A stretch of DNA of 44,503 bases, taken from positions 1 through 44,503 of the forward strand of contig JAGFIZ010000070.1 of NCBI GenBank assembly GCA_024103135.1. The letters run 5' to 3'. The position numbers and the translations under genes were made by a program. This stretch comes from Bradyrhizobiaceae bacterium. Its GTDB lineage: Bacteria > Bacteroidota > Ignavibacteria > Kapaibacteriales > Kapaibacteriaceae. Of this stretch, positions 1 to 44,503 are shown piece by piece. The notes below the pieces were generated by a model. The model was given only the letters and a program-made list of their open reading frames with translations, ran no database searches and was not told the DNA's origin. Positions within the stretch are counted from its first letter, which is position 1. Each line of letters begins with the position of its first letter.

Positions 1-867
1 GTTATCCAGCGTGCAAAACTCCCACGCAACCATGCCGACGTTGTTATCACTGAAGCAACAAACTGCGCCACCGACAACCCCATTGCCTATGCAGCAGAGA
101 CAAAGCGGCTTGGTGCATTTATCAATCGAATTACGAATGCTGGCGGCTCGGTTCTTATCCCGTGCTTTGCGCTTGGCAAGACGCAGGAAATCCTGTCAAG
201 AGTCTACTCGCTAATGCGCAAAGGCACGATCAGCCAGATGCCGATATACACTGGCGGACTCGGCACTGCTGTTTCGAAGGTGTACGATGAGTATTGCTAT
301 ACCGAGCCGATGCGGGTTCCGGGGTTTGAGATAAGTGATATTCCGCAAGAACGTTTGGAGTGGGAAGGTCTTCACTCTGGTCCATTCTTCAACACTCCAA
401 GCATTGTGATCGCAGCTTCTGGTATGCTTACCAAGCGTACCATGAGCTTTGTTCTTGCCAAACACTGGTTCAAGCACGCCAACTTTGGAATTGCCTTCAT
501 CGGATATCAAGACCCTGAAACGCCGGGTCATGCCTTGCTTCATTCTAAAAAGGACGAAGCGTTCGATTTTGCTGGAAAGTCCTACGTGCGGACATGCGAA
601 ATCGAACGCTTCAAGTTCTCTGCACATGCAGACCTTGGAGGTCTTGTAGACTACATCACTGACGTCCGCCCGTCCACGGTTGTGATTATGCACGGCGAAC
701 CGGATGCATGCAACAACCTGGCACTAAGCATCCGCCTACGACTTCCCGGTGTGCGCGTTGTCATCCCACGTCAGGGCGTGTCGTATGCTATCGGCAAGAA
801 CCTCGACGATTGGTCTAATGAACAACAAGAAGAGGTTGGGAGACCGTTTGACCATCCGACGATGTAA
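1..867 (+). CDS. beta-CASP metallo-beta-lactamase RNA hydrolase (C-terminal part)
   Basis: The reading frame is open from base 1, so the N-terminal metallo-beta-lactamase half (with the HxHxDH motif) lies outside the window. The visible 288 residues show the beta-CASP region: ITEATNC, then FALGKTQEIL, ASGMLTKRTM and IGYQDPETPG, followed by the FSAHAD motif and VIMHGEP near the C terminus. These are landmarks of CPSF73/YSH1-like RNA endo- or exonucleases, which are two-zinc enzymes acting on RNA in the cytoplasm. The specific substrate cannot be inferred. The last 53 bases overlap, tail to tail, the end of the minus-strand gene that follows. Family assignment is secure; the biological role is not. 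Confidence 0.9.
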   Translation, partial: VIQRAKLPRNHADVVITEATNCATDNPIAYAAETKRLGAFINRITNAGGSVLIPCFALGKTQEILSRVYSLMRKGTISQMPIYTGGLGTAVSKVYDEYCYTEPMRVPGFEISDIPQERLEWEGLHSGPFFNTPSIVIAASGMLTKRTMSFVLAKHWFKHANFGIAFIGYQDPETPGHALLHSKKDEAFDFAGKSYVRTCEIERFKFSAHADLGGLVDYITDVRPSTVVIMHGEPDACNNLALSIRLRLPGVRVVIPRQGVSYAIGKNLDDWSNEQQEEVGRPFDHPTM

Positions 868-1459
868 TCCTTACAATCGCTAAACCACTGGGGATGTGAT
901 CAAGAGCCAGGTCAACCGTCGAAGTACCCTCGGCAACATTCGTCGTAGCCATAGTAGCGTATGTGGCATCAAGCAATTCAGCTTTAAGGATGGTGACCGT
1001 CGGATTCCAACTAATCTTGACCACGTCTCGCGCTGGTATAGGTGCACACCGGAACTCTGCCGACTTGTTATCAATGATCACACTTGCCACGAATGGTTGT
1101 AGGCCTTGTAATGAAAAGAACCCTGCAGAGAACTCTGCAACGGATTGATTGTCTGGACTGCACACCTTCACGCGGTACCGATTGCCTGGCATAACATCCG
1201 GTGGCACAGGCCACTCGAATTCATGGACATTGTCCGGTAGTTCTCCGGAGATTGGACGGACAATTCCTCTGTCGCCATCCCACAGAAACACTTGCTTGAC
1301 ACCAGTAGGCAGGTTACCGTCCCACCGAACTCTGAGCGTTTGACCATTAACAGGTTGGTTTAGGTTGCGCTGTATCGTAGTGAGTACGGCACCAATGCAT
1401 TGTCCGGTACCGCATACAATTGCCATGGCGATGGTGCTCGCCAGAATAGTTGATTTCAT
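815..1459 (-). CDS. Secreted protein with C-terminal type IX sorting-like domain
   Basis: This 214-residue protein starts with a signal-peptide-like stretch (KSTILASTIAMAIVCGTG). Two ATGs stand in tandem at 1462 and 1459. An AGGAG lies 3 bases before the first and 6 before the second, so 1459 is preferred. The final 80 residues look like a type A Por/T9SS sorting domain: a P-ARDVVKISW strand, then LLDATYATMATTNV, then a TVDLALDHIPSGLAIVRI segment and a final LLVVH strand. The middle is beta-rich with no enzyme motif I recognise. It is the third gene of a minus-strand series, 20 bases after the 350-residue secreted protein, and overlaps the upstream RNA hydrolase gene tail to tail by 53 bases. 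Secretion is likely; function is unknown. Confidence 0.75.
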   Translation of the reverse strand: MKSTILASTIAMAIVCGTGQCIGAVLTTIQRNLNQPVNGQTLRVRWDGNLPTGVKQVFLWDGDRGIVRPISGELPDNVHEFEWPVPPDVMPGNRYRVKVCSPDNQSVAEFSAGFFSLQGLQPFVASVIIDNKSAEFRCAPIPARDVVKISWNPTVTILKAELLDATYATMATTNVAEGTSTVDLALDHIPSGLAIVRITSSDGQTVSQPLLVVH

Positions 1460-1482
1460 CATGCACTCCTGTGAAAGAGGTG

Positions 1483-2535
1483 TTAAAAAGCGATGAATGG
1501 TAGGGTAGTTGCTACTCCGTGCTGTTCAATAACGGCCAGGTGGACTCCAGGTGTAAGCGATAATGGTAGTGTGAACGAACCACCGGATTCGAAGATCGTT
1601 TGGCACCAATCAACGGATCCTTGAACATTGAATATCGAAAGTCGAGCTTCTGACGATTGGAGATTTGAGACGATAAGCTCACGAGCAGGGTTGATCCACC
1701 GTATTGTGGGTTTCGCCTTGTCTTCATTGTCGTTCACCTTGGTTGTTTTCTCGAACCATGCCGTGAAGGTCACGGTATCAAACACAGGCCAACAATTATC
1801 TGATACAACCTGAAACTCTGGGGTTTGCTCTGCGGTCACACCTGGATCAGAAGTCGTCCAATGACTAAAGGTTGTGCCAGGAGGAGCTTCGCGGACTTCT
1901 ATCCAGTTGTCAGCTTCGTAGACCAGAATGCCAGAGTGTTTTATAGGCATTGTGTAAATGGTATCGAGCAATGAACTGTCTTCGACCATGCGGGCTTCAG
2001 TTCGATAGTTCACCTCGATGTTCTTTTGAATTGGTTTGATAACGCTGTCCTCAAAAATCTCTGTATCCCACCATCTACACATGATGCTAATCGTGTAAAT
2101 CGTTCTGTTGCCGGATATGGGTTCGAATACTGGAAATTCATCCAGAACCTTGATTTTCACCTGTCGTGCTTCATGATCGATGAACGTTTGAATTTTTACC
2201 GGCACTACGACCAGATCGCCAAGCGAATCAATTTTATCCCTCCACATGTGGATTGGTGACTCCTCGGTGGCATTGGGGGACTTTGGTGGAATGGGAAAGA
2301 GGTATTGCAGTACTATGGTGTCGGCACAATTAGCTACGATTCCATTTTGTTTAGCTCCTACAAAGCCATTTGGGTAACAATACTGCGCCTCTACTTTTTG
2401 CGAACAGAGTGCGAGCAGTGATGCTAGGCAAACCACCTGTGTAAAGAGTGTTTCCTTTGACCGTGAATGCATTCGCCGCAACCCGCTTCTCTTTGGGCGG
2501 AGCATCTGTCGAGCACCGACAACAAAACCGTTCAT
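1483..2535 (-). CDS. Secreted protein with T9SS-type C-terminal domain
   Basis: The product has 350 residues. The start at 2535 overlaps the stop of the upstream gene in an ATGA and has a GAGGAG about 9 bases ahead. An internal Met22 would give a more compact signal peptide (MHSRSKETLFTQVV...KVEA|Q) but lacks a clear ribosome site. Predicted cleavage leaves Gln at +1. A segment around FSHWTTSDPG resembles the beta-repeat style of InlB/Flg_new modules. The last 75 residues (NPARELIVSNL, then RLSIFNVQG, then PGVHLAVIEQHG) look like a somewhat degenerate Por sorting domain. It is probably co-translated with the 1064-residue protein before it. It could be a surface or cell-adhesion component; no catalytic motif is visible. 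Confidence 0.75.
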   Translation of the reverse strand: MNGFVVGARQMLRPKRSGLRRMHSRSKETLFTQVVCLASLLALCSQKVEAQYCYPNGFVGAKQNGIVANCADTIVLQYLFPIPPKSPNATEESPIHMWRDKIDSLGDLVVVPVKIQTFIDHEARQVKIKVLDEFPVFEPISGNRTIYTISIMCRWWDTEIFEDSVIKPIQKNIEVNYRTEARMVEDSSLLDTIYTMPIKHSGILVYEADNWIEVREAPPGTTFSHWTTSDPGVTAEQTPEFQVVSDNCWPVFDTVTFTAWFEKTTKVNDNEDKAKPTIRWINPARELIVSNLQSSEARLSIFNVQGSVDWCQTIFESGGSFTLPLSLTPGVHLAVIEQHGVATTLPFIAF

Positions 2536-5500
2536 CGAATGACTCCTCTTCTAACTAGAAAATGGGGTAACAACCGGTAGGTTGTGTTTTCATCACCGAT
2601 TTCCAGATAGGTGGTTGCTTTCTTGGTGCCCCACAGATTATTTATCGACCCAATAAAGGTCCCGTATCCAAGGTGATCGTCTTGTTCATCGGCGGGAAGT
2701 AGGGCTCTGACAAATTCAACCCCGAGATCTGCAATGGACTTTAGCTGACTCGTACCGACCTGTTCATTGCTAGCCATGTCTGCTGCTCTTTTCTTGGCCA
2801 TATCAAGCAGATCCTGAACTCGATTTACAAAGCAGTCATTCTCATCCTTGCAATCCTCGTCATAAGTTGTTACATGCCACCAGGCAAGATCTCCCCACTC
2901 TAACCACTGTGGTTGGATCAACAACAACATGTCGCCATAGCCCTGTGGGCCGTCTTCGTCACTATGCGGAAGTGTACATTCACCAGGAGTAACTCCCTGT
3001 TGTTCTGAACAATCAGGAATTCTTTGGAATCCTTGGTCGATGCCATAGACGCCTTTCTTTCCAAAGTCACCACCAAACGCAGCGTGATAGATTTCTCCAT
3101 CGAAAGGCCATGGTAGATAGTCCGTATCTCCGTCATACTCATATTCTGCTTCGTGGAATCTGAGACTGAACCCGGGTATTTCGAGTGATTGGAACAGTTG
3201 AGATGTTACATACTCGAGTGGCACTCCTGATAATGACTTGATATCGCGTGTACACGTCACCTTGAACAATCCCATGTGAAGCGCTTGCTTACGGGGATGA
3301 GTTGTAGGATCGTTTATACTCAGCACCACCGTATTTGGAGAGTATCCGGGCATTCCTTCGAACGATACATTCCCATCCTGCGATGTTGTCGAGAAACTCA
3401 GATCCGTCCTCATTGGTTCGTCGAACAACACGTTGCCATACGATTCAACCTTTATTCCACCTTCCAGAATAGTCGTCTGATCTATGGGTTGTGAGAATCT
3501 GATTTTTATCGTCGTCCCGTCCAATGGAATGTATTCGATGTGTCTGCCTGTCTGCGGTTCGTCTTCGTCAAGAACATCTGCGTTATTCACGTCGAACCAA
3601 CGCCACTCGAATCGTGACGAAGATCGATCGCTTACATCGGTAACCATGACCTTCAGTGCATAGGCATCAATACCAAAGTTTTGCCGGAAACAGGCACGGG
3701 ATCGAATCTCTGGAGTGTGGTTGTCAACCTTTGCACAATCCACACCATCAAAGCCAACTGCATCTGGAGTAATTGTTACATAAAAATTCAACTCTTCTGA
3801 TGTGGACTCACCTTCAGTAGGGAGTACATAGTCCTGTTTTGCGTCAAAGAACCGATACTTCTGTGTCTGCTCCAGGCCCTCCTTGATCGTGAGCCGAACT
3901 ACATCACCACAATGCAGTCGGTACAGGGCAAACTGCACCTTGTTGTCGTAGCAGACCTTCTCCGTCAGTGACGTCCACGTTGTCTTTGAACCAGATTTCT
4001 TGCCCAGCTGAACACGAATGGAAGTGTATGACTTAAGAGTCTCGGGGGACAGTAAGTTTTCTGGATCGTCCGATGCCATCAATACTTTCTCCAAGCGCAG
4101 TTGTATTGGTTTTCGTTGGACGAGGAAGGTGACAATATTTTCTGGGTCGTTCATCGGTTCTGTTGCACAAGCCTGTTGTACCGGCTCGTCGAACGTTTCC
4201 TTTACGCCACCGATGCTCGACACATACCCCGTAATCTCCCAGCAATCGTCAACCTCGATACATAAGGTCTGGTAAACTGGCACGGCTCCAACAAAATGTT
4301 GCTGTGTTGTAAAGCGAACTGCACCACTTGGGTCCCAGCCGTCGGTTTGATCAACGTCAGAGACGGCGCCACTTAGTCTGTACACCTCCGACGTGGCTGG
4401 TATCGATCCAAAATTGGGTCGCATGGTAAAGGCGTTGCCGACTCCTACTGGGGGCGACATTGCGCTAACAAATGCGCCTGATATGCCAACAACTGGAGAT
4501 GAGTTCTGATACGTGTTATTCAAGCCCCCTTGCCAACCTTGAAACGTATATCCGGAAGCTGCTTGGGCAACAACGGTGCATGTAGGCATCTGATCGGTTA
4601 TCAGGATCGTGTCAAGTCCATCTATCGTTCGTAAAAGCTGATGGTCGTTGTCATACACGGAAACGGAACCGTTGTCACCAACATCGATCACCGCAAATAG
4701 TGTATCGGTTTTGTCAAATACGGCCTGCAGGTAAATATCCTTGCCCGCATTGTCGCAGGTAATGGCTAGATCACTGTCCACAGCAAGTGGATCTTGTCGT
4801 GTAGAACTCCGCCACTCAACAAGCCTGTACCTGCCATCATACTCAGACCGGGTTGATAGTGAGAAGGTAGAGGGTATTGCTGCTTGTGCCGACATGGCAC
4901 TTACTGTCTCTACGATCTCTGCTGGCAACTCTTTCCCGTCTACTTCAATTGCTTCTACGTGGACCGTTGTCACTCTCCTGACCATGGTGCTGAAGACTGC
5001 ATCGTCAAGCACGTCACCGGTGATTCGGCTCAGGTTGACGTTGAGTCTAACGTTGTCACCGGGTTTCCACGGCACTTCCGGCTGCACGCGTACCTGGGCT
5101 CCCGACACGTGGAGTACGGGCGTTACCACGACCCATTCACCATTGGTTTCTGCATTTGCACATTCGAGTACCATGATTCTTCCTGCATCAGCCAGCCCCT
5201 GGTCAAGTGGTTCGGTAAACTCAACCGTGATGTTGTCCGCACATCCAATGCTGGAATGCCCCCTCACGGAACAGTATGAAACCTTAGGTGTGTTGGGTGC
5301 AACGGTAAAGGTGGCTTCGACAGCCGGGAGCAGCATTGGCGCAGGAGTATTGGCCCACATACCATCAACATTCACTCGGTAGGTACGGCCGGGTACAAGG
5401 TGCGTTGGCGTAAACGCTATGGTACGCGGATCCTTGAACACATAGGTCCCATGAGCACTGTGCCGCACTTGAGTATTGATTGGCATGTCTTGGTACACCG

Positions 5501-5726
5501 TATCAACCACGAGTACCGTCGGCCGAGGCGGTACCATGCCCATTGGATCTGAGTTTGGATAGAACGTCGAAACGGAGCTTGGTATGATTGGACCTGGTGC
5601 TCGAATCAGAATTTCGGGTGACCTTTCAACACCTCGTTGATGGTGTTGTGGATAGAGGATATCTACTTGCGCAAGCAACTTGCCTGCGATACAGAAGGCA
5701 GCAACTAGAACTATGGAAAGACGCAT
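2532..5726 (-). CDS. Large secreted multi-domain protein with Ig-like (Big_5-type) modules
   Basis: The product has 1064 residues. A short signal peptide ends LLA|QVD. The start has AGGAG 5 bases upstream. Several segments resemble bacterial Ig-like Big_5 modules, with phrases such as NITVEFTEPLDQ (about residues 150-250) and TTIKIRFSQPIDQ (about 755-850). In between is an InlB-like repeat around residues 340-400 (GYTFQGWQGG). Cysteines are fairly common, as suits an exported protein. No sorting domain is seen at the C terminus (RLLPHFLVRRGVIR), unlike its two downstream partners, so it may be exported differently or anchored by them. The operon order is this gene, the 350-residue protein, then the 214-residue protein. 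Upstream, 124 bases separate it from the cyclase gene and include a small hairpin (TGCCGA/TCGGCA, 5756-5776). Function is unknown. Confidence 0.8.
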   Translation of the reverse strand: MRLSIVLVAAFCIAGKLLAQVDILYPQHHQRGVERSPEILIRAPGPIIPSSVSTFYPNSDPMGMVPPRPTVLVVDTVYQDMPINTQVRHSAHGTYVFKDPRTIAFTPTHLVPGRTYRVNVDGMWANTPAPMLLPAVEATFTVAPNTPKVSYCSVRGHSSIGCADNITVEFTEPLDQGLADAGRIMVLECANAETNGEWVVVTPVLHVSGAQVRVQPEVPWKPGDNVRLNVNLSRITGDVLDDAVFSTMVRRVTTVHVEAIEVDGKELPAEIVETVSAMSAQAAIPSTFSLSTRSEYDGRYRLVEWRSSTRQDPLAVDSDLAITCDNAGKDIYLQAVFDKTDTLFAVIDVGDNGSVSVYDNDHQLLRTIDGLDTILITDQMPTCTVVAQAASGYTFQGWQGGLNNTYQNSSPVVGISGAFVSAMSPPVGVGNAFTMRPNFGSIPATSEVYRLSGAVSDVDQTDGWDPSGAVRFTTQQHFVGAVPVYQTLCIEVDDCWEITGYVSSIGGVKETFDEPVQQACATEPMNDPENIVTFLVQRKPIQLRLEKVLMASDDPENLLSPETLKSYTSIRVQLGKKSGSKTTWTSLTEKVCYDNKVQFALYRLHCGDVVRLTIKEGLEQTQKYRFFDAKQDYVLPTEGESTSEELNFYVTITPDAVGFDGVDCAKVDNHTPEIRSRACFRQNFGIDAYALKVMVTDVSDRSSSRFEWRWFDVNNADVLDEDEPQTGRHIEYIPLDGTTIKIRFSQPIDQTTILEGGIKVESYGNVLFDEPMRTDLSFSTTSQDGNVSFEGMPGYSPNTVVLSINDPTTHPRKQALHMGLFKVTCTRDIKSLSGVPLEYVTSQLFQSLEIPGFSLRFHEAEYEYDGDTDYLPWPFDGEIYHAAFGGDFGKKGVYGIDQGFQRIPDCSEQQGVTPGECTLPHSDEDGPQGYGDMLLLIQPQWLEWGDLAWWHVTTYDEDCKDENDCFVNRVQDLLDMAKKRAADMASNEQVGTSQLKSIADLGVEFVRALLPADEQDDHLGYGTFIGSINNLWGTKKATTYLEIGDENTTYRLLPHFLVRRGVIR

Positions 5727-5850
5727 AGCAGCTCCTTGATAGAATGGTGATACAATGCCGATGAAAGTGCTCGGCAGTAATCATCATGTGTAAGAGCTAC
5801 AAGCGAGTGTGACCTGTTTTTCTATACCATCGAAATAGATGGAATCAGGA

Positions 5851-6663
5851 CTATTGGACGCGAATCTGATAGAGGTTAGGCCAGTTCTTTCCCGTCACGT
5901 AGACGGCTTTTGTCTGCTGGTCGTAAGCAATTCCGTTAAGCACGTCGGCGCGTTCACTACGCGACGAGTACGGATAGATCGCTGCTAGGTTGATGACCTT
6001 GTTCACCGTCCCTGTCTGAGGATTGATGCAAACCACCATGTCCGTCTGCCAGACGTTTGCCCAAATCTCATCCTCGACCCATTCGAGTTCGTTTAGATAT
6101 CTGCATGGTTGGCCGTCAAGGCGGACGGAGATCGTACGCTCAACCGAGAAGTCCGTGGCATTACGAACGGTAATCACCTCGCTTCCGTTGCTCATGAACA
6201 GCTCACGTCCGTTTGTTGTTAAGCCCCACCCTTCACCGAAGTAGTTAAAGGTTTTTGTCTTCGAAAAAGACTTCAAACCATAAACAAAGGCTTCTTGATT
6301 AAGCCACGTGATCACAAACACGTTATCGTCAATGACCGTTGATCCCTCACCGAAATACTGTCCACCCAACCGTGTACTACGCAATACCTTTCCCGAAGCA
6401 AGGTCCACTTCACGCAACTCGCTAACGCCGTACTGTCCCGTTGTTTCAATTAACCGTCCTCCATTCACCGTCAACCCCTGCGTGAACGCCATCGTATCAT
6501 GTGGAAACGTCTTCACAATCGTTCCTTCCACCGTAGGTGTGGTAGGGGGCTTTGGTTGCTGTGTGGTTGCTGACTCGTTGTTTGAATGCACTGCCGACTG
6601 TGTTCTTTCTGAAGAACAAGAAATGCATGCGGCCAGGAACAGCAAGAGTGTGGCATACTTCAT
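5851..6663 (-). CDS. Glutaminyl-peptide cyclotransferase, lipoprotein
   Basis: This 270-residue protein belongs to the beta-propeller (plant-type, Glu_cyclase_2) glutaminyl cyclase family, which converts N-terminal Gln of exported proteins to pyroglutamate. Family landmarks are visible: FPHDTMAFTQGL, TTGQYGVSELREVDL, GGQYFGEGSTV, NYFGEGWGL, LNELEWVEDEIWANVW and VLNGIAYD. A lipobox at LAAC13 (or CISC16) implies a lipid anchor facing the periplasm. AGG lies 8 bases before ATG. It is divergent from the L,D-transpeptidase-like gene, with 62 bases between. Its position just upstream of a secreted-protein operon whose mature ends begin with Gln fits its chemistry. Family assignment is firm; substrates are inferred. 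Confidence 0.9.
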   Translation of the reverse strand: MKYATLLLFLAACISCSSERTQSAVHSNNESATTQQPKPPTTPTVEGTIVKTFPHDTMAFTQGLTVNGGRLIETTGQYGVSELREVDLASGKVLRSTRLGGQYFGEGSTVIDDNVFVITWLNQEAFVYGLKSFSKTKTFNYFGEGWGLTTNGRELFMSNGSEVITVRNATDFSVERTISVRLDGQPCRYLNELEWVEDEIWANVWQTDMVVCINPQTGTVNKVINLAAIYPYSSRSERADVLNGIAYDQQTKAVYVTGKNWPNLYQIRVQ

Positions 6664-6725
6664 GCTGCAAACCTAGTAGTTACAGTAATTGGCTCCGTGT
6701 TGATTCGTAGTTTCGACGTTACTTC

Positions 6726-7883
6726 ATGACTACCATAGCCCCCTTTCAACTGCGTTTACATACTCTCTTTGCACTCTGCTTCCTAATTCTAACGGCATGC
6801 GACCACGAACGCACGCCGGATGAAGAGGTAGCCGATAGCATAGAGGCAGTACACGATTCCATTCTTCACGAAGAAGAACTTGCTCGGACTGAAGCCGACT
6901 CTCTTGTGTCGGCCCAGCCTCAAATCCAGTACAAGCGTGTTGTTGTTACGTCCGAGCTGCGTGACAGTTTGCGTAAGCATTGTGCCAAAACAAAGGAAAC
7001 GTGGGATAGCTATCGAGCACTAACGCTACTGAATCGTAAGGACATTCAGTATTTCCGTGTCGGCGATACCATTGTATTACCCAACAAGGTCGTTGAAGAC
7101 CTTCGGATGTATTCAGTGTTTCCGTTTTATTACGAGGGGGCCAAGGACCTACCTAAGCTTATCGTGATCTCGAACAAGTGGCAGTGTTATGCATGCTACG
7201 AGTACGGCAAGCTTGTGCGCTTTGCCGCGGCGAACACTGGTGAGGAACGCAAACCCACGTTCCCTGGACGATATGCAGCCACCTGGAAGCAACGGAAGCG
7301 TCTCTCTTCACTTGATAGCACATGGGTGTTGCCATTTACGATAAACATCCACCAATATGCCGGTAGCGCCATGCATCAATTTGATATGCCTGGCCGACCT
7401 GTGTCGCATTCCTGCGTGCGCCAGTTCTTGTCGGACGCAGAGTGGGTATACAAATGGATTAGTGTTGCAAAACTTGATAGCAACCGTCGGTTCATTCCTT
7501 ATACTGGCACGCCGGTGATTATCCATGGGTTGTTTGACTTTACAAGGAAGCGTGGTGGTCCATGGCTGGAGTTGGCAAACAACAAGCCACAGATCGATGA
7601 TCTACCAGCAAAGCCCATGGAAGTTGAACCTGCATTGATCCCAATGTCGCAGATACCCAAGGTTGTTCGTGGTGCATTACCAGACTACGAACGTTATGCC
7701 AATGCCGAAACAGAGCTTCGAAAAAGGGGATGGATTCGCGAAGGTGTGCATCTTCGAGAGAGCATTGACTACAACAAGCTTCGTCGTGACAAGCGCATGG
7801 CAGCAGAGAAGAAGCGTAGGGCTGATTCGTTAGCTCGCATTACACCGAGCATCGAGAAAACCTTGTCGCCATCGACCAACTAG
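6726..7883 (+). CDS. L,D-transpeptidase (YkuD-type) lipoprotein
   Basis: The product has 385 residues. The signal ends in a lipobox, LTAC25. A segment ending VGDTIVLPN (about 110-120) resembles the tail of a LysM motif. The YkuD-type catalytic region follows: PGRYAATWK, then MHQFDMPGRPVSHSCVRQF, where Cys230 is the expected nucleophile and His217/His228 are nearby conserved positions, then GTPVIIHGLFDF. Such enzymes form 3-3 peptidoglycan cross-links or attach proteins to the wall, acting in the periplasm. The C terminus is lysine/arginine-rich and low in complexity. No Shine-Dalgarno sequence is visible, as for several genes here. The family call is good; whether it cross-links or anchors is unknown. 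Confidence 0.85.
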   Translation: MTTIAPFQLRLHTLFALCFLILTACDHERTPDEEVADSIEAVHDSILHEEELARTEADSLVSAQPQIQYKRVVVTSELRDSLRKHCAKTKETWDSYRALTLLNRKDIQYFRVGDTIVLPNKVVEDLRMYSVFPFYYEGAKDLPKLIVISNKWQCYACYEYGKLVRFAAANTGEERKPTFPGRYAATWKQRKRLSSLDSTWVLPFTINIHQYAGSAMHQFDMPGRPVSHSCVRQFLSDAEWVYKWISVAKLDSNRRFIPYTGTPVIIHGLFDFTRKRGGPWLELANNKPQIDDLPAKPMEVEPALIPMSQIPKVVRGALPDYERYANAETELRKRGWIREGVHLRESIDYNKLRRDKRMAAEKKRRADSLARITPSIEKTLSPSTN

Positions 7884-7965
7884 TGATCGTGATGGGCTTT
7901 AACGAGGTTTCGAACGTGAGAAGTGACTGGCGGTGTTGCAACCATCACGGGTAAGACGGCACTAC

Positions 7966-9309
7966 TCATTGGTCTGCATCTGGTTCATCATTAACCGCTC
8001 GTCGAGGCCAGAGTTTTCGAATCCGGTCAAGCAGAGCTGCCTCCTTGCCTGTACTTGTTGGGGTGTAGAGTGATTGTTCAGGCACTTCCGTTGGGAAGTA
8101 CTGTTCATCAACAAACTGACCATCCGAGGCATGTGGGTACTGATAGTCCTTCCCGTAGCCTTCTGCCTTCATCAATCCAGTAGCTGCGTTACGCAAATGA
8201 AGTGGAATGGTCAGCTCACCCGCTGAGCGCACAACTGCCAGAGCTTTGTCGATTGCTTGGTAGGAAGCATTACTCTTCGGAGCAAGCGCTAGGTATGTGG
8301 TAAGCTGTGCTAACGGTATTCTCCCCTCGGGCATTCCAATTCGTTCTACGGCTTGGAACGTGTCAATCGCAAGCGACATTGCCTGTGGGTCTGCATTACC
8401 GACATCTTCTGATGCCAGGATTACCAAACGACGTGCAATAAAGCGTGGGTCTTCACCAGCGTCGATCATCATCGCAAGGTAGATCAGTGCTGCATCGGGA
8501 TCGCTACCGCGAACTGACTTGATGAAGGCAGAGATGGTATCGTAGTGGGCATCGGCACCCTTGTCATACCGTGCAATACGCTGCTGGACGGCGCTTTGAA
8601 AGACTTCACGTGAAAGGATTCGTCCGCCGGATGCATTCGGTTGCGCCAACTGAGCCGCCACTTCAAGCGACGTCAGAGCAGAACGTGCATCACCACCGCT
8701 CAACTGCAACAAGGATTCGATATCAACTTGTTCAATGTTCATCTCTCGCAGTTGTTCATCAGTCTCCAAGGCGCGGTTGATCAGTGTTGTAAGCTCGGCT
8801 TTCGTTAGACTCTGTAGGTGGTATACCCTGCACCTGCTCAGCAAAGCGCTGTTGATTTCGAATGACGGGTTCTCCGTCGTGGCACCGATGAGAATAATGT
8901 CGGCCCGTTCTACAGCATGCAGCAAGGCATCTTGTTGTCCTTTGTTGAACCGATGAATCTCGTCCACAAACACCACCGTCCGCTCACCCGACTTCAATCG
9001 GTGTTGCGCTGTCTGCAATACCTCACGGAGTTCGCGGACACCTGAGTCAACAGCACTGAGTTGTGCTAGTCTAAGTCCTGCATCTGCCGCTAGACATCGT
9101 GCAAGGGTGGTTTTGCCCGTGCCGGGCGGACCCCACAGGATCATGCTTGGTAGCGAGCCCGATGCTACGAATGTTGCAAGCGGTGCACCATTCCCGATGA
9201 TGTGCGCCTGGCCAACAACCTGATTCAGGGTTGTTGGTCGCATTCGCTCTGCCAACGGTCGAAACCGCCGAGTTTGTTCTTTGTCGAATTCGTCAAACAA
9301 GCCAGCCAC
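7966..9309 (-). CDS. rarA: Replication-associated recombination protein A (AAA+ ATPase)
   Basis: The product has 447 residues, the normal length for RarA/MgsA/WRNIP1. Walker A is GPPGTGKTT at residues 60-68, Walker B is VVFVDEIHRF with Asp116-Glu117, sensor 1 is GATTENPSFE, and the arginine-finger region LLSRCRVY follows. The C-terminal tetramerisation domain contains EGYGKDYQYPHA. RarA works at stalled replication forks with SSB and RecA. The start codon is GTG, preceded by an AGGGGG that can act as a ribosome site and is itself one copy of an octamer repeated across the window. The gene ends tail to tail with the L,D-transpeptidase-like gene; an imperfect dyad (CGTGATGG/CCATCACG) lies between them without a U-tract. 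Confidence 0.96.
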   Translation of the reverse strand: MAGLFDEFDKEQTRRFRPLAERMRPTTLNQVVGQAHIIGNGAPLATFVASGSLPSMILWGPPGTGKTTLARCLAADAGLRLAQLSAVDSGVRELREVLQTAQHRLKSGERTVVFVDEIHRFNKGQQDALLHAVERADIILIGATTENPSFEINSALLSRCRVYHLQSLTKAELTTLINRALETDEQLREMNIEQVDIESLLQLSGGDARSALTSLEVAAQLAQPNASGGRILSREVFQSAVQQRIARYDKGADAHYDTISAFIKSVRGSDPDAALIYLAMMIDAGEDPRFIARRLVILASEDVGNADPQAMSLAIDTFQAVERIGMPEGRIPLAQLTTYLALAPKSNASYQAIDKALAVVRSAGELTIPLHLRNAATGLMKAEGYGKDYQYPHASDGQFVDEQYFPTEVPEQSLYTPTSTGKEAALLDRIRKLWPRRAVNDEPDADQ

Positions 9310-9504
9310 AAGCCCCCTTCCAAATCATTGTTCAAACTACGAGTTACGGTACATCCGTGAATACCTGCAGTGAACAATTTGAATATTCTCGTAGAATTGT
9401 TTTGCTGGGTTTAGTGAGGTCAACCTCATGGTTGCAACTAAGAGTTGTCCTGGTTCGTACGTCTGCGTCTGTGTACACATGTGATTTCACCCATTTTCAC
9501 TTGT
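9310..9504. other. Intergenic region between rarA and an outer-membrane protein gene, with two interleaved dyads
   Basis: This divergent intergenic stretch must hold promoters for rarA (minus) and the barrel protein (plus). Two perfect inverted repeats are interleaved: ATTGTTCA (9327-9334) with TGAACAAT (9371-9378), and CTACGAG (9337-9343) with CTCGTAG (9388-9394). The order A-B-A'-B' is that of an H-type pseudoknot if transcribed, or of two overlapping protein-binding dyads. No -10/-35 pair is convincing. Confidence 0.4.
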
Positions 9505-10323
9505 ATGGATACTATGAACGTTTTTCGGATCAGCGTTTTTCTTGGCATACTCACTCTGCTCACTACGCAGACAATTGCGCAGCCGCGGCTCGTAACTACT
9601 GGATCGGAACCGTCGTTTGACAGACCGGTTGATGCAACAGAGAATGCCCTAATTGAACGAATCAAACAGAATAACCTCAACTGGCAGTTCGGCCTCTCCT
9701 TCTTTGTGATGAATCCACAGGACTCCTTGCGGAGGGCTTTGGAGGACATTGGTTCACCAGGAACCGGGCTTGGCTTCTTGTTCGACATCGGTTACTATTT
9801 CGACCCTGTACCAGTTGTGATTGGTGCCCAAGGGGGCGCGGCATTCTTTGGTGACAATAGCCGCACCTTTTATCCGATGGTAGGACCATTCCGAGACACG
9901 CTTACCTATGAGTCGATAAACACCCATATCCCCTTGAATCTTTACCTGCGAGTCCAGCCCAACATCCTTACCTGGGCATATCCCTACGCCGAAGTCGTTG
10001 GTGGAGTAACCATTATCAGCTCGTCGCTGGTGATTACACGCAAGCATGGAGAGATCGAGACATCAACGTCTGAGGGTGACGGTAGTTCGTTGTGGCAGTA
10101 TGGGGTAGGTGCTGGTGTAATGGTGAAGCTTTTGGACAGCATCACCCTTCCGAATGAGCTTCACAGGCTGCTTCTTGATATCCGATGCCGGTATATGTGG
10201 GGTGGAAGTACACGCGTTCTTTCGACTACAATCAATAGTGACCAGACCTATCAAGTAGCCAGCCGAAGTGTTCCCGGCGCTGATAACGTTCACGCATCAA
10301 TTGGACTTGTCTTCCAATTCTAG
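9505..10323 (+). CDS. Outer-membrane beta-barrel protein, hypothetical
   Basis: The product has about 272 residues. Starts at 9505 (ATG) or 9514 (ATG) are both possible; an upstream TTG at 9445 would add a non-signal-like leader and is disfavoured. A signal peptide runs NVFRISVFLGILTLLTTQTIA|Q. Alternating hydrophobic beta strands with glycine-rich turns follow (GTGLGFLFDIGYYF, YAEVVGGVTIISSS, YGVGAGVMVKLL), and the protein ends in aromatic VFQF, a typical last strand for a barrel recognised by BamA. It resembles the OmpA-like/PorT-like 8-strand barrel class, but no specific family is recognised. It is followed on the same strand by two lipoprotein genes, so a role in the envelope is inferred. 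Confidence 0.75.
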   Translation: MDTMNVFRISVFLGILTLLTTQTIAQPRLVTTGSEPSFDRPVDATENALIERIKQNNLNWQFGLSFFVMNPQDSLRRALEDIGSPGTGLGFLFDIGYYFDPVPVVIGAQGGAAFFGDNSRTFYPMVGPFRDTLTYESINTHIPLNLYLRVQPNILTWAYPYAEVVGGVTIISSSLVITRKHGEIETSTSEGDGSSLWQYGVGAGVMVKLLDSITLPNELHRLLLDIRCRYMWGGSTRVLSTTINSDQTYQVASRSVPGADNVHASIGLVFQF

Positions 10324-10374
10324 ACCAATTCTCAACGTCAACAAACCAATCCACCCACCATCACTACACCAACC

Positions 10375-10779
10375 ATGCGACCATTGATCATTCTAGCCGT
10401 CTGCATCGCCACCCTTGCCAGCTGTAAATCGGTGGAAGACAACCGACAAGACCTCCGCTCAACTCAAGAACGCGAGATGACGGCAGGTATCGTAAAGCGC
10501 GAAATCCGTAAAGGCATGCCTATGTCGGAGGTAGCTGCTGCTCTTGGATCTCCCAACCTCACGTCACGCGACGAGAATGGGAAGGAGACCTGGATTTACG
10601 ACAAGATTGCCACCGAGGCATCGTATTCTCAGTCGCAGAATGCACTATTCCTTATTCTTGGCGGCATTGCCAACCAGAGTGGTGCAGCAAGTACAACACA
10701 GCGAACCCTGACGGTGGTGATTAAATTCGACTCTTCCGACAATGTTGAGTCATACACCTACCACACATCCAAGTTCTAG
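10375..10779 (+). CDS. Lipoprotein with SmpA/OmlA (BamE)-like domain
   Basis: The product has 134 residues. A lipoprotein signal ends LASC17. After a short linker the sequence reads IRKGMPMSEVAAALGSP and then ETWIYDK, the signature of the SmpA/OmlA (BamE-like) fold, in which a helix pair precedes a small beta sheet. BamE is an accessory lipoprotein of the outer-membrane beta-barrel assembly machine, but many single-domain relatives have other roles, so this is not called bamE. The 51-base leader upstream is rich in C and A with no Shine-Dalgarno. The next lipoprotein gene follows after 12 bases, so the two are very likely co-transcribed. Confidence 0.8.
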   Translation: MRPLIILAVCIATLASCKSVEDNRQDLRSTQEREMTAGIVKREIRKGMPMSEVAAALGSPNLTSRDENGKETWIYDKIATEASYSQSQNALFLILGGIANQSGAASTTQRTLTVVIKFDSSDNVESYTYHTSKF

Positions 10780-10791
10780 GAGAACCACCAC

Positions 10792-11358
10792 ATGTTAAAG
10801 CCATTAGGCATTCTACTAGTGCTTGTGGTTGGTTTGCCCGCTTGTACGATTGTTAACAGCAACAATCAAAAAACTCCGCAAACACAGCTTCAGGTGCGGG
10901 CTTATCAAACACGTGAGTTTGATACGAACGATGTTAAACTTGTTATGAAGGCTGTTCTTAACACCTTGCAAGATGACGGGTTCGTGGTCCGCAATGCCGT
11001 TGTCGACCTGGGCCTGATTACAGCCACAAAAGAGCTACAGCTTAGCTCCTCCAGATCATCCAACGACGCTTCTTCCGATGATGCTTGGGCTGAAATCTTT
11101 GCCAAGATCTTCAAAACGTCCACCCCTAACAACTCAAGAAAGGGTGAAACCCGCTTTGATAAGTTCAAGGTCATCGAAGCCAGCATAAACGTTACCGAAC
11201 TAGGCCTCAGAACCAAGGTTAGGGCAAACTTTACAGCGAAGGTCTTGGACAACAAGGGCGACCCATCGGAGGTGTATGTTGTGGACGATATGAAGTTTTA
11301 TCAAAACTTCTTTGCCAAGGTCGACAAGGGCGTGTTCATCGAAAAGCAGGGATTATGA
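10792..11358 (+). CDS. Hypothetical lipoprotein
   Basis: The product has 188 residues. The lipoprotein signal ends LPAC18. The mature protein contains RAYQTREFDTNDVKLVMKA and then VLNTLQDDGFVVRNAVVDLG, a pattern I associate with a family of small proteobacterial and FCB lipoproteins that carry a helix-strand unit after a QxRxFDT motif; no function is established to my knowledge. A serine-rich, low-complexity stretch (about residues 82-92) separates the two halves. A preceding AGGAG (10778-10782) supports the ATG. The gene overlaps the ankyrin gene by 4 bases (ATGA), so the BamE-like lipoprotein, this one and the ankyrin protein are probably one transcript. Confidence 0.7.
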   Translation: MLKPLGILLVLVVGLPACTIVNSNNQKTPQTQLQVRAYQTREFDTNDVKLVMKAVLNTLQDDGFVVRNAVVDLGLITATKELQLSSSRSSNDASSDDAWAEIFAKIFKTSTPNNSRKGETRFDKFKVIEASINVTELGLRTKVRANFTAKVLDNKGDPSEVYVVDDMKFYQNFFAKVDKGVFIEKQGL

Positions 11359-12080
11359 TTGTCGTTCTCCTGTTGGTGCTAGTCTGTGCTGGCACTGCCA
11401 ATGCACAGAGTTTTTTGGATATCGTAAAGACTGGCGACATCAAGGCAGTTGAGCGAGTAATTGGTCGACGTGGCTACTACATCAACGAGCAAGACCGTGA
11501 CGGCATAACTGGAGTAATCGCTGCTGCCATCGTCGGCGATTCCCTGATGATCGAACTCCTTCTACACCATGGTGCCGATCCCAACATTGCTGCGGTAAAG
11601 GGTATGACGGCTCTCCATGCTGCTTGCTTCTACAAGAATGAAAGTGTAATGCGACCGCTCTTGTTGGCAGGAGCCAAGGCCAATGCCGTCGACGATAAAT
11701 TGCGTACACCTCTGCATGTTGCTTGCGAGTTAGGATTGGTGAATCATGTTACCATCCTCTTGGAAAACGGAGCAAGTGTCGAGCGAAGGGACGGCAAATG
11801 GAATACGCCCCTGCTCATTGCTTGTGGGAACAGAAATCTGAACGTCATGAACGCCTTGCTTGACGAAGAAGCCAATCCAAATTCTGGTGATATCTTTGGT
11901 CGTACACCCTTGATGTTGGTGTCCGTACTTGGCGAATACGAAATGGCCAGGTTATTGATCAAGCATAAAGCAGATGTTAACGCTGTCGATCTTACTCTTC
12001 GAACAGCATTATCCTATGCAAAGGAGTATAATCATAAACCCGTGATTCGTGTGCTGAAAGGAGCCGGCGCAAGGTGGTAG
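11355..12080 (+). CDS. Secreted ankyrin-repeat protein
   Basis: The product has 241 residues. The signal peptide MIVVLLLVLVCAGTANA is followed by Gln at +1, placing the protein in the periplasm or outside. About six ankyrin repeats follow, recognisable by phrases such as GMTALHAACFYKN, LRTPLHVACELG, WNTPLLIACGNRN, GRTPLMLVSVLGE and LRTALSYAKEYN, at the usual spacing near 33 residues. Ankyrin arrays bind proteins, so a partner among the co-encoded lipoproteins is plausible. Periplasmic ankyrin proteins are known in Gram-negative bacteria (for example AnkB of Pseudomonas, linked to catalase function), but no such link is visible here. The start codon overlaps the preceding stop. Confidence 0.85.
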   Translation: MIVVLLLVLVCAGTANAQSFLDIVKTGDIKAVERVIGRRGYYINEQDRDGITGVIAAAIVGDSLMIELLLHHGADPNIAAVKGMTALHAACFYKNESVMRPLLLAGAKANAVDDKLRTPLHVACELGLVNHVTILLENGASVERRDGKWNTPLLIACGNRNLNVMNALLDEEANPNSGDIFGRTPLMLVSVLGEYEMARLLIKHKADVNAVDLTLRTALSYAKEYNHKPVIRVLKGAGARW

Positions 12081-12142
12081 ATCACGGTTAGCATAGCATA
12101 TAGGTTTAGCTCCAACTATCAACTTTTATATAGAGGTACCAG

Positions 12143-13105
12143 GTGTCATCACCTAGAGAACTCATTCGCATTGGCGTGTTCTACGACGGCAATTACTTCT
12201 TGCACGTCTCCAACTACTACGCCTTTAATCATGCACGCCAAAGTCGCATTAGTATCCGCGGCTTGCATGAGTTCATTCGCCACCAAGTAGCCGAGGAAGA
12301 GGTGGCCGAAGCACGTCACTGTCAGATTGTTGACAGTCACTTTTTCCGTGGTCGGCTTGCAGCACAGGAAGCCCAACAACGAGGCAATCTTTTGTACTAC
12401 GAGCGGGTTTTCGACGATATTCTGATGTGGGAAGGCGTATACACCCACTATCTACCAGTGCGGACAACTGGTGGAAAGCGCGAAGAAAAGGGCATCGACG
12501 TATGGATGGCCCTAGAGGCTTACGAGCTAACCTTGCTTAAGAAGCTCGACGTAGTGGTTCTTATCACATCAGATGGTGACTACGTCCCCTTGATTCGCAA
12601 ACTCAACACCCTCGGAGCCCGTGTGATGGTTCTGGCTTGGGACTTTGAATTTGTCGATCACGAGGGTAATCGAGTGGTAACACGAACCTCACAAGAATTG
12701 ATCGAAGAGGTTACCTACCCCGTGGCAATGCATGAACTGTTGGAAACGCGCTCACGCAGAAACGATGTTCTGATCCAGAACCTGTTTGTAATGCGAGATT
12801 TCACACCAAAGCAGGGGGCTGGGTTCACCGCTGGCGGGACGATTGTACCAGGCAGGAACTATGAGGCAGAGCCAGACTCTTTGGTCAGCGAAGAAACGTA
12901 TGATTCAGAGATCCTTGCCCTGAAGAATGGCTATGGATTCATCAAGTACCCACCAAACAATCTGTTCTTCCATCATAGTGACCTGATTGATGCAGACTTC
13001 ACCGAGCTTCGCGAAGGGGACGCTGTGGAGTTCAATCTGGCACAGAATAGCGAGGGAGAGCCTGTGGCCAAGAACGTTCGGCTTATTATAGACGACGACT
13101 ATTGA
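12143..13105 (+). CDS. NYN (PIN-like) ribonuclease domain protein with C-terminal cold-shock domain
   Basis: The product has 320 residues. The start is GTG, with a GAGG about 6 bases ahead. Residues 8-170 form a NYN/LabA (DUF88) domain: GVFYDGNYF (Asp15), KGIDVWMALE (Asp119) and ITSDGDYVPLI (Asp144, Asp146), the acidic residues expected to hold the metal of a PIN-like RNase. Residues about 255-318 are a cold-shock/S1-like nucleic-acid-binding domain with NGYGFIKYPPNNLFFHHSDLID. The combination suggests an RNA-binding endonuclease. It shares 4 bases with the aminotransferase start, so the two are translationally coupled. The nuclease function is inferred from fold and residues; the RNA target is unknown. 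Confidence 0.85.
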   Translation: MSSPRELIRIGVFYDGNYFLHVSNYYAFNHARQSRISIRGLHEFIRHQVAEEEVAEARHCQIVDSHFFRGRLAAQEAQQRGNLLYYERVFDDILMWEGVYTHYLPVRTTGGKREEKGIDVWMALEAYELTLLKKLDVVVLITSDGDYVPLIRKLNTLGARVMVLAWDFEFVDHEGNRVVTRTSQELIEEVTYPVAMHELLETRSRRNDVLIQNLFVMRDFTPKQGAGFTAGGTIVPGRNYEAEPDSLVSEETYDSEILALKNGYGFIKYPPNNLFFHHSDLIDADFTELREGDAVEFNLAQNSEGEPVAKNVRLIIDDDY

Positions 13106-14262
13106 TCTCGAAACTCCCCAATACTGGAACCACGATTTTTAGCGTGATGACGGCTCTGGCTCAAGAAGTCGGAGCCGTCAACGTATCACAGGGCTTTCCA
13201 GATTTTAACCCGCCAGAGGCGTTAGTGAGCGCCGTCAGTCAGGCGATGATTGATGGCTTCAACCAGTATGCTCCAATGCCCGGATTGCTTAGTCTGCGGG
13301 AGGTTGTTGCTTCCAAGTACCATCATCTGCTCTCCTGTCATGTTGATCCGGAGACAGAGGTCACCATAACCCCTGGCGGAACAGCTGCCATCTTTACTGC
13401 TTTGGCAGCACTTGTGGGCCCAGGTGATAGGGTGATGATTTTTGATCCAGCATACGACTCATACGCCCCCTCGGTAATCACTCTTGGTGGAACTGTTGTT
13501 CGCCTGCCACTAAACGCTCCGTCATATCTCCCTGACTGGCAGCGTGTGAAGGAGATGATTACGCCGGATACAAAGGCCGTCATCATCAACAATCCGCACA
13601 ACCCTTCTGGTGCGGTGTGGAGTGCTGATGACGTTGCAACGCTTGGTGCAATCTGTGATAACGTTGGTTGCTATGTCATTGCCGACGAGGTGTATGATCT
13701 TATCACGTTCGAGAAGCCCCACGTATCGGTACTGTCTGAACCACTTCTACGAAACCGATCATTCGTCATTAGTTCCTTTGGCAAGCTGATTCACGCTACC
13801 GGATGGAAGGTTGGAGCTTGTGTTGCCAGTGCAGAGCTTACTAAGGAGTTCCGCAAGGTTCATCAGTTTATCAACTTCTCCGTGAACACGCCGGCGCAAC
13901 AGGGATTAGCCACATTCTTACAATCGCTGCAATCACTCACTGACCTAGCCCCTTTCCTCAACAAGAAACGCATGATTTTGGAAGAGTCGTTGCATGGGTC
14001 ATTATGGAAACGCCGCGTGTGTTATGGCACGTACTTCCAATTGATTGACTATGCGGATTTCTGGGACGGGACTGACGTCGACCTCGCACGATTGCTCACC
14101 ACGAAGTATGGCGTGGCTACGATTCCTTTGTCGCCATTCACCAACGATGAACAGCGCGACACAGCGCTGCGTGTGTGCTTTGCTAAACAAGACCACATAA
14201 TCCGCCTTGCTGGTGAGCGTTTAGCACAAGCTTCGCTAGAACTTGGATCGCAGAAAGTGTGA
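13102..14262 (+). CDS. PLP-dependent aminotransferase, methionine aminotransferase type
   Basis: The product has 386 residues with class I/II aminotransferase fold. Landmarks are NVSQGFPDF, the NNPHNPSGAVW motif, IADEVYDLITFE and SSFGKLIHATGWKVG, where the Lys binds pyridoxal phosphate. The opening SKLPNTGTTIFSVMTALA is typical of the YbdL/MtnE-like methionine (2-oxo-acid) aminotransferases and supports the unusual TTG start, which overlaps the stop of the NYN gene (TTGA). The reaction would be transamination of Met, or of 2-oxo-4-methylthiobutanoate in the methionine salvage pathway. No other salvage genes are nearby, so the substrate call rests on similarity alone. A kynurenine aminotransferase activity is an alternative. 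Confidence 0.87.
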   Translation: MISKLPNTGTTIFSVMTALAQEVGAVNVSQGFPDFNPPEALVSAVSQAMIDGFNQYAPMPGLLSLREVVASKYHHLLSCHVDPETEVTITPGGTAAIFTALAALVGPGDRVMIFDPAYDSYAPSVITLGGTVVRLPLNAPSYLPDWQRVKEMITPDTKAVIINNPHNPSGAVWSADDVATLGAICDNVGCYVIADEVYDLITFEKPHVSVLSEPLLRNRSFVISSFGKLIHATGWKVGACVASAELTKEFRKVHQFINFSVNTPAQQGLATFLQSLQSLTDLAPFLNKKRMILEESLHGSLWKRRVCYGTYFQLIDYADFWDGTDVDLARLLTTKYGVATIPLSPFTNDEQRDTALRVCFAKQDHIIRLAGERLAQASLELGSQKV

Positions 14263-14289
14263 GCTGAAATCTGCTCCCTTGCTAGCTAT

Positions 14290-15540
14290 CTACGTCCTGG
14301 GTACGATGTCTACACGAACAGCAGCTTCTTGTTTGATAGCACTGCCATGCAGGTCGCGCATGGAGTCAACAGTACGAGTAGAATAGAGATCCATTTGCCG
14401 ATTGATACGCGAGGGATCCTTGTAGAAGGTTGCTGCCCAAGCGAGATTGTCGGCAATCCGTCCAACCCGTTGATTGTCGGAAGCGAGACTAGCACGGATA
14501 CGATTAACGAGTCTGTCTCTGTCTTGCTGCTGTACAGTTGACTCGTACAACGCCTTATGCATCGCTTGTGCGAGTTCATCGGCACTTGTCCCTGGGTCCT
14601 GAGTGTAGGCATACGTTACCAGCATGCTACCATGCATCCGCTTGTCCAGAAAACATCCTGCGGCACTGGCAATGCGGGACGTTGCTACGAGTTCGCGATA
14701 GAGGACAGCGCGTTTTCCTGAGCCAAAGAATCCCGACAGCAAGTCTGCATCGTACATCCTGTCATCAGTAGAAGGCGGCAAGTGGTAGGCAAGGAACACT
14801 GCCGGTAGTGGTACATCATCTGGCTCTACAACGTGTACTCCCATCCGCTGAAAATCATTGTCGACAACAAGTGTTTTGGGTGGAAACTCCGTTATTGCAA
14901 TCTGTCCAAACGTTCGATCAATGAGCTCTTTTGCATGTTGAATTTCCACATCGCCAGCAACAACCAACACTGCATTCTTAGGATGGTAGAAGCGATTGTA
15001 GAAATCACGAACGTCGTCCATCTGGACCGCTGCAACATCAGCAGGAGAACCGTAAACATTCCAGGAATAACTACTGCCTGGTTTGAATGCCGCGGCATCC
15101 ATCGCTGGATTCCACTTCATGTAGGGCTGATTCTCCATGTTCTGCTTGATCTCTTCGAGCACAACACTGCGTTGGGTTTGCAACGCTACTTCGTTGATTG
15201 CAAAACCTGCCATGCGTTGTGCTTCCAGCCATAGTCCTAGTTCTAGTTGATGGCTTGGCAGGTTTATGTAGTACGACGTGTGATCGTAGGTCGTATAGGC
15301 ATTGTTCGAACCACCAGCACGGGTACAATACTTGTCGTATTGCTTATCGATTCCTGTTGTGGTGTTGTCGAACATCAAATGTTCAAACAAATGCGCTAAG
15401 CCCGTTTTACCAACTTGTTCGTTGATGCTTCCTACATGGTAGGTAACGTTGACTGACACTACTGGGGCCCCTGGCTTTGGGCAAAGCACAACACGCAAAC
15501 CGTTGGCCAGCGTGTATTCATGAATGGTAAGGTTCAGCAT
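14290..15540 (-). CDS. M16 family zinc peptidase (pitrilysin/insulinase type)
   Basis: The product has 416 residues, the size of a single two-domain M16B subunit. The inverted zinc motif HLFEH is in GKTGLAHLFEHLMFDNT; a distal Glu is expected around RSVVLEEIKQN. The second domain (about 180-400) includes YHPKNAVLVVAGDVE. M16B enzymes often work as pairs, one active and one inactive partner; no partner is adjacent, and no signal peptide is visible (it starts MLNLTIHEYTLANGLRV), so it is probably cytoplasmic or exported without a classical signal. It is divergent from the M42 peptidase gene 70 bases away and ends 27 bases from the aminotransferase stop. Confidence 0.9.
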   Translation of the reverse strand: MLNLTIHEYTLANGLRVVLCPKPGAPVVSVNVTYHVGSINEQVGKTGLAHLFEHLMFDNTTTGIDKQYDKYCTRAGGSNNAYTTYDHTSYYINLPSHQLELGLWLEAQRMAGFAINEVALQTQRSVVLEEIKQNMENQPYMKWNPAMDAAAFKPGSSYSWNVYGSPADVAAVQMDDVRDFYNRFYHPKNAVLVVAGDVEIQHAKELIDRTFGQIAITEFPPKTLVVDNDFQRMGVHVVEPDDVPLPAVFLAYHLPPSTDDRMYDADLLSGFFGSGKRAVLYRELVATSRIASAAGCFLDKRMHGSMLVTYAYTQDPGTSADELAQAMHKALYESTVQQQDRDRLVNRIRASLASDNQRVGRIADNLAWAATFYKDPSRINRQMDLYSTRTVDSMRDLHGSAIKQEAAVRVDIVPRT

Positions 15541-15610
15541 TGACTAGGTAGGTATGCGTAGAGTGACTACTTTGTGGTTTCTGTAACGAACATACAACCG
15601 GATTCACTTC

Positions 15611-16624
15611 ATGGACACCATCGTCTTTCTCACACGTTTACTTTCAATCGACTCTCCTACAGGGTTTACTTCAAAAGCCATAGACTTCGTTGAAGTAGAA
15701 GCCGCTACCTTGGGTATTCAGTCAAGGCGGACAAGGAAGGGGGCTTTGGTTCTGCAGTTACATCCGAATCCTACCATTGGCATTGCAGCGCATGTTGATA
15801 CACTGGGTTTTATCGTCACCAAGGTTCAGTCGAACGGCCTGCTTTCAATATCTACACTGGGAAGCCCCCTACTGAGTCCCTTCGAAGGTGCCTATGTGCG
15901 CGTGTATACCCATGCCGGTACGATGTATACCGGAACGTTGTTGTTTAACAACCCTTCTGCCCATGCCAATAAGCAAGCGGCTTCTGGTGAGCGCGTAATC
16001 GAGAGTATGCATGTTCGACTGGACGAGACGGTATCCAGTAAGGCCGATGTAGAAGGTCTTGGTGTTGGCGTAGGTGATATCGTTGCCGTCGACCCAAGAA
16101 CTCTAGTTACTCCTAGCGGTTATGTGAAAAGTCACTTTCTTGACAACAAAGCTGGCTGCGCTGTACTGTGGGAGCTTGCCATGCGCTATCACCGACAAGG
16201 CATTAAACCTCCTGTGGAGTTGTTCTTCTCGACGTACGAAGAAGTGGGTCATGGCGGTGCTGCTGGTTTTTCCAGTGGCATCAAGGATCTGCTGGTTATT
16301 GATATGGGGGTTATCGGTGATGCTTGCGACGGACAAGAAACAAAGGTCTCTATCTGCGCCAAGGACAGCGGAGGTCCGTATGACTACAACATGCGCCACG
16401 AACTCGTAAGTCTCGCACAATCCCATAACATCCCATATAGCGTGGATGTCTACCCATTCTATAGCTCTGATGGCACGGCAGCCCTTCGCGCTGGCCTTGA
16501 TGCTCGTGTTGGGTTGATAGGGCCGGGCGTTGCAGGTTCCCACGGCGTTGAGCGTACCCATAAGGACGGAATTACGGCTACGGTGGACCTTTGCGAGGCA
16601 TACGTCAAACAACACATGGTGTAA
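15611..16624 (+). CDS. M42 family metallo-aminopeptidase
   Basis: The product has 337 residues. Dinuclear zinc ligands of M42 (FrvX/glutamyl aminopeptidase, TET-type) enzymes are visible: GIAAHVDTLGF (His), SHFLDNKAGC (bridging Asp), FFSTYEEVGHGG (catalytic Glu pair), VIDMGVIGD (Asp) and GVAGSHGVERTH (His). The family forms dodecameric tetrahedral particles in the cytoplasm that trim peptides released by proteases. The start ATG follows ATTCACTTC with no clear ribosome site. It is followed after 41 bases by the Dps gene, probably a separate or weakly coupled unit. Confidence 0.9.
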   Translation: MDTIVFLTRLLSIDSPTGFTSKAIDFVEVEAATLGIQSRRTRKGALVLQLHPNPTIGIAAHVDTLGFIVTKVQSNGLLSISTLGSPLLSPFEGAYVRVYTHAGTMYTGTLLFNNPSAHANKQAASGERVIESMHVRLDETVSSKADVEGLGVGVGDIVAVDPRTLVTPSGYVKSHFLDNKAGCAVLWELAMRYHRQGIKPPVELFFSTYEEVGHGGAAGFSSGIKDLLVIDMGVIGDACDGQETKVSICAKDSGGPYDYNMRHELVSLAQSHNIPYSVDVYPFYSSDGTAALRAGLDARVGLIGPGVAGSHGVERTHKDGITATVDLCEAYVKQHMV

Positions 16625-16665
16625 ATCGTCTGTAGGCGGACCTTTATCCGATTCAGGGGACAATC

Positions 16666-17139
16666 ATGTCTAAAACCAACGCAATTGGTCTTTCTGCGGC
16701 AAAAGCCACACAACTATCTGACGAACTCAACGAGCTCCTTGCGAACTTCTCTGTGTTCTACCAGAATGTTCGTGGGTTCCATTGGAATATCCGTGGTGAG
16801 AAGTTCTTCGAACTCCATGCAAAATTCGAAGAGTTGTATCTGGACTTGCAGCTGAAGATTGACGAGGTAGCAGAGCGTGTACTCACTCTTGGATCCGTTC
16901 CATATCACACCTACGCACAGTTCCTGGAAAGCAGCGTCGTCAAGCCTGCAGAGAGCATCAAAGATGGTCGGCGCGCCGTTCAACGCATTCTTGCTGCCTT
17001 CACCTCTATCCTCCTGCTCGAGCGTGAACTCCTTGAACTAGCACAGAAATCCGGCGATGAAGGAACTGCTGCTATGATGTCCGACTACATCCGTCAGCAC
17101 GAAAAACTCGTCTGGATGTACTCTGCCTTTCTTGGATAG
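16666..17139 (+). CDS. dps: Dps-family DNA-protecting ferritin-like protein
   Basis: The product has 157 residues, the normal Dps length. The ferroxidase signature is intact: QNVRGFHWNIRGEKFFELHAKFEE gives the His-x(11)-His spacing, and DLQLKIDEVAERVL gives the Asp/Glu residues contributed across the subunit interface. The C terminus EKLVWMYSAFLG is typical of Bacteroidota-type Dps. The protein would form a dodecamer that stores iron using hydrogen peroxide and coats DNA. It is the last plus-strand gene before the candidate origin region; a 7-bp hairpin straddling its stop codon has no U-tract and is not called as a terminator. Confidence 0.93.
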   Translation: MSKTNAIGLSAAKATQLSDELNELLANFSVFYQNVRGFHWNIRGEKFFELHAKFEELYLDLQLKIDEVAERVLTLGSVPYHTYAQFLESSVVKPAESIKDGRRAVQRILAAFTSILLLERELLELAQKSGDEGTAAMMSDYIRQHEKLVWMYSAFLG

Positions 17140-17771
17140 CTCTGCTTTCCACTATAGAGCTAGAACGAGTACAACCTTGTCACATGCTGACTTCGTCGTA
17201 AGATTTCTGATACGACATTGAGTGTTGGTGCGTGTTGGCTTTTGTGCTCTACATCAAGCAATTACCCATCGCTTTCGGGTGTGTACCAGGCATGTCGGTC
17301 GCTTTGTCCACGACGTTCTACCCAGATTGTTGATATCCACATCGTAGCGCTCTACGTATACGCTTGGTGTGTCTTGAGTTGTGCGCTTTATTCACATTTA
17401 TGAAAGCCATGTTACAGCAATCGTTGTATAACTGCTGAATACCTTCTGTCTTCGTTGATGAACATTGATGTCAACCAGTCGTTTTCCAAACTTGCTGAGC
17501 TGTACACAGACTTATTCACAGACTTGTTCAAGGTACTTGCATTTTTCGGCCTCATTGCAAGATCCTTTGAACAATGGAGTTGGATAAGCGCAATCAGTAC
17601 GGCTTTTTGAAATCCACACTATTCACACGCTTATATCACCATTTCTTATATCAAACTTTACACAATCAACTGAGGATGATTACCAAACGGTGGATTTGGT
17701 TCTCTGATTTTTGTGGTAGATGTTTGAATTAGTTCTGGTACGCTGACGATCGAACTGCTGATCTTTCCAGC
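17140..17771. other. Candidate replication origin (oriC): DnaA-box cluster in a 632-base gene-free region
   Basis: No credible gene lies between dps and serS. On the plus strand the stretch carries two perfect DnaA boxes TTATTCACA (17388-17396 and 17512-17520) and three one-mismatch sites: ATATCCACA (17333-17341), CTATTCACA (17619-17627) and CTTTACACA (17656-17664, against TTTTNCACA). Weaker 7/9 sites occur at 17610 (AAATCCACA) and, on the other strand, near 17579. By base counting, perfect TTATNCACA sites are expected only about 0.02 times in a region this size. AT-rich stretches around 17600-17730 could be the unwinding element. The nearby mnmG/mnmE genes and two parS-type sites support an origin neighbourhood. 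Against it, the flanking genes run toward the region rather than away, and dnaA, dnaN and parAB are not in the window. A DnaA-titration locus is the main alternative. Confidence 0.6.
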
Positions 17772-19037
17772 TTACTCAATAACTGAACACCCAACGTAGG
17801 GTACCAGCACGTCCGGCACTACGATCGAACCATTCTCCTGCTGATGTTGTTCGAGCAGAGATACAAGAATTCTCGGCGTTGCCAGGCCACTACCATTGAG
17901 CGTGTGAACGTATTCAGGCTTTGCTCCTGCTTCGGGTCTGAAGCGGATATTGGCTCTCCTAGCCTGGAAGGTTTCAAAGTTCGTGCATGAACTTACTTCT
18001 AGCCAGCGTTGCTCGGCTGGTGCCCAGACCTCGATGTCGTACGTCTTGGAACCACCAAACGTCATATCGCCCGTGCACAACAAGAGCACGCGATAGGTTA
18101 GGCCAAGCTTCGTAAGAAGCGATTCTACGTGAGCAACCATGCTCTCGAGGACGTTGTATGAATCTTCGGGACGGGCAAAGTGAACGAGCTCGACCTTGTT
18201 AAACTGGTGAACTCGAAGAAAGCCACGTGTTTCCTTGCCGTGGCTACCAGCTTCACGACGGAAACAACCAGAGTACCCAGCGTATGAGCGTGGAACATCG
18301 GCGGCGTCCAATACCTCGTCGCGATGATAGTTGGTGATTGGTACTTCTGCTGTTGGAATAAGGTACAGTTCGTCCTTTTCGACGAAGTACATTTCTTCTG
18401 CACTCTTCGGGAGTTGTCCTGTACCAAAGCCACTTGCAGGGTTGACAACGAACGGTGGAACGATTTCCGTATATCCTGCAGCAGCAGCGGCGTCCAACGA
18501 ATAGTTGATCAGCGCTCGTTCAAGGCGGGCTCCTTTACCAGTGAGAAAGCCGAAGCCACTTCCCGTGACCTTTGCACCGCGTTCGAAATCAAGCAAGCCA
18601 AGTGCAGCACCAATTTCTAGATGGTCTTTCCTGTACTGTCGTTCTGCACAACTGCCGCTGCGACGTACTTCAACGTTATCGTCAGCAGTTTTTCCAACAG
18701 GAACAGTATGGTGTGCAATGTTCGGCAGCCATGACATGGCTTCCGTTAGCTTGCCTTCCACGTCGCGTAGGTCGCTATCAAGTACCTTGATGTCGTCACC
18801 GATAGCTCTCACCTTCTCGATCAACTCGTCGGCTGGTTCACCGGCTTTTTTCTTTGCAGCGACTTCTAACGAGCTGCTGTTGCGCACAGCTTTTAGCGAC
18901 TCGACCTTACCAATGATTTCCCTTCGCTGTTCATCAAGCGTTAGAACAGCGTCAACCAACGAGTCGTCTGTGAGTTTCTTTCGACAATTGTCGCGAACCA
19001 TATCTGGCTGTTCGCGGACAACACGGATATCAAGCAT
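17772..19037 (-). CDS. serS: Seryl-tRNA synthetase
   Basis: The product has 421 residues, the standard length. The N-terminal coiled-coil arm (about residues 25-110, rich in Lys/Glu: REIIGKVESLKAVRN) binds the long variable arm of tRNA-Ser. The class II catalytic core follows: PPFVVNPAS, then motif 2 GCFRREAGSHGKETRGFLR and HQFNKVEL, then motif 3 SGLATPRILVSLLEQHQ. The enzyme charges tRNA-Ser with serine and also supplies Sec-tRNA where present. AGGTG lies about 6 bases before ATG. It sits 70 bases after mnmG on the same strand, so tRNA charging and modification genes are grouped here. Confidence 0.98.
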   Translation of the reverse strand: MLDIRVVREQPDMVRDNCRKKLTDDSLVDAVLTLDEQRREIIGKVESLKAVRNSSSLEVAAKKKAGEPADELIEKVRAIGDDIKVLDSDLRDVEGKLTEAMSWLPNIAHHTVPVGKTADDNVEVRRSGSCAERQYRKDHLEIGAALGLLDFERGAKVTGSGFGFLTGKGARLERALINYSLDAAAAAGYTEIVPPFVVNPASGFGTGQLPKSAEEMYFVEKDELYLIPTAEVPITNYHRDEVLDAADVPRSYAGYSGCFRREAGSHGKETRGFLRVHQFNKVELVHFARPEDSYNVLESMVAHVESLLTKLGLTYRVLLLCTGDMTFGGSKTYDIEVWAPAEQRWLEVSSCTNFETFQARRANIRFRPEAGAKPEYVHTLNGSGLATPRILVSLLEQHQQENGSIVVPDVLVPYVGCSVIE

Positions 19038-19107
19038 TGTGCACCTGTTAACGGCATTACGTAAAGCACAAAGATACTGATGCCATTAAGCGGGTTGGTA
19101 AAGTTCT

Positions 19108-20952
19108 TTACTTTAGGTAGATGCTTAGTATCGACACGTCCGACGCTGATACTCCAGCGATTCTAGAGGCCTGTCCTAAACTCGATGGACGAATGCGATT
19201 GAGCTTTACTCGTGCTTCAGACGACAATGACCGAACTGCATCGTATGAGAACCCTTCGGGTATGGCCTTATGTTCCAACTCCCGGAATCGCTCAACATCA
19301 CGCAATTGTTTGTCAATGTACCCCGCATATCTCACGCCTGTCTGAACGCGTTCAACGGCATCGGCATGTTCCTCGAGGAACGTTTGTGAAACGCTATTTG
19401 ACAGGCTCAACAACGCTTTCAATGGAACTGTTGGCCGCTTGGCTACGGTGTGAATCGTCGTAGATTCTCGAATCTCTTCTTCACCAAGACCTCTGAGCAT
19501 TTCATTGATTTGGTCTGGCGTGATCTTAGTGCTTAACGCCTGCTCGAATTGTTTGTCTACCTCCGTCATACGCAACCAACCATCATACGTCTGCCTACTC
19601 ACCAAGCCTGCCTCAAGCCCCTTTCCCATGAGTCGTGAATAGGCGGTATCAACACGAAGAAGAAGTCGGTACTCTGCAAGCGACGTGAAGATTCTGTATG
19701 GTTCTTCTGTGTTCTTGTTGACCAGATCATCAATCAACACGCCAATGTAGGCTTCAGATCGCTGAAGGGTAAGGGGCTCTCTACCTGTAAGCTTTAACGC
19801 CGCATTGGCACCGGCAATCAACCCCTGGGCAGCGGCCTCTTCATAGCCAGAGGTTCCGTTAATCTGGCCAGCAAAGTACAGTCCGTCAATGGCCTTGGTT
19901 TCAAGGGTAAACTTGAGTTGATAGGGGAAGAAGAAGTCATACTCGACTGCATAACCATAACGACGGATGTTGGCATGCTCCAACCCAGGAACCGTTCGCA
20001 AGGCCTGCTCTTGAATGCTAGCGGGCAAACTCGTAGAGAAACCGTTGACGTAGAGTGACGTGCCTGAAAGACTCTCTGGCTCGAGTACGATCTGATGCTG
20101 AGGTTTGTCGGCAAACCGACTGATCTTATCCTCGATTGACGGACAATACCGCGGCCCCGCACCTTCGATCTGCCCGGTAAACATGGGAGACTCGGCAAAC
20201 CCAGTCCTCAGAATATCATGCGTCTGCTCTGTTGTTTGTGTGGCATAACATGAGAGTCTGTTTCGTACTGAACGGGTATGAATTGAGAATGGGAGAGGAC
20301 GTGCATCGCCGTTGTGAAGCTCGAATTGGCTAAGATTGAGACCTTTAACGTCAATTCTTGGCGGTGTCCCGGTCTTTAACCGACCTTTCGTAAGTCCATG
20401 ATTTGTAAGAAGATCGCTAATTTTATCGGCTTGCTTTTCACCTATTCTTCCGCCCGACGTCGGCGTCAGGCCCGTCCACATTACCGCATTCAAAAACGTA
20501 CCCGAGCACAAGACTACTGCGCGTGCCTTGATGGTCTCGTTTGATGCCGTAAGCACGCCGCTTACAACCCCTTTCTCGACAAGGATCTCTACGACCTTTT
20601 CAGGGATGATCTGAAGGTTTGGAATGGAAAGCAGTAGGTTCTGAGCGAATAGGGGGTAGAGGTCGATGTCGTTCTGGCTTCGTGGCGACCACACAGCTGG
20701 CCCCTTGGACGTGTTGAGCATCTTGAACTGTAGGCCGCTGGCATCGGCAATGCGACCCATTACCCCGCCCAGAGCATCAATCTCCTTCACCAAGTGTCCC
20801 TTTGCACTCCCGCCAATAGAGGGGTTGCAGGACAATCTGCCAATCGTGTGCCGTTCCATAGAGACAAGGCCTACGCGCAGGCCATGTCTAGATGCAGCCC
20901 AACAGGCCTCAATACCTGCATGGCCACCGCCAATAACTAAAACATCAAACAT
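19108..20952 (-). CDS. mnmG: tRNA uridine-5-carboxymethylaminomethyl modification enzyme, FAD-binding subunit
   Basis: The product has 614 residues. The FAD-binding GGGHAG motif is at residues 8-13. The signature motifs [18 protein letters not shown] and GTPPRID are present, as are the catalytic-cysteine regions, with [27 protein letters not shown] near residue 365 and GYIDKQ in the C-terminal domain. With MnmE it makes the cmnm5U wobble modification on tRNAs. The start codon overlaps the first base of a perfect parS palindrome, which occupies the place where a ribosome site would be; no Shine-Dalgarno is seen. mnmG (gidA) lies near oriC in many bacteria. mnmE is two genes upstream on the same strand. 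Confidence 0.98.
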
Positions 20953-20967
20953 GTTTCACGTGAAACA
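20952..20967. promoter_or_regulatory. parS centromere-like site 1 (perfect 16-base palindrome)
   Basis: The sequence TGTTTCACGTGAAACA matches the widely conserved bacterial parS consensus (TGTTNCACGTGAAACA) at all 16 positions. ParB binds such sites and loads with CTP to organise and segregate the origin region. It overlaps the A of the mnmG start codon. The protein ParB is not encoded in the window. Confidence 0.85.
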
Positions 20968-20994
20968 ACTAGGGGGTTGGTAAACAAGCGAAAA

Positions 20995-21010
20995 CGTTCC
21001 ACGTGGAACA
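20995..21010. promoter_or_regulatory. parS-like site 2 (GTTCCACGTGGAAC core)
   Basis: The sequence CGTTCCACGTGGAACA is a 14-base perfect palindrome and differs at one position from the alternative parS form TGTTCCACGTGGAACA found in several phyla. It starts 27 bases after parS site 1 and ends one base before the stop codon of the GNAT gene. The close pair favours genuine ParB sites over chance. Confidence 0.75.
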
Positions 21011-21538
21011 CTATCGTAAGAACTTCGACATCAAGTACTCGTCCACGTAGCCATCCTGTAGCTTAACAGCGTGCGATTCTGTACCGTAGACGGAAAAGCC
21101 AAGTCGCAAGTACAAGCTGTAACTATCTTTGTTGTTTGTACTTACGGAAAGTTGAATTTGTTCGCATCCGATTTCTTCAGCGGCCATAATCACATTGCGG
21201 ACAAGGGCAGAGGCGATTCCGTGGCCACGCACGGCTGGTCTGACGTAGAGTCCCCAAATCCGTCCCTTATGCCGAAGCTTTGTAAGGTGGTGATCGCAGG
21301 AGAAACCGACCATACCAAGGATGGTCCGGTCGGCAGAAACTGCAGCAAGGAGGTATTGGTAGGGGAAGAGGACGAATTTCTCGTACCGCTGTTCCTTACT
21401 CAGAATGGATAATGAGTCAAACCAATCGTAGTCCGAGCCGAAGATTTCCGGCGCATTTTTCAAGGCATCGCCCTGAATGTCAAGAAATGCCGCAAAATCA
21501 GCAGATTCAAGGGGTCTAATGGCGTAAGGTTGACTCAT
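21011..21538 (-). CDS. GNAT-family N-acetyltransferase
   Basis: The product has 175 residues. The acetyl-CoA-binding motif A region is WGLYVRPAVRGHGIASALVRNVIMAAEEIGC, with the R/Q-x-x-G-x-G/A pattern (RGHGIA). Motif B follows at IQLSVSTNNKDSYSLYLRLGFSVYG. The N-terminal half begins AIRPLESADFAAF. The substrate cannot be told; it could be a small molecule or a protein N terminus. The gene lies 6 bases after mnmE and directly before parS-like site 2, so it is read with mnmE on the minus strand. It may ride with the tRNA-modification genes without a shared task. Confidence 0.88.
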   Translation of the reverse strand: MSQPYAIRPLESADFAAFLDIQGDALKNAPEIFGSDYDWFDSLSILSKEQRYEKFVLFPYQYLLAAVSADRTILGMVGFSCDHHLTKLRHKGRIWGLYVRPAVRGHGIASALVRNVIMAAEEIGCEQIQLSVSTNNKDSYSLYLRLGFSVYGTESHAVKLQDGYVDEYLMSKFLR

Positions 21539-21544
21539 GAATAC

Positions 21545-22921
21545 TTACTTTCCAATGCAAAAACGACTAAAAACCTGATCCAAAACATCGGGATTCCACG
21601 TCTCACCAGTGATTTCCCCGATAACTCGAACTGCCGATCGGACATCAATAGCAATGAGATCAGCCGGGATGTTGTGCTGAAGTGAGCGTAATGTGGATTC
21701 CAGCGTGGTCTTGATGGTTTGTAACAAGGCTGCCTGTCTGGCATTGACCAATGCATCCATTACACCATCGTATGATGCAGAAACTGCTTCGGACAAGATA
21801 CCACGCAATGCCGACACGCCCTCCGGATGCAGGGAACTCACCGCAACGTGTCCTGCAGGGACTAACGAGTCCCACTGTCCTAGGTCCATGTTCAGAAGGT
21901 CCATCTTGTTCTGAACCGTAACAACCTTATGTCCAGGAAACTTGTCTTCGAGTTCGGCGCAAAGCCCCATGCTATGGGCAAAACCAGCCGAAGCATCGTT
22001 TACAACGAGGACAAGGTTGCTCTGTTCAATCTGTGAGCGAGTAATCCTAATGCCCTGCATTTCTATCGTATCAGCCGTATCTCGCAACCCTGCCGTATCA
22101 ACTAGGTGCACAGTACAGCCATCGATCACCAGTTGTTCCTGAATATAGTCTCGTGTTGTACCGGCAACAGGACTAACAATGGCACGATCTCGGCCAAGAA
22201 GGGCATTAAACAAGGAACTCTTTCCTGCATTTGGATAGCCAGCAATGGCCACCTGAAAACCGCTACGAAGCACTTCAGCAGCGCGGGCAGAGTCCAGAAG
22301 GTTGCTCACCACACTAAGTCCTTTGATTACGGCCTTGGCAAAGGCCTCTCTGCTTACAAACTCATAGCCTTCTTCCGAAAAATCCAATTCAACCTCAAGG
22401 AGCCCAGCAGCAGAAAGGAGTTGGTAGCGCAGGTCAGACAACTGCGCAGTAAACCCGCCAGCAAGCTGTCTGGCAGCTGTTTGAGCTCCAGGTACACTCT
22501 GACTATGGATGATATCGGCAACGGCCTCTACTTGGGTTAAATCGAGCTTATGATTTACGAAGGCTCTGCGAGTAAACTCACCAGGAAGCGCAGGTCGGAC
22601 ACCCCAGTCCACCAATGATGCGATGATCTGGTTTACAACGAACACACCACCATGGCAACCAATTTCTACAACATCTTCGCCCGTGTAACTGTTCGGGGCA
22701 AGAAAGAGGGTGCAGGTGACCTCGTCGATTCTTGTTGTTCCTGCCATCCACCAGCCCACGCGAATGGTGTGGGAGGGGGCTTGGGACAATGCAACGGCTG
22801 ATGTAAAGCACGACGAGCAAACAGCGACAGCATTCGGACCGCTTACGCGTATCACAGCAAGGCCAGCAACACCCGGCGGTGTTGCCAATGCACAGATTGT
22901 ATCGCCGTGGAGTTCGTTCAT
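21545..22921 (-). CDS. mnmE: tRNA modification GTPase
   Basis: The product has 458 residues. ATG at 22921 is chosen because MNELHGDTICALATPPG matches the usual MnmE N terminus; a TTG at 22948 would add 9 unrelated residues. The N-terminal tetrahydrofolate-binding domain (1-115) is followed by a helical domain holding the GTPase: G1 GYPNAGKSS (228-236), AGTTRD (253-258), DTAG (275-278) and the NKMD base-recognition motif. The C-terminal FCIGK carries the CxGK cysteine involved in modification. It partners MnmG in cmnm5U34 synthesis. GNAT and mnmG genes follow on the same strand. Confidence 0.98.
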   Translation of the reverse strand: MNELHGDTICALATPPGVAGLAVIRVSGPNAVAVCSSCFTSAVALSQAPSHTIRVGWWMAGTTRIDEVTCTLFLAPNSYTGEDVVEIGCHGGVFVVNQIIASLVDWGVRPALPGEFTRRAFVNHKLDLTQVEAVADIIHSQSVPGAQTAARQLAGGFTAQLSDLRYQLLSAAGLLEVELDFSEEGYEFVSREAFAKAVIKGLSVVSNLLDSARAAEVLRSGFQVAIAGYPNAGKSSLFNALLGRDRAIVSPVAGTTRDYIQEQLVIDGCTVHLVDTAGLRDTADTIEMQGIRITRSQIEQSNLVLVVNDASAGFAHSMGLCAELEDKFPGHKVVTVQNKMDLLNMDLGQWDSLVPAGHVAVSSLHPEGVSALRGILSEAVSASYDGVMDALVNARQAALLQTIKTTLESTLRSLQHNIPADLIAIDVRSAVRVIGEITGETWNPDVLDQVFSRFCIGK

Positions 22922-22990
22922 CGAAGCATGCAAGTTACATTGCAGCAAATAACAAGTCGACCAACCAGATACTAAACAAGTTTAGCATCG

Positions 22991-23734
22991 ATGGGCTACC
23001 CGACCCCTATTGAATTTCATCTACCAACAGTAAGCTCAACCAATGACTATGCCAAAGAGTTGTTGGTAACGTACCCCTACGTGTTTGTTAGTGCAATGCA
23101 TCAAACAGCAGGTAGAGGACGTAAAGGTAGATCCTGGTCGGGTGACTACGGTCTGAACGCCTATTGTTCACTAGGTATTCGGCATACAGTTCAACTCTCG
23201 TACGAAGATCTCTCTTCATACATGGCCCGCGGTGCATTGGCAGCAATTGATGCACTGCGGTCGATAACGGACAGAATACAGTTTCGGTTAAAGTACCCAA
23301 ACGATGTTCATGCACTCACTCCGGATGGTTGGAAGAAGATCTGTGGAGTACTGGTTGAACATGAGTTCCAGGGCGATCGATGTATGACATCGGTGATTGG
23401 GATTGGTGTGAACGTGCAACAAGAACGGTTTCCAGAGACGATTTCAACAATCGGTACGTCACTTTACCAACTAGGTGTTCACGCTAACGTGCTTGTAGTT
23501 CTTGAGTGCTTGAAGTCAAACATTACCGTTCAGCGCATGAGGCCATGGCACGAGGTTTACGAAGAGTGGATCAGGGAACTTGATCTTCAGCATAAACAGC
23601 TTAGTATCGCAGGAGAAGAAGGCATCTGGAAGGTTTTGGAAGTCTTGCCAGATGGGCGGTTGGTAGCAACGAATGAACGTACAACAAAAGAACGGATCAT
23701 AACCGATGGCGACACGATACGATACCTTGATTGA
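22991..23734 (+). CDS. birA: Biotin--[acetyl-CoA-carboxylase] ligase
   Basis: The product has 247 residues. The biotin protein ligase catalytic domain is complete: FHLPTVSSTNDYAKELL, then QTAGRGRKGRSW (the biotinyl-AMP-binding GRGRxGR loop), then LKYPNDV and KICGVLVEHEF, and GIGVNVQ. The small C-terminal SH3-like domain follows. The N-terminal winged helix of E. coli BirA is missing, so this is a group I ligase that does not repress transcription. It attaches biotin to the carrier domain of acetyl-CoA carboxylase. The gene overlaps coaX by 29 bases on the same strand, a pairing also common in related phyla. Confidence 0.95.
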   Translation: MGYPTPIEFHLPTVSSTNDYAKELLVTYPYVFVSAMHQTAGRGRKGRSWSGDYGLNAYCSLGIRHTVQLSYEDLSSYMARGALAAIDALRSITDRIQFRLKYPNDVHALTPDGWKKICGVLVEHEFQGDRCMTSVIGIGVNVQQERFPETISTIGTSLYQLGVHANVLVVLECLKSNITVQRMRPWHEVYEEWIRELDLQHKQLSIAGEEGIWKVLEVLPDGRLVATNERTTKERIITDGDTIRYLD

Positions 23735-24539
23735 CATCAACAACGTGCAGTACGGCATCAGTGGAATTGATGTCGGAAACAGTCGAGTGAAAATCCTTCA
23801 TGATGATGTGTCGCTTTCTTTTCCGTATGACAAAGACTGGAAAAGGAATGTGCAGGTTCATTTTCGCGACCACGTTTCCAAACGCTATCTAATTGGCCTG
23901 TCTAGCGTCAATCCAAAACACACAACATCGATCATTAAGGTGTTGCAGCGAATCACCGGACATCAAGTAATCAATGTGCACCACCTGCTGATGCAGAATG
24001 ATAAACTGCTTAAGCTTGGTTCGGTAGAGAATGCAGGGATTGACCGGATGCTTGGTGCAATTGGTGGTATGGCTCACACATCGGCTCCGCTTATTACCAT
24101 TGACTGTGGAACGGCTGTTACCATCAATGGCATTTCGGAGGACAAGATGTTTCTGGGCGGACTCATTTTTGCTGGTATTAGTACACAGCTCTTTGGTTTG
24201 TACAAGCAGACAGCAGGCATACCTGAGTTCAAGTTTTCACAGCCAACGGTTTCCGTCGGACTTAACACGCAGGATTCCGTCATGGCCGGAGTCTTGTCCG
24301 CTGTAACAGGTGGAATCATCAACGGAATTCGGGCAATTCAGGATCATCACTTTGGTGGGAAGTCCGTTCAGGTCATTGTCACCGGTGGAGAAGGCAATGC
24401 CGTACTGGATTCACTGCTCCGTGAAGGTATCCAGGCCTCGTATGAGCCACACATCGTAACAAAGGGAATCCTCGAGCTCCTTGCTCATGCAAACCCTGTT
24501 GATATCCAGGATGGAATCATTGCCAAGATCAGAAATTGA
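23706..24539 (+). CDS. coaX: Type III pantothenate kinase
   Basis: The product has 277 residues. The ASKHA-fold motifs of CoaX are seen: IDVGNSRVK (phosphate loop, Asp near residue 21), GIDRMLGAIGG, and ITIDCGTAVTI with the second Asp, then GGLIFAGIS. It makes 4'-phosphopantothenate, the first step to coenzyme A, and type III enzymes are not feedback-inhibited by CoA. The ATG at 23706 lies inside birA; a GTG at 23748 would give a more usual short N terminus (QYGISGIDVGN), and neither has a strong ribosome site. The ATG is kept because it gives full codon continuity. Confidence in family is high, in start moderate. Confidence 0.94.
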   Translation: MATRYDTLIDINNVQYGISGIDVGNSRVKILHDDVSLSFPYDKDWKRNVQVHFRDHVSKRYLIGLSSVNPKHTTSIIKVLQRITGHQVINVHHLLMQNDKLLKLGSVENAGIDRMLGAIGGMAHTSAPLITIDCGTAVTINGISEDKMFLGGLIFAGISTQLFGLYKQTAGIPEFKFSQPTVSVGLNTQDSVMAGVLSAVTGGIINGIRAIQDHHFGGKSVQVIVTGGEGNAVLDSLLREGIQASYEPHIVTKGILELLAHANPVDIQDGIIAKIRN

Positions 24540-24565
24540 TTGAACACATTTATTGCTGAGCAACA

Positions 24566-25450
24566 TTGACATCAATCGCTATTCACGGTGGTGCCGGAAA
24601 CCTTGACAAGTACATTGGCACCGGCAGGCTTGAAGAAGCCGAATTGTTTCTAAACCACACAATTCAGGAATTACACAAACAGCTAGAGAGTGGCGCCAGT
24701 GCCTTGGACGTGGTCACCAATGCCGTTGTGCTGCTCGAAGACATTGGCTACTTCCATGCAGGCAAGGGAACATGCGTCACCACCAACGGTCGCGTCGAGA
24801 TGGATGCATCCATCATGGAAGGGGCTCAGGCAAACGCAGGATCGGTAGCCGTTGTGAGTTCCGTGCGTAATCCGATAAGACTTGCCCGACTGGTAATGGA
24901 ACAGACACCACATGTGTTGTTGGTGGGCCAGCCGGCGGAAGCTCTGGCAGAAATGCACGGGCTTGAATTTGTTCAACCGGACTACTTTGTTCCCTGCGAT
25001 GTGGCCGCAGTTGGCAACGCTCAGACTACATCAGCGTGGAACAATCACGGAACGGTTGGTGCTGTGGCCCGCGACAAGGCAGGCAATGTTGCAGCAGCAA
25101 CGTCAACGGGTGGAACGCTGCACAAGGCAGCAGGAAGGGTTGGTGATACCCCCATCATTGGTGCAGGAACGTTCGCGCGAAATAACGTCGGAGCTGTGAG
25201 TTGCACGGGGTATGGCGAGTATTTCATTCGCACATCTGCAGCATCGGCTGTCGTCCATCGTGTTGAACTATTGGGCGAGTCCATTGGTGCAGCAGCAGGG
25301 GCCGTACTATCGGAGGTGTCGGCAATAGGCGGATCCGGTGGAATGATAGCCATTGGTTCTCGCGGCGAGGTGGCGATGCCATATTCGACGCCAGGGATGT
25401 ACCGTGCATCGATTGACGCTTGGGGGAAAAAGACGGTCGGGATCTTGTGA
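24566..25450 (+). CDS. Isoaspartyl peptidase / L-asparaginase (Ntn-hydrolase)
   Basis: The product has 294 residues, the plant/type 2 asparaginase family. It opens AIHGGAG, and the self-cleavage site with nucleophilic threonine is HGTVGAVARD with Thr163. A second block GGTLHKAAGRVGDTPIIGAGTFA binds substrate. It should autoprocess into alpha and beta subunits and hydrolyse isoaspartyl dipeptides and asparagine. The start is TTG, the only in-frame start ahead of the conserved IAIHGG strand. No signal peptide is visible. It is 26 bases after coaX and ends tail to tail 7 bases from the Omp85 gene. Confidence 0.92.
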   Translation: MTSIAIHGGAGNLDKYIGTGRLEEAELFLNHTIQELHKQLESGASALDVVTNAVVLLEDIGYFHAGKGTCVTTNGRVEMDASIMEGAQANAGSVAVVSSVRNPIRLARLVMEQTPHVLLVGQPAEALAEMHGLEFVQPDYFVPCDVAAVGNAQTTSAWNNHGTVGAVARDKAGNVAAATSTGGTLHKAAGRVGDTPIIGAGTFARNNVGAVSCTGYGEYFIRTSAASAVVHRVELLGESIGAAAGAVLSEVSAIGGSGGMIAIGSRGEVAMPYSTPGMYRASIDAWGKKTVGIL

Positions 25451-25457
25451 TCCAGTG

Positions 25458-27779
25458 TTAGAAGGCGTGGCCGAGACCGAGACTCAAATACCAGTTCGAG
25501 GTTGAGAAAGGCAGTTTTCTATTGGTAATCCATTGTCCTTCTGACCGAAGTGGGTCGTACACACTGGTTGCAAAGTCCACCCTAAACGGTCCCACTGGGG
25601 TTTCAAAGCGATATCCCACACCAGCAGCGAGCACGCTGCCTTCGATCAAGTCCGAAAATCTCATAGCACCGTAGAGATCCTTCGTCATCCGGTTGAAGGC
25701 ATTGCCATAATCTGCAAAGACGGTGATTCCACTTCGAGCAATGATGCTAGCCCAGAACTCATCCATGCCAGTTGGTTTGGGAAATCGGTATCTCGACTCA
25801 AAGCTCAGTTCCAACAAACTGGCACTACCGACAACGTTTGCCAGTATTTCACTTTGTGAAGGGTTCAGTGAAGTAATCACGCCACTGCGTGGATCGTGTA
25901 GCAATCGAGACGGGTAACTTCTGATGCTGGCAGCACCACCGGCAAAAAACTGTCGATCCAGAGGCACATAGGTATTGGTATCTGCCCCATTGCTTCCTCT
26001 GGTAAAATCCAACAATTGGATGTGACCAATCTTGACCTTCGTAGCAAAGGTTAGATGTTCGCTTGACGGGATCAGTTGAGTGTAGAAGAACTGTGAGCGC
26101 ACAAATCGTCCAGCACCGAAGCCAACTTCTGCCGAAAGGTTGTAGAAGTTCCCCTTGCGTGGATCAACGGGGTTATCACGATGCTCACCCCGAATATTCA
26201 AACCAGCATAGATGCCGGTGAAGAACCGCTTGGCACCATTGAGATAATTATCAAGCACCAAGAACTGGTTGTATGTGCTGAGCACGTATGACGAATCCTC
26301 CTTTGTCGGTGCATCAGCTAAAGCACTGTCAAGGGCTTGTTCAAAATTCCTTGGGAGTTGTCGCTCAACACTTGCAGTTACGTCAAAACCATTGACTACG
26401 CGGGTCGCAGGTAGGTTTACAGGTAGTCGGCCCCCTACCCCGAATGACTCCAACCGAAATGGACTCACGAGCAATCGAAGAGAGTAGTAGGTGTTGAGCT
26501 GCAATCCCGCACGCCAATCCCACAGCCTGAAGATGCTAGGCCATCCAAGTACGCCGGAAAGCAGTGCTTCACTAAGGAGTGGTTGATTCTGGAAGACACG
26601 GCTGATGTCCTGCAGTACGTACTGTGCCGTAACAGACGCAGTCTGAGCACCACCAAAGGCATTGCGATGGAGTGCCGTAAGGCCAACACCGAAGTTCAAG
26701 TAGTTGTCGATCGCCGTCTGATACAGCAGAAGGTTGGCACCAACATCGTACGGCTTACTGCATTTGGTAAAGACGCGAATAGCCAGATTACTGTCGGTAA
26801 TGGGGTTGAATGTAGAATCAAGAACCTCGGATGCAACGGTGTCGATTATCACGGTTTCAAACACCGACAGATTGATAAGGTTCGTGCGGGATTTTTCGAT
26901 CAAGTCGGCATTGTACCACTCACCAACCGAAAACTCCAATTGCCGTTGCTTCATTGATTCCGTAATGGCGCCATAACCAGCTGTGTTTTCTTCGAACACA
27001 ATGGTTCCAATGCGCTTTCGAGGTCCGGTGCGGAATATGACAGCCACACTGTCATGAAGCTTATCGGCCGACATGATCACGGTTGGCCGTTCATAACCGG
27101 CCAGATAGTAGCCGTTGTTCTGAAGTGTTTTGACCATACTTCTGAAGTCTGCCTCAAGGTCGGCTTCAGAAAACGGGCTGTTCGACTTAACGGTGCGGAC
27201 GCTCTGAATTTGCTGTTGAACGTCCACCGGCAGGCTGTCTAAACCAACGATTAAGATGGAGTCGATTATTGCTCGTGGACCCTCTTGAACCGTAAACGAC
27301 AGCGTGTTTTTGTCGGTTGACCGTACGTATCCAAAGTTCCATGTTACCGTTGCTTGATGGTAGCCATTTACATCGTAAAAGCGAACGATTGCGGCACTAT
27401 CATCTTCGGCAACATGTGGGTTAAAGTATCGCAACTCTTCGCGCAGATCGTGTTGTACACCAGTCAGCGTCCGCATCATCTGCGGAGGAGTTGCTGGGTT
27501 GCGCTTAAGGTTCTCGTAGTAGTACAATGCCAGTTGGCGTGTAAGAGAGAGCTCACTCTCACGCGACTGAATCACGCCAAGCAATTGTTGAGGTTGAATA
27601 CCAGAGCAACCCGACCAGGTGATTGCCTCTAGCTCAAGGGAGTTGCGAGCAGGACCAGGAACGCTTGTAGGTGCCAGTTGCTCATTAATCTGCGCACTGA
27701 GGCATATCGGATAGACCGACAGGATCAGTAGTACGCTATAAAGCAAGACTTGCGATAGACTGCGAGGGGCTTGGCTCAC
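25458..27779 (-). CDS. Omp85-superfamily outer-membrane protein (BamA/TamA-like)
   Basis: The product has 773 residues. A signal peptide ends ICLSA|QINEQ. POTRA-like repeats occupy about residues 120-345 (for example EGPRAIIDSILIVGLDSLP and GPRKRIGTIVFEEN). The barrel covers about 350-773, including the loop FFAGGAASIRSYPSRLL, which resembles the conserved [V/I]RG[F/Y] lid-lock region, and the final strands GVGYRFETPVGPFRVDFA and LSLGLGHAF. Only two or three POTRA-like units are visible, fewer than the five of BamA, so it fits TamA-like or accessory Omp85 proteins better than the essential BamA. It would insert or export proteins at the outer membrane. It is last in the long minus-strand cluster. 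Confidence 0.9.
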   Translation of the reverse strand: MSQAPRSLSQVLLYSVLLILSVYPICLSAQINEQLAPTSVPGPARNSLELEAITWSGCSGIQPQQLLGVIQSRESELSLTRQLALYYYENLKRNPATPPQMMRTLTGVQHDLREELRYFNPHVAEDDSAAIVRFYDVNGYHQATVTWNFGYVRSTDKNTLSFTVQEGPRAIIDSILIVGLDSLPVDVQQQIQSVRTVKSNSPFSEADLEADFRSMVKTLQNNGYYLAGYERPTVIMSADKLHDSVAVIFRTGPRKRIGTIVFEENTAGYGAITESMKQRQLEFSVGEWYNADLIEKSRTNLINLSVFETVIIDTVASEVLDSTFNPITDSNLAIRVFTKCSKPYDVGANLLLYQTAIDNYLNFGVGLTALHRNAFGGAQTASVTAQYVLQDISRVFQNQPLLSEALLSGVLGWPSIFRLWDWRAGLQLNTYYSLRLLVSPFRLESFGVGGRLPVNLPATRVVNGFDVTASVERQLPRNFEQALDSALADAPTKEDSSYVLSTYNQFLVLDNYLNGAKRFFTGIYAGLNIRGEHRDNPVDPRKGNFYNLSAEVGFGAGRFVRSQFFYTQLIPSSEHLTFATKVKIGHIQLLDFTRGSNGADTNTYVPLDRQFFAGGAASIRSYPSRLLHDPRSGVITSLNPSQSEILANVVGSASLLELSFESRYRFPKPTGMDEFWASIIARSGITVFADYGNAFNRMTKDLYGAMRFSDLIEGSVLAAGVGYRFETPVGPFRVDFATSVYDPLRSEGQWITNRKLPFSTSNWYLSLGLGHAF

Positions 27780-27806
27780 CTCACGAAAATACTCCGAGAG
27801 CGAAGC

Positions 27807-28043
27807 TTAATAGTCGCTATCGTCATCCTCATTGAACAAGAAGTCGTCCGATGCACTTTCATACTCAGGCCAAATGTCCTCGATGCTTTCGTACAAGGGA
27901 TCCTCAGGATCGTCGAGCTCTCTGAGATTGTCAATTACCTGGATAGGCGCACCAGTGCGATCTGCATAGTCGATCAACTCATCTTTAGTTGCCGGCCAAG
28001 GGGCATCTTCCAGATAGGCAGCTAGTTCGGGAGTCCAAAACAT
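27807..28043 (-). CDS. DUF2795 small acidic protein
   Basis: The product has 78 residues from ATG 28043, which has AAAGGA about 8 bases ahead; an upstream start at 28118 is less likely. The N-terminal half WTPELAAYLEDAPWPATKDELIDYADRTG fits DUF2795, a short helical domain seen in Actinobacteria and FCB bacteria. The C-terminal half is highly acidic and ends EDDDSDY. The role is unknown; the domain often stands alone. It sits between ispD (99 bases upstream) and the Omp85 gene (27 bases downstream) on the same strand. Confidence 0.85.
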   Translation of the reverse strand: MFWTPELAAYLEDAPWPATKDELIDYADRTGAPIQVIDNLRELDDPEDPLYESIEDIWPEYESASDDFLFNEDDDSDY

Positions 28044-28142
28044 GATCGTTCCTTTGGTGGGAGCCGTGGTGGTTAAAACGGGCGCGAATATACACGTAGT
28101 CTGTAGGGAACGCAACAACGACCAATTGTTCGGACAATTGTT

Positions 28143-28844
28143 TCATTCAACACTAACGTTTTTCGCGAGCTCCGGGTGGCCAATCAAAATGCTTGCCAAG
28201 GCATGGTCAGAAGGGGTTGTAATCTTAATGTTCCAGGGCTCGCCAGGGATGACGGTGACTGGTATCCCCATACGTTCGGCAAGCATGGCTTCGTCGGTCA
28301 CGCCGTCCGTGCTTGCTTGGTACAAGGACCGTAGTGTTTCGGGCAAAAAACCCTGTGGCGTTTGAACTGCCCGTACGGTACTTCGGTCAATGGTGCGGAC
28401 TACTTGTTCCTGATCCACCACTTTAAGGGTATCGGATATGGGAATCCCGGGGATGACAACCTGACCTGGTCGGGTAGCTTGAGCAATGCGATAGAATAGC
28501 GATGCCGAAGCCAGAGGCCGTACGGCGTCGTGCACAAGTACAACGTCGGCATCCGAAACACTTGGATGGGCTAGTGCCGCCCGCACACTGTCTGCCCTCT
28601 GCTCGCCTCCGTCGACAATGCCCAATCTTGAGTCGGCAATTCCATGTTCGTCCAGCACACGGTCAAGGTAGATGTCGGCAGGGTTCTTTGCTACCACCAC
28701 GCAATGCAGATCGGCCAAGGCAAGTACGGTGTTGAGTGTGTGGACAATGATGGGGAGTGAACCAAGAACCACATACTGCTTTGGGAGGTGTCCACCGAAA
28801 CGCTGACCAATGCCGGCAGCAGGTATAATGACAGCAAGTTTCAT
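28143..28844 (-). CDS. ispD: 2-C-methyl-D-erythritol 4-phosphate cytidylyltransferase
   Basis: The product has 233 residues, the usual length. The CTP-binding N-terminal loop is PAAGIGQRFGGHLPKQY, with the active-site Arg and Lys. The VLVHDAVRPLAS motif and TVRAVQTPQGF follow, both diagnostic for IspD, then TDEAMLAERMG and IKITTPSDHALA near the end. It makes CDP-methylerythritol in the MEP route to isoprenoids, which feeds the undecaprenyl carrier used by MraY just upstream and the prenyl donor needed by the UbiA-type enzyme further along the window. It follows mraY by 51 bases. Confidence 0.96.
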   Translation of the reverse strand: MKLAVIIPAAGIGQRFGGHLPKQYVVLGSLPIIVHTLNTVLALADLHCVVVAKNPADIYLDRVLDEHGIADSRLGIVDGGEQRADSVRAALAHPSVSDADVVLVHDAVRPLASASLFYRIAQATRPGQVVIPGIPISDTLKVVDQEQVVRTIDRSTVRAVQTPQGFLPETLRSLYQASTDGVTDEAMLAERMGIPVTVIPGEPWNIKITTPSDHALASILIGHPELAKNVSVE

Positions 28845-28895
28845 TGAGAATGCATACGTGCAAAAAACGTTGAATATTCAGGCCACCAGTCAGCT

Positions 28896-30026
28896 TTAGC
28901 GCACCTTGAAGGTTGCCATTGTAATGATGGCAAGCATAATGGCAATGATGTAGAATCGGCTAACAATCTTTGACTCATGCCACCCACTCTTTTCGAAATG
29001 GTGATGAAGAGGGGCCATCTTGAACAAACGCCGACCCTCGCCATACTTACGTTTTGTGTACTTGAACCAACTAATCTGAATGATCACGCTAACTGTCTCG
29101 GCAAAAAAGATTCCGCCGAGGATTGGCAAGAGAAATTCTTTCTTTATCAGGACGCAGAGTACTCCCACGGCACCACCGAGGGCAAGCGAACCCGTATCAC
29201 CCATAAAAATCTGTGCCGGGTAAGCGTTGTACCACAAGAATCCCATTGCAGCCCCTACGATAGCGGCACAGAAAATTGCTAGCTCGTCGGTACCACGGAG
29301 GTGAATGATGTTAAGGTACTCAGCAAAGAAGGCATTGCCAGAGAAATAGGCAATAACGGCCAGGGTAAGGGCCGTAATGCCAACCGTTCCGATGCAGAGT
29401 CCATCCAGGCCGTCGGTCAGGTTTACGGCATTTGACGTTGCCGTGATGATGAACACCACCATAGGGATGTACAAAATCCCGAAGTCGAAGTTGACCATCT
29501 TCTGGAATGGTACGGTGGTAAGCGTTGTAACGCCTTCTAGGGTCGGAGAATACCATTCGGGAAAGAAGTACAGGGCAGAGCCGACCATGGCTCCCGTAGC
29601 GATCTGACCAATGAGTTTGTAATTGCCGATGAGTCCATTCGGAAGCTTCTTTACCACCTTAAGGTAGTCATCAATGAAGCCCACGATTCCCAGCAATGCC
29701 GTCACCGTCATACAGGTGATGATGTACATGTTATCGACCCGTCCCAACAGCAACGTAGGTATCAGCACGGCAGCGAGTACAATCAAGCCACCCATGGTTG
29801 GTGTACCTGCCTTCAGACTGTGTTGTCCAACACCTTGCAGCTCACGCTTGGCCTGCTCGCCAATCTGTATGCGTTTGAGCAGGGCTATGATGCGTGGTCC
29901 CACGAAGAGAGCAATGAGCAGCGAGAGAATTGCCGCAGCGGCAGCTCGAAACGTAACGAACTGGAAAACACCAATGCCAGGAATGTCAACAAGTCCCTTA
30001 AGCCACATTGCCAAGTGGTAAAGCAT
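28896..30026 (-). CDS. mraY: Phospho-N-acetylmuramoyl-pentapeptide-transferase
   Basis: The product has 376 residues. A polytopic membrane protein (about 10 segments) with MraY motifs: GIVGFIDDYLKVVKKL (the DDxxK catalytic Asps), NAVNLTDGLDGL and FMGDTGSLALGG, and the APLHHHFEKSGW loop near the C terminus. It transfers phospho-MurNAc-pentapeptide to undecaprenyl phosphate, making lipid I. ATG at 30026 has AAAGG 8 bases upstream and shares one base with the murF stop; a GTG at 30029 is the alternative. murF makes its substrate and is immediately upstream. Confidence 0.97.
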   Translation of the reverse strand: MLYHLAMWLKGLVDIPGIGVFQFVTFRAAAAAILSLLIALFVGPRIIALLKRIQIGEQAKRELQGVGQHSLKAGTPTMGGLIVLAAVLIPTLLLGRVDNMYIITCMTVTALLGIVGFIDDYLKVVKKLPNGLIGNYKLIGQIATGAMVGSALYFFPEWYSPTLEGVTTLTTVPFQKMVNFDFGILYIPMVVFIITATSNAVNLTDGLDGLCIGTVGITALTLAVIAYFSGNAFFAEYLNIIHLRGTDELAIFCAAIVGAAMGFLWYNAYPAQIFMGDTGSLALGGAVGVLCVLIKKEFLLPILGGIFFAETVSVIIQISWFKYTKRKYGEGRRLFKMAPLHHHFEKSGWHESKIVSRFYIIAIMLAIITMATFKVR

Positions 30027-31423
30027 CACGCACCTTTCAGTTCAGTAATCACCTGTTCCATCTGGATTCCACGCGATCCTTTGACAAGAATAGCGGCACC
30101 AGCCGTTGCAATGGTACGAAGTACAGCAACACACTCTGATGCATTGGGGCAAACATGCACAGAAGAATAGGTCGTAGCTGCTTGAGCAAACTCAGATCCA
30201 ACCGTGAGCACAGCGTCAGCAACCTGCACTGCCAGCTCAAGAATCTGAACATGCTCCGTATGTGCGGCATCGCCGAGTTCTCGCATATCACCTAGCACGG
30301 CAATTCTGGTTGTTGACGGAAACTGGGCAAGCGTACGAAGGGCCATAGCCATACTCTCAGGGTTGGCATTGTACGTGTCGTTCAAGACAGAAAAACCATC
30401 TATGCGCTCTACAACCATTCGTGCATAGCCATGCACTGCCGGTGGTTGGTACGATTCCAGACCATGTTTGATTTGAGCAACGTGCATGCCTAGGGCCTTG
30501 CCGACGGCAAATGCAGCTATGGCATTCAAACCAGCGGCAAGTCCGACCGTCGACATGGTTGCACGCATTCCGCCATCAGGTGCAACGTGGTGGATGGACG
30601 GATTCAGTGACTCGTTAAAACTCAATTGTACCTGAAAATCAGCAGGGGAGTCGACGCTAAAGGTCAGCCCCTTTCCTCCATTTCGTGCATACCAAGAGCG
30701 TAACCGCTGATCATCGGCGTTAACGAGTAGCACACCATCGTGATCACGGAGATACTCAAACAGAGCCGTCTCTTCACGCTCCACGCCATCAAGATCGATG
30801 AGCTTCTCTAGGTGCTCCTTACCAATCTGCGTAATAATGCCGTGCGTGGGCTGAACCATGGCTGCTAGCAGCTCTATTTCACCGGGCTCGTTCGTGCCTA
30901 TCTCGATGACGGCTGCGGTGTGCGATTCATCAAGCTGGAGGAGCGTTAGTGGCGTGCCAATTCTGTTGTTGTAGTTGGCTTGAGTTTTGAGGACGGTGTA
31001 GTTCTCTGACAGTACATGGGCCGTAAGCTCCTTCGTACTGGTCTTCCCAGCCGATCCTGCAACGGCAACCACAGGGATTGCAAATCGTCGGCGGTGATAC
31101 CATCCAAGTGTACCCAAAGCATGGAGTGTAGAGGGCACCATGATGATTGGCTTGTTGCTGGCCAACCATTCATGGGATTTTGTGCGTGAGATTGGGTTGT
31201 CTGCTTCGACAATGCACAGTCGTGCACCGGCTAGAAATGCAGCTTCTACATGCTCATGTCCGTCGAAATGCTCACCACGCAAGGCCACGAACACACTGCC
31301 TGGCTCCAACGTGCGTGTGTCGGTACTTACACCTGTTGCATGAAAAGTGTTGGGTAATGCTGCGGCAGCATCACCAAAACATGACAGAAGATCTGCGGCA
31401 GAAAACGTCGCTCGATTGTCCAT
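30026..31423 (-). CDS. murF: UDP-N-acetylmuramoyl-tripeptide--D-alanyl-D-alanine ligase
   Basis: The product has 465 residues. The N-terminal UDP-binding domain (to about 110) includes TRTLEPGSVFVALRGEHFDGH. The central ATP-binding domain shows GSAGKTSTKE, the carbamylated-Lys region, and EIGTNEPGEI, and the C-terminal domain has VLNDTYNANPESM, all Mur ligase marks. It adds D-Ala-D-Ala to complete the pentapeptide precursor. It is 6 bases after rsmH and overlaps mraY. The neighbouring murE normally found beside murF is absent here. Confidence 0.96.
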   Translation of the reverse strand: MDNRATFSAADLLSCFGDAAAALPNTFHATGVSTDTRTLEPGSVFVALRGEHFDGHEHVEAAFLAGARLCIVEADNPISRTKSHEWLASNKPIIMVPSTLHALGTLGWYHRRRFAIPVVAVAGSAGKTSTKELTAHVLSENYTVLKTQANYNNRIGTPLTLLQLDESHTAAVIEIGTNEPGEIELLAAMVQPTHGIITQIGKEHLEKLIDLDGVEREETALFEYLRDHDGVLLVNADDQRLRSWYARNGGKGLTFSVDSPADFQVQLSFNESLNPSIHHVAPDGGMRATMSTVGLAAGLNAIAAFAVGKALGMHVAQIKHGLESYQPPAVHGYARMVVERIDGFSVLNDTYNANPESMAMALRTLAQFPSTTRIAVLGDMRELGDAAHTEHVQILELAVQVADAVLTVGSEFAQAATTYSSVHVCPNASECVAVLRTIATAGAAILVKGSRGIQMEQVITELKGA

Positions 31424-31429
31424 AGACGA

Positions 31430-32353
31430 TTATTGATGTTCAGGCAACACTCTTGCAGCGCGTAGTCTGGCACTTCGTGCTCTAGGATTTACGCTGACTT
31501 CTTCGGGTGTGGCCATGATTGGTTTGCGAGTGAGAATCTCAACACGTGTTGACGTGTGTGCTGAAGCCGATCCGTGGGCTTTAAACACATCCTTCACGAT
31601 CTTGTCTTCAAGAGAATGATAACTCATTACCACCACCGTTCCACCTTCGGCCATCAACGGTAGAATCGATGTAATGGCAACGGACAGGTTCTCGAGCTCC
31701 TTGTTGACGGCAATGCGTAGCGCCTGAAACACCCGAGCCAACGTCTTTGCCTGATGTTGTGGCGGTATGTGCTGGAGAATCGTATCACGGAGGTCGACAG
31801 TGGTCTTGTAGGGGGCTAGGGACCTGCGTCGAACAATCGCTTGGGCGATTCGACGGGCCGACGGTTCCTGCGCATAGTCCCGCAACATCTGCGTGAGTTC
31901 CTGCTCCGTGTGCGTATTTACAAGGTCAGCTGCGGTGTTGCCTTCCGGAGTGAAGCGCATGTCCAACGGTGCATCATCGCGATAGGAAAAGCCACGCGGA
32001 TGATGGTCGAACTGAAAACTACTCACACCAAGGTCGAAGAGAGCGCCGTTGATGGGCTTGAATGAGGCACCGACCGATCCGATGTTCACGAAGTTGGCGT
32101 GGATCAACTCTAGGTTGACACCCTTTTGTGTGGCAAGCGTCCGCACCGCCTCTGCACGTTGTAGGGCAAACTCGTCGGCATCGAATGCTACAAGAGTCGA
32201 CCCCTCTGGCATTGCCTCGACTATCAGACGGGAATGTCCACCACCGCCAAACGTGGCATCAACAAAGACACCGCCAACGGATGGATTTAAGTAGTGCAGA
32301 CATTCCGATGCCATCACTGGAACGTGGTAGGTATGGTGATCCAGTCGTGCCAT
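31430..32353 (-). CDS. rsmH: 16S rRNA (cytosine(1402)-N(4))-methyltransferase
   Basis: The product has 307 residues. The opening HVPVMASECLHYLNP and SAM-binding VDATFGGGGHSRLI are typical of RsmH (MraW). FDLGVSSFQFDHHPRGFSY and LVVAI-type helices precede the C-terminal MSYHSLEDKIVKD and KPIMATPEEVSVNPRARSARLRAARV, both family signatures. It methylates N4 of C1402 in the 16S P site. In most bacteria it starts the dcw cluster after mraZ; here mraZ and ftsL are missing and murF follows directly. Confidence 0.97.
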   Translation of the reverse strand: MARLDHHTYHVPVMASECLHYLNPSVGGVFVDATFGGGGHSRLIVEAMPEGSTLVAFDADEFALQRAEAVRTLATQKGVNLELIHANFVNIGSVGASFKPINGALFDLGVSSFQFDHHPRGFSYRDDAPLDMRFTPEGNTAADLVNTHTEQELTQMLRDYAQEPSARRIAQAIVRRRSLAPYKTTVDLRDTILQHIPPQHQAKTLARVFQALRIAVNKELENLSVAITSILPLMAEGGTVVVMSYHSLEDKIVKDVFKAHGSASAHTSTRVEILTRKPIMATPEEVSVNPRARSARLRAARVLPEHQ

Positions 32354-32370
32354 TTAACGATGCCAGGGGG

Positions 32371-33102
32371 CTACAGAAAAACGGAGAGACTGTCAACAGC
32401 CAGTGGTTCGACAGATTTGAAGGCCTCAGCGAACGTCACACCGAACCGACTGCCGTAGTAGCGTGCGCGACCTTCGACTTCGGCAAGAAAGGCGGGACGA
32501 GAGATGAGCGTCTCGGGCTCGTCCGACGTGTAAGTATTCGGTGCATGAAACTGGCTTGCAAAGGCAAGAATCGCAGCAATTTTCAAATCCCATGTACTAG
32601 AAACATCCACCAACAAATCTGCTCCATCCGGTAGATCGTGCTGATGTTGGTAGCACATAATGCGCTTCGGACGGTGCGTTTCTTGTTGAACACCATCGTC
32701 GGTTGTTGTGATATGCCTAAGTCCCGACAAAAAAGCAGCAGCACGAGCCAGACGGTGTACGGCTTCGTGGTCGGGATGACGTTCGATGGACGGCGAGGTA
32801 AGGATCAACGATGGTTTATACCGACGGTACATACGGATAACTTCAAGGCGGTTTTCCTGGCTGTCGGTGATGTTACCGTCAGGCATCGAAAGGATGATTC
32901 TTTCATGAACGCCGAGAATATGTGCGGCATGTGCAGCTTCTTCGGCACGAATCTGTGGAGTGCCGCGTGTACCAAGCTCGCCAGCCGTGCAGTCCACAAG
33001 TACTACGCGCTTGCCTTCTGAGGTAAGTTTTGCAATGGTGCCGCCAGCACAAAGCTCTGCGTCATCAGGATGAGCAGAGAGTACAAGAACATCAGCACTC
33101 AA
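32371..33102 (-). CDS. bshB1: Bacillithiol biosynthesis deacetylase, BshB1 type
   Basis: The product has 243 residues of the LmbE/PIG-L family. The zinc motif is LSAHPDDAELCAGGT, with the distal His in IERHPDHEAVHRLARAA; TAGELGTRGT is characteristic of BshB1. It would deacetylate GlcNAc-malate to give GlcN-malate in bacillithiol synthesis, although BshB proteins can have mycothiol-conjugate-like amidase activity. TTG start at 33102, supported by GGGAG 8 bases upstream, overlaps the rpiB stop by 4 bases. bshA and bshC are not in the window. Confidence 0.92.
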   Translation of the reverse strand: MSADVLVLSAHPDDAELCAGGTIAKLTSEGKRVVLVDCTAGELGTRGTPQIRAEEAAHAAHILGVHERIILSMPDGNITDSQENRLEVIRMYRRYKPSLILTSPSIERHPDHEAVHRLARAAAFLSGLRHITTTDDGVQQETHRPKRIMCYQHQHDLPDGADLLVDVSSTWDLKIAAILAFASQFHAPNTYTSDEPETLISRPAFLAEVEGRARYYGSRFGVTFAEAFKSVEPLAVDSLSVFL

Positions 33103-33542
33103 TGAATATCTCCCAGAGAATGAATCTTCTTCACACGGTTTTCGTGACGTCCACCTTGAAATGGCGTTTCGAGGAACACTTTTACCATCTCAAGAGCATC
33201 TTCCAACAAGTTGATTCTGGAACCAATGGCAATCATGTTGGCATTGTTGTGTTCACGAGCCAACTGTGCCATCTCCGTGCTGGTAACATTCGCAGCACGA
33301 ATGCCATTGACCTTGTTTGCAGCAATGGAGATCCCTATACCTGACCCACAGACGATTACGCCGTACTCAGCTTCACCGGTAGACACAAGTCGGGCTGCTG
33401 CTACGCCAAAATCAGGGTAGTCGACGGAGCTTTCGTTATCAGTGCCGACGTCGACGACCACATAGCCCTGATGGACAAGAAACGATTTAATAGCTTCCTT
33501 GTATGTGAAGCCAGCATGGTCCGAACCAACGCAAATGGTCAT
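33099..33542 (-). CDS. rpiB: Ribose-5-phosphate isomerase B
   Basis: The product has 147 residues. The start ICVGSDHAGFTYK, the active-site Cys region YGVIVCGSGIGISIAANK, and NGIRAA, plus NNANMIAIGSRI, match RpiB. It interconverts ribose-5-phosphate and ribulose-5-phosphate in the pentose phosphate pathway. It starts 2 bases after dut and its stop overlaps the bshB1 start, so the three are co-translated. Confidence 0.97.
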   Translation of the reverse strand: MTICVGSDHAGFTYKEAIKSFLVHQGYVVVDVGTDNESSVDYPDFGVAAARLVSTGEAEYGVIVCGSGIGISIAANKVNGIRAANVTSTEMAQLAREHNNANMIAIGSRINLLEDALEMVKVFLETPFQGGRHENRVKKIHSLGDIH

Positions 33543-33544
33543 AC

Positions 33545-34012
33545 CTATTGTCCTTCGATGTTCTCAGTAGCCATGATGCCAGTGCTACCAAATCCACCAG
33601 CACCTCTGTTGGTCTCGGTCAGCACGTCCACACGTTCCCACGTGATACGCTCATGTTTGGCAATGACCAGTTGAGCGATACGCATACCTCTTTCGACCAC
33701 GAATGGGTTGGCGGAGAAGTTGGCAAGAATAATTTGGATCTCACCACGGTAGTCACTGTCGATCGTGCCAGGCGCGTTGAGAGCAAACACCCCATGCTTT
33801 GCAGCAAGACCACTACGTGAGCGGACCTGACATTCGAATCCAGAAGGAACGGCAATACACAATCCCGTTGGTACCATGACGATGCCATGGGGCGGAATGG
33901 TAAGTGTTTGGTCTACGGCAGCATACACGTCCATCCCAGCCGCCCCATCCGTAGCGTAGTGTGGTAACGGCAGGTCTGCTGCACCGTCAAGTTGTACAAC
34001 GGCGACGCGCAT
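33545..34012 (-). CDS. dut: dUTP diphosphatase
   Basis: The product has 155 residues, a trimeric dUTPase. The five motifs can be traced: ATDGAAGMDVYA, RSRSGLAAKHGV, APGTIDSDYRGEIQ with the catalytic Asp, RGMRIAQLVI, and the C-terminal arm RGAGGFGSTG that closes the site. It makes dUMP and keeps dUTP out of DNA. An AAGGGG about 9 bases ahead of ATG gives a good ribosome site. It follows rnhA by 11 bases on the same strand. Confidence 0.98.
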   Translation of the reverse strand: MRVAVVQLDGAADLPLPHYATDGAAGMDVYAAVDQTLTIPPHGIVMVPTGLCIAVPSGFECQVRSRSGLAAKHGVFALNAPGTIDSDYRGEIQIILANFSANPFVVERGMRIAQLVIAKHERITWERVDVLTETNRGAGGFGSTGIMATENIEGQ

Positions 34013-34023
34013 TACATAGCCCC

Positions 34024-34746
34024 TTACTTACGTCCAAAATCAGCAGGGTTTTCGCCCCACTTGTCGGTCTCCCATTTGAGAACTCTGCTTGGCGCCGTGT
34101 TGGTCTTGAGCCATTCTTCGGCACGAGCAATGAGTTGGAAGACTTTTTTGTTGCCTTTTGACGGAGCAACCGTTGTCTTGGCCAGTTTATTACGAACCCA
34201 CGTGATTGCCGTAGTCGAATCTGAGTACACGGGAACGGATTTCCCCTGCTTGCTAAGCAGACTCAGTGCATGGACAATTGCAAGGAACTCACCCATGTTG
34301 TTGGTTGAGTCGTTAAACGGTCCAAGCCGAAACAGCTCCTCGCCAGTCTCGGTATCTACGCCACGATACTCCATTACCCGAGTGGTCATGTTACATGCAG
34401 CGTCGACGCTTACGCTTGGTGTGATCGGTCCACGCTTAGCGGGCTTCTTGGCAGCAACTGTTGTGGACTTCTTAGCCCGTGCCGACTTTGCTGGTGCAGC
34501 GTCCGTGGTTGATGGCGTCGCACTCTGGGCTTCCTTTGCCTCGGCTTGCTTGTGTCCGCCTATCCTTGGCGGACCCGCCGCAAAGGCATCTCGTGCTTCT
34601 GACAGGGTATCGTATGCACGGAACTTGGCTCCGGGAAAGCCTTCAACTTGAGATCGACACTTATCCCATGATGGATAAATACCAGGGGCATGTCCGATCC
34701 ACACAACATACCATTTACTCTTTTTCGGCGCTCTGATAATGGCCAT
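34024..34746 (-). CDS. rnhA: Ribonuclease H1 with N-terminal viroplasmin domain
   Basis: The product has 240 residues. The N-terminal hybrid-binding (caulimovirus viroplasmin-like) domain covers about residues 9-60 (KWYVVWIGHAPGIYPSW, FRAYDTLSEARDAF). A Lys/Ala-rich linker (about 65-105) follows. The RNase H fold carries the catalytic acids Asp115 (SVDAACN), Glu153 (NMGEFLA), Asp176 (YSDSTTA) and Asp236 (ENPADFGRK). It removes RNA from RNA-DNA hybrids. It is first in the ten-gene minus-strand cluster and divergent from comM, so the cluster promoter probably lies in 34747-34813. Confidence 0.94.
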   Translation of the reverse strand: MAIIRAPKKSKWYVVWIGHAPGIYPSWDKCRSQVEGFPGAKFRAYDTLSEARDAFAAGPPRIGGHKQAEAKEAQSATPSTTDAAPAKSARAKKSTTVAAKKPAKRGPITPSVSVDAACNMTTRVMEYRGVDTETGEELFRLGPFNDSTNNMGEFLAIVHALSLLSKQGKSVPVYSDSTTAITWVRNKLAKTTVAPSKGNKKVFQLIARAEEWLKTNTAPSRVLKWETDKWGENPADFGRK

Positions 34747-34813
34747 AGGCGCGCGAATCTACGGAAAGCTTGGGGCTTAGTCACATTGTTGGGTGAATTT
34801 TCTACATCGGAAC

Positions 34814-36358
34814 ATGTATGCAAAAACGTATAGTGCCGCAGTGCTGGGCATTGCCGCCTACCCGATCGAGATTGAAGCACATGTAGAGTTGGGGCTGCCA
34901 GCCTTCCAGGTTGTGGGCCTACCCGACAGCTCGGTGCGAGAGAGTAAGGAGAGAGTGCAAGCAGCACTCAAGAACAGCGGCTTCGAGGTTCCATCGCGAA
35001 GGTATACGGTTAACCTGGCACCAGCTGACGTTCGTAAAGAAGGGAGTATGTTCGATCTGCCAATCGCCATCGGTGTGTTGGCATCGTTGAATAGGTGGAC
35101 AATTCCAATTGTCGAAGAGACAGCACTGTTCGGCGAGCTCTCGCTCGACGGGTCGCTCAGACCAGCCCACGGTATTCTGCCCATTGCAACAATGCTGGTC
35201 AAGCGCGGATTCAAACGCATACTCGTTCCGGAAGCAAATGCCGACGAAGCAGCAATAATGGAAGGCCTGGAAGTGATACCGATCGACACGCTTCGAACGG
35301 CCATCGAGTACATGACGGGTGAACAAACAATAAGACCACACACCGTCAACGTTAAACAAATCTTCCAGCAAGCACTAGGCAAGGATCTATACGATCTTCA
35401 GGATGTAAAGGGTCAGGCAGGCGTGAAACGAGCATTGGAAGTGGCTGCAGCTGGCGGACATAACTTGATCATGGTTGGTCCACCAGGTGCAGGTAAGACC
35501 ATGATTGCCAAACGACTTCCATCCATCCTGCCGCCGCTTACTCTTGAAGAATCACTGGAAACAACAGCCATACACTCCGTGGCTGGCTTGCTCCCAAGCG
35601 GTACGGCCTTGGTTACGAGGCGTCCGTTCAGAGCTCCACACCACACAATCAGTGATGCGGCCTTGGTAGGGGGCGGTGTAGGAACCGTTCGAGCCGGTGA
35701 GATCACTCTTGCACATCACGGCGTACTCTTTCTAGACGAACTTCCGGAGTTTCAACGAAACGTACTCGAAGTGATGAGACAACCGCTGGAGGATAGGAAG
35801 GTGTTGATCTCGCGGACGAGGTCGACGGTTGAGTTTCCATCCAACGTCATGCTTGTCTGTAGCATGAACCCGTGTCCATGTGGTCACTTTGGGAGCACGC
35901 TTCGCGAATGCACGTGTGCACCGGCCGACGTAGCTCGCTATATGGCAAAGATCAGCGGTCCGCTTCTAGATCGTATCGACCTTCATGTACAGGTTCCTGC
36001 CGTGAATGTGCAAGACCTTTCCCAGACTGACCCTGGAGAGCCATCGAGTGTTGTTCGTGACCGTGTACTTCGTGCCCGGACACGTCAGCTAGAGAGGTTT
36101 GCGTCCAGACCAGGATTGTTCAAAAACGCCGATATGCAGCCAGCAGACATCGAAGTGCTGGCAATGGCGCAACCCCAGGCACTAGAGCATCTTCGTGCAA
36201 GTATGAGCCGACTGTCGCTTAGTGCTCGTGCATACCACAGGATATTGAAGGTTGCCAGGACAATTGCAGACCTAGCGGAATCGGATGAAGTCAACCGCGA
36301 ACACATGGCCGAAGCTGTTCACTATCGTGACCTGGACAGACCATATTGGCAGGCATGA
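34814..36358 (+). CDS. comM: YifB/ComM-family Mg-chelatase-like AAA+ ATPase
   Basis: The product has 514 residues from ATG 34814; MYAKTYSAAVLG matches family N termini, so the GTG at 34793 is disfavoured. The N-terminal Lon-like ChlI domain (about 15-165) is followed by the AAA+ core with Walker A GPPGAGKTM (222-230), Walker B LFLDELPEF, and a C4-type CSMNPCPCGHFG segment. The C-terminal helical part includes LSARAYHRILKVARTIADL. ComM is a helicase for branch migration during natural transformation in several bacteria, though most species carry it without known competence. Divergent from rnhA. Confidence 0.95.
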   Translation: MYAKTYSAAVLGIAAYPIEIEAHVELGLPAFQVVGLPDSSVRESKERVQAALKNSGFEVPSRRYTVNLAPADVRKEGSMFDLPIAIGVLASLNRWTIPIVEETALFGELSLDGSLRPAHGILPIATMLVKRGFKRILVPEANADEAAIMEGLEVIPIDTLRTAIEYMTGEQTIRPHTVNVKQIFQQALGKDLYDLQDVKGQAGVKRALEVAAAGGHNLIMVGPPGAGKTMIAKRLPSILPPLTLEESLETTAIHSVAGLLPSGTALVTRRPFRAPHHTISDAALVGGGVGTVRAGEITLAHHGVLFLDELPEFQRNVLEVMRQPLEDRKVLISRTRSTVEFPSNVMLVCSMNPCPCGHFGSTLRECTCAPADVARYMAKISGPLLDRIDLHVQVPAVNVQDLSQTDPGEPSSVVRDRVLRARTRQLERFASRPGLFKNADMQPADIEVLAMAQPQALEHLRASMSRLSLSARAYHRILKVARTIADLAESDEVNREHMAEAVHYRDLDRPYWQA

Positions 36359-36670
36359 GCAGGTGGTCAGATGTTGTGAATCGTGGTGATTAAGCCATTG
36401 CAATGGTTGTTTAAACGACATGAAAGTCAAGAAAATGAAACGGTAACTGCAACCAATCGACTATGAGGGCGTAATGTGTGTGTCCCAATTCTCTAAGTGT
36501 CCCTGGGCCGACGTGCGAACTACTACAACGTCGGCCCCTTTTTATATCCAGGCATATTCAGTCGAGCCATACACGATGACTATGATTTAGCACACAGGCA
36601 TGGAGCCAAGTGTCGTCCACCTAACGTAATGGCATCCTTTCGATGGCGCCGATCAGGTAATGTCGAACGA
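36359..36670. other. Intergenic region after comM, with a strong terminator
   Basis: There is no supported gene in these 312 bases. The only clear element is the hairpin at 36505-36537. An 8-codon ORF (MKVKKMKR, from 36420) and a run of TGTGTG near 36477 are seen but unsupported. Bases 36544-36670 show nothing recognisable and lie next to the 3' end of the rmlD-like gene. Confidence 0.6.
36505..36543 (+). terminator. Rho-independent terminator
   Basis: A perfect 10-bp stem, GGGCCGACGT paired with ACGTCGGCCC, encloses a 13-base loop and is followed by C and TTTTT on the plus strand. The other side lacks a U-tract, so it acts in the plus direction. It lies about 146 bases after the comM stop, leaving room for an untranslated tail or a small separate transcript. 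Confidence 0.88.
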
Positions 36671-37573
36671 CTATTGGTTTGCAAACAATGTATGCCTGTA
36701 CGACACCAACCCACTGTCGATACCACGTAATCGAATACGAAACTCTGACTCTGCTTTAAGGGAGACCAGACCAGCCCGTAAAGGTCTGCGCGCTGTTTGC
36801 TGAAGCTCCGATGTAGGGACGGGTTGCAACATGTCTTCGTCGAGCTTGAAAACCTTGGCTATGCGCTGTGCAAACTCATATCGGCTCACATAATCCGCAC
36901 CACCTACGTGATAGGTTCCCGTACGCCGTGAATGCACTAGGTGAAGAATGACTTCTGCAAGGTCATCAACATAGGTCGGGTTAGAGTATTGGTCGCTGGC
37001 AACTCGAGAGGGAAGCCCTTGCTCGTAGTTATGGAGTATCCAGTGCACAAAGTCTGGACGGCTGGGAAGTGGACCGTACACCACATTTGTCCGAATGATC
37101 GAAGCATCAATTCCGCTTGAAGCAATGATATTTTCGCCTGCGAGTTTGGACTTTCCGTAGTAGTTGATTGGTGATGGTACGTCGGCCTCGGTGTAAGGAC
37201 CTCGTTCACCATCAAAGACGTAGTCGGTACTAAGCTGGATTAGGTGTGAGTCTGCAGTGCGAGCTAAACGAACCAGGTTTTCGACCAGCGTGGTGTTGAG
37301 CTTCCAAGCAAGAACCTTGTCCGTTTCACAGCCATCAACATTGGTATGAGCAGCAAGGTTGATGATGGTTCCAGGCAGATCCTGAAGGATGGCTGCTTTC
37401 AGTTGAGACTTGTCCGTTACGTCTACGGTACGAACAATTGTACCAGGTACGGTTTGAACAACTGTGCCACTAGTAAGGAGGATGATAGGAACGCTGACTT
37501 CCTGAGCGAGCATGGGTACAAGAGCGGCAGCGGTGGTGCTTCCGGCACCTACAATGACGATAGGGTTATCCAT
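36671..37573 (-). CDS. dTDP-4-dehydrorhamnose reductase-like extended SDR (RmlD family)
   Basis: The product has 300 residues from ATG 37573 (GTG at 37579 also possible). The N-terminal nucleotide-binding turn is VIVGAGSTTAAAL, slightly off the GxxGxxG pattern. INLAAHTNVDGCETD, QLSTDYVFDGERGPYTEADVPSPINYYGKSKLAGE (with YxxxK) and RTNVVYG follow, as in RmlD proteins. It would reduce a sugar nucleotide such as dTDP-4-keto-rhamnose. No rmlABC genes are present, so the exact sugar is uncertain. Its start codon is only 8 bases from that of the divergent antiporter gene. Confidence 0.85.
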   Translation of the reverse strand: MDNPIVIVGAGSTTAAALVPMLAQEVSVPIILLTSGTVVQTVPGTIVRTVDVTDKSQLKAAILQDLPGTIINLAAHTNVDGCETDKVLAWKLNTTLVENLVRLARTADSHLIQLSTDYVFDGERGPYTEADVPSPINYYGKSKLAGENIIASSGIDASIIRTNVVYGPLPSRPDFVHWILHNYEQGLPSRVASDQYSNPTYVDDLAEVILHLVHSRRTGTYHVGGADYVSRYEFAQRIAKVFKLDEDMLQPVPTSELQQTARRPLRAGLVSLKAESEFRIRLRGIDSGLVSYRHTLFANQ

Positions 37574-37581
37574 CACCACAA

Positions 37582-38811
37582 ATGTATATTGATGTTATGC
37601 CTCTAGTTTCAAGTTTACTCTTACTCATCATTGCTGCCCGAGTATTTGGTCGGCTCATGATGCGATTCAAACAACCAGCTATTGTCGGCGAGATGTTGGC
37701 TGGTGTGTTGTTAGGGCCTAGTATTCTAGGTCTCGTACACGCTAGCCCTGCCTTGAGCGGAATTTCTGAGCTAGCTGTATTCTTGATTGTCTTGTCGGCC
37801 GGACTCGAGATGCAGTTCTCCGACATCGTAGAGTCGTTCAAGAGCAAGGGCATCATTATTGGTTTGTTGGGCTTTATCCTTCCCTTGGCAGCTGGTATTG
37901 TAACGGGGTGGATGTTTGGGCTGGACGCGAACAGAATGGTGTTTCTGGGCTTGTGTATAGCCATTACGGCGCTTCCAGTTGCAATCGGCATCCTTCAGAG
38001 TTTTGGTCTATTGAACAGTCAGATTGCCAAGTATTCGATCAGCACCGCTGTATTGAATGACGTACTGGCCTTGATGATTATGGGTGTGATCCTGGGCTTG
38101 CCAGAGCAACGCTCTTTGGACATGGTAGCAATTTCTGTCTTTCACACATTGTGGAAGCTTGTACTGCTCGGTGCGATGATTGTCGGGTTCAACTGGCTTT
38201 TGGAAAAACTCGTTGATTGGGGTGTACATGTTGAGAGATTTCCAGAGTATCTAGTCAAGTGGTTTGGTCAGGATGCCTTGTTTGGCGTTGTCGTAGTCTT
38301 CGTGCTTGCCTTTGGCACTGCAAGCGAGCAGCTTGGCTTTCACTTTGTGATTGGGGCATTTTTCGGTGCGTTGCTGATTGATAGAAAGTACTTCTTGTCT
38401 GAGCGATATCATGGACTCGATAGCACACTTAAGTCTGTAAGCGATGGTTTTCTTGCCCCAATCTTCTTCGTCTTTCTTGGCTTGGAATTCAACGCTGGTC
38501 AGATACCGTCGGTATGGTTCGCTGTGGTCGTAGTCCTCGTGTCGATTGTTACCAAAATTTTCTCTGGTTGGCTAGGCGGTAGGCTGATCAACCTTAGCCA
38601 AACCAACTCACTAGGCATTGGGATTATTCTCAACGGTCGTGGTGTGATGGAACTGGTGATTGCAAGCATTGCGTACGAGCGAGGACTTATTGGCCAAGGG
38701 TTGTTCTCTACACTGGTTTTGATGGGCGTAGTTACCACGATGATCACGCCATTGCTCTTCCGGAAGTTTGTTTCGCCACATCTTACCGATGAGCAACTCA
38801 CCACAACTTGA
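37582..38811 (+). CDS. Cation:proton antiporter (CPA2/Kef-type membrane domain)
   Basis: The product has 409 residues with about 12 transmembrane segments. The family motif RFKQPAIVGEMLAGVLLGPSILG is near residues 29-50, and YSISTAVLNDVLALMIMG places Asn159-Asp160 where the ion-binding acid pair sits. The Asn-Asp form is usually found in electroneutral exchangers, an inference only. There is no C-terminal RCK/TrkA-N domain, so it is not a full KefB/KefC. It would exchange Na+ or K+ for H+ at the inner membrane. An internal Met6 at 37597 is an alternative start. A methyltransferase gene follows after 12 bases. Confidence 0.88.
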   Translation: MYIDVMPLVSSLLLLIIAARVFGRLMMRFKQPAIVGEMLAGVLLGPSILGLVHASPALSGISELAVFLIVLSAGLEMQFSDIVESFKSKGIIIGLLGFILPLAAGIVTGWMFGLDANRMVFLGLCIAITALPVAIGILQSFGLLNSQIAKYSISTAVLNDVLALMIMGVILGLPEQRSLDMVAISVFHTLWKLVLLGAMIVGFNWLLEKLVDWGVHVERFPEYLVKWFGQDALFGVVVVFVLAFGTASEQLGFHFVIGAFFGALLIDRKYFLSERYHGLDSTLKSVSDGFLAPIFFVFLGLEFNAGQIPSVWFAVVVVLVSIVTKIFSGWLGGRLINLSQTNSLGIGIILNGRGVMELVIASIAYERGLIGQGLFSTLVLMGVVTTMITPLLFRKFVSPHLTDEQLTTT

Positions 38812-38823
38812 AATCGAAAGCAC

Positions 38824-39711
38824 ATGGAGAAATCGTTAGTAGCAAAGGGTATCACCAAGCTGGCCGAGGTTCTGAACAGGGTGCTTGCCCCTATGAATAT
38901 TCGGATCTCTAAGCTCAAGGTGGTCCAGCCCATTGCAAACTCCCTTGAATCTGGGAAGGCCTACCTGAACGAGGAGGGAGTGCTGACAGAACTGAGAGAT
39001 CGGGTGACCTTGACCAATACATGGTACGTGGATCTTGGTGCTGCCGATGGTGTCACGGGATCGAATACCGTCCACCTACTTAAGCAAGGATGGCAAGGAC
39101 TGTGCGTAGAGGGCGACCTGTTAAATGTGGCCAAGATGACGTCGCTATACCACAAGCAGCAGAACGTGTTTGTATGCCATGCGTGGATAACACCAGACAA
39201 CATCATCTCGTTGTTAGAGACCTACAACGTTCCAAAGGACGTGGCTGTTCTTAGTCTGGATATCGACTCGTACGACTTCTTTGTTTTAGAGGCGCTAACC
39301 GCAGTTTATCGCCCTTCAATCATCATAGCAGAAATCAACGAGAGAATTCCTCCACCAATTGCCTTTACAGTCAACTACCCGGCTCCAACTCCATGGAAGC
39401 GTGACAGTTTCTTTGGTATGAGCCTCCAGCAAGCAGGGCTATTTGCGGACAAACACGGCTACGGTATCGTCCACCTGGAATACAACAACGTTTTCCTTGT
39501 AGACCTTCAACGCTATAATGGTAAGGTATGCACGGTAAAAGAGGCCTATGTCGAGGGCTACAAGAACAAGTCCGACAGACTGATCAAATTCCCATACAAT
39601 GACGAATTCGAGTACCTTCAAAACGCACCGGAAGCCGAGCTAGAAGGACTGGTCCATACCATGTTCGCTGCATACAAGGGAGCGTACACCCTTACGACAG
39701 CCAAAGACTAA
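38824..39711 (+). CDS. FkbM-like SAM-dependent methyltransferase
   Basis: The product has 295 residues. SAM-binding motif I is WYVDLGAADGVTGSNT (Asp70 to Gly76), followed by GLCVEGD with the acidic residue for ribose and VLSLDIDSYDFFVLEAL further on; this pattern resembles FkbM-type O-methyltransferases and DUF-class relatives acting on sugars or lipids. Substrate unknown. It starts 12 bases after the antiporter, probably one transcript. After it, 185 bases contain a weak dyad (GAGAACA/TGTTCTC, 39718-39748) and the operator described next. Confidence 0.78.
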   Translation: MEKSLVAKGITKLAEVLNRVLAPMNIRISKLKVVQPIANSLESGKAYLNEEGVLTELRDRVTLTNTWYVDLGAADGVTGSNTVHLLKQGWQGLCVEGDLLNVAKMTSLYHKQQNVFVCHAWITPDNIISLLETYNVPKDVAVLSLDIDSYDFFVLEALTAVYRPSIIIAEINERIPPPIAFTVNYPAPTPWKRDSFFGMSLQQAGLFADKHGYGIVHLEYNNVFLVDLQRYNGKVCTVKEAYVEGYKNKSDRLIKFPYNDEFEYLQNAPEAELEGLVHTMFAAYKGAYTLTTAKD

Positions 39712-39833
39712 TTGCTGGAGAACATTGAATTAGAGGTTCTTTGTTCTCACTACCTCAATGATGGACGAAACGTATTCCAAGTCGGACCCTAACATTGTCG
39801 GCCTAGATCAGCGGCAACACAGTATAAATTTTT

Positions 39834-39853
39834 AACCGACTATTTGGTCGGTT
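39834..39853. promoter_or_regulatory. Candidate repressor operator (AACCGAC-N6-GTCGGTT)
   Basis: A perfect 7+7 inverted repeat with a 6-base centre (TATTTG), flanked by AT-rich sequence (upstream GTATAAATTTTT, downstream TAATAATTTG). It lies 43 bases before the PAS-UbiA start, where a repressor would block the promoter. The same CCGAC-N6-GTCGG core recurs upstream of the SnoaL-like gene. Shape and spacing suit a TetR-family regulator; none is encoded here. Confidence 0.7.
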
Positions 39854-39896
39854 TAATAATTTGCATGTATTCACAACATCAAGAAGTAACCACGGC

Positions 39897-41141
39897 ATGC
39901 GTAAAAGCACGATTACCTGCGACATGGAAGGTGTCATCGAAACCTTCAACGTCGGCGCTCAGGAGATGTTCGGCTACACCCCAGAGGAAGCAGTGGGTAA
40001 GCTACGGGTTAGTGCCTTTTCTCCAGGCGAAATTGTTTTGCAGAATCTCAAGGGATGGCTAGCTACGGCTGTCCAACAAGGCGAGTGGGTGGGCGAAACC
40101 AACTTCATCCGGAAAAATGGTGAAGTGTTTGGTGCGCGCATCCGAATTACACCTACGAAGCGCGATGGCAAACAGATTGGCTTCTGTGGTGTTACAGAAG
40201 AGCTGGAGGCACCAGTCGAAGTCCCAATCAAGAGCTCAACAAAAGCGATTCGTTGGTTAGTCATCACTCGCGCCCCTTTCCTAACGGCTGCATTAACGCC
40301 AGTAGTCATCGGGTTGGTTTGGGTATCGGCGATAGGGGGCTTTGACATTCCATGGATACAAGGTCTCGCTGCCGGTTTTGGTGTGTTGTTGCTGCACCTA
40401 TGTGCGAATGTGTTTAACGACTACTTCGACGTTAAAAGTGGTACTGATGCTGCAAATACGAAGTACTTTGTTCAGTACTCGGGTGGTAGCCGCGCAATCG
40501 AAATGCGACTAATTGATTTGCGTGGCACTCGCAACGTTGGCATTGGACTGCTCCTGGTGGCGTTGGCCATTGGTATTGCGTTGACCTTTGTGGTCGGCAG
40601 TGGTGTGCTGGTGGTTGGGTTGGCAGGTTTGGCCCTGGGCTACTTCTACACAGCACCTCCTATCCGACTGGTCGCCAGACACGGTCTGGGTGAGCTGGCA
40701 ATTGGTCTTGCTTTTGGCCCACTCATTACGCTGGGCATGGCTTACGTCGCCACAGGACAGTATCTATGGGGTGCGTTTCTCGCTGGCATCCCAGCAGGCT
40801 TGCTTACCACAAACATTTTGATGATTAATCAGTTTCCTGATGCCGAGGGTGACGCTGTAACAGGTAAGAACCACCTTGTGGTAACCTTTGGTCATCGTGC
40901 TGCAGCATGGATGTATACGGCAATCTTGGCCTGCGCCCTTGGACTGATTTCATGGCTAGCCGTGGAATGGCAGAAGCCACTCTTGCACATTGCTACGGGT
41001 GTTGGATTGGTGTTTGGTGTAGTGACGGTCCGTTGGATTTTCTTGCACATGATGGACCGGTCACTGGTAAAAGCCAATGTGAACACGATCAATCTTCAGA
41101 TCGTTGTAACACTCCTAATGGCCTTGTTGATGGCACTCTAG
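39897..41141 (+). CDS. PAS-sensor / UbiA-family prenyltransferase fusion
   Basis: The product has 414 residues from ATG 39897; a TTG at 39861 would add 12 residues and is disfavoured. Residues 1-103 form a PAS domain (STITCDMEGVIETFN, then EMFGYTPEEAVGK, then NFIRKNGEVFGARIRI and IGFCGVTEE). Residues 116-414 are a UbiA-superfamily integral membrane prenyltransferase with about nine helices: first Asp motif NDYFDVKSGTD (174-184), second DAEGDAVTGK (315-324). The catalytic part resembles MenA (dihydroxynaphthoate polyprenyltransferase). No other menaquinone genes are nearby. The fusion suggests prenylation tuned by redox, light or ligand; the PAS ligand is unknown. Confidence 0.88.
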   Translation: MRKSTITCDMEGVIETFNVGAQEMFGYTPEEAVGKLRVSAFSPGEIVLQNLKGWLATAVQQGEWVGETNFIRKNGEVFGARIRITPTKRDGKQIGFCGVTEELEAPVEVPIKSSTKAIRWLVITRAPFLTAALTPVVIGLVWVSAIGGFDIPWIQGLAAGFGVLLLHLCANVFNDYFDVKSGTDAANTKYFVQYSGGSRAIEMRLIDLRGTRNVGIGLLLVALAIGIALTFVVGSGVLVVGLAGLALGYFYTAPPIRLVARHGLGELAIGLAFGPLITLGMAYVATGQYLWGAFLAGIPAGLLTTNILMINQFPDAEGDAVTGKNHLVVTFGHRAAAWMYTAILACALGLISWLAVEWQKPLLHIATGVGLVFGVVTVRWIFLHMMDRSLVKANVNTINLQIVVTLLMALLMAL

Positions 41142-41233
41142 AATGAGAGTTGCCTCTCACCATGGTGGTAAGGGGCTATGGACGCTGTGCGAACAGTGCT
41201 TGATCAGTTTGTAGAAAGACAACTCAAAAAAAT

Positions 41234-41280
41234 CGGGACGGTAGAGGCTTGGCAAAAGCCCGTACCGTCCCGTTGTTTTT
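41234..41280. terminator. Bidirectional Rho-independent terminator
   Basis: A 10-bp stem CGGGACGGTA/TACCGTCCCG (41234-41243 with 41263-41272) encloses a nested GGCTT/AAGCC hairpin. TTGTTTTT follows on the plus strand, and seven A bases precede it, giving a U-run on the minus strand. It serves the convergent ends of PAS-UbiA and the SnoaL-like gene. Confidence 0.92.
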
Positions 41281-41289
41281 CACAGTCGA

Positions 41290-41646
41290 TTAAGCGTAGA
41301 GGGCTGACGTATCGATAAAGATCAAGTAGTCCTTGATCTTGTCTCCGTCCATGTTAAACACGTTACAGAACGGAACGCGCAGGGTGGTGTCGTTATGTCG
41401 GGTGTAGGTAACATAACCGTGTGAACAGACAACACCGTCGTTGGCCTTGGTATCGACAACCTCGTGCTTTAGCCCCTTAATTGAATCAAAGAAGCCACTC
41501 ACCGCTGCATGGATGTTTTCAGTGCTGACCACTGGGTCGGCATTACCGAAACGAAACGTGCCGTTGTTTGTGAAATAGGTTACAAACGTGTCGGCATCCT
41601 TGGCATCAATGGCTGCAAATAGGGGGGAGAAATCTGGGGTGCTCAT
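41290..41646 (-). CDS. SnoaL-like (NTF2 fold) protein
   Basis: The product has 118 residues, the size of a single NTF2/SnoaL-like domain: an N-terminal helix (FSPLFAAIDAKDADTFVTYFTNNGTFRFG) with VSGFFDSIKGLKHEV, then curved strands CSHGYVTYTRHNDT and RVPFCNVFNMDGDKIKDYLIFID. This fold hosts cyclases, isomerases and ligand-binding proteins, and the pocket residues here do not identify one. Cytoplasmic, no signal peptide. It is convergent with the PAS-UbiA gene, shares its terminator, and is preceded by an operator of the same form, so the two are likely co-regulated. Confidence 0.82.
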   Translation of the reverse strand: MSTPDFSPLFAAIDAKDADTFVTYFTNNGTFRFGNADPVVSTENIHAAVSGFFDSIKGLKHEVVDTKANDGVVCSHGYVTYTRHNDTTLRVPFCNVFNMDGDKIKDYLIFIDTSALYA

Positions 41647-41693
41647 GTGTAAGTCCTTGTTTATGATTAACTAAACCGAATTGATAATTTTTG

Positions 41694-41711
41694 ACCGACT
41701 GAACAGTCGGC
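41694..41711. promoter_or_regulatory. Candidate repressor operator upstream of the SnoaL-like gene (CCGAC-N6-GTCGG)
   Basis: CCGAC (41695-41699) and GTCGG (41706-41710) are separated by six bases (TGAACA); the inner T and A extend the dyad to CCGACT/AGTCGG. The left flank AATTTTTGA and right flank CATAATT resemble the flanks of the 39834 site. It lies about 48 bases ahead of the minus-strand ATG. Confidence 0.7.
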
Positions 41712-42223
41712 ATAATTACGCAAAGTTCTTGTCTCTAACAAGACGACAACCACTACCCATGGTCTTCCGGAAAACCTGAAGTCACGTTGCTGCTGTATCT
41801 CTACCTAGCAGAAATTTGGAGAGAGGGATGCAGGAGCGAGTAATCAGGCTGCTGCGCTAACGAACGCACTGACGACGATACAACACCTGGCGGTTGCTGT
41901 GCATACTCGTCGACGACAATCGGACAACACCGCTATCCTCTGCGTCGTGAAAACATATCCTGTTTCTTGATGTAGTGTCGTATGAAATGCGATCGTAGTC
42001 GCATTCGATTGATTGCGCAGGTGAACAGTCAATCATCAGTGACGACGCACTCACGGCTTACCTGGCATGGCGTTGATAACGATGGTACCAATACTGACGA
42101 ACGCTGCACGAGTCCATTCAACAAGATGAAACACGATGAATGGAACTGTTAATGACAAAGAAAATGTGATTTCAATGCAATTCCGTCTGGCTGACATGCA
42201 CATCAATTGTAGGTTTGCGCACG
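41712..42223 (+). promoter_or_regulatory. Long structured region upstream of mgtE
   Basis: About 510 bases without a supported gene. Hairpins are visible: AATGCGA/TCGCATT with a 6-base loop (41986-42005), TGATTG/CAATCA just after, and TCCATTCA/TGAATGGA with a 16-base loop (42113-42144). Such a long leader before a Mg2+ transporter gene could hold a riboswitch or attenuator, but the M-box core was not recognised. Confidence 0.35.
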
Positions 42224-43600
42224 ATGACGGGGAATCTATTTGCACCAGAGATCGAAGAGTTGGTTGCGGCACACGATTTTGCCACAATCAAGGAAGTGTT
42301 CGAGGATTGGGAACCACCGATCCTCGCTGATCTCATTGCAGATCTAAGTGCCGAAAGTAGAGCCATTGTTCTTGGAATCCTTCCGAAGGACGTTGCATCG
42401 GAGACGTTTGCATACTGTGAACCAACGCTGCAGCGAGAGCTCGTGCGCGACATGGCCACTGAGCACGTTGCAGCAATGTTGAATGAAATGTCGGCCGACG
42501 ATAGAACGGAGTTCTTCCAAGGACTACCTGCCAACGTAGTGACGGAACTGGTAAACCAGCTCAGTGTAGAAGAACGCGTTGTAGCACTTCGCCTGTTGAA
42601 CTACCCCGAAGATTCCGTCGGACGGTTGATGACGCCTGACTATGTGCAGGTGAAGAAGCATTGGACAATACAAGAGGCGTTGGATCACATACGCATGTAC
42701 GGCAAGGATTCCGAGACGCTGAACGTGTTGTACGTGACAGATCATGGTACGTTGGTTGATGAGATTCGAATCCGTGAGATACTGCTAGCTCAGCCCGATT
42801 CATTCATCTCTGATTTGATGGACTATCGTGCAGAGTCACTGCTCGCAACAGACTCTGAGATTAAGGCACTCGAAGACTTCCGTCGGCTAGACCGCTATGC
42901 CCTCCCTGTAGTTGACGAAGACCATAAGCTGGTAGGCATTGTCACCTTGGACGACGTGCTCGACGTAGCCGAAGAGCGCGCAACGGAAGAGATTCAGCGC
43001 TTTGGTGGTTTGGACGCACTCGAAGATTCGTATACCCAGACGAGCTTCCTTGAGTTAGTTCGCAAACGTGGTGTATGGCTCGTTGTACTGTTCATTGGTG
43101 AAATGCTTACCGCAACGGCCATGGGAACGTTTGAACATGAGATTGCCAAGGCGGTCGTTCTTGCTTTGTTCGTTCCCCTTATCATCTCCAGCGGTGGCAA
43201 CTCAGGTTCACAAGCTGCGACGCTAATTATTCGCGCATTAGCTCTAAAGGAAGTGAGCCTGCAAGACTGGTGGATGGTGATGCGCAGAGAGATTGCATCG
43301 GGTTTTATCCTTGGAATCATTCTTGCAATAATTGGCTTCCTACGCATTAGTATTTGGCAGTGGTTGTTTGGAACGTATGGAGATCATTGGGTCTGGATTG
43401 GCGTAACGGTGAGCATCTCACTCACAGGCGTAGTAATGTGGGGAACACTAACAGGATCCATGCTACCGTTGTTTTTGAAGCGCCTTGGTCTTGACCCCGC
43501 TACCTCCTCGGCTCCTTTTGTTGCAACGCTCGTAGACGTAACCGGTATCGTTATCTACTTCTCCGTTGCTTCCATGCTGCTTCGTGGCCTGGTTCTCTAG
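42224..43600 (+). CDS. mgtE: Magnesium transporter MgtE
   Basis: The product has 458 residues from ATG 42224 (a TTG at 42215 is possible). The N-terminal superhelical MgtE_N domain (about 25-125) is followed by two CBS domains (about 130-250, with MTPDYVQV and ALPVVDEDHKLVGIVTLDDVLD), a plug helix, and five transmembrane segments with PLIISSGGNSGSQAATLIIRALAL, the pore signature. It is a Mg2+ channel gated by cytosolic Mg2+ through the CBS domains. After the stop, 165 bases hold a copy of AGGGGGCT (43603-43610) and an AT-rich promoter region. Confidence 0.96.
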   Translation: MTGNLFAPEIEELVAAHDFATIKEVFEDWEPPILADLIADLSAESRAIVLGILPKDVASETFAYCEPTLQRELVRDMATEHVAAMLNEMSADDRTEFFQGLPANVVTELVNQLSVEERVVALRLLNYPEDSVGRLMTPDYVQVKKHWTIQEALDHIRMYGKDSETLNVLYVTDHGTLVDEIRIREILLAQPDSFISDLMDYRAESLLATDSEIKALEDFRRLDRYALPVVDEDHKLVGIVTLDDVLDVAEERATEEIQRFGGLDALEDSYTQTSFLELVRKRGVWLVVLFIGEMLTATAMGTFEHEIAKAVVLALFVPLIISSGGNSGSQAATLIIRALALKEVSLQDWWMVMRREIASGFILGIILAIIGFLRISIWQWLFGTYGDHWVWIGVTVSISLTGVVMWGTLTGSMLPLFLKRLGLDPATSSAPFVATLVDVTGIVIYFSVASMLLRGLVL

Positions 43601-43706
43601 GTAGGGGGCTATGGATCTGTGATTAACCGATACATTCCAGCATGGAAAATGTGTCACATAAGCGTGAACAATCATCGGTGCAGGATGTCGATTAATGGTT
43701 AAAATA

Positions 43707-43721
43707 TATTGATTGTCAATA
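43707..43721. promoter_or_regulatory. Candidate operator palindrome (TATTGA-TTG-TCAATA)
   Basis: A perfect 6+3+6 palindrome in a very AT-rich stretch 45 bases before the DUF2975 start. The gene pair ends in a small XRE regulator, which often binds its own promoter, so this is a plausible target site. No promoter elements were identified with confidence. Confidence 0.45.
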
Positions 43722-43765
43722 AATATTTTTTGTATGTTGCATCGTATTCACAATTGGAGACAACG

Positions 43766-44323
43766 ATGCAAATAGTGATTACCACCAAGCAGATTGTAGC
43801 CGTCCTTAAGGTCGTGGCGTGGGTGTTGTTCTTTGCGCTTGCTGTCGATGCAGGTGGCATTGTTGTTAACACCCTGATTACTGTGTTCCTTAACGAGCAA
43901 GGTGTACAGAATTTCTGGAGTGGGAAGGAATACCTAACGAGACTCCACCAGTTTGATCCAGGACACTTTGCCGCCATTGCAATCGCGATGAGCATCGTGG
44001 CCGTGCTCAAGGCAATACTGTTTTACTTGATTGTAAAGATCTTCTCGAAAGACATTGTTTCGATGCAGACACCGTTTAGCGAACCACTCAGGCAGATACT
44101 CATTCTGCTGTCATACGTTGCCTTGGGCATAGCTATGTTTTCCCAAGGTGGAGCCGACTACTCAAGGTGGCTTTCGACGCAAGGCGCAGGTGAGGTAGAC
44201 ATTTCTGTCTTACGATTTGGTGGAGCAGATGTGTGGTTCTTCATGGCTGTAGTGCTCTTCGCCGTGGTATACGTCGTTAAGCGCGGTATCGAAATTCAAT
44301 CAGAACATGACTTAACGATATAA
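43766..44323 (+). CDS. DUF2975 membrane protein
   Basis: The product has 185 residues. ATG 43766 has GGAG 6 bases ahead; an earlier TTG at 43709 would lie in the palindrome and is rejected. Four transmembrane segments are apparent (VLKVVAWVLFFALAVDAGGIVV, FAAIAIAMSIVAVLKAILFYLIV, ILILLSYVALGIAMF, VWFFMAVVLFAVVYVV), as in DUF2975 proteins, and the C terminus RGIEIQSEHDLTI is typical, as this family usually sits beside a YozG-like XRE regulator. Function unknown; a role in sensing or sequestering the regulator is conceivable. Confidence 0.85.
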   Translation: MQIVITTKQIVAVLKVVAWVLFFALAVDAGGIVVNTLITVFLNEQGVQNFWSGKEYLTRLHQFDPGHFAAIAIAMSIVAVLKAILFYLIVKIFSKDIVSMQTPFSEPLRQILILLSYVALGIAMFSQGGADYSRWLSTQGAGEVDISVLRFGGADVWFFMAVVLFAVVYVVKRGIEIQSEHDLTI

Positions 44324-44327
44324 CATC

Positions 44328-44503
44328 ATGGCAATAGTCGTTAACCTGGACGTTATGATGGCCAAACGAAAGATGTCTCTGAACGAGCTCTCGGAACGCG
44401 TGGGCATCACATTATCGAATCTGTCGATACTCAAGACGGGTAAGGCCAAGGCAATTAGATTCTCGACGTTACAAGAGCTGTGTAGGGTTTTGGAATGTCA
44501 GCC
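44328..44503 (+). CDS. Small XRE/HTH_26 transcriptional regulator, YozG-like (partial)
   Basis: The frame runs off the window end after about 58 codons. It reads MAIVVNLDVMMAKRKMSLNE and then LSERVGITLSNLSILKTGKA, IRFSTLQELCRVLECQP, a helix-turn-helix of the Cro/C1 (HTH_26) type. YozG-like proteins are about 65-75 residues, so only the last few residues are missing. It starts 4 bases after the DUF2975 stop. Such pairs recur in many phyla. DNA binding is secure; targets are not known. Confidence 0.88.
   Translation, partial: MAIVVNLDVMMAKRKMSLNELSERVGITLSNLSILKTGKAKAIRFSTLQELCRVLECQ

Follow-up and report, generated by a model that had tools for sequence, protein, structure and literature searches.

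Does the gene-free region upstream of neither of its neighbours, between a dps-like gene and serS (17140–17771), hold the replication origin of a bacterial chromosome, or does its cluster of DnaA boxes serve another purpose, such as titrating DnaA? The region lies in a 44,503-nucleotide stretch of DNA (the whole stretch that was analysed, hereafter the window), which is contig C41 of a 2.71-Mb genome (G000) in 137 contigs with an estimated completeness of 100%. An earlier reading made from the sequence alone had proposed the region as a candidate oriC, with the titrating locus as a caveat.

DnaA boxes in a gene-free region between convergent genes

Four DnaA boxes, two of them perfect and two with one mismatch, are present between 17333 and 17627, all on the + strand. 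The perfect boxes (TTATTCACA) are at 17388–17396 and 17512–17520, and the one-mismatch boxes are ATATCCACA (17333–17341) and CTATTCACA (17619–17627). All four had been listed in the sequence-only reading and were recovered as described, but a fifth site given there as a one-mismatch box, CTTTACACA at 17656, has two mismatches to TTATNCACA. As judged from the match and the family alignment, CTATTCACA is the second box of a tandem pair; the first, AAATCCACA (17610–17618, + strand), is a weak box with two mismatches whose position is conserved in the family. When the 632-base region was shuffled 1000 times with its dinucleotides preserved, a pair of perfect sites never arose (mean, 0.033); at least four sites with at most one mismatch occurred in 1.4% of the shuffles. 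Over the whole window one-mismatch boxes are not enriched (26 found, 38.5 expected), indicating that the signal lies in the clustering of the boxes and not in their number.

The flanking genes converge on the region, as had been pointed out: a dps-like gene of the ferritin family (16666–17139, + strand) ends on one side and serS (17772–19037, − strand, TIGR00414), a constant neighbour in relatives, ends on the other. Since both genes point toward the site, replication forks leaving it would meet both head-on. The genes mnmG (19108–20952, − strand, TIGR00136) and mnmE (21545–22948, − strand, TIGR00450) are located nearby, again as previously described. We also observed that serS, mnmG, a GNAT gene and mnmE (17772–22948) would all be head-on to the outgoing fork, which is unusual for housekeeping genes. 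The AT-rich stretch claimed for the region corresponds to a modest rise, with 72% AT in one 40-base bin (17620–17659) and 57% AT over the region as a whole. The trinucleotide-like, AT-rich sequence adjoining the tandem boxes (17628–17660) is a candidate unwinding element.

GC skew in a genome of the same genus

Cumulative GC skew, which had been suggested as a check, was run as a sampled skew in G005, a same-genus genome that consists of one contig of 2.84 Mb, for which 40 stretches were read, each 20 kb long and together making up 28% of the genome. The interpolated minimum (~1.475 Mb) falls on the site orthologous to 17140–17771, the serS gene of G005 being located at 1,473,796–1,475,055, and the maximum, near 60 kb, is nearly opposite. 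When random 75% subsets of the stretches were used, 969 of 1000 minima remained within 1.4–1.6 Mb. Negative values prevail between 0.07 and 1.46 Mb, and positive values prevail from 1.485 Mb onward, around to position 0. Five stretches break this pattern, those at 0.56, 1.12 and 1.26 Mb being positive and those at 1.96 and 2.24 Mb negative. Contig C9 of G008, read in part, has no clear switch in skew, and contig C15 of G027 is mixed and gives no clear answer.

A conserved core 3′ of serS

A compact core at 17608–17649 (− strand), just 3′ of serS, is the heart of this probable origin; it had been missed in the earlier note. In alignments of serS 3′ flanks from f1, the family of the window's genome, the shared element is a trinucleotide-rich stretch followed by two abutting DnaA boxes, and in many members the trinucleotide-rich stretch is itself preceded by a pyrimidine/purine-rich one. 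The aligned core was detected in 20 of the 21 family genomes examined. The remaining genome, G006, aligns poorly at the core and was for this reason omitted from the position-specific motif model, which was trained on 15 f1 sequences from other genera only; all five genomes belonging to the same genus as the window were kept out of training. With this model, the core of G000 scored 30.9 bits, whereas the runner-up among 355,494 positions (the window and 12 other stretches, a part of the genome) scored 9.7. Similarly, the orthologous site of G005 scored 24.4 bits and the runner-up among 1,596,720 positions (40 stretches) 11.1. The core is therefore a single outlier in both genomes under a model built from other genera. 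Its conservation is not uniform within the family, as can be seen from the score of 16.0 bits in G003 and the poor alignment of G006; weak cores or few boxes were noted in these two genomes and in G010.

Searching 60 genomes with a strict tandem-box pattern gave 58 matches. Thirteen lie no more than 300 bp 3′ of serS, and of these 12 are among the 23 f1 matches and one is in G051 (family f2). The pattern has no exact match at the window's core, and its sole match in G000 is on contig C92. Because the core departs from the strict pattern, the position-specific model was used instead.

Trinucleotide units were assessed by a criterion for the basal unwinding system (BUS), namely at least three.A. 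trinucleotides no more than 16 bases from a DnaA box. The window's core has three consecutive units of the DnaA-trio type with a spacer of 14, which is not distinctive, as 23% of control positions reach that number; across f1, at least three units were found in 16 of 20 cores (relatives and window), compared with the same 23% of control positions. The f1 units are mostly 3′-TAG-5′, and the run is weak in the window's genome and clearer in relatives. In many of these relatives (e.g. at loci L249 and L252), a pyrimidine tract and then a purine tract, together nearly an inverted repeat, lie between serS and the core. This arrangement is absent from the window and may act in the relatives as a terminator or an unwinding element.

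The cumulative skew of the window itself has its minimum at 23,053, which is 5.4 kb from the core and not on it. This raises the possibility that replication starts near but outside the region, for example at mnmG/parS or at the mnmE–birA junction, where the window's skew turns. Sampled skew in G024, a genome of family f3 (20 stretches), is in keeping with such a position, its minimum at 145 kb being near mnmE–parS–mnmG (120–125 kb) and not near serS. However, a lone site with at most one mismatch (18642, inside serS) occurs between 17628 and 28738 of the window, and the core model yields nothing comparable. We consider an origin near but outside 17140–17771 very unlikely.

Location of parS, dnaA and dnaN

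Of two parS-type sites attributed to the neighbourhood, that at 20952–20967 is perfect, whereas the other, at 20995, has three mismatches. A genome-wide match showed that the perfect site, 1.9 kb from serS, is the only one of its kind in the window's genome. Such sites are common, though not universal, near origins. At least one perfect parS was found in 22 of 60 genomes, six of which belong to f1, and in all six it is 1.9–4.6 kb from serS. Perfect sites within 3.4 kb of serS were also found in G031 (f10) and G039 (f2). In f5, parS is distant from serS, by 56 kb in G042 and on another contig in G048. The parB gene of G005 (G005:C1:2816923-2817432) is not beside the proposed origin but on the terminus side, ~85 kb from the skew maximum and 1.34 Mb from origin and parS.

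Adjacency to dnaA or dnaN, which is common for origins but not defining, is lacking. In the window's genome dnaA is on contig C101 and dnaN on contig C97, both away from the candidate origin, and locating the two genes in G005, as had been recommended, placed dnaA 149 kb and dnaN 321 kb from the site. Among 35 dnaA loci examined, the 11 from f1 genomes were all without a box cluster, and an origin at dnaA was rejected on this ground.

The caveat that the region might titrate DnaA, as datA does in E. coli, and that replication starts at another place, can draw on the convergence of the flanking genes, on the distant dnaA and dnaN, and on the boxes being fewer and less perfect than those on contig C76 (see below). 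A datA-like locus would be a box cluster away from the origin, but the G005 ortholog of the present one coincides with the skew minimum. Moreover, its core is ordered, adjoins an AT-rich stretch and is conserved across genera, and the unique parS is nearby. For these reasons the titration reading was rejected as very unlikely.

Perfect DnaA boxes at ftsQ-ftsA-ftsZ

The densest group of perfect boxes found in the window's genome comprises four within 800 bp (G000:C76:6229-7019) and sits at the start of the ftsQ-ftsA-ftsZ gene set (a match to the ftsQ family was obtained in G005 only). A denser cluster elsewhere had been named as a finding that would speak against an origin at 17140–17771. Such a cluster indeed exists, but its counterpart in G005, at 2.319 Mb, is in the middle of one arm, ~0.85 Mb from the skew minimum. 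The group includes an inverted pair of perfect boxes (G000:C76:6848-7019) measuring 172-174 bases end to end; a pair at nearly fixed spacing occurs once each in 6 of 60 genomes, all in f1. Its gene context was read in G000 and G005, where it flanks a TAnnTTTG-like motif that we take to be a promoter motif. Despite the density of the group and the retention of the pair in six genomes, an origin on C76 is extremely unlikely and was rejected, since the group adjoins ftsQ-ftsA-ftsZ, its G005 counterpart is mid-arm, and control of division genes by DnaA fits better with a pair that flanks a putative promoter. The inverted pair at ftsQ is a candidate DnaA-controlled division promoter. According to a review (PMC8203912), DnaA has been described to act on ftsZ or to bind at ftsL in Caulobacter and Bacillus, and the E. 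coli boxes upstream of ftsZ were found to have no role in ftsZ transcription.

Boxes 3′ of serS in other families

Among named records, the nearest serS is that of Candidatus Kapaibacterium sp. ZLKRG33 (65% identity), and its 3′ flank resembles that of G014, a member of f1, in having boxes at nearly identical positions. From the serS similarity and these flank boxes, we infer that the family is of Kapabacteria type. When 1-2 kb of 3′ flank was read, at least four boxes per 400 bp were found 3′ of serS in 6/21 genomes of f1, 1/6 of f2, 3/5 of f5, 1/1 of f6, 2/2 of f8 and 1/1 of f10, and in none of f3 (0/6), f4 (0/2), f7 (0/6) or f9 (0/5). Besides f1, five families of the order have such a cluster on this side of serS. 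The serS tallies cover genomes with serS in one piece (50 in one tally and 55 in the other, from 60); G001, G018, G034, G037 and G058 were dropped, with serS missing, partial or represented only by a paralog. For 30 genomes both flanks were available; here, the 1 kb on the 5′ side of serS contains no more than three boxes per 400 bp and usually none, a soft control, as in the family this flank consists largely of coding sequence. At named loci from many phyla, at least three boxes in the 500 bp 3′ of serS were found in 4 of 50, one of the four being the Kapaibacterium record; these 50 were counted of 80, and some of the remaining 30 had a short 3′ flank.

In f5 and f6, mnmG was not found within 6-8 kb of serS. 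In G024 (f3), four boxes in 400 bp are at 126.3 kb and serS is at 1.966 Mb. A box group of this genome (L226:16284-16684), in an apparently gene-free stretch ~1.1 kb after mnmG and near the sampled skew minimum, is a candidate f3 origin. In G031, seven boxes in 400 bp (L254:6313-6713) lie ~0.6-1 kb 3′ of serS, and a perfect parS is located 3.4 kb past that gene; the group is a candidate f10 origin. The surroundings of the origin thus seem to vary from family to family, with linkage to serS in several and to mnmG in at least one. A tentative generalization, which may well fail, is that at least six families of the Kapabacteria-type order have an origin linked to the 3′ end of serS and not to dnaA-dnaN, with the essential tRNA-related genes serS, mnmG and mnmE head-on to the fork in the window's family and an unwinding repeat (3′-TAG-5′) of polarity opposite to that of the known DnaA-trio.

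DISCUSSION

We conclude that 17140–17771 is very probably the chromosomal oriC of a Kapabacteria-type genome. The skew of G005, the cross-genus core at the orthologous position in relatives, the unique perfect parS and the lack of boxes at dnaA all support this reading. As an element it is ordinary; what is unusual is its location, between convergent genes and far from dnaA.

Taking the observed sites, their conservation, the same-genus skew minimum and the location of parS together, initiation might proceed as follows. DnaA would bind the tandem boxes (17610–17627) and the boxes at 17512, 17388 and 17333, and a DnaA oligomer would extend from the tandem pair into the adjoining AT-rich stretch toward serS, opening it. 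Helicase would be loaded at the opened stretch and forks would leave the origin both ways, provided that firing is bidirectional. ParB bound at parS near mnmG could then move the newly copied origin.

The region provides a concrete candidate origin in a lineage for which metagenomes are the main source of knowledge. Its core motif is usable for origin finding in fragmented genomes, and the position of the origin would allow the growth rates of these uncultured bacteria to be estimated from read depth. Of note, the proposed origin is detached from dnaA-dnaN and tied to serS. In the open-access literature searched, we found no report of a Kapabacteria replication origin or of an oriC with serS and a DnaA box.

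The oriC of E. coli is located beside mnmG (gidA) and away from dnaA. The origin proposed here resembles that layout in its position near mnmG, in having dnaA elsewhere and in the orientation of the boxes relative to the AT-rich side. For Gammaproteobacteria, placement of the origin at gidA is given in the DoriC 10.0 paper (PMC6323995). Unlike in E. coli, serS is present here between origin and mnmG, and the neighbouring genes converge on the origin. The orientation of the B. subtilis-type BUS is the same as here. According to Pelliciari and colleagues (PMC8287927), this system consists of two DnaA boxes, a spacer and DnaA-trios, and the tandem boxes guide DnaA onto the adjacent trinucleotides, opening the duplex. 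The present core has tandem boxes adjoining an AT-rich, trinucleotide-rich stretch in the same order as that described there (PMC8287927), but the repeats of its relatives are mostly 3′-TAG-5′, in contrast to the favoured 3′-GAT-5′, and the repeat run is weak in this genome. Within the class Ignavibacteria, the likely origin of Melioribacter roseus is reported to lie between dnaA and dnaN (PMC3534657). Both that prediction and the present one define the origin by DnaA boxes and a transition in skew, whereas the distances to dnaA (149 kb) and dnaN (321 kb) in G005 set the present origin apart. Since the origin's neighbours differ from those of Melioribacter, the forces that keep or break the linkage between origin and genes can be compared.

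Follow-up and report, generated by a model that had tools for sequence, protein, structure and literature searches.

A PAS domain fused to a MenA-like UbiA prenyltransferase: a conserved bacterial protein and candidate replacement for MenA in quinone synthesis

The locus examined here raises the question of why a membrane prenyltransferase should carry a PAS sensor domain in the same polypeptide, and what such an enzyme would make. The gene lies on a stretch of 44,503 nucleotides (the window) from the genome of a Kapabacteria-like bacterium. Little is understood of how cells control quinone synthesis, feedback on MenD being the best known example, and a PAS-bearing prenyltransferase would, if our reading is correct, directly link the state of the cell to the step of this synthesis that takes place in the membrane, a link that could be tested in one protein. 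The fusion would also mark apparently respiring lineages in which no known quinone pathway is found, a gap noted by a survey covering 26,264 genomes, in which many lineages were found to have no recognised pathway and undiscovered quinones were suggested (PMC13386864). Our overall reading, held with moderate confidence, is that the protein is a MenA-type prenyltransferase with a PAS domain that replaces MenA in quinone synthesis.

The original prediction, of an N-terminal PAS domain (residues 1-103) and a full prenyltransferase with both Asp-rich motifs in one uninterrupted frame, agrees closely with the profile and model evidence (Table 1). The frame contains no internal stops, and its likely start is the ATG at 39897; use of an alternative TTG at 39861 would lengthen the protein by 12 residues, whereas homologues start at the position equivalent to the ATG. 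Pfam profiles detect PAS_9 (PF13426) at residues 6-96 (E 7.5e-9; 36.2 bits, gathering cut-off 27) and UbiA (PF01040) at residues 133-380 (E 2.2e-28; 99.7 bits, gathering cut-off 34.2). An AlphaFold2 model (mean pLDDT 86.5, pTM 0.80) comprises a PAS fold at about residues 3-102 and a UbiA helix bundle at residues 113-413. In comparisons of this predicted model with solved structures, the top match of the N-terminal half is the PAS domain 3lyx (Z 17.4, 105 residues, 1.6 A) and that of the enzyme half is UBIAD1 (8djk; Z 26.7, 267 residues, 2.9 A), with Z 23.9 against A. pernix UbiA. With both Asp motifs present, and their key residues invariant in 38 aligned fusions, the prenyltransferase half is predicted to be catalytically intact.

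Table 1. Features of the PAS-UbiA fusion gene, in window coordinates
Feature	Position	Strand	Basis
PAS-UbiA fusion gene, 414 aa + stop	39897..41141	+	Single frame; Pfam PAS_9 and UbiA; fusion kept in relatives
PAS domain, residues 3-103	39903..40205	+	PAS_9 E 7.5e-9; AlphaFold2 fold with 3lyx, Aer and NifL matches; conserved above enzyme half
Cys8 codon, first PAS strand (model strand 3-9)	39918..39920	+	Invariant, 37/37 sequences with a residue there
Cys97 codon, last PAS strand (model strand 92-102)	40185..40187	+	Invariant, 37/37 sequences
Linker, residues 104-118	40206..40250	+	Poor conservation
MenA-type UbiA prenyltransferase domain, residues 119-414	40251..41138	+	PF01040; NF004751 best NCBIfam match; clade beside MenA; UBIAD1 fold
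First Asp motif NDxxDxxxGTD, residues 174-184	40416..40448	+	N174, D175, D178, G182, D184 invariant, 38/38
Second Asp motif NQxPDxxxDxxxGK, residues 311-324	40827..40868	+	N311, P314, D315, D319, G323, K324 invariant, 38/38

The same architecture recurs well beyond the window. Within the host family, a group of Kapabacteria-like MAGs, 16 of 23 genomes carry a full-length fusion in one open frame, and identity to the window protein ranges from 61 to 78% in the family; one further genome has a fusion truncated where its contig stops, in two the gene is split into two pieces at contig ends, one has just a 46-residue fragment, and the search of the remaining three (G008, G011, G019) found none. 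Seventeen genomes from other families of the host order yielded no fusion. A scan of one genome per species with two short peptide patterns, the counts from which are lower bounds, gave at least 38 loci, distributed by record title among Kapabacteria/Ignavibacteria-like bacteria (18, some titled merely 'Bacteroidetes bacterium' or 'bacterium' and grouped by identity), Chloroflexota (12, mostly Anaerolineales), Flavobacteriales-like bacteria (six), and one each of Gemmatimonadetes and Gammaproteobacteria, these last two being single MAG contigs whose host assignment could be a binning error. The fusion is present in at least five bacterial groups and is not restricted to the source organism; copies across phyla share about 40-78% identity and keep the motifs of both halves. 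That two genes were joined in annotation or assembly, through a frameshift or a contig join, is a negligible prospect, since the full-length fusion is conserved across many independent assemblies (including the single-contig genome G005) with motifs intact in both halves, and nothing was found in favour of it, the sole broken frame being a copy in a marine Cryomorphaceae MAG (L058:8001-9353; assembly error or decay) whose close relatives are intact. An N-terminal extension at L134, considered as another fusion, looks like an over-long open frame instead. No record in a plasmid collection covered 80% of the fusion query, the matches being ordinary MenA or lone PAS domains.

Of the two outcomes that the original prediction held to count against it, a sequencing frameshift or assembly join is thus excluded, and a fusion both widespread and already described is half realized: it is widespread, but the papers searched contain no description of a PAS-UbiA fusion, in keeping with the earlier statement that no characterised example was known. 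The PAS-UbiA fusion is real and conserved, and is not described in the literature searched. The accompanying view that UbiA enzymes normally stand alone holds as a rule, with the exception of published IspH-UbiA fusions of anaerobes, in which a UbiA-family enzyme follows a soluble domain and a separate MenA may coexist (PMC4746011); there the partner is the isoprenoid enzyme IspH, whereas here it is a sensor domain.

As to the enzyme, its best NCBIfam match is the MenA family NF004751, at 118 bits against a cut-off of 264, with 52 bits (cut-off 102) for TIGR00751, also MenA; these missed cut-offs count against our reading, while MenA nevertheless outscores chlorophyll synthase. A tree was built from 22 fusions and 15 MenA-type, 12 CtaB, four DPPR-like and two UbiA proteins, with chlorophyll and archaeal lipid synthases left out; it is a quick build with long branches, but support for the group of fusions is good. 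All 22 fusion UbiA domains form one clade (SH-aLRT 100) beside MenA and outside the clade of standalone MenA, and CtaB, DPPR and UbiA stand apart from the half of the tree that holds MenA and the fusions. Falling under the equivalog cut-offs and in a separate clade, the fusion is classed from these comparisons as MenA-like, not as MenA, and the pattern fits what a single fusion event followed by horizontal spread might leave. The likeness to MenA extends to the same Asp motifs and, in the host family, to MenG as presumed common partner; the differences extend to the N-terminal PAS domain and to a position that does not adjoin menG. UBIAD1, the MK-4 synthase that is the best structural match, belongs to the same superfamily but is eukaryotic, shares 21% identity, has no PAS domain and is regulated through sterol-linked binding to HMG-CoA reductase.

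The window's own genome (100% complete) encodes three UbiA proteins. One is CtaB, between COX15 and COX3 (names read from sequence), and another is a decaprenyl-phosphate phosphoribosyltransferase-like protein adjoining a DprE1-like oxidase (named by neighbourhood and similarity), so that the fusion is this genome's only MenA-type enzyme. Elsewhere in the family, unclassified weak members of the UbiA family (PF01040, 28-44 bits) occur in L097 (G005), L099 (G002) and L108 (G006), and were matched by none of the MenA, CtaB, DPPR or fusion queries.

Evidence on the role of the fusion comes from the locus that ordinarily holds MenA. The usual arrangement in the host family is MenG-MenA: standalone MenA adjoins menG in all 12 genomes that have it, and nearly all of those tested pass the MenA cut-offs, L092 passing TIGR00751 alone. 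MenG/UbiE scores over cut-off in 21 of the 23 genomes, the window's own included; G020 is just below, and none was found in G021, which is too fragmentary to be classified for MenA or fusion. Nine genomes have both enzymes, and ten have the fusion without standalone MenA (G000, G004, G005, G012, G014, G015, G016, G018, G020, G022). Seven of these (G000, G004, G005, G014, G015, G018, G022) have a complete menG locus from which MenA is missing, and tblastn detected no MenA remnant in them; in G012 and G016 the contig stops at menG, so that synteny is not judgeable. The change is seen in the gene rows themselves, which read lipoprotein-like gene, MenA, MenG in L103 (G007), and lipoprotein-like gene directly against MenG, MenA missing, in L189 (G015). 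Genomes with neither enzyme are absent, but given the nine genomes with both this is not significant by itself (about 1.4 expected by chance); the weight falls on the syntenic losses of MenA. The fusion thus appears to have replaced ordinary MenA in some lineages and, because menG is retained where MenA is gone, most likely does MenA's job, making respiratory quinone together with MenG. A different, second MenA-like protein was seen at L092:3331-4272 in G008, a genome without the fusion. A CrtD/carotenoid-isomerase-like FAD oxidoreductase, below the cut-offs of those families, is often part of the MenG-MenA cluster (e.g. L101:865-2334) and might act on the quinone prenyl chain.

We propose that the protein is a membrane-bound prenyltransferase of the MenA type that carries its own cytosolic PAS domain. 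It would add a polyprenyl chain to an aromatic precursor of quinone, the ring of which MenG/UbiE would then methylate; in the source organism it would stand in for the ordinary MenA missing beside menG. That the fusion is a quinone prenyltransferase we consider likely, with good confidence, and we infer that its acceptor is naphthoate-like or related and serves a respiratory quinone. The nine genomes with MenA and fusion together imply that the two enzymes need not be fully interchangeable.

The failure of profile searches to detect an upstream route to the head group counts against our reading. These searches found MenD in none of the 23 family genomes, nor over cut-off in any of 16 other fusion carriers; no genome of the 23 had a MenB above cut-off, and MqnC was found in none, apart from one chance-level match in G018. 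MenB-like matches checked in G000 were scattered generic enoyl-CoA hydratases, and a MenD match checked in a marine Flavobacteriales genome was acetolactate synthase. With MenG present and MenD, MenB and MqnC not found, the head group would come either by salvage or from a variant route. In the first case, the bacteria would make no head group of their own: DHNA, menadione or partial quinones taken up from prey or neighbouring cells would receive their tail from the fusion, with the PAS domain sensing the imported precursor. This is a sub-case of our explanation as far as the enzyme is concerned and a rival to it for the pathway; it accords with a gene set of MenG and a MenA-type enzyme in genomes wanting the earlier steps, and with the best solved relative being UBIAD1, which adds tails likewise in animals. 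We judge it somewhat unlikely, the lack of MenD being common to free-living surface-ocean Flavobacteriales and several phyla, and a divergent MqnA-like protein suggesting that a variant route may exist. In many family genomes this protein (PF02621 slightly above its gathering score, unmatched in NCBIfam; e.g. L110:1444-2181, L111:1300-2061) lies beside a transaldolase-like gene and is possibly part of such a route; searches of the window's own genome did not find it. No paper in the literature searched mentions both Kapabacteria and menaquinone, and one on the respiration of a Kapabacteria relative does not treat quinone synthesis. A bolder proposal is that the fusion marks an undescribed respiratory-quinone route in several MenD-less phyla (the lack of MenB and MqnC applying to the host family), in which control has moved to the prenyltransferase through a redox- or ligand-sensing PAS domain; we regard this as speculative and improbable.

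PAS domains of sensors usually diverge fast, which makes the strict conservation of this one the oddest feature of the protein. The mean frequency of the top residue across 38 fusions is 0.74 in the PAS domain, 0.68 in the UbiA core and 0.49 in the linker, and identity to the window was higher for PAS than for UbiA in ten of ten comparisons, for example 66 against 45% (Anaerolineales L038), 67 against 45% (Gemmatimonadetes L049) and 57 against 40% (Flavobacteriales L050). Such conservation argues that the PAS domain matters; sensing or regulation does not follow from it. Cys8 and Cys97 are the sole conserved cysteines of the whole protein (37 of 37 sequences with the column). As to what the pocket might hold, heme, flavin and small ligands having been suggested earlier, the axial His of FixL-type heme PAS domains is missing, there being no His in the window PAS and none conserved among fusion PAS domains, and the NCRFLQ-type motif, the flavin-Cys motif of LOV domains, is absent from all those aligned; both observations argue against a FixL-type heme protein or a LOV photoreceptor, though not against a flavin as such. 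The fold is close to the FAD-PAS domains of Aer (Z 15.8) and NifL (Z 15.2), with residues compared by HMMER alignment only. By LOV numbering, the side chain of Cys8 would point into the pocket and that of Cys97 away from it, on the other side of the sheet, a placement that disfavours a simple internal Cys8-Cys97 disulfide and counts against our reading.

Precedents for a quinone-linked signal are at hand. ArcB has a two-cysteine switch oxidised by quinones (PMC3364231), its cysteines being located in its PAS domain (PMC11620690), EvgS has PAS cysteines and requires ubiquinone (PMC8174306), and DHNA exerts feedback on MenD in M. tuberculosis and S. aureus (PMC9835592). ArcB and EvgS resemble the fusion in having a PAS domain with two important cysteines, whose positions need not correspond, and are linked to the quinone pool, but their output is a histidine kinase, whereas that of the fusion would be a quinone-making enzyme; MenD offers on-enzyme feedback in quinone synthesis as we propose, but is a different enzyme at a different step, and none of the carriers examined was found to have it. 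From these precedents we infer PAS-dependent control of the enzyme, in which the signal would act as on-enzyme feedback. By analogy the domain is probably a reporter of redox state, quinone or precursor, and our guess at the signal is the redox state of the quinone pool or a precursor or product ligand, perceived by way of the pocket of the PAS domain and its two invariant cysteines. Direct sensory control of the prenyltransferase is plausible; we hold with fair confidence that the PAS domain is regulatory rather than structural, and only tentatively that its signal is redox- or quinone-linked.

The main rival to on-enzyme feedback is that the PAS domain is a permanent part of the enzyme, holding the aromatic acceptor, or keeping in place the dimer or the opening of the active site to the cytosol, with no switching. 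Conservation above that of the enzyme fits a fixed role in substrate binding or assembly better than it fits a typical sensor, which would evolve fast; a short, variable linker joins the two halves, and AlphaFold2 predicts the whole as a single confident model (pTM 0.80). Ordinary MenA functions without a PAS domain, however, the closest PAS folds include the sensors Aer and NifL, and two invariant cysteines would be unusual for a mere scaffold; we think this rival unlikely and retain feedback as the preferred reading.

Gene neighbours bear on a further alternative, that the enzyme, under PAS control, makes another prenylated lipid (a minor quinone or other product) and not the main respiratory quinone. 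At fusion loci elsewhere the neighbours are respiratory: nqrA-nqrF lie close downstream of the fusion in L051 (A, B and F profile-tested), ctaB is directly upstream in L046, its heme O synthase product exceeding the cut-off of TIGR01473, and another heme O synthase is about 3 kb away in the genome of L055. This alternative gains from the position of the fusion outside the MenA equivalog cut-offs, from the retention of normal MenA in nine genomes and from the lack of a detected DHNA route, but we consider it distinctly improbable in view of these respiratory neighbours, of MenA as nearest clade and preferred NCBIfam match, and of the ten fusion-only genomes, which have no other MenA-type enzyme and of which nine have menG over cut-off and one, G020, near it. 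Replacement of MenA in respiratory quinone synthesis remains our preferred account.

No neighbouring gene is common to fusion loci across phyla. Directly upstream of the fusion in marine Flavobacteriales lies an EntH/MenI-related hotdog thioesterase, below the cut-offs of both, and in four of their genomes (small MAGs or single-cell genomes of unestablished completeness) the only UbiA proteins are the fusion and one CtaB-like protein; both points favour our reading. Relatives have purH- and folC-like genes (names read from sequence) flanking the fusion on the opposite strand. At the window itself an operon clue was sought and rejected, the neighbours being unrelated (Na/H exchanger, a protein matching no family, SnoaL-like, MgtE) and different in relatives. 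The SnoaL-like protein (41290-41646, minus strand) faces the fusion gene, with no sign of a functional link, and directly upstream of the fusion (38824-39711) lies a protein of 295 residues that has no Pfam or NCBIfam match and by eye resembles an FkbM-type methyltransferase.
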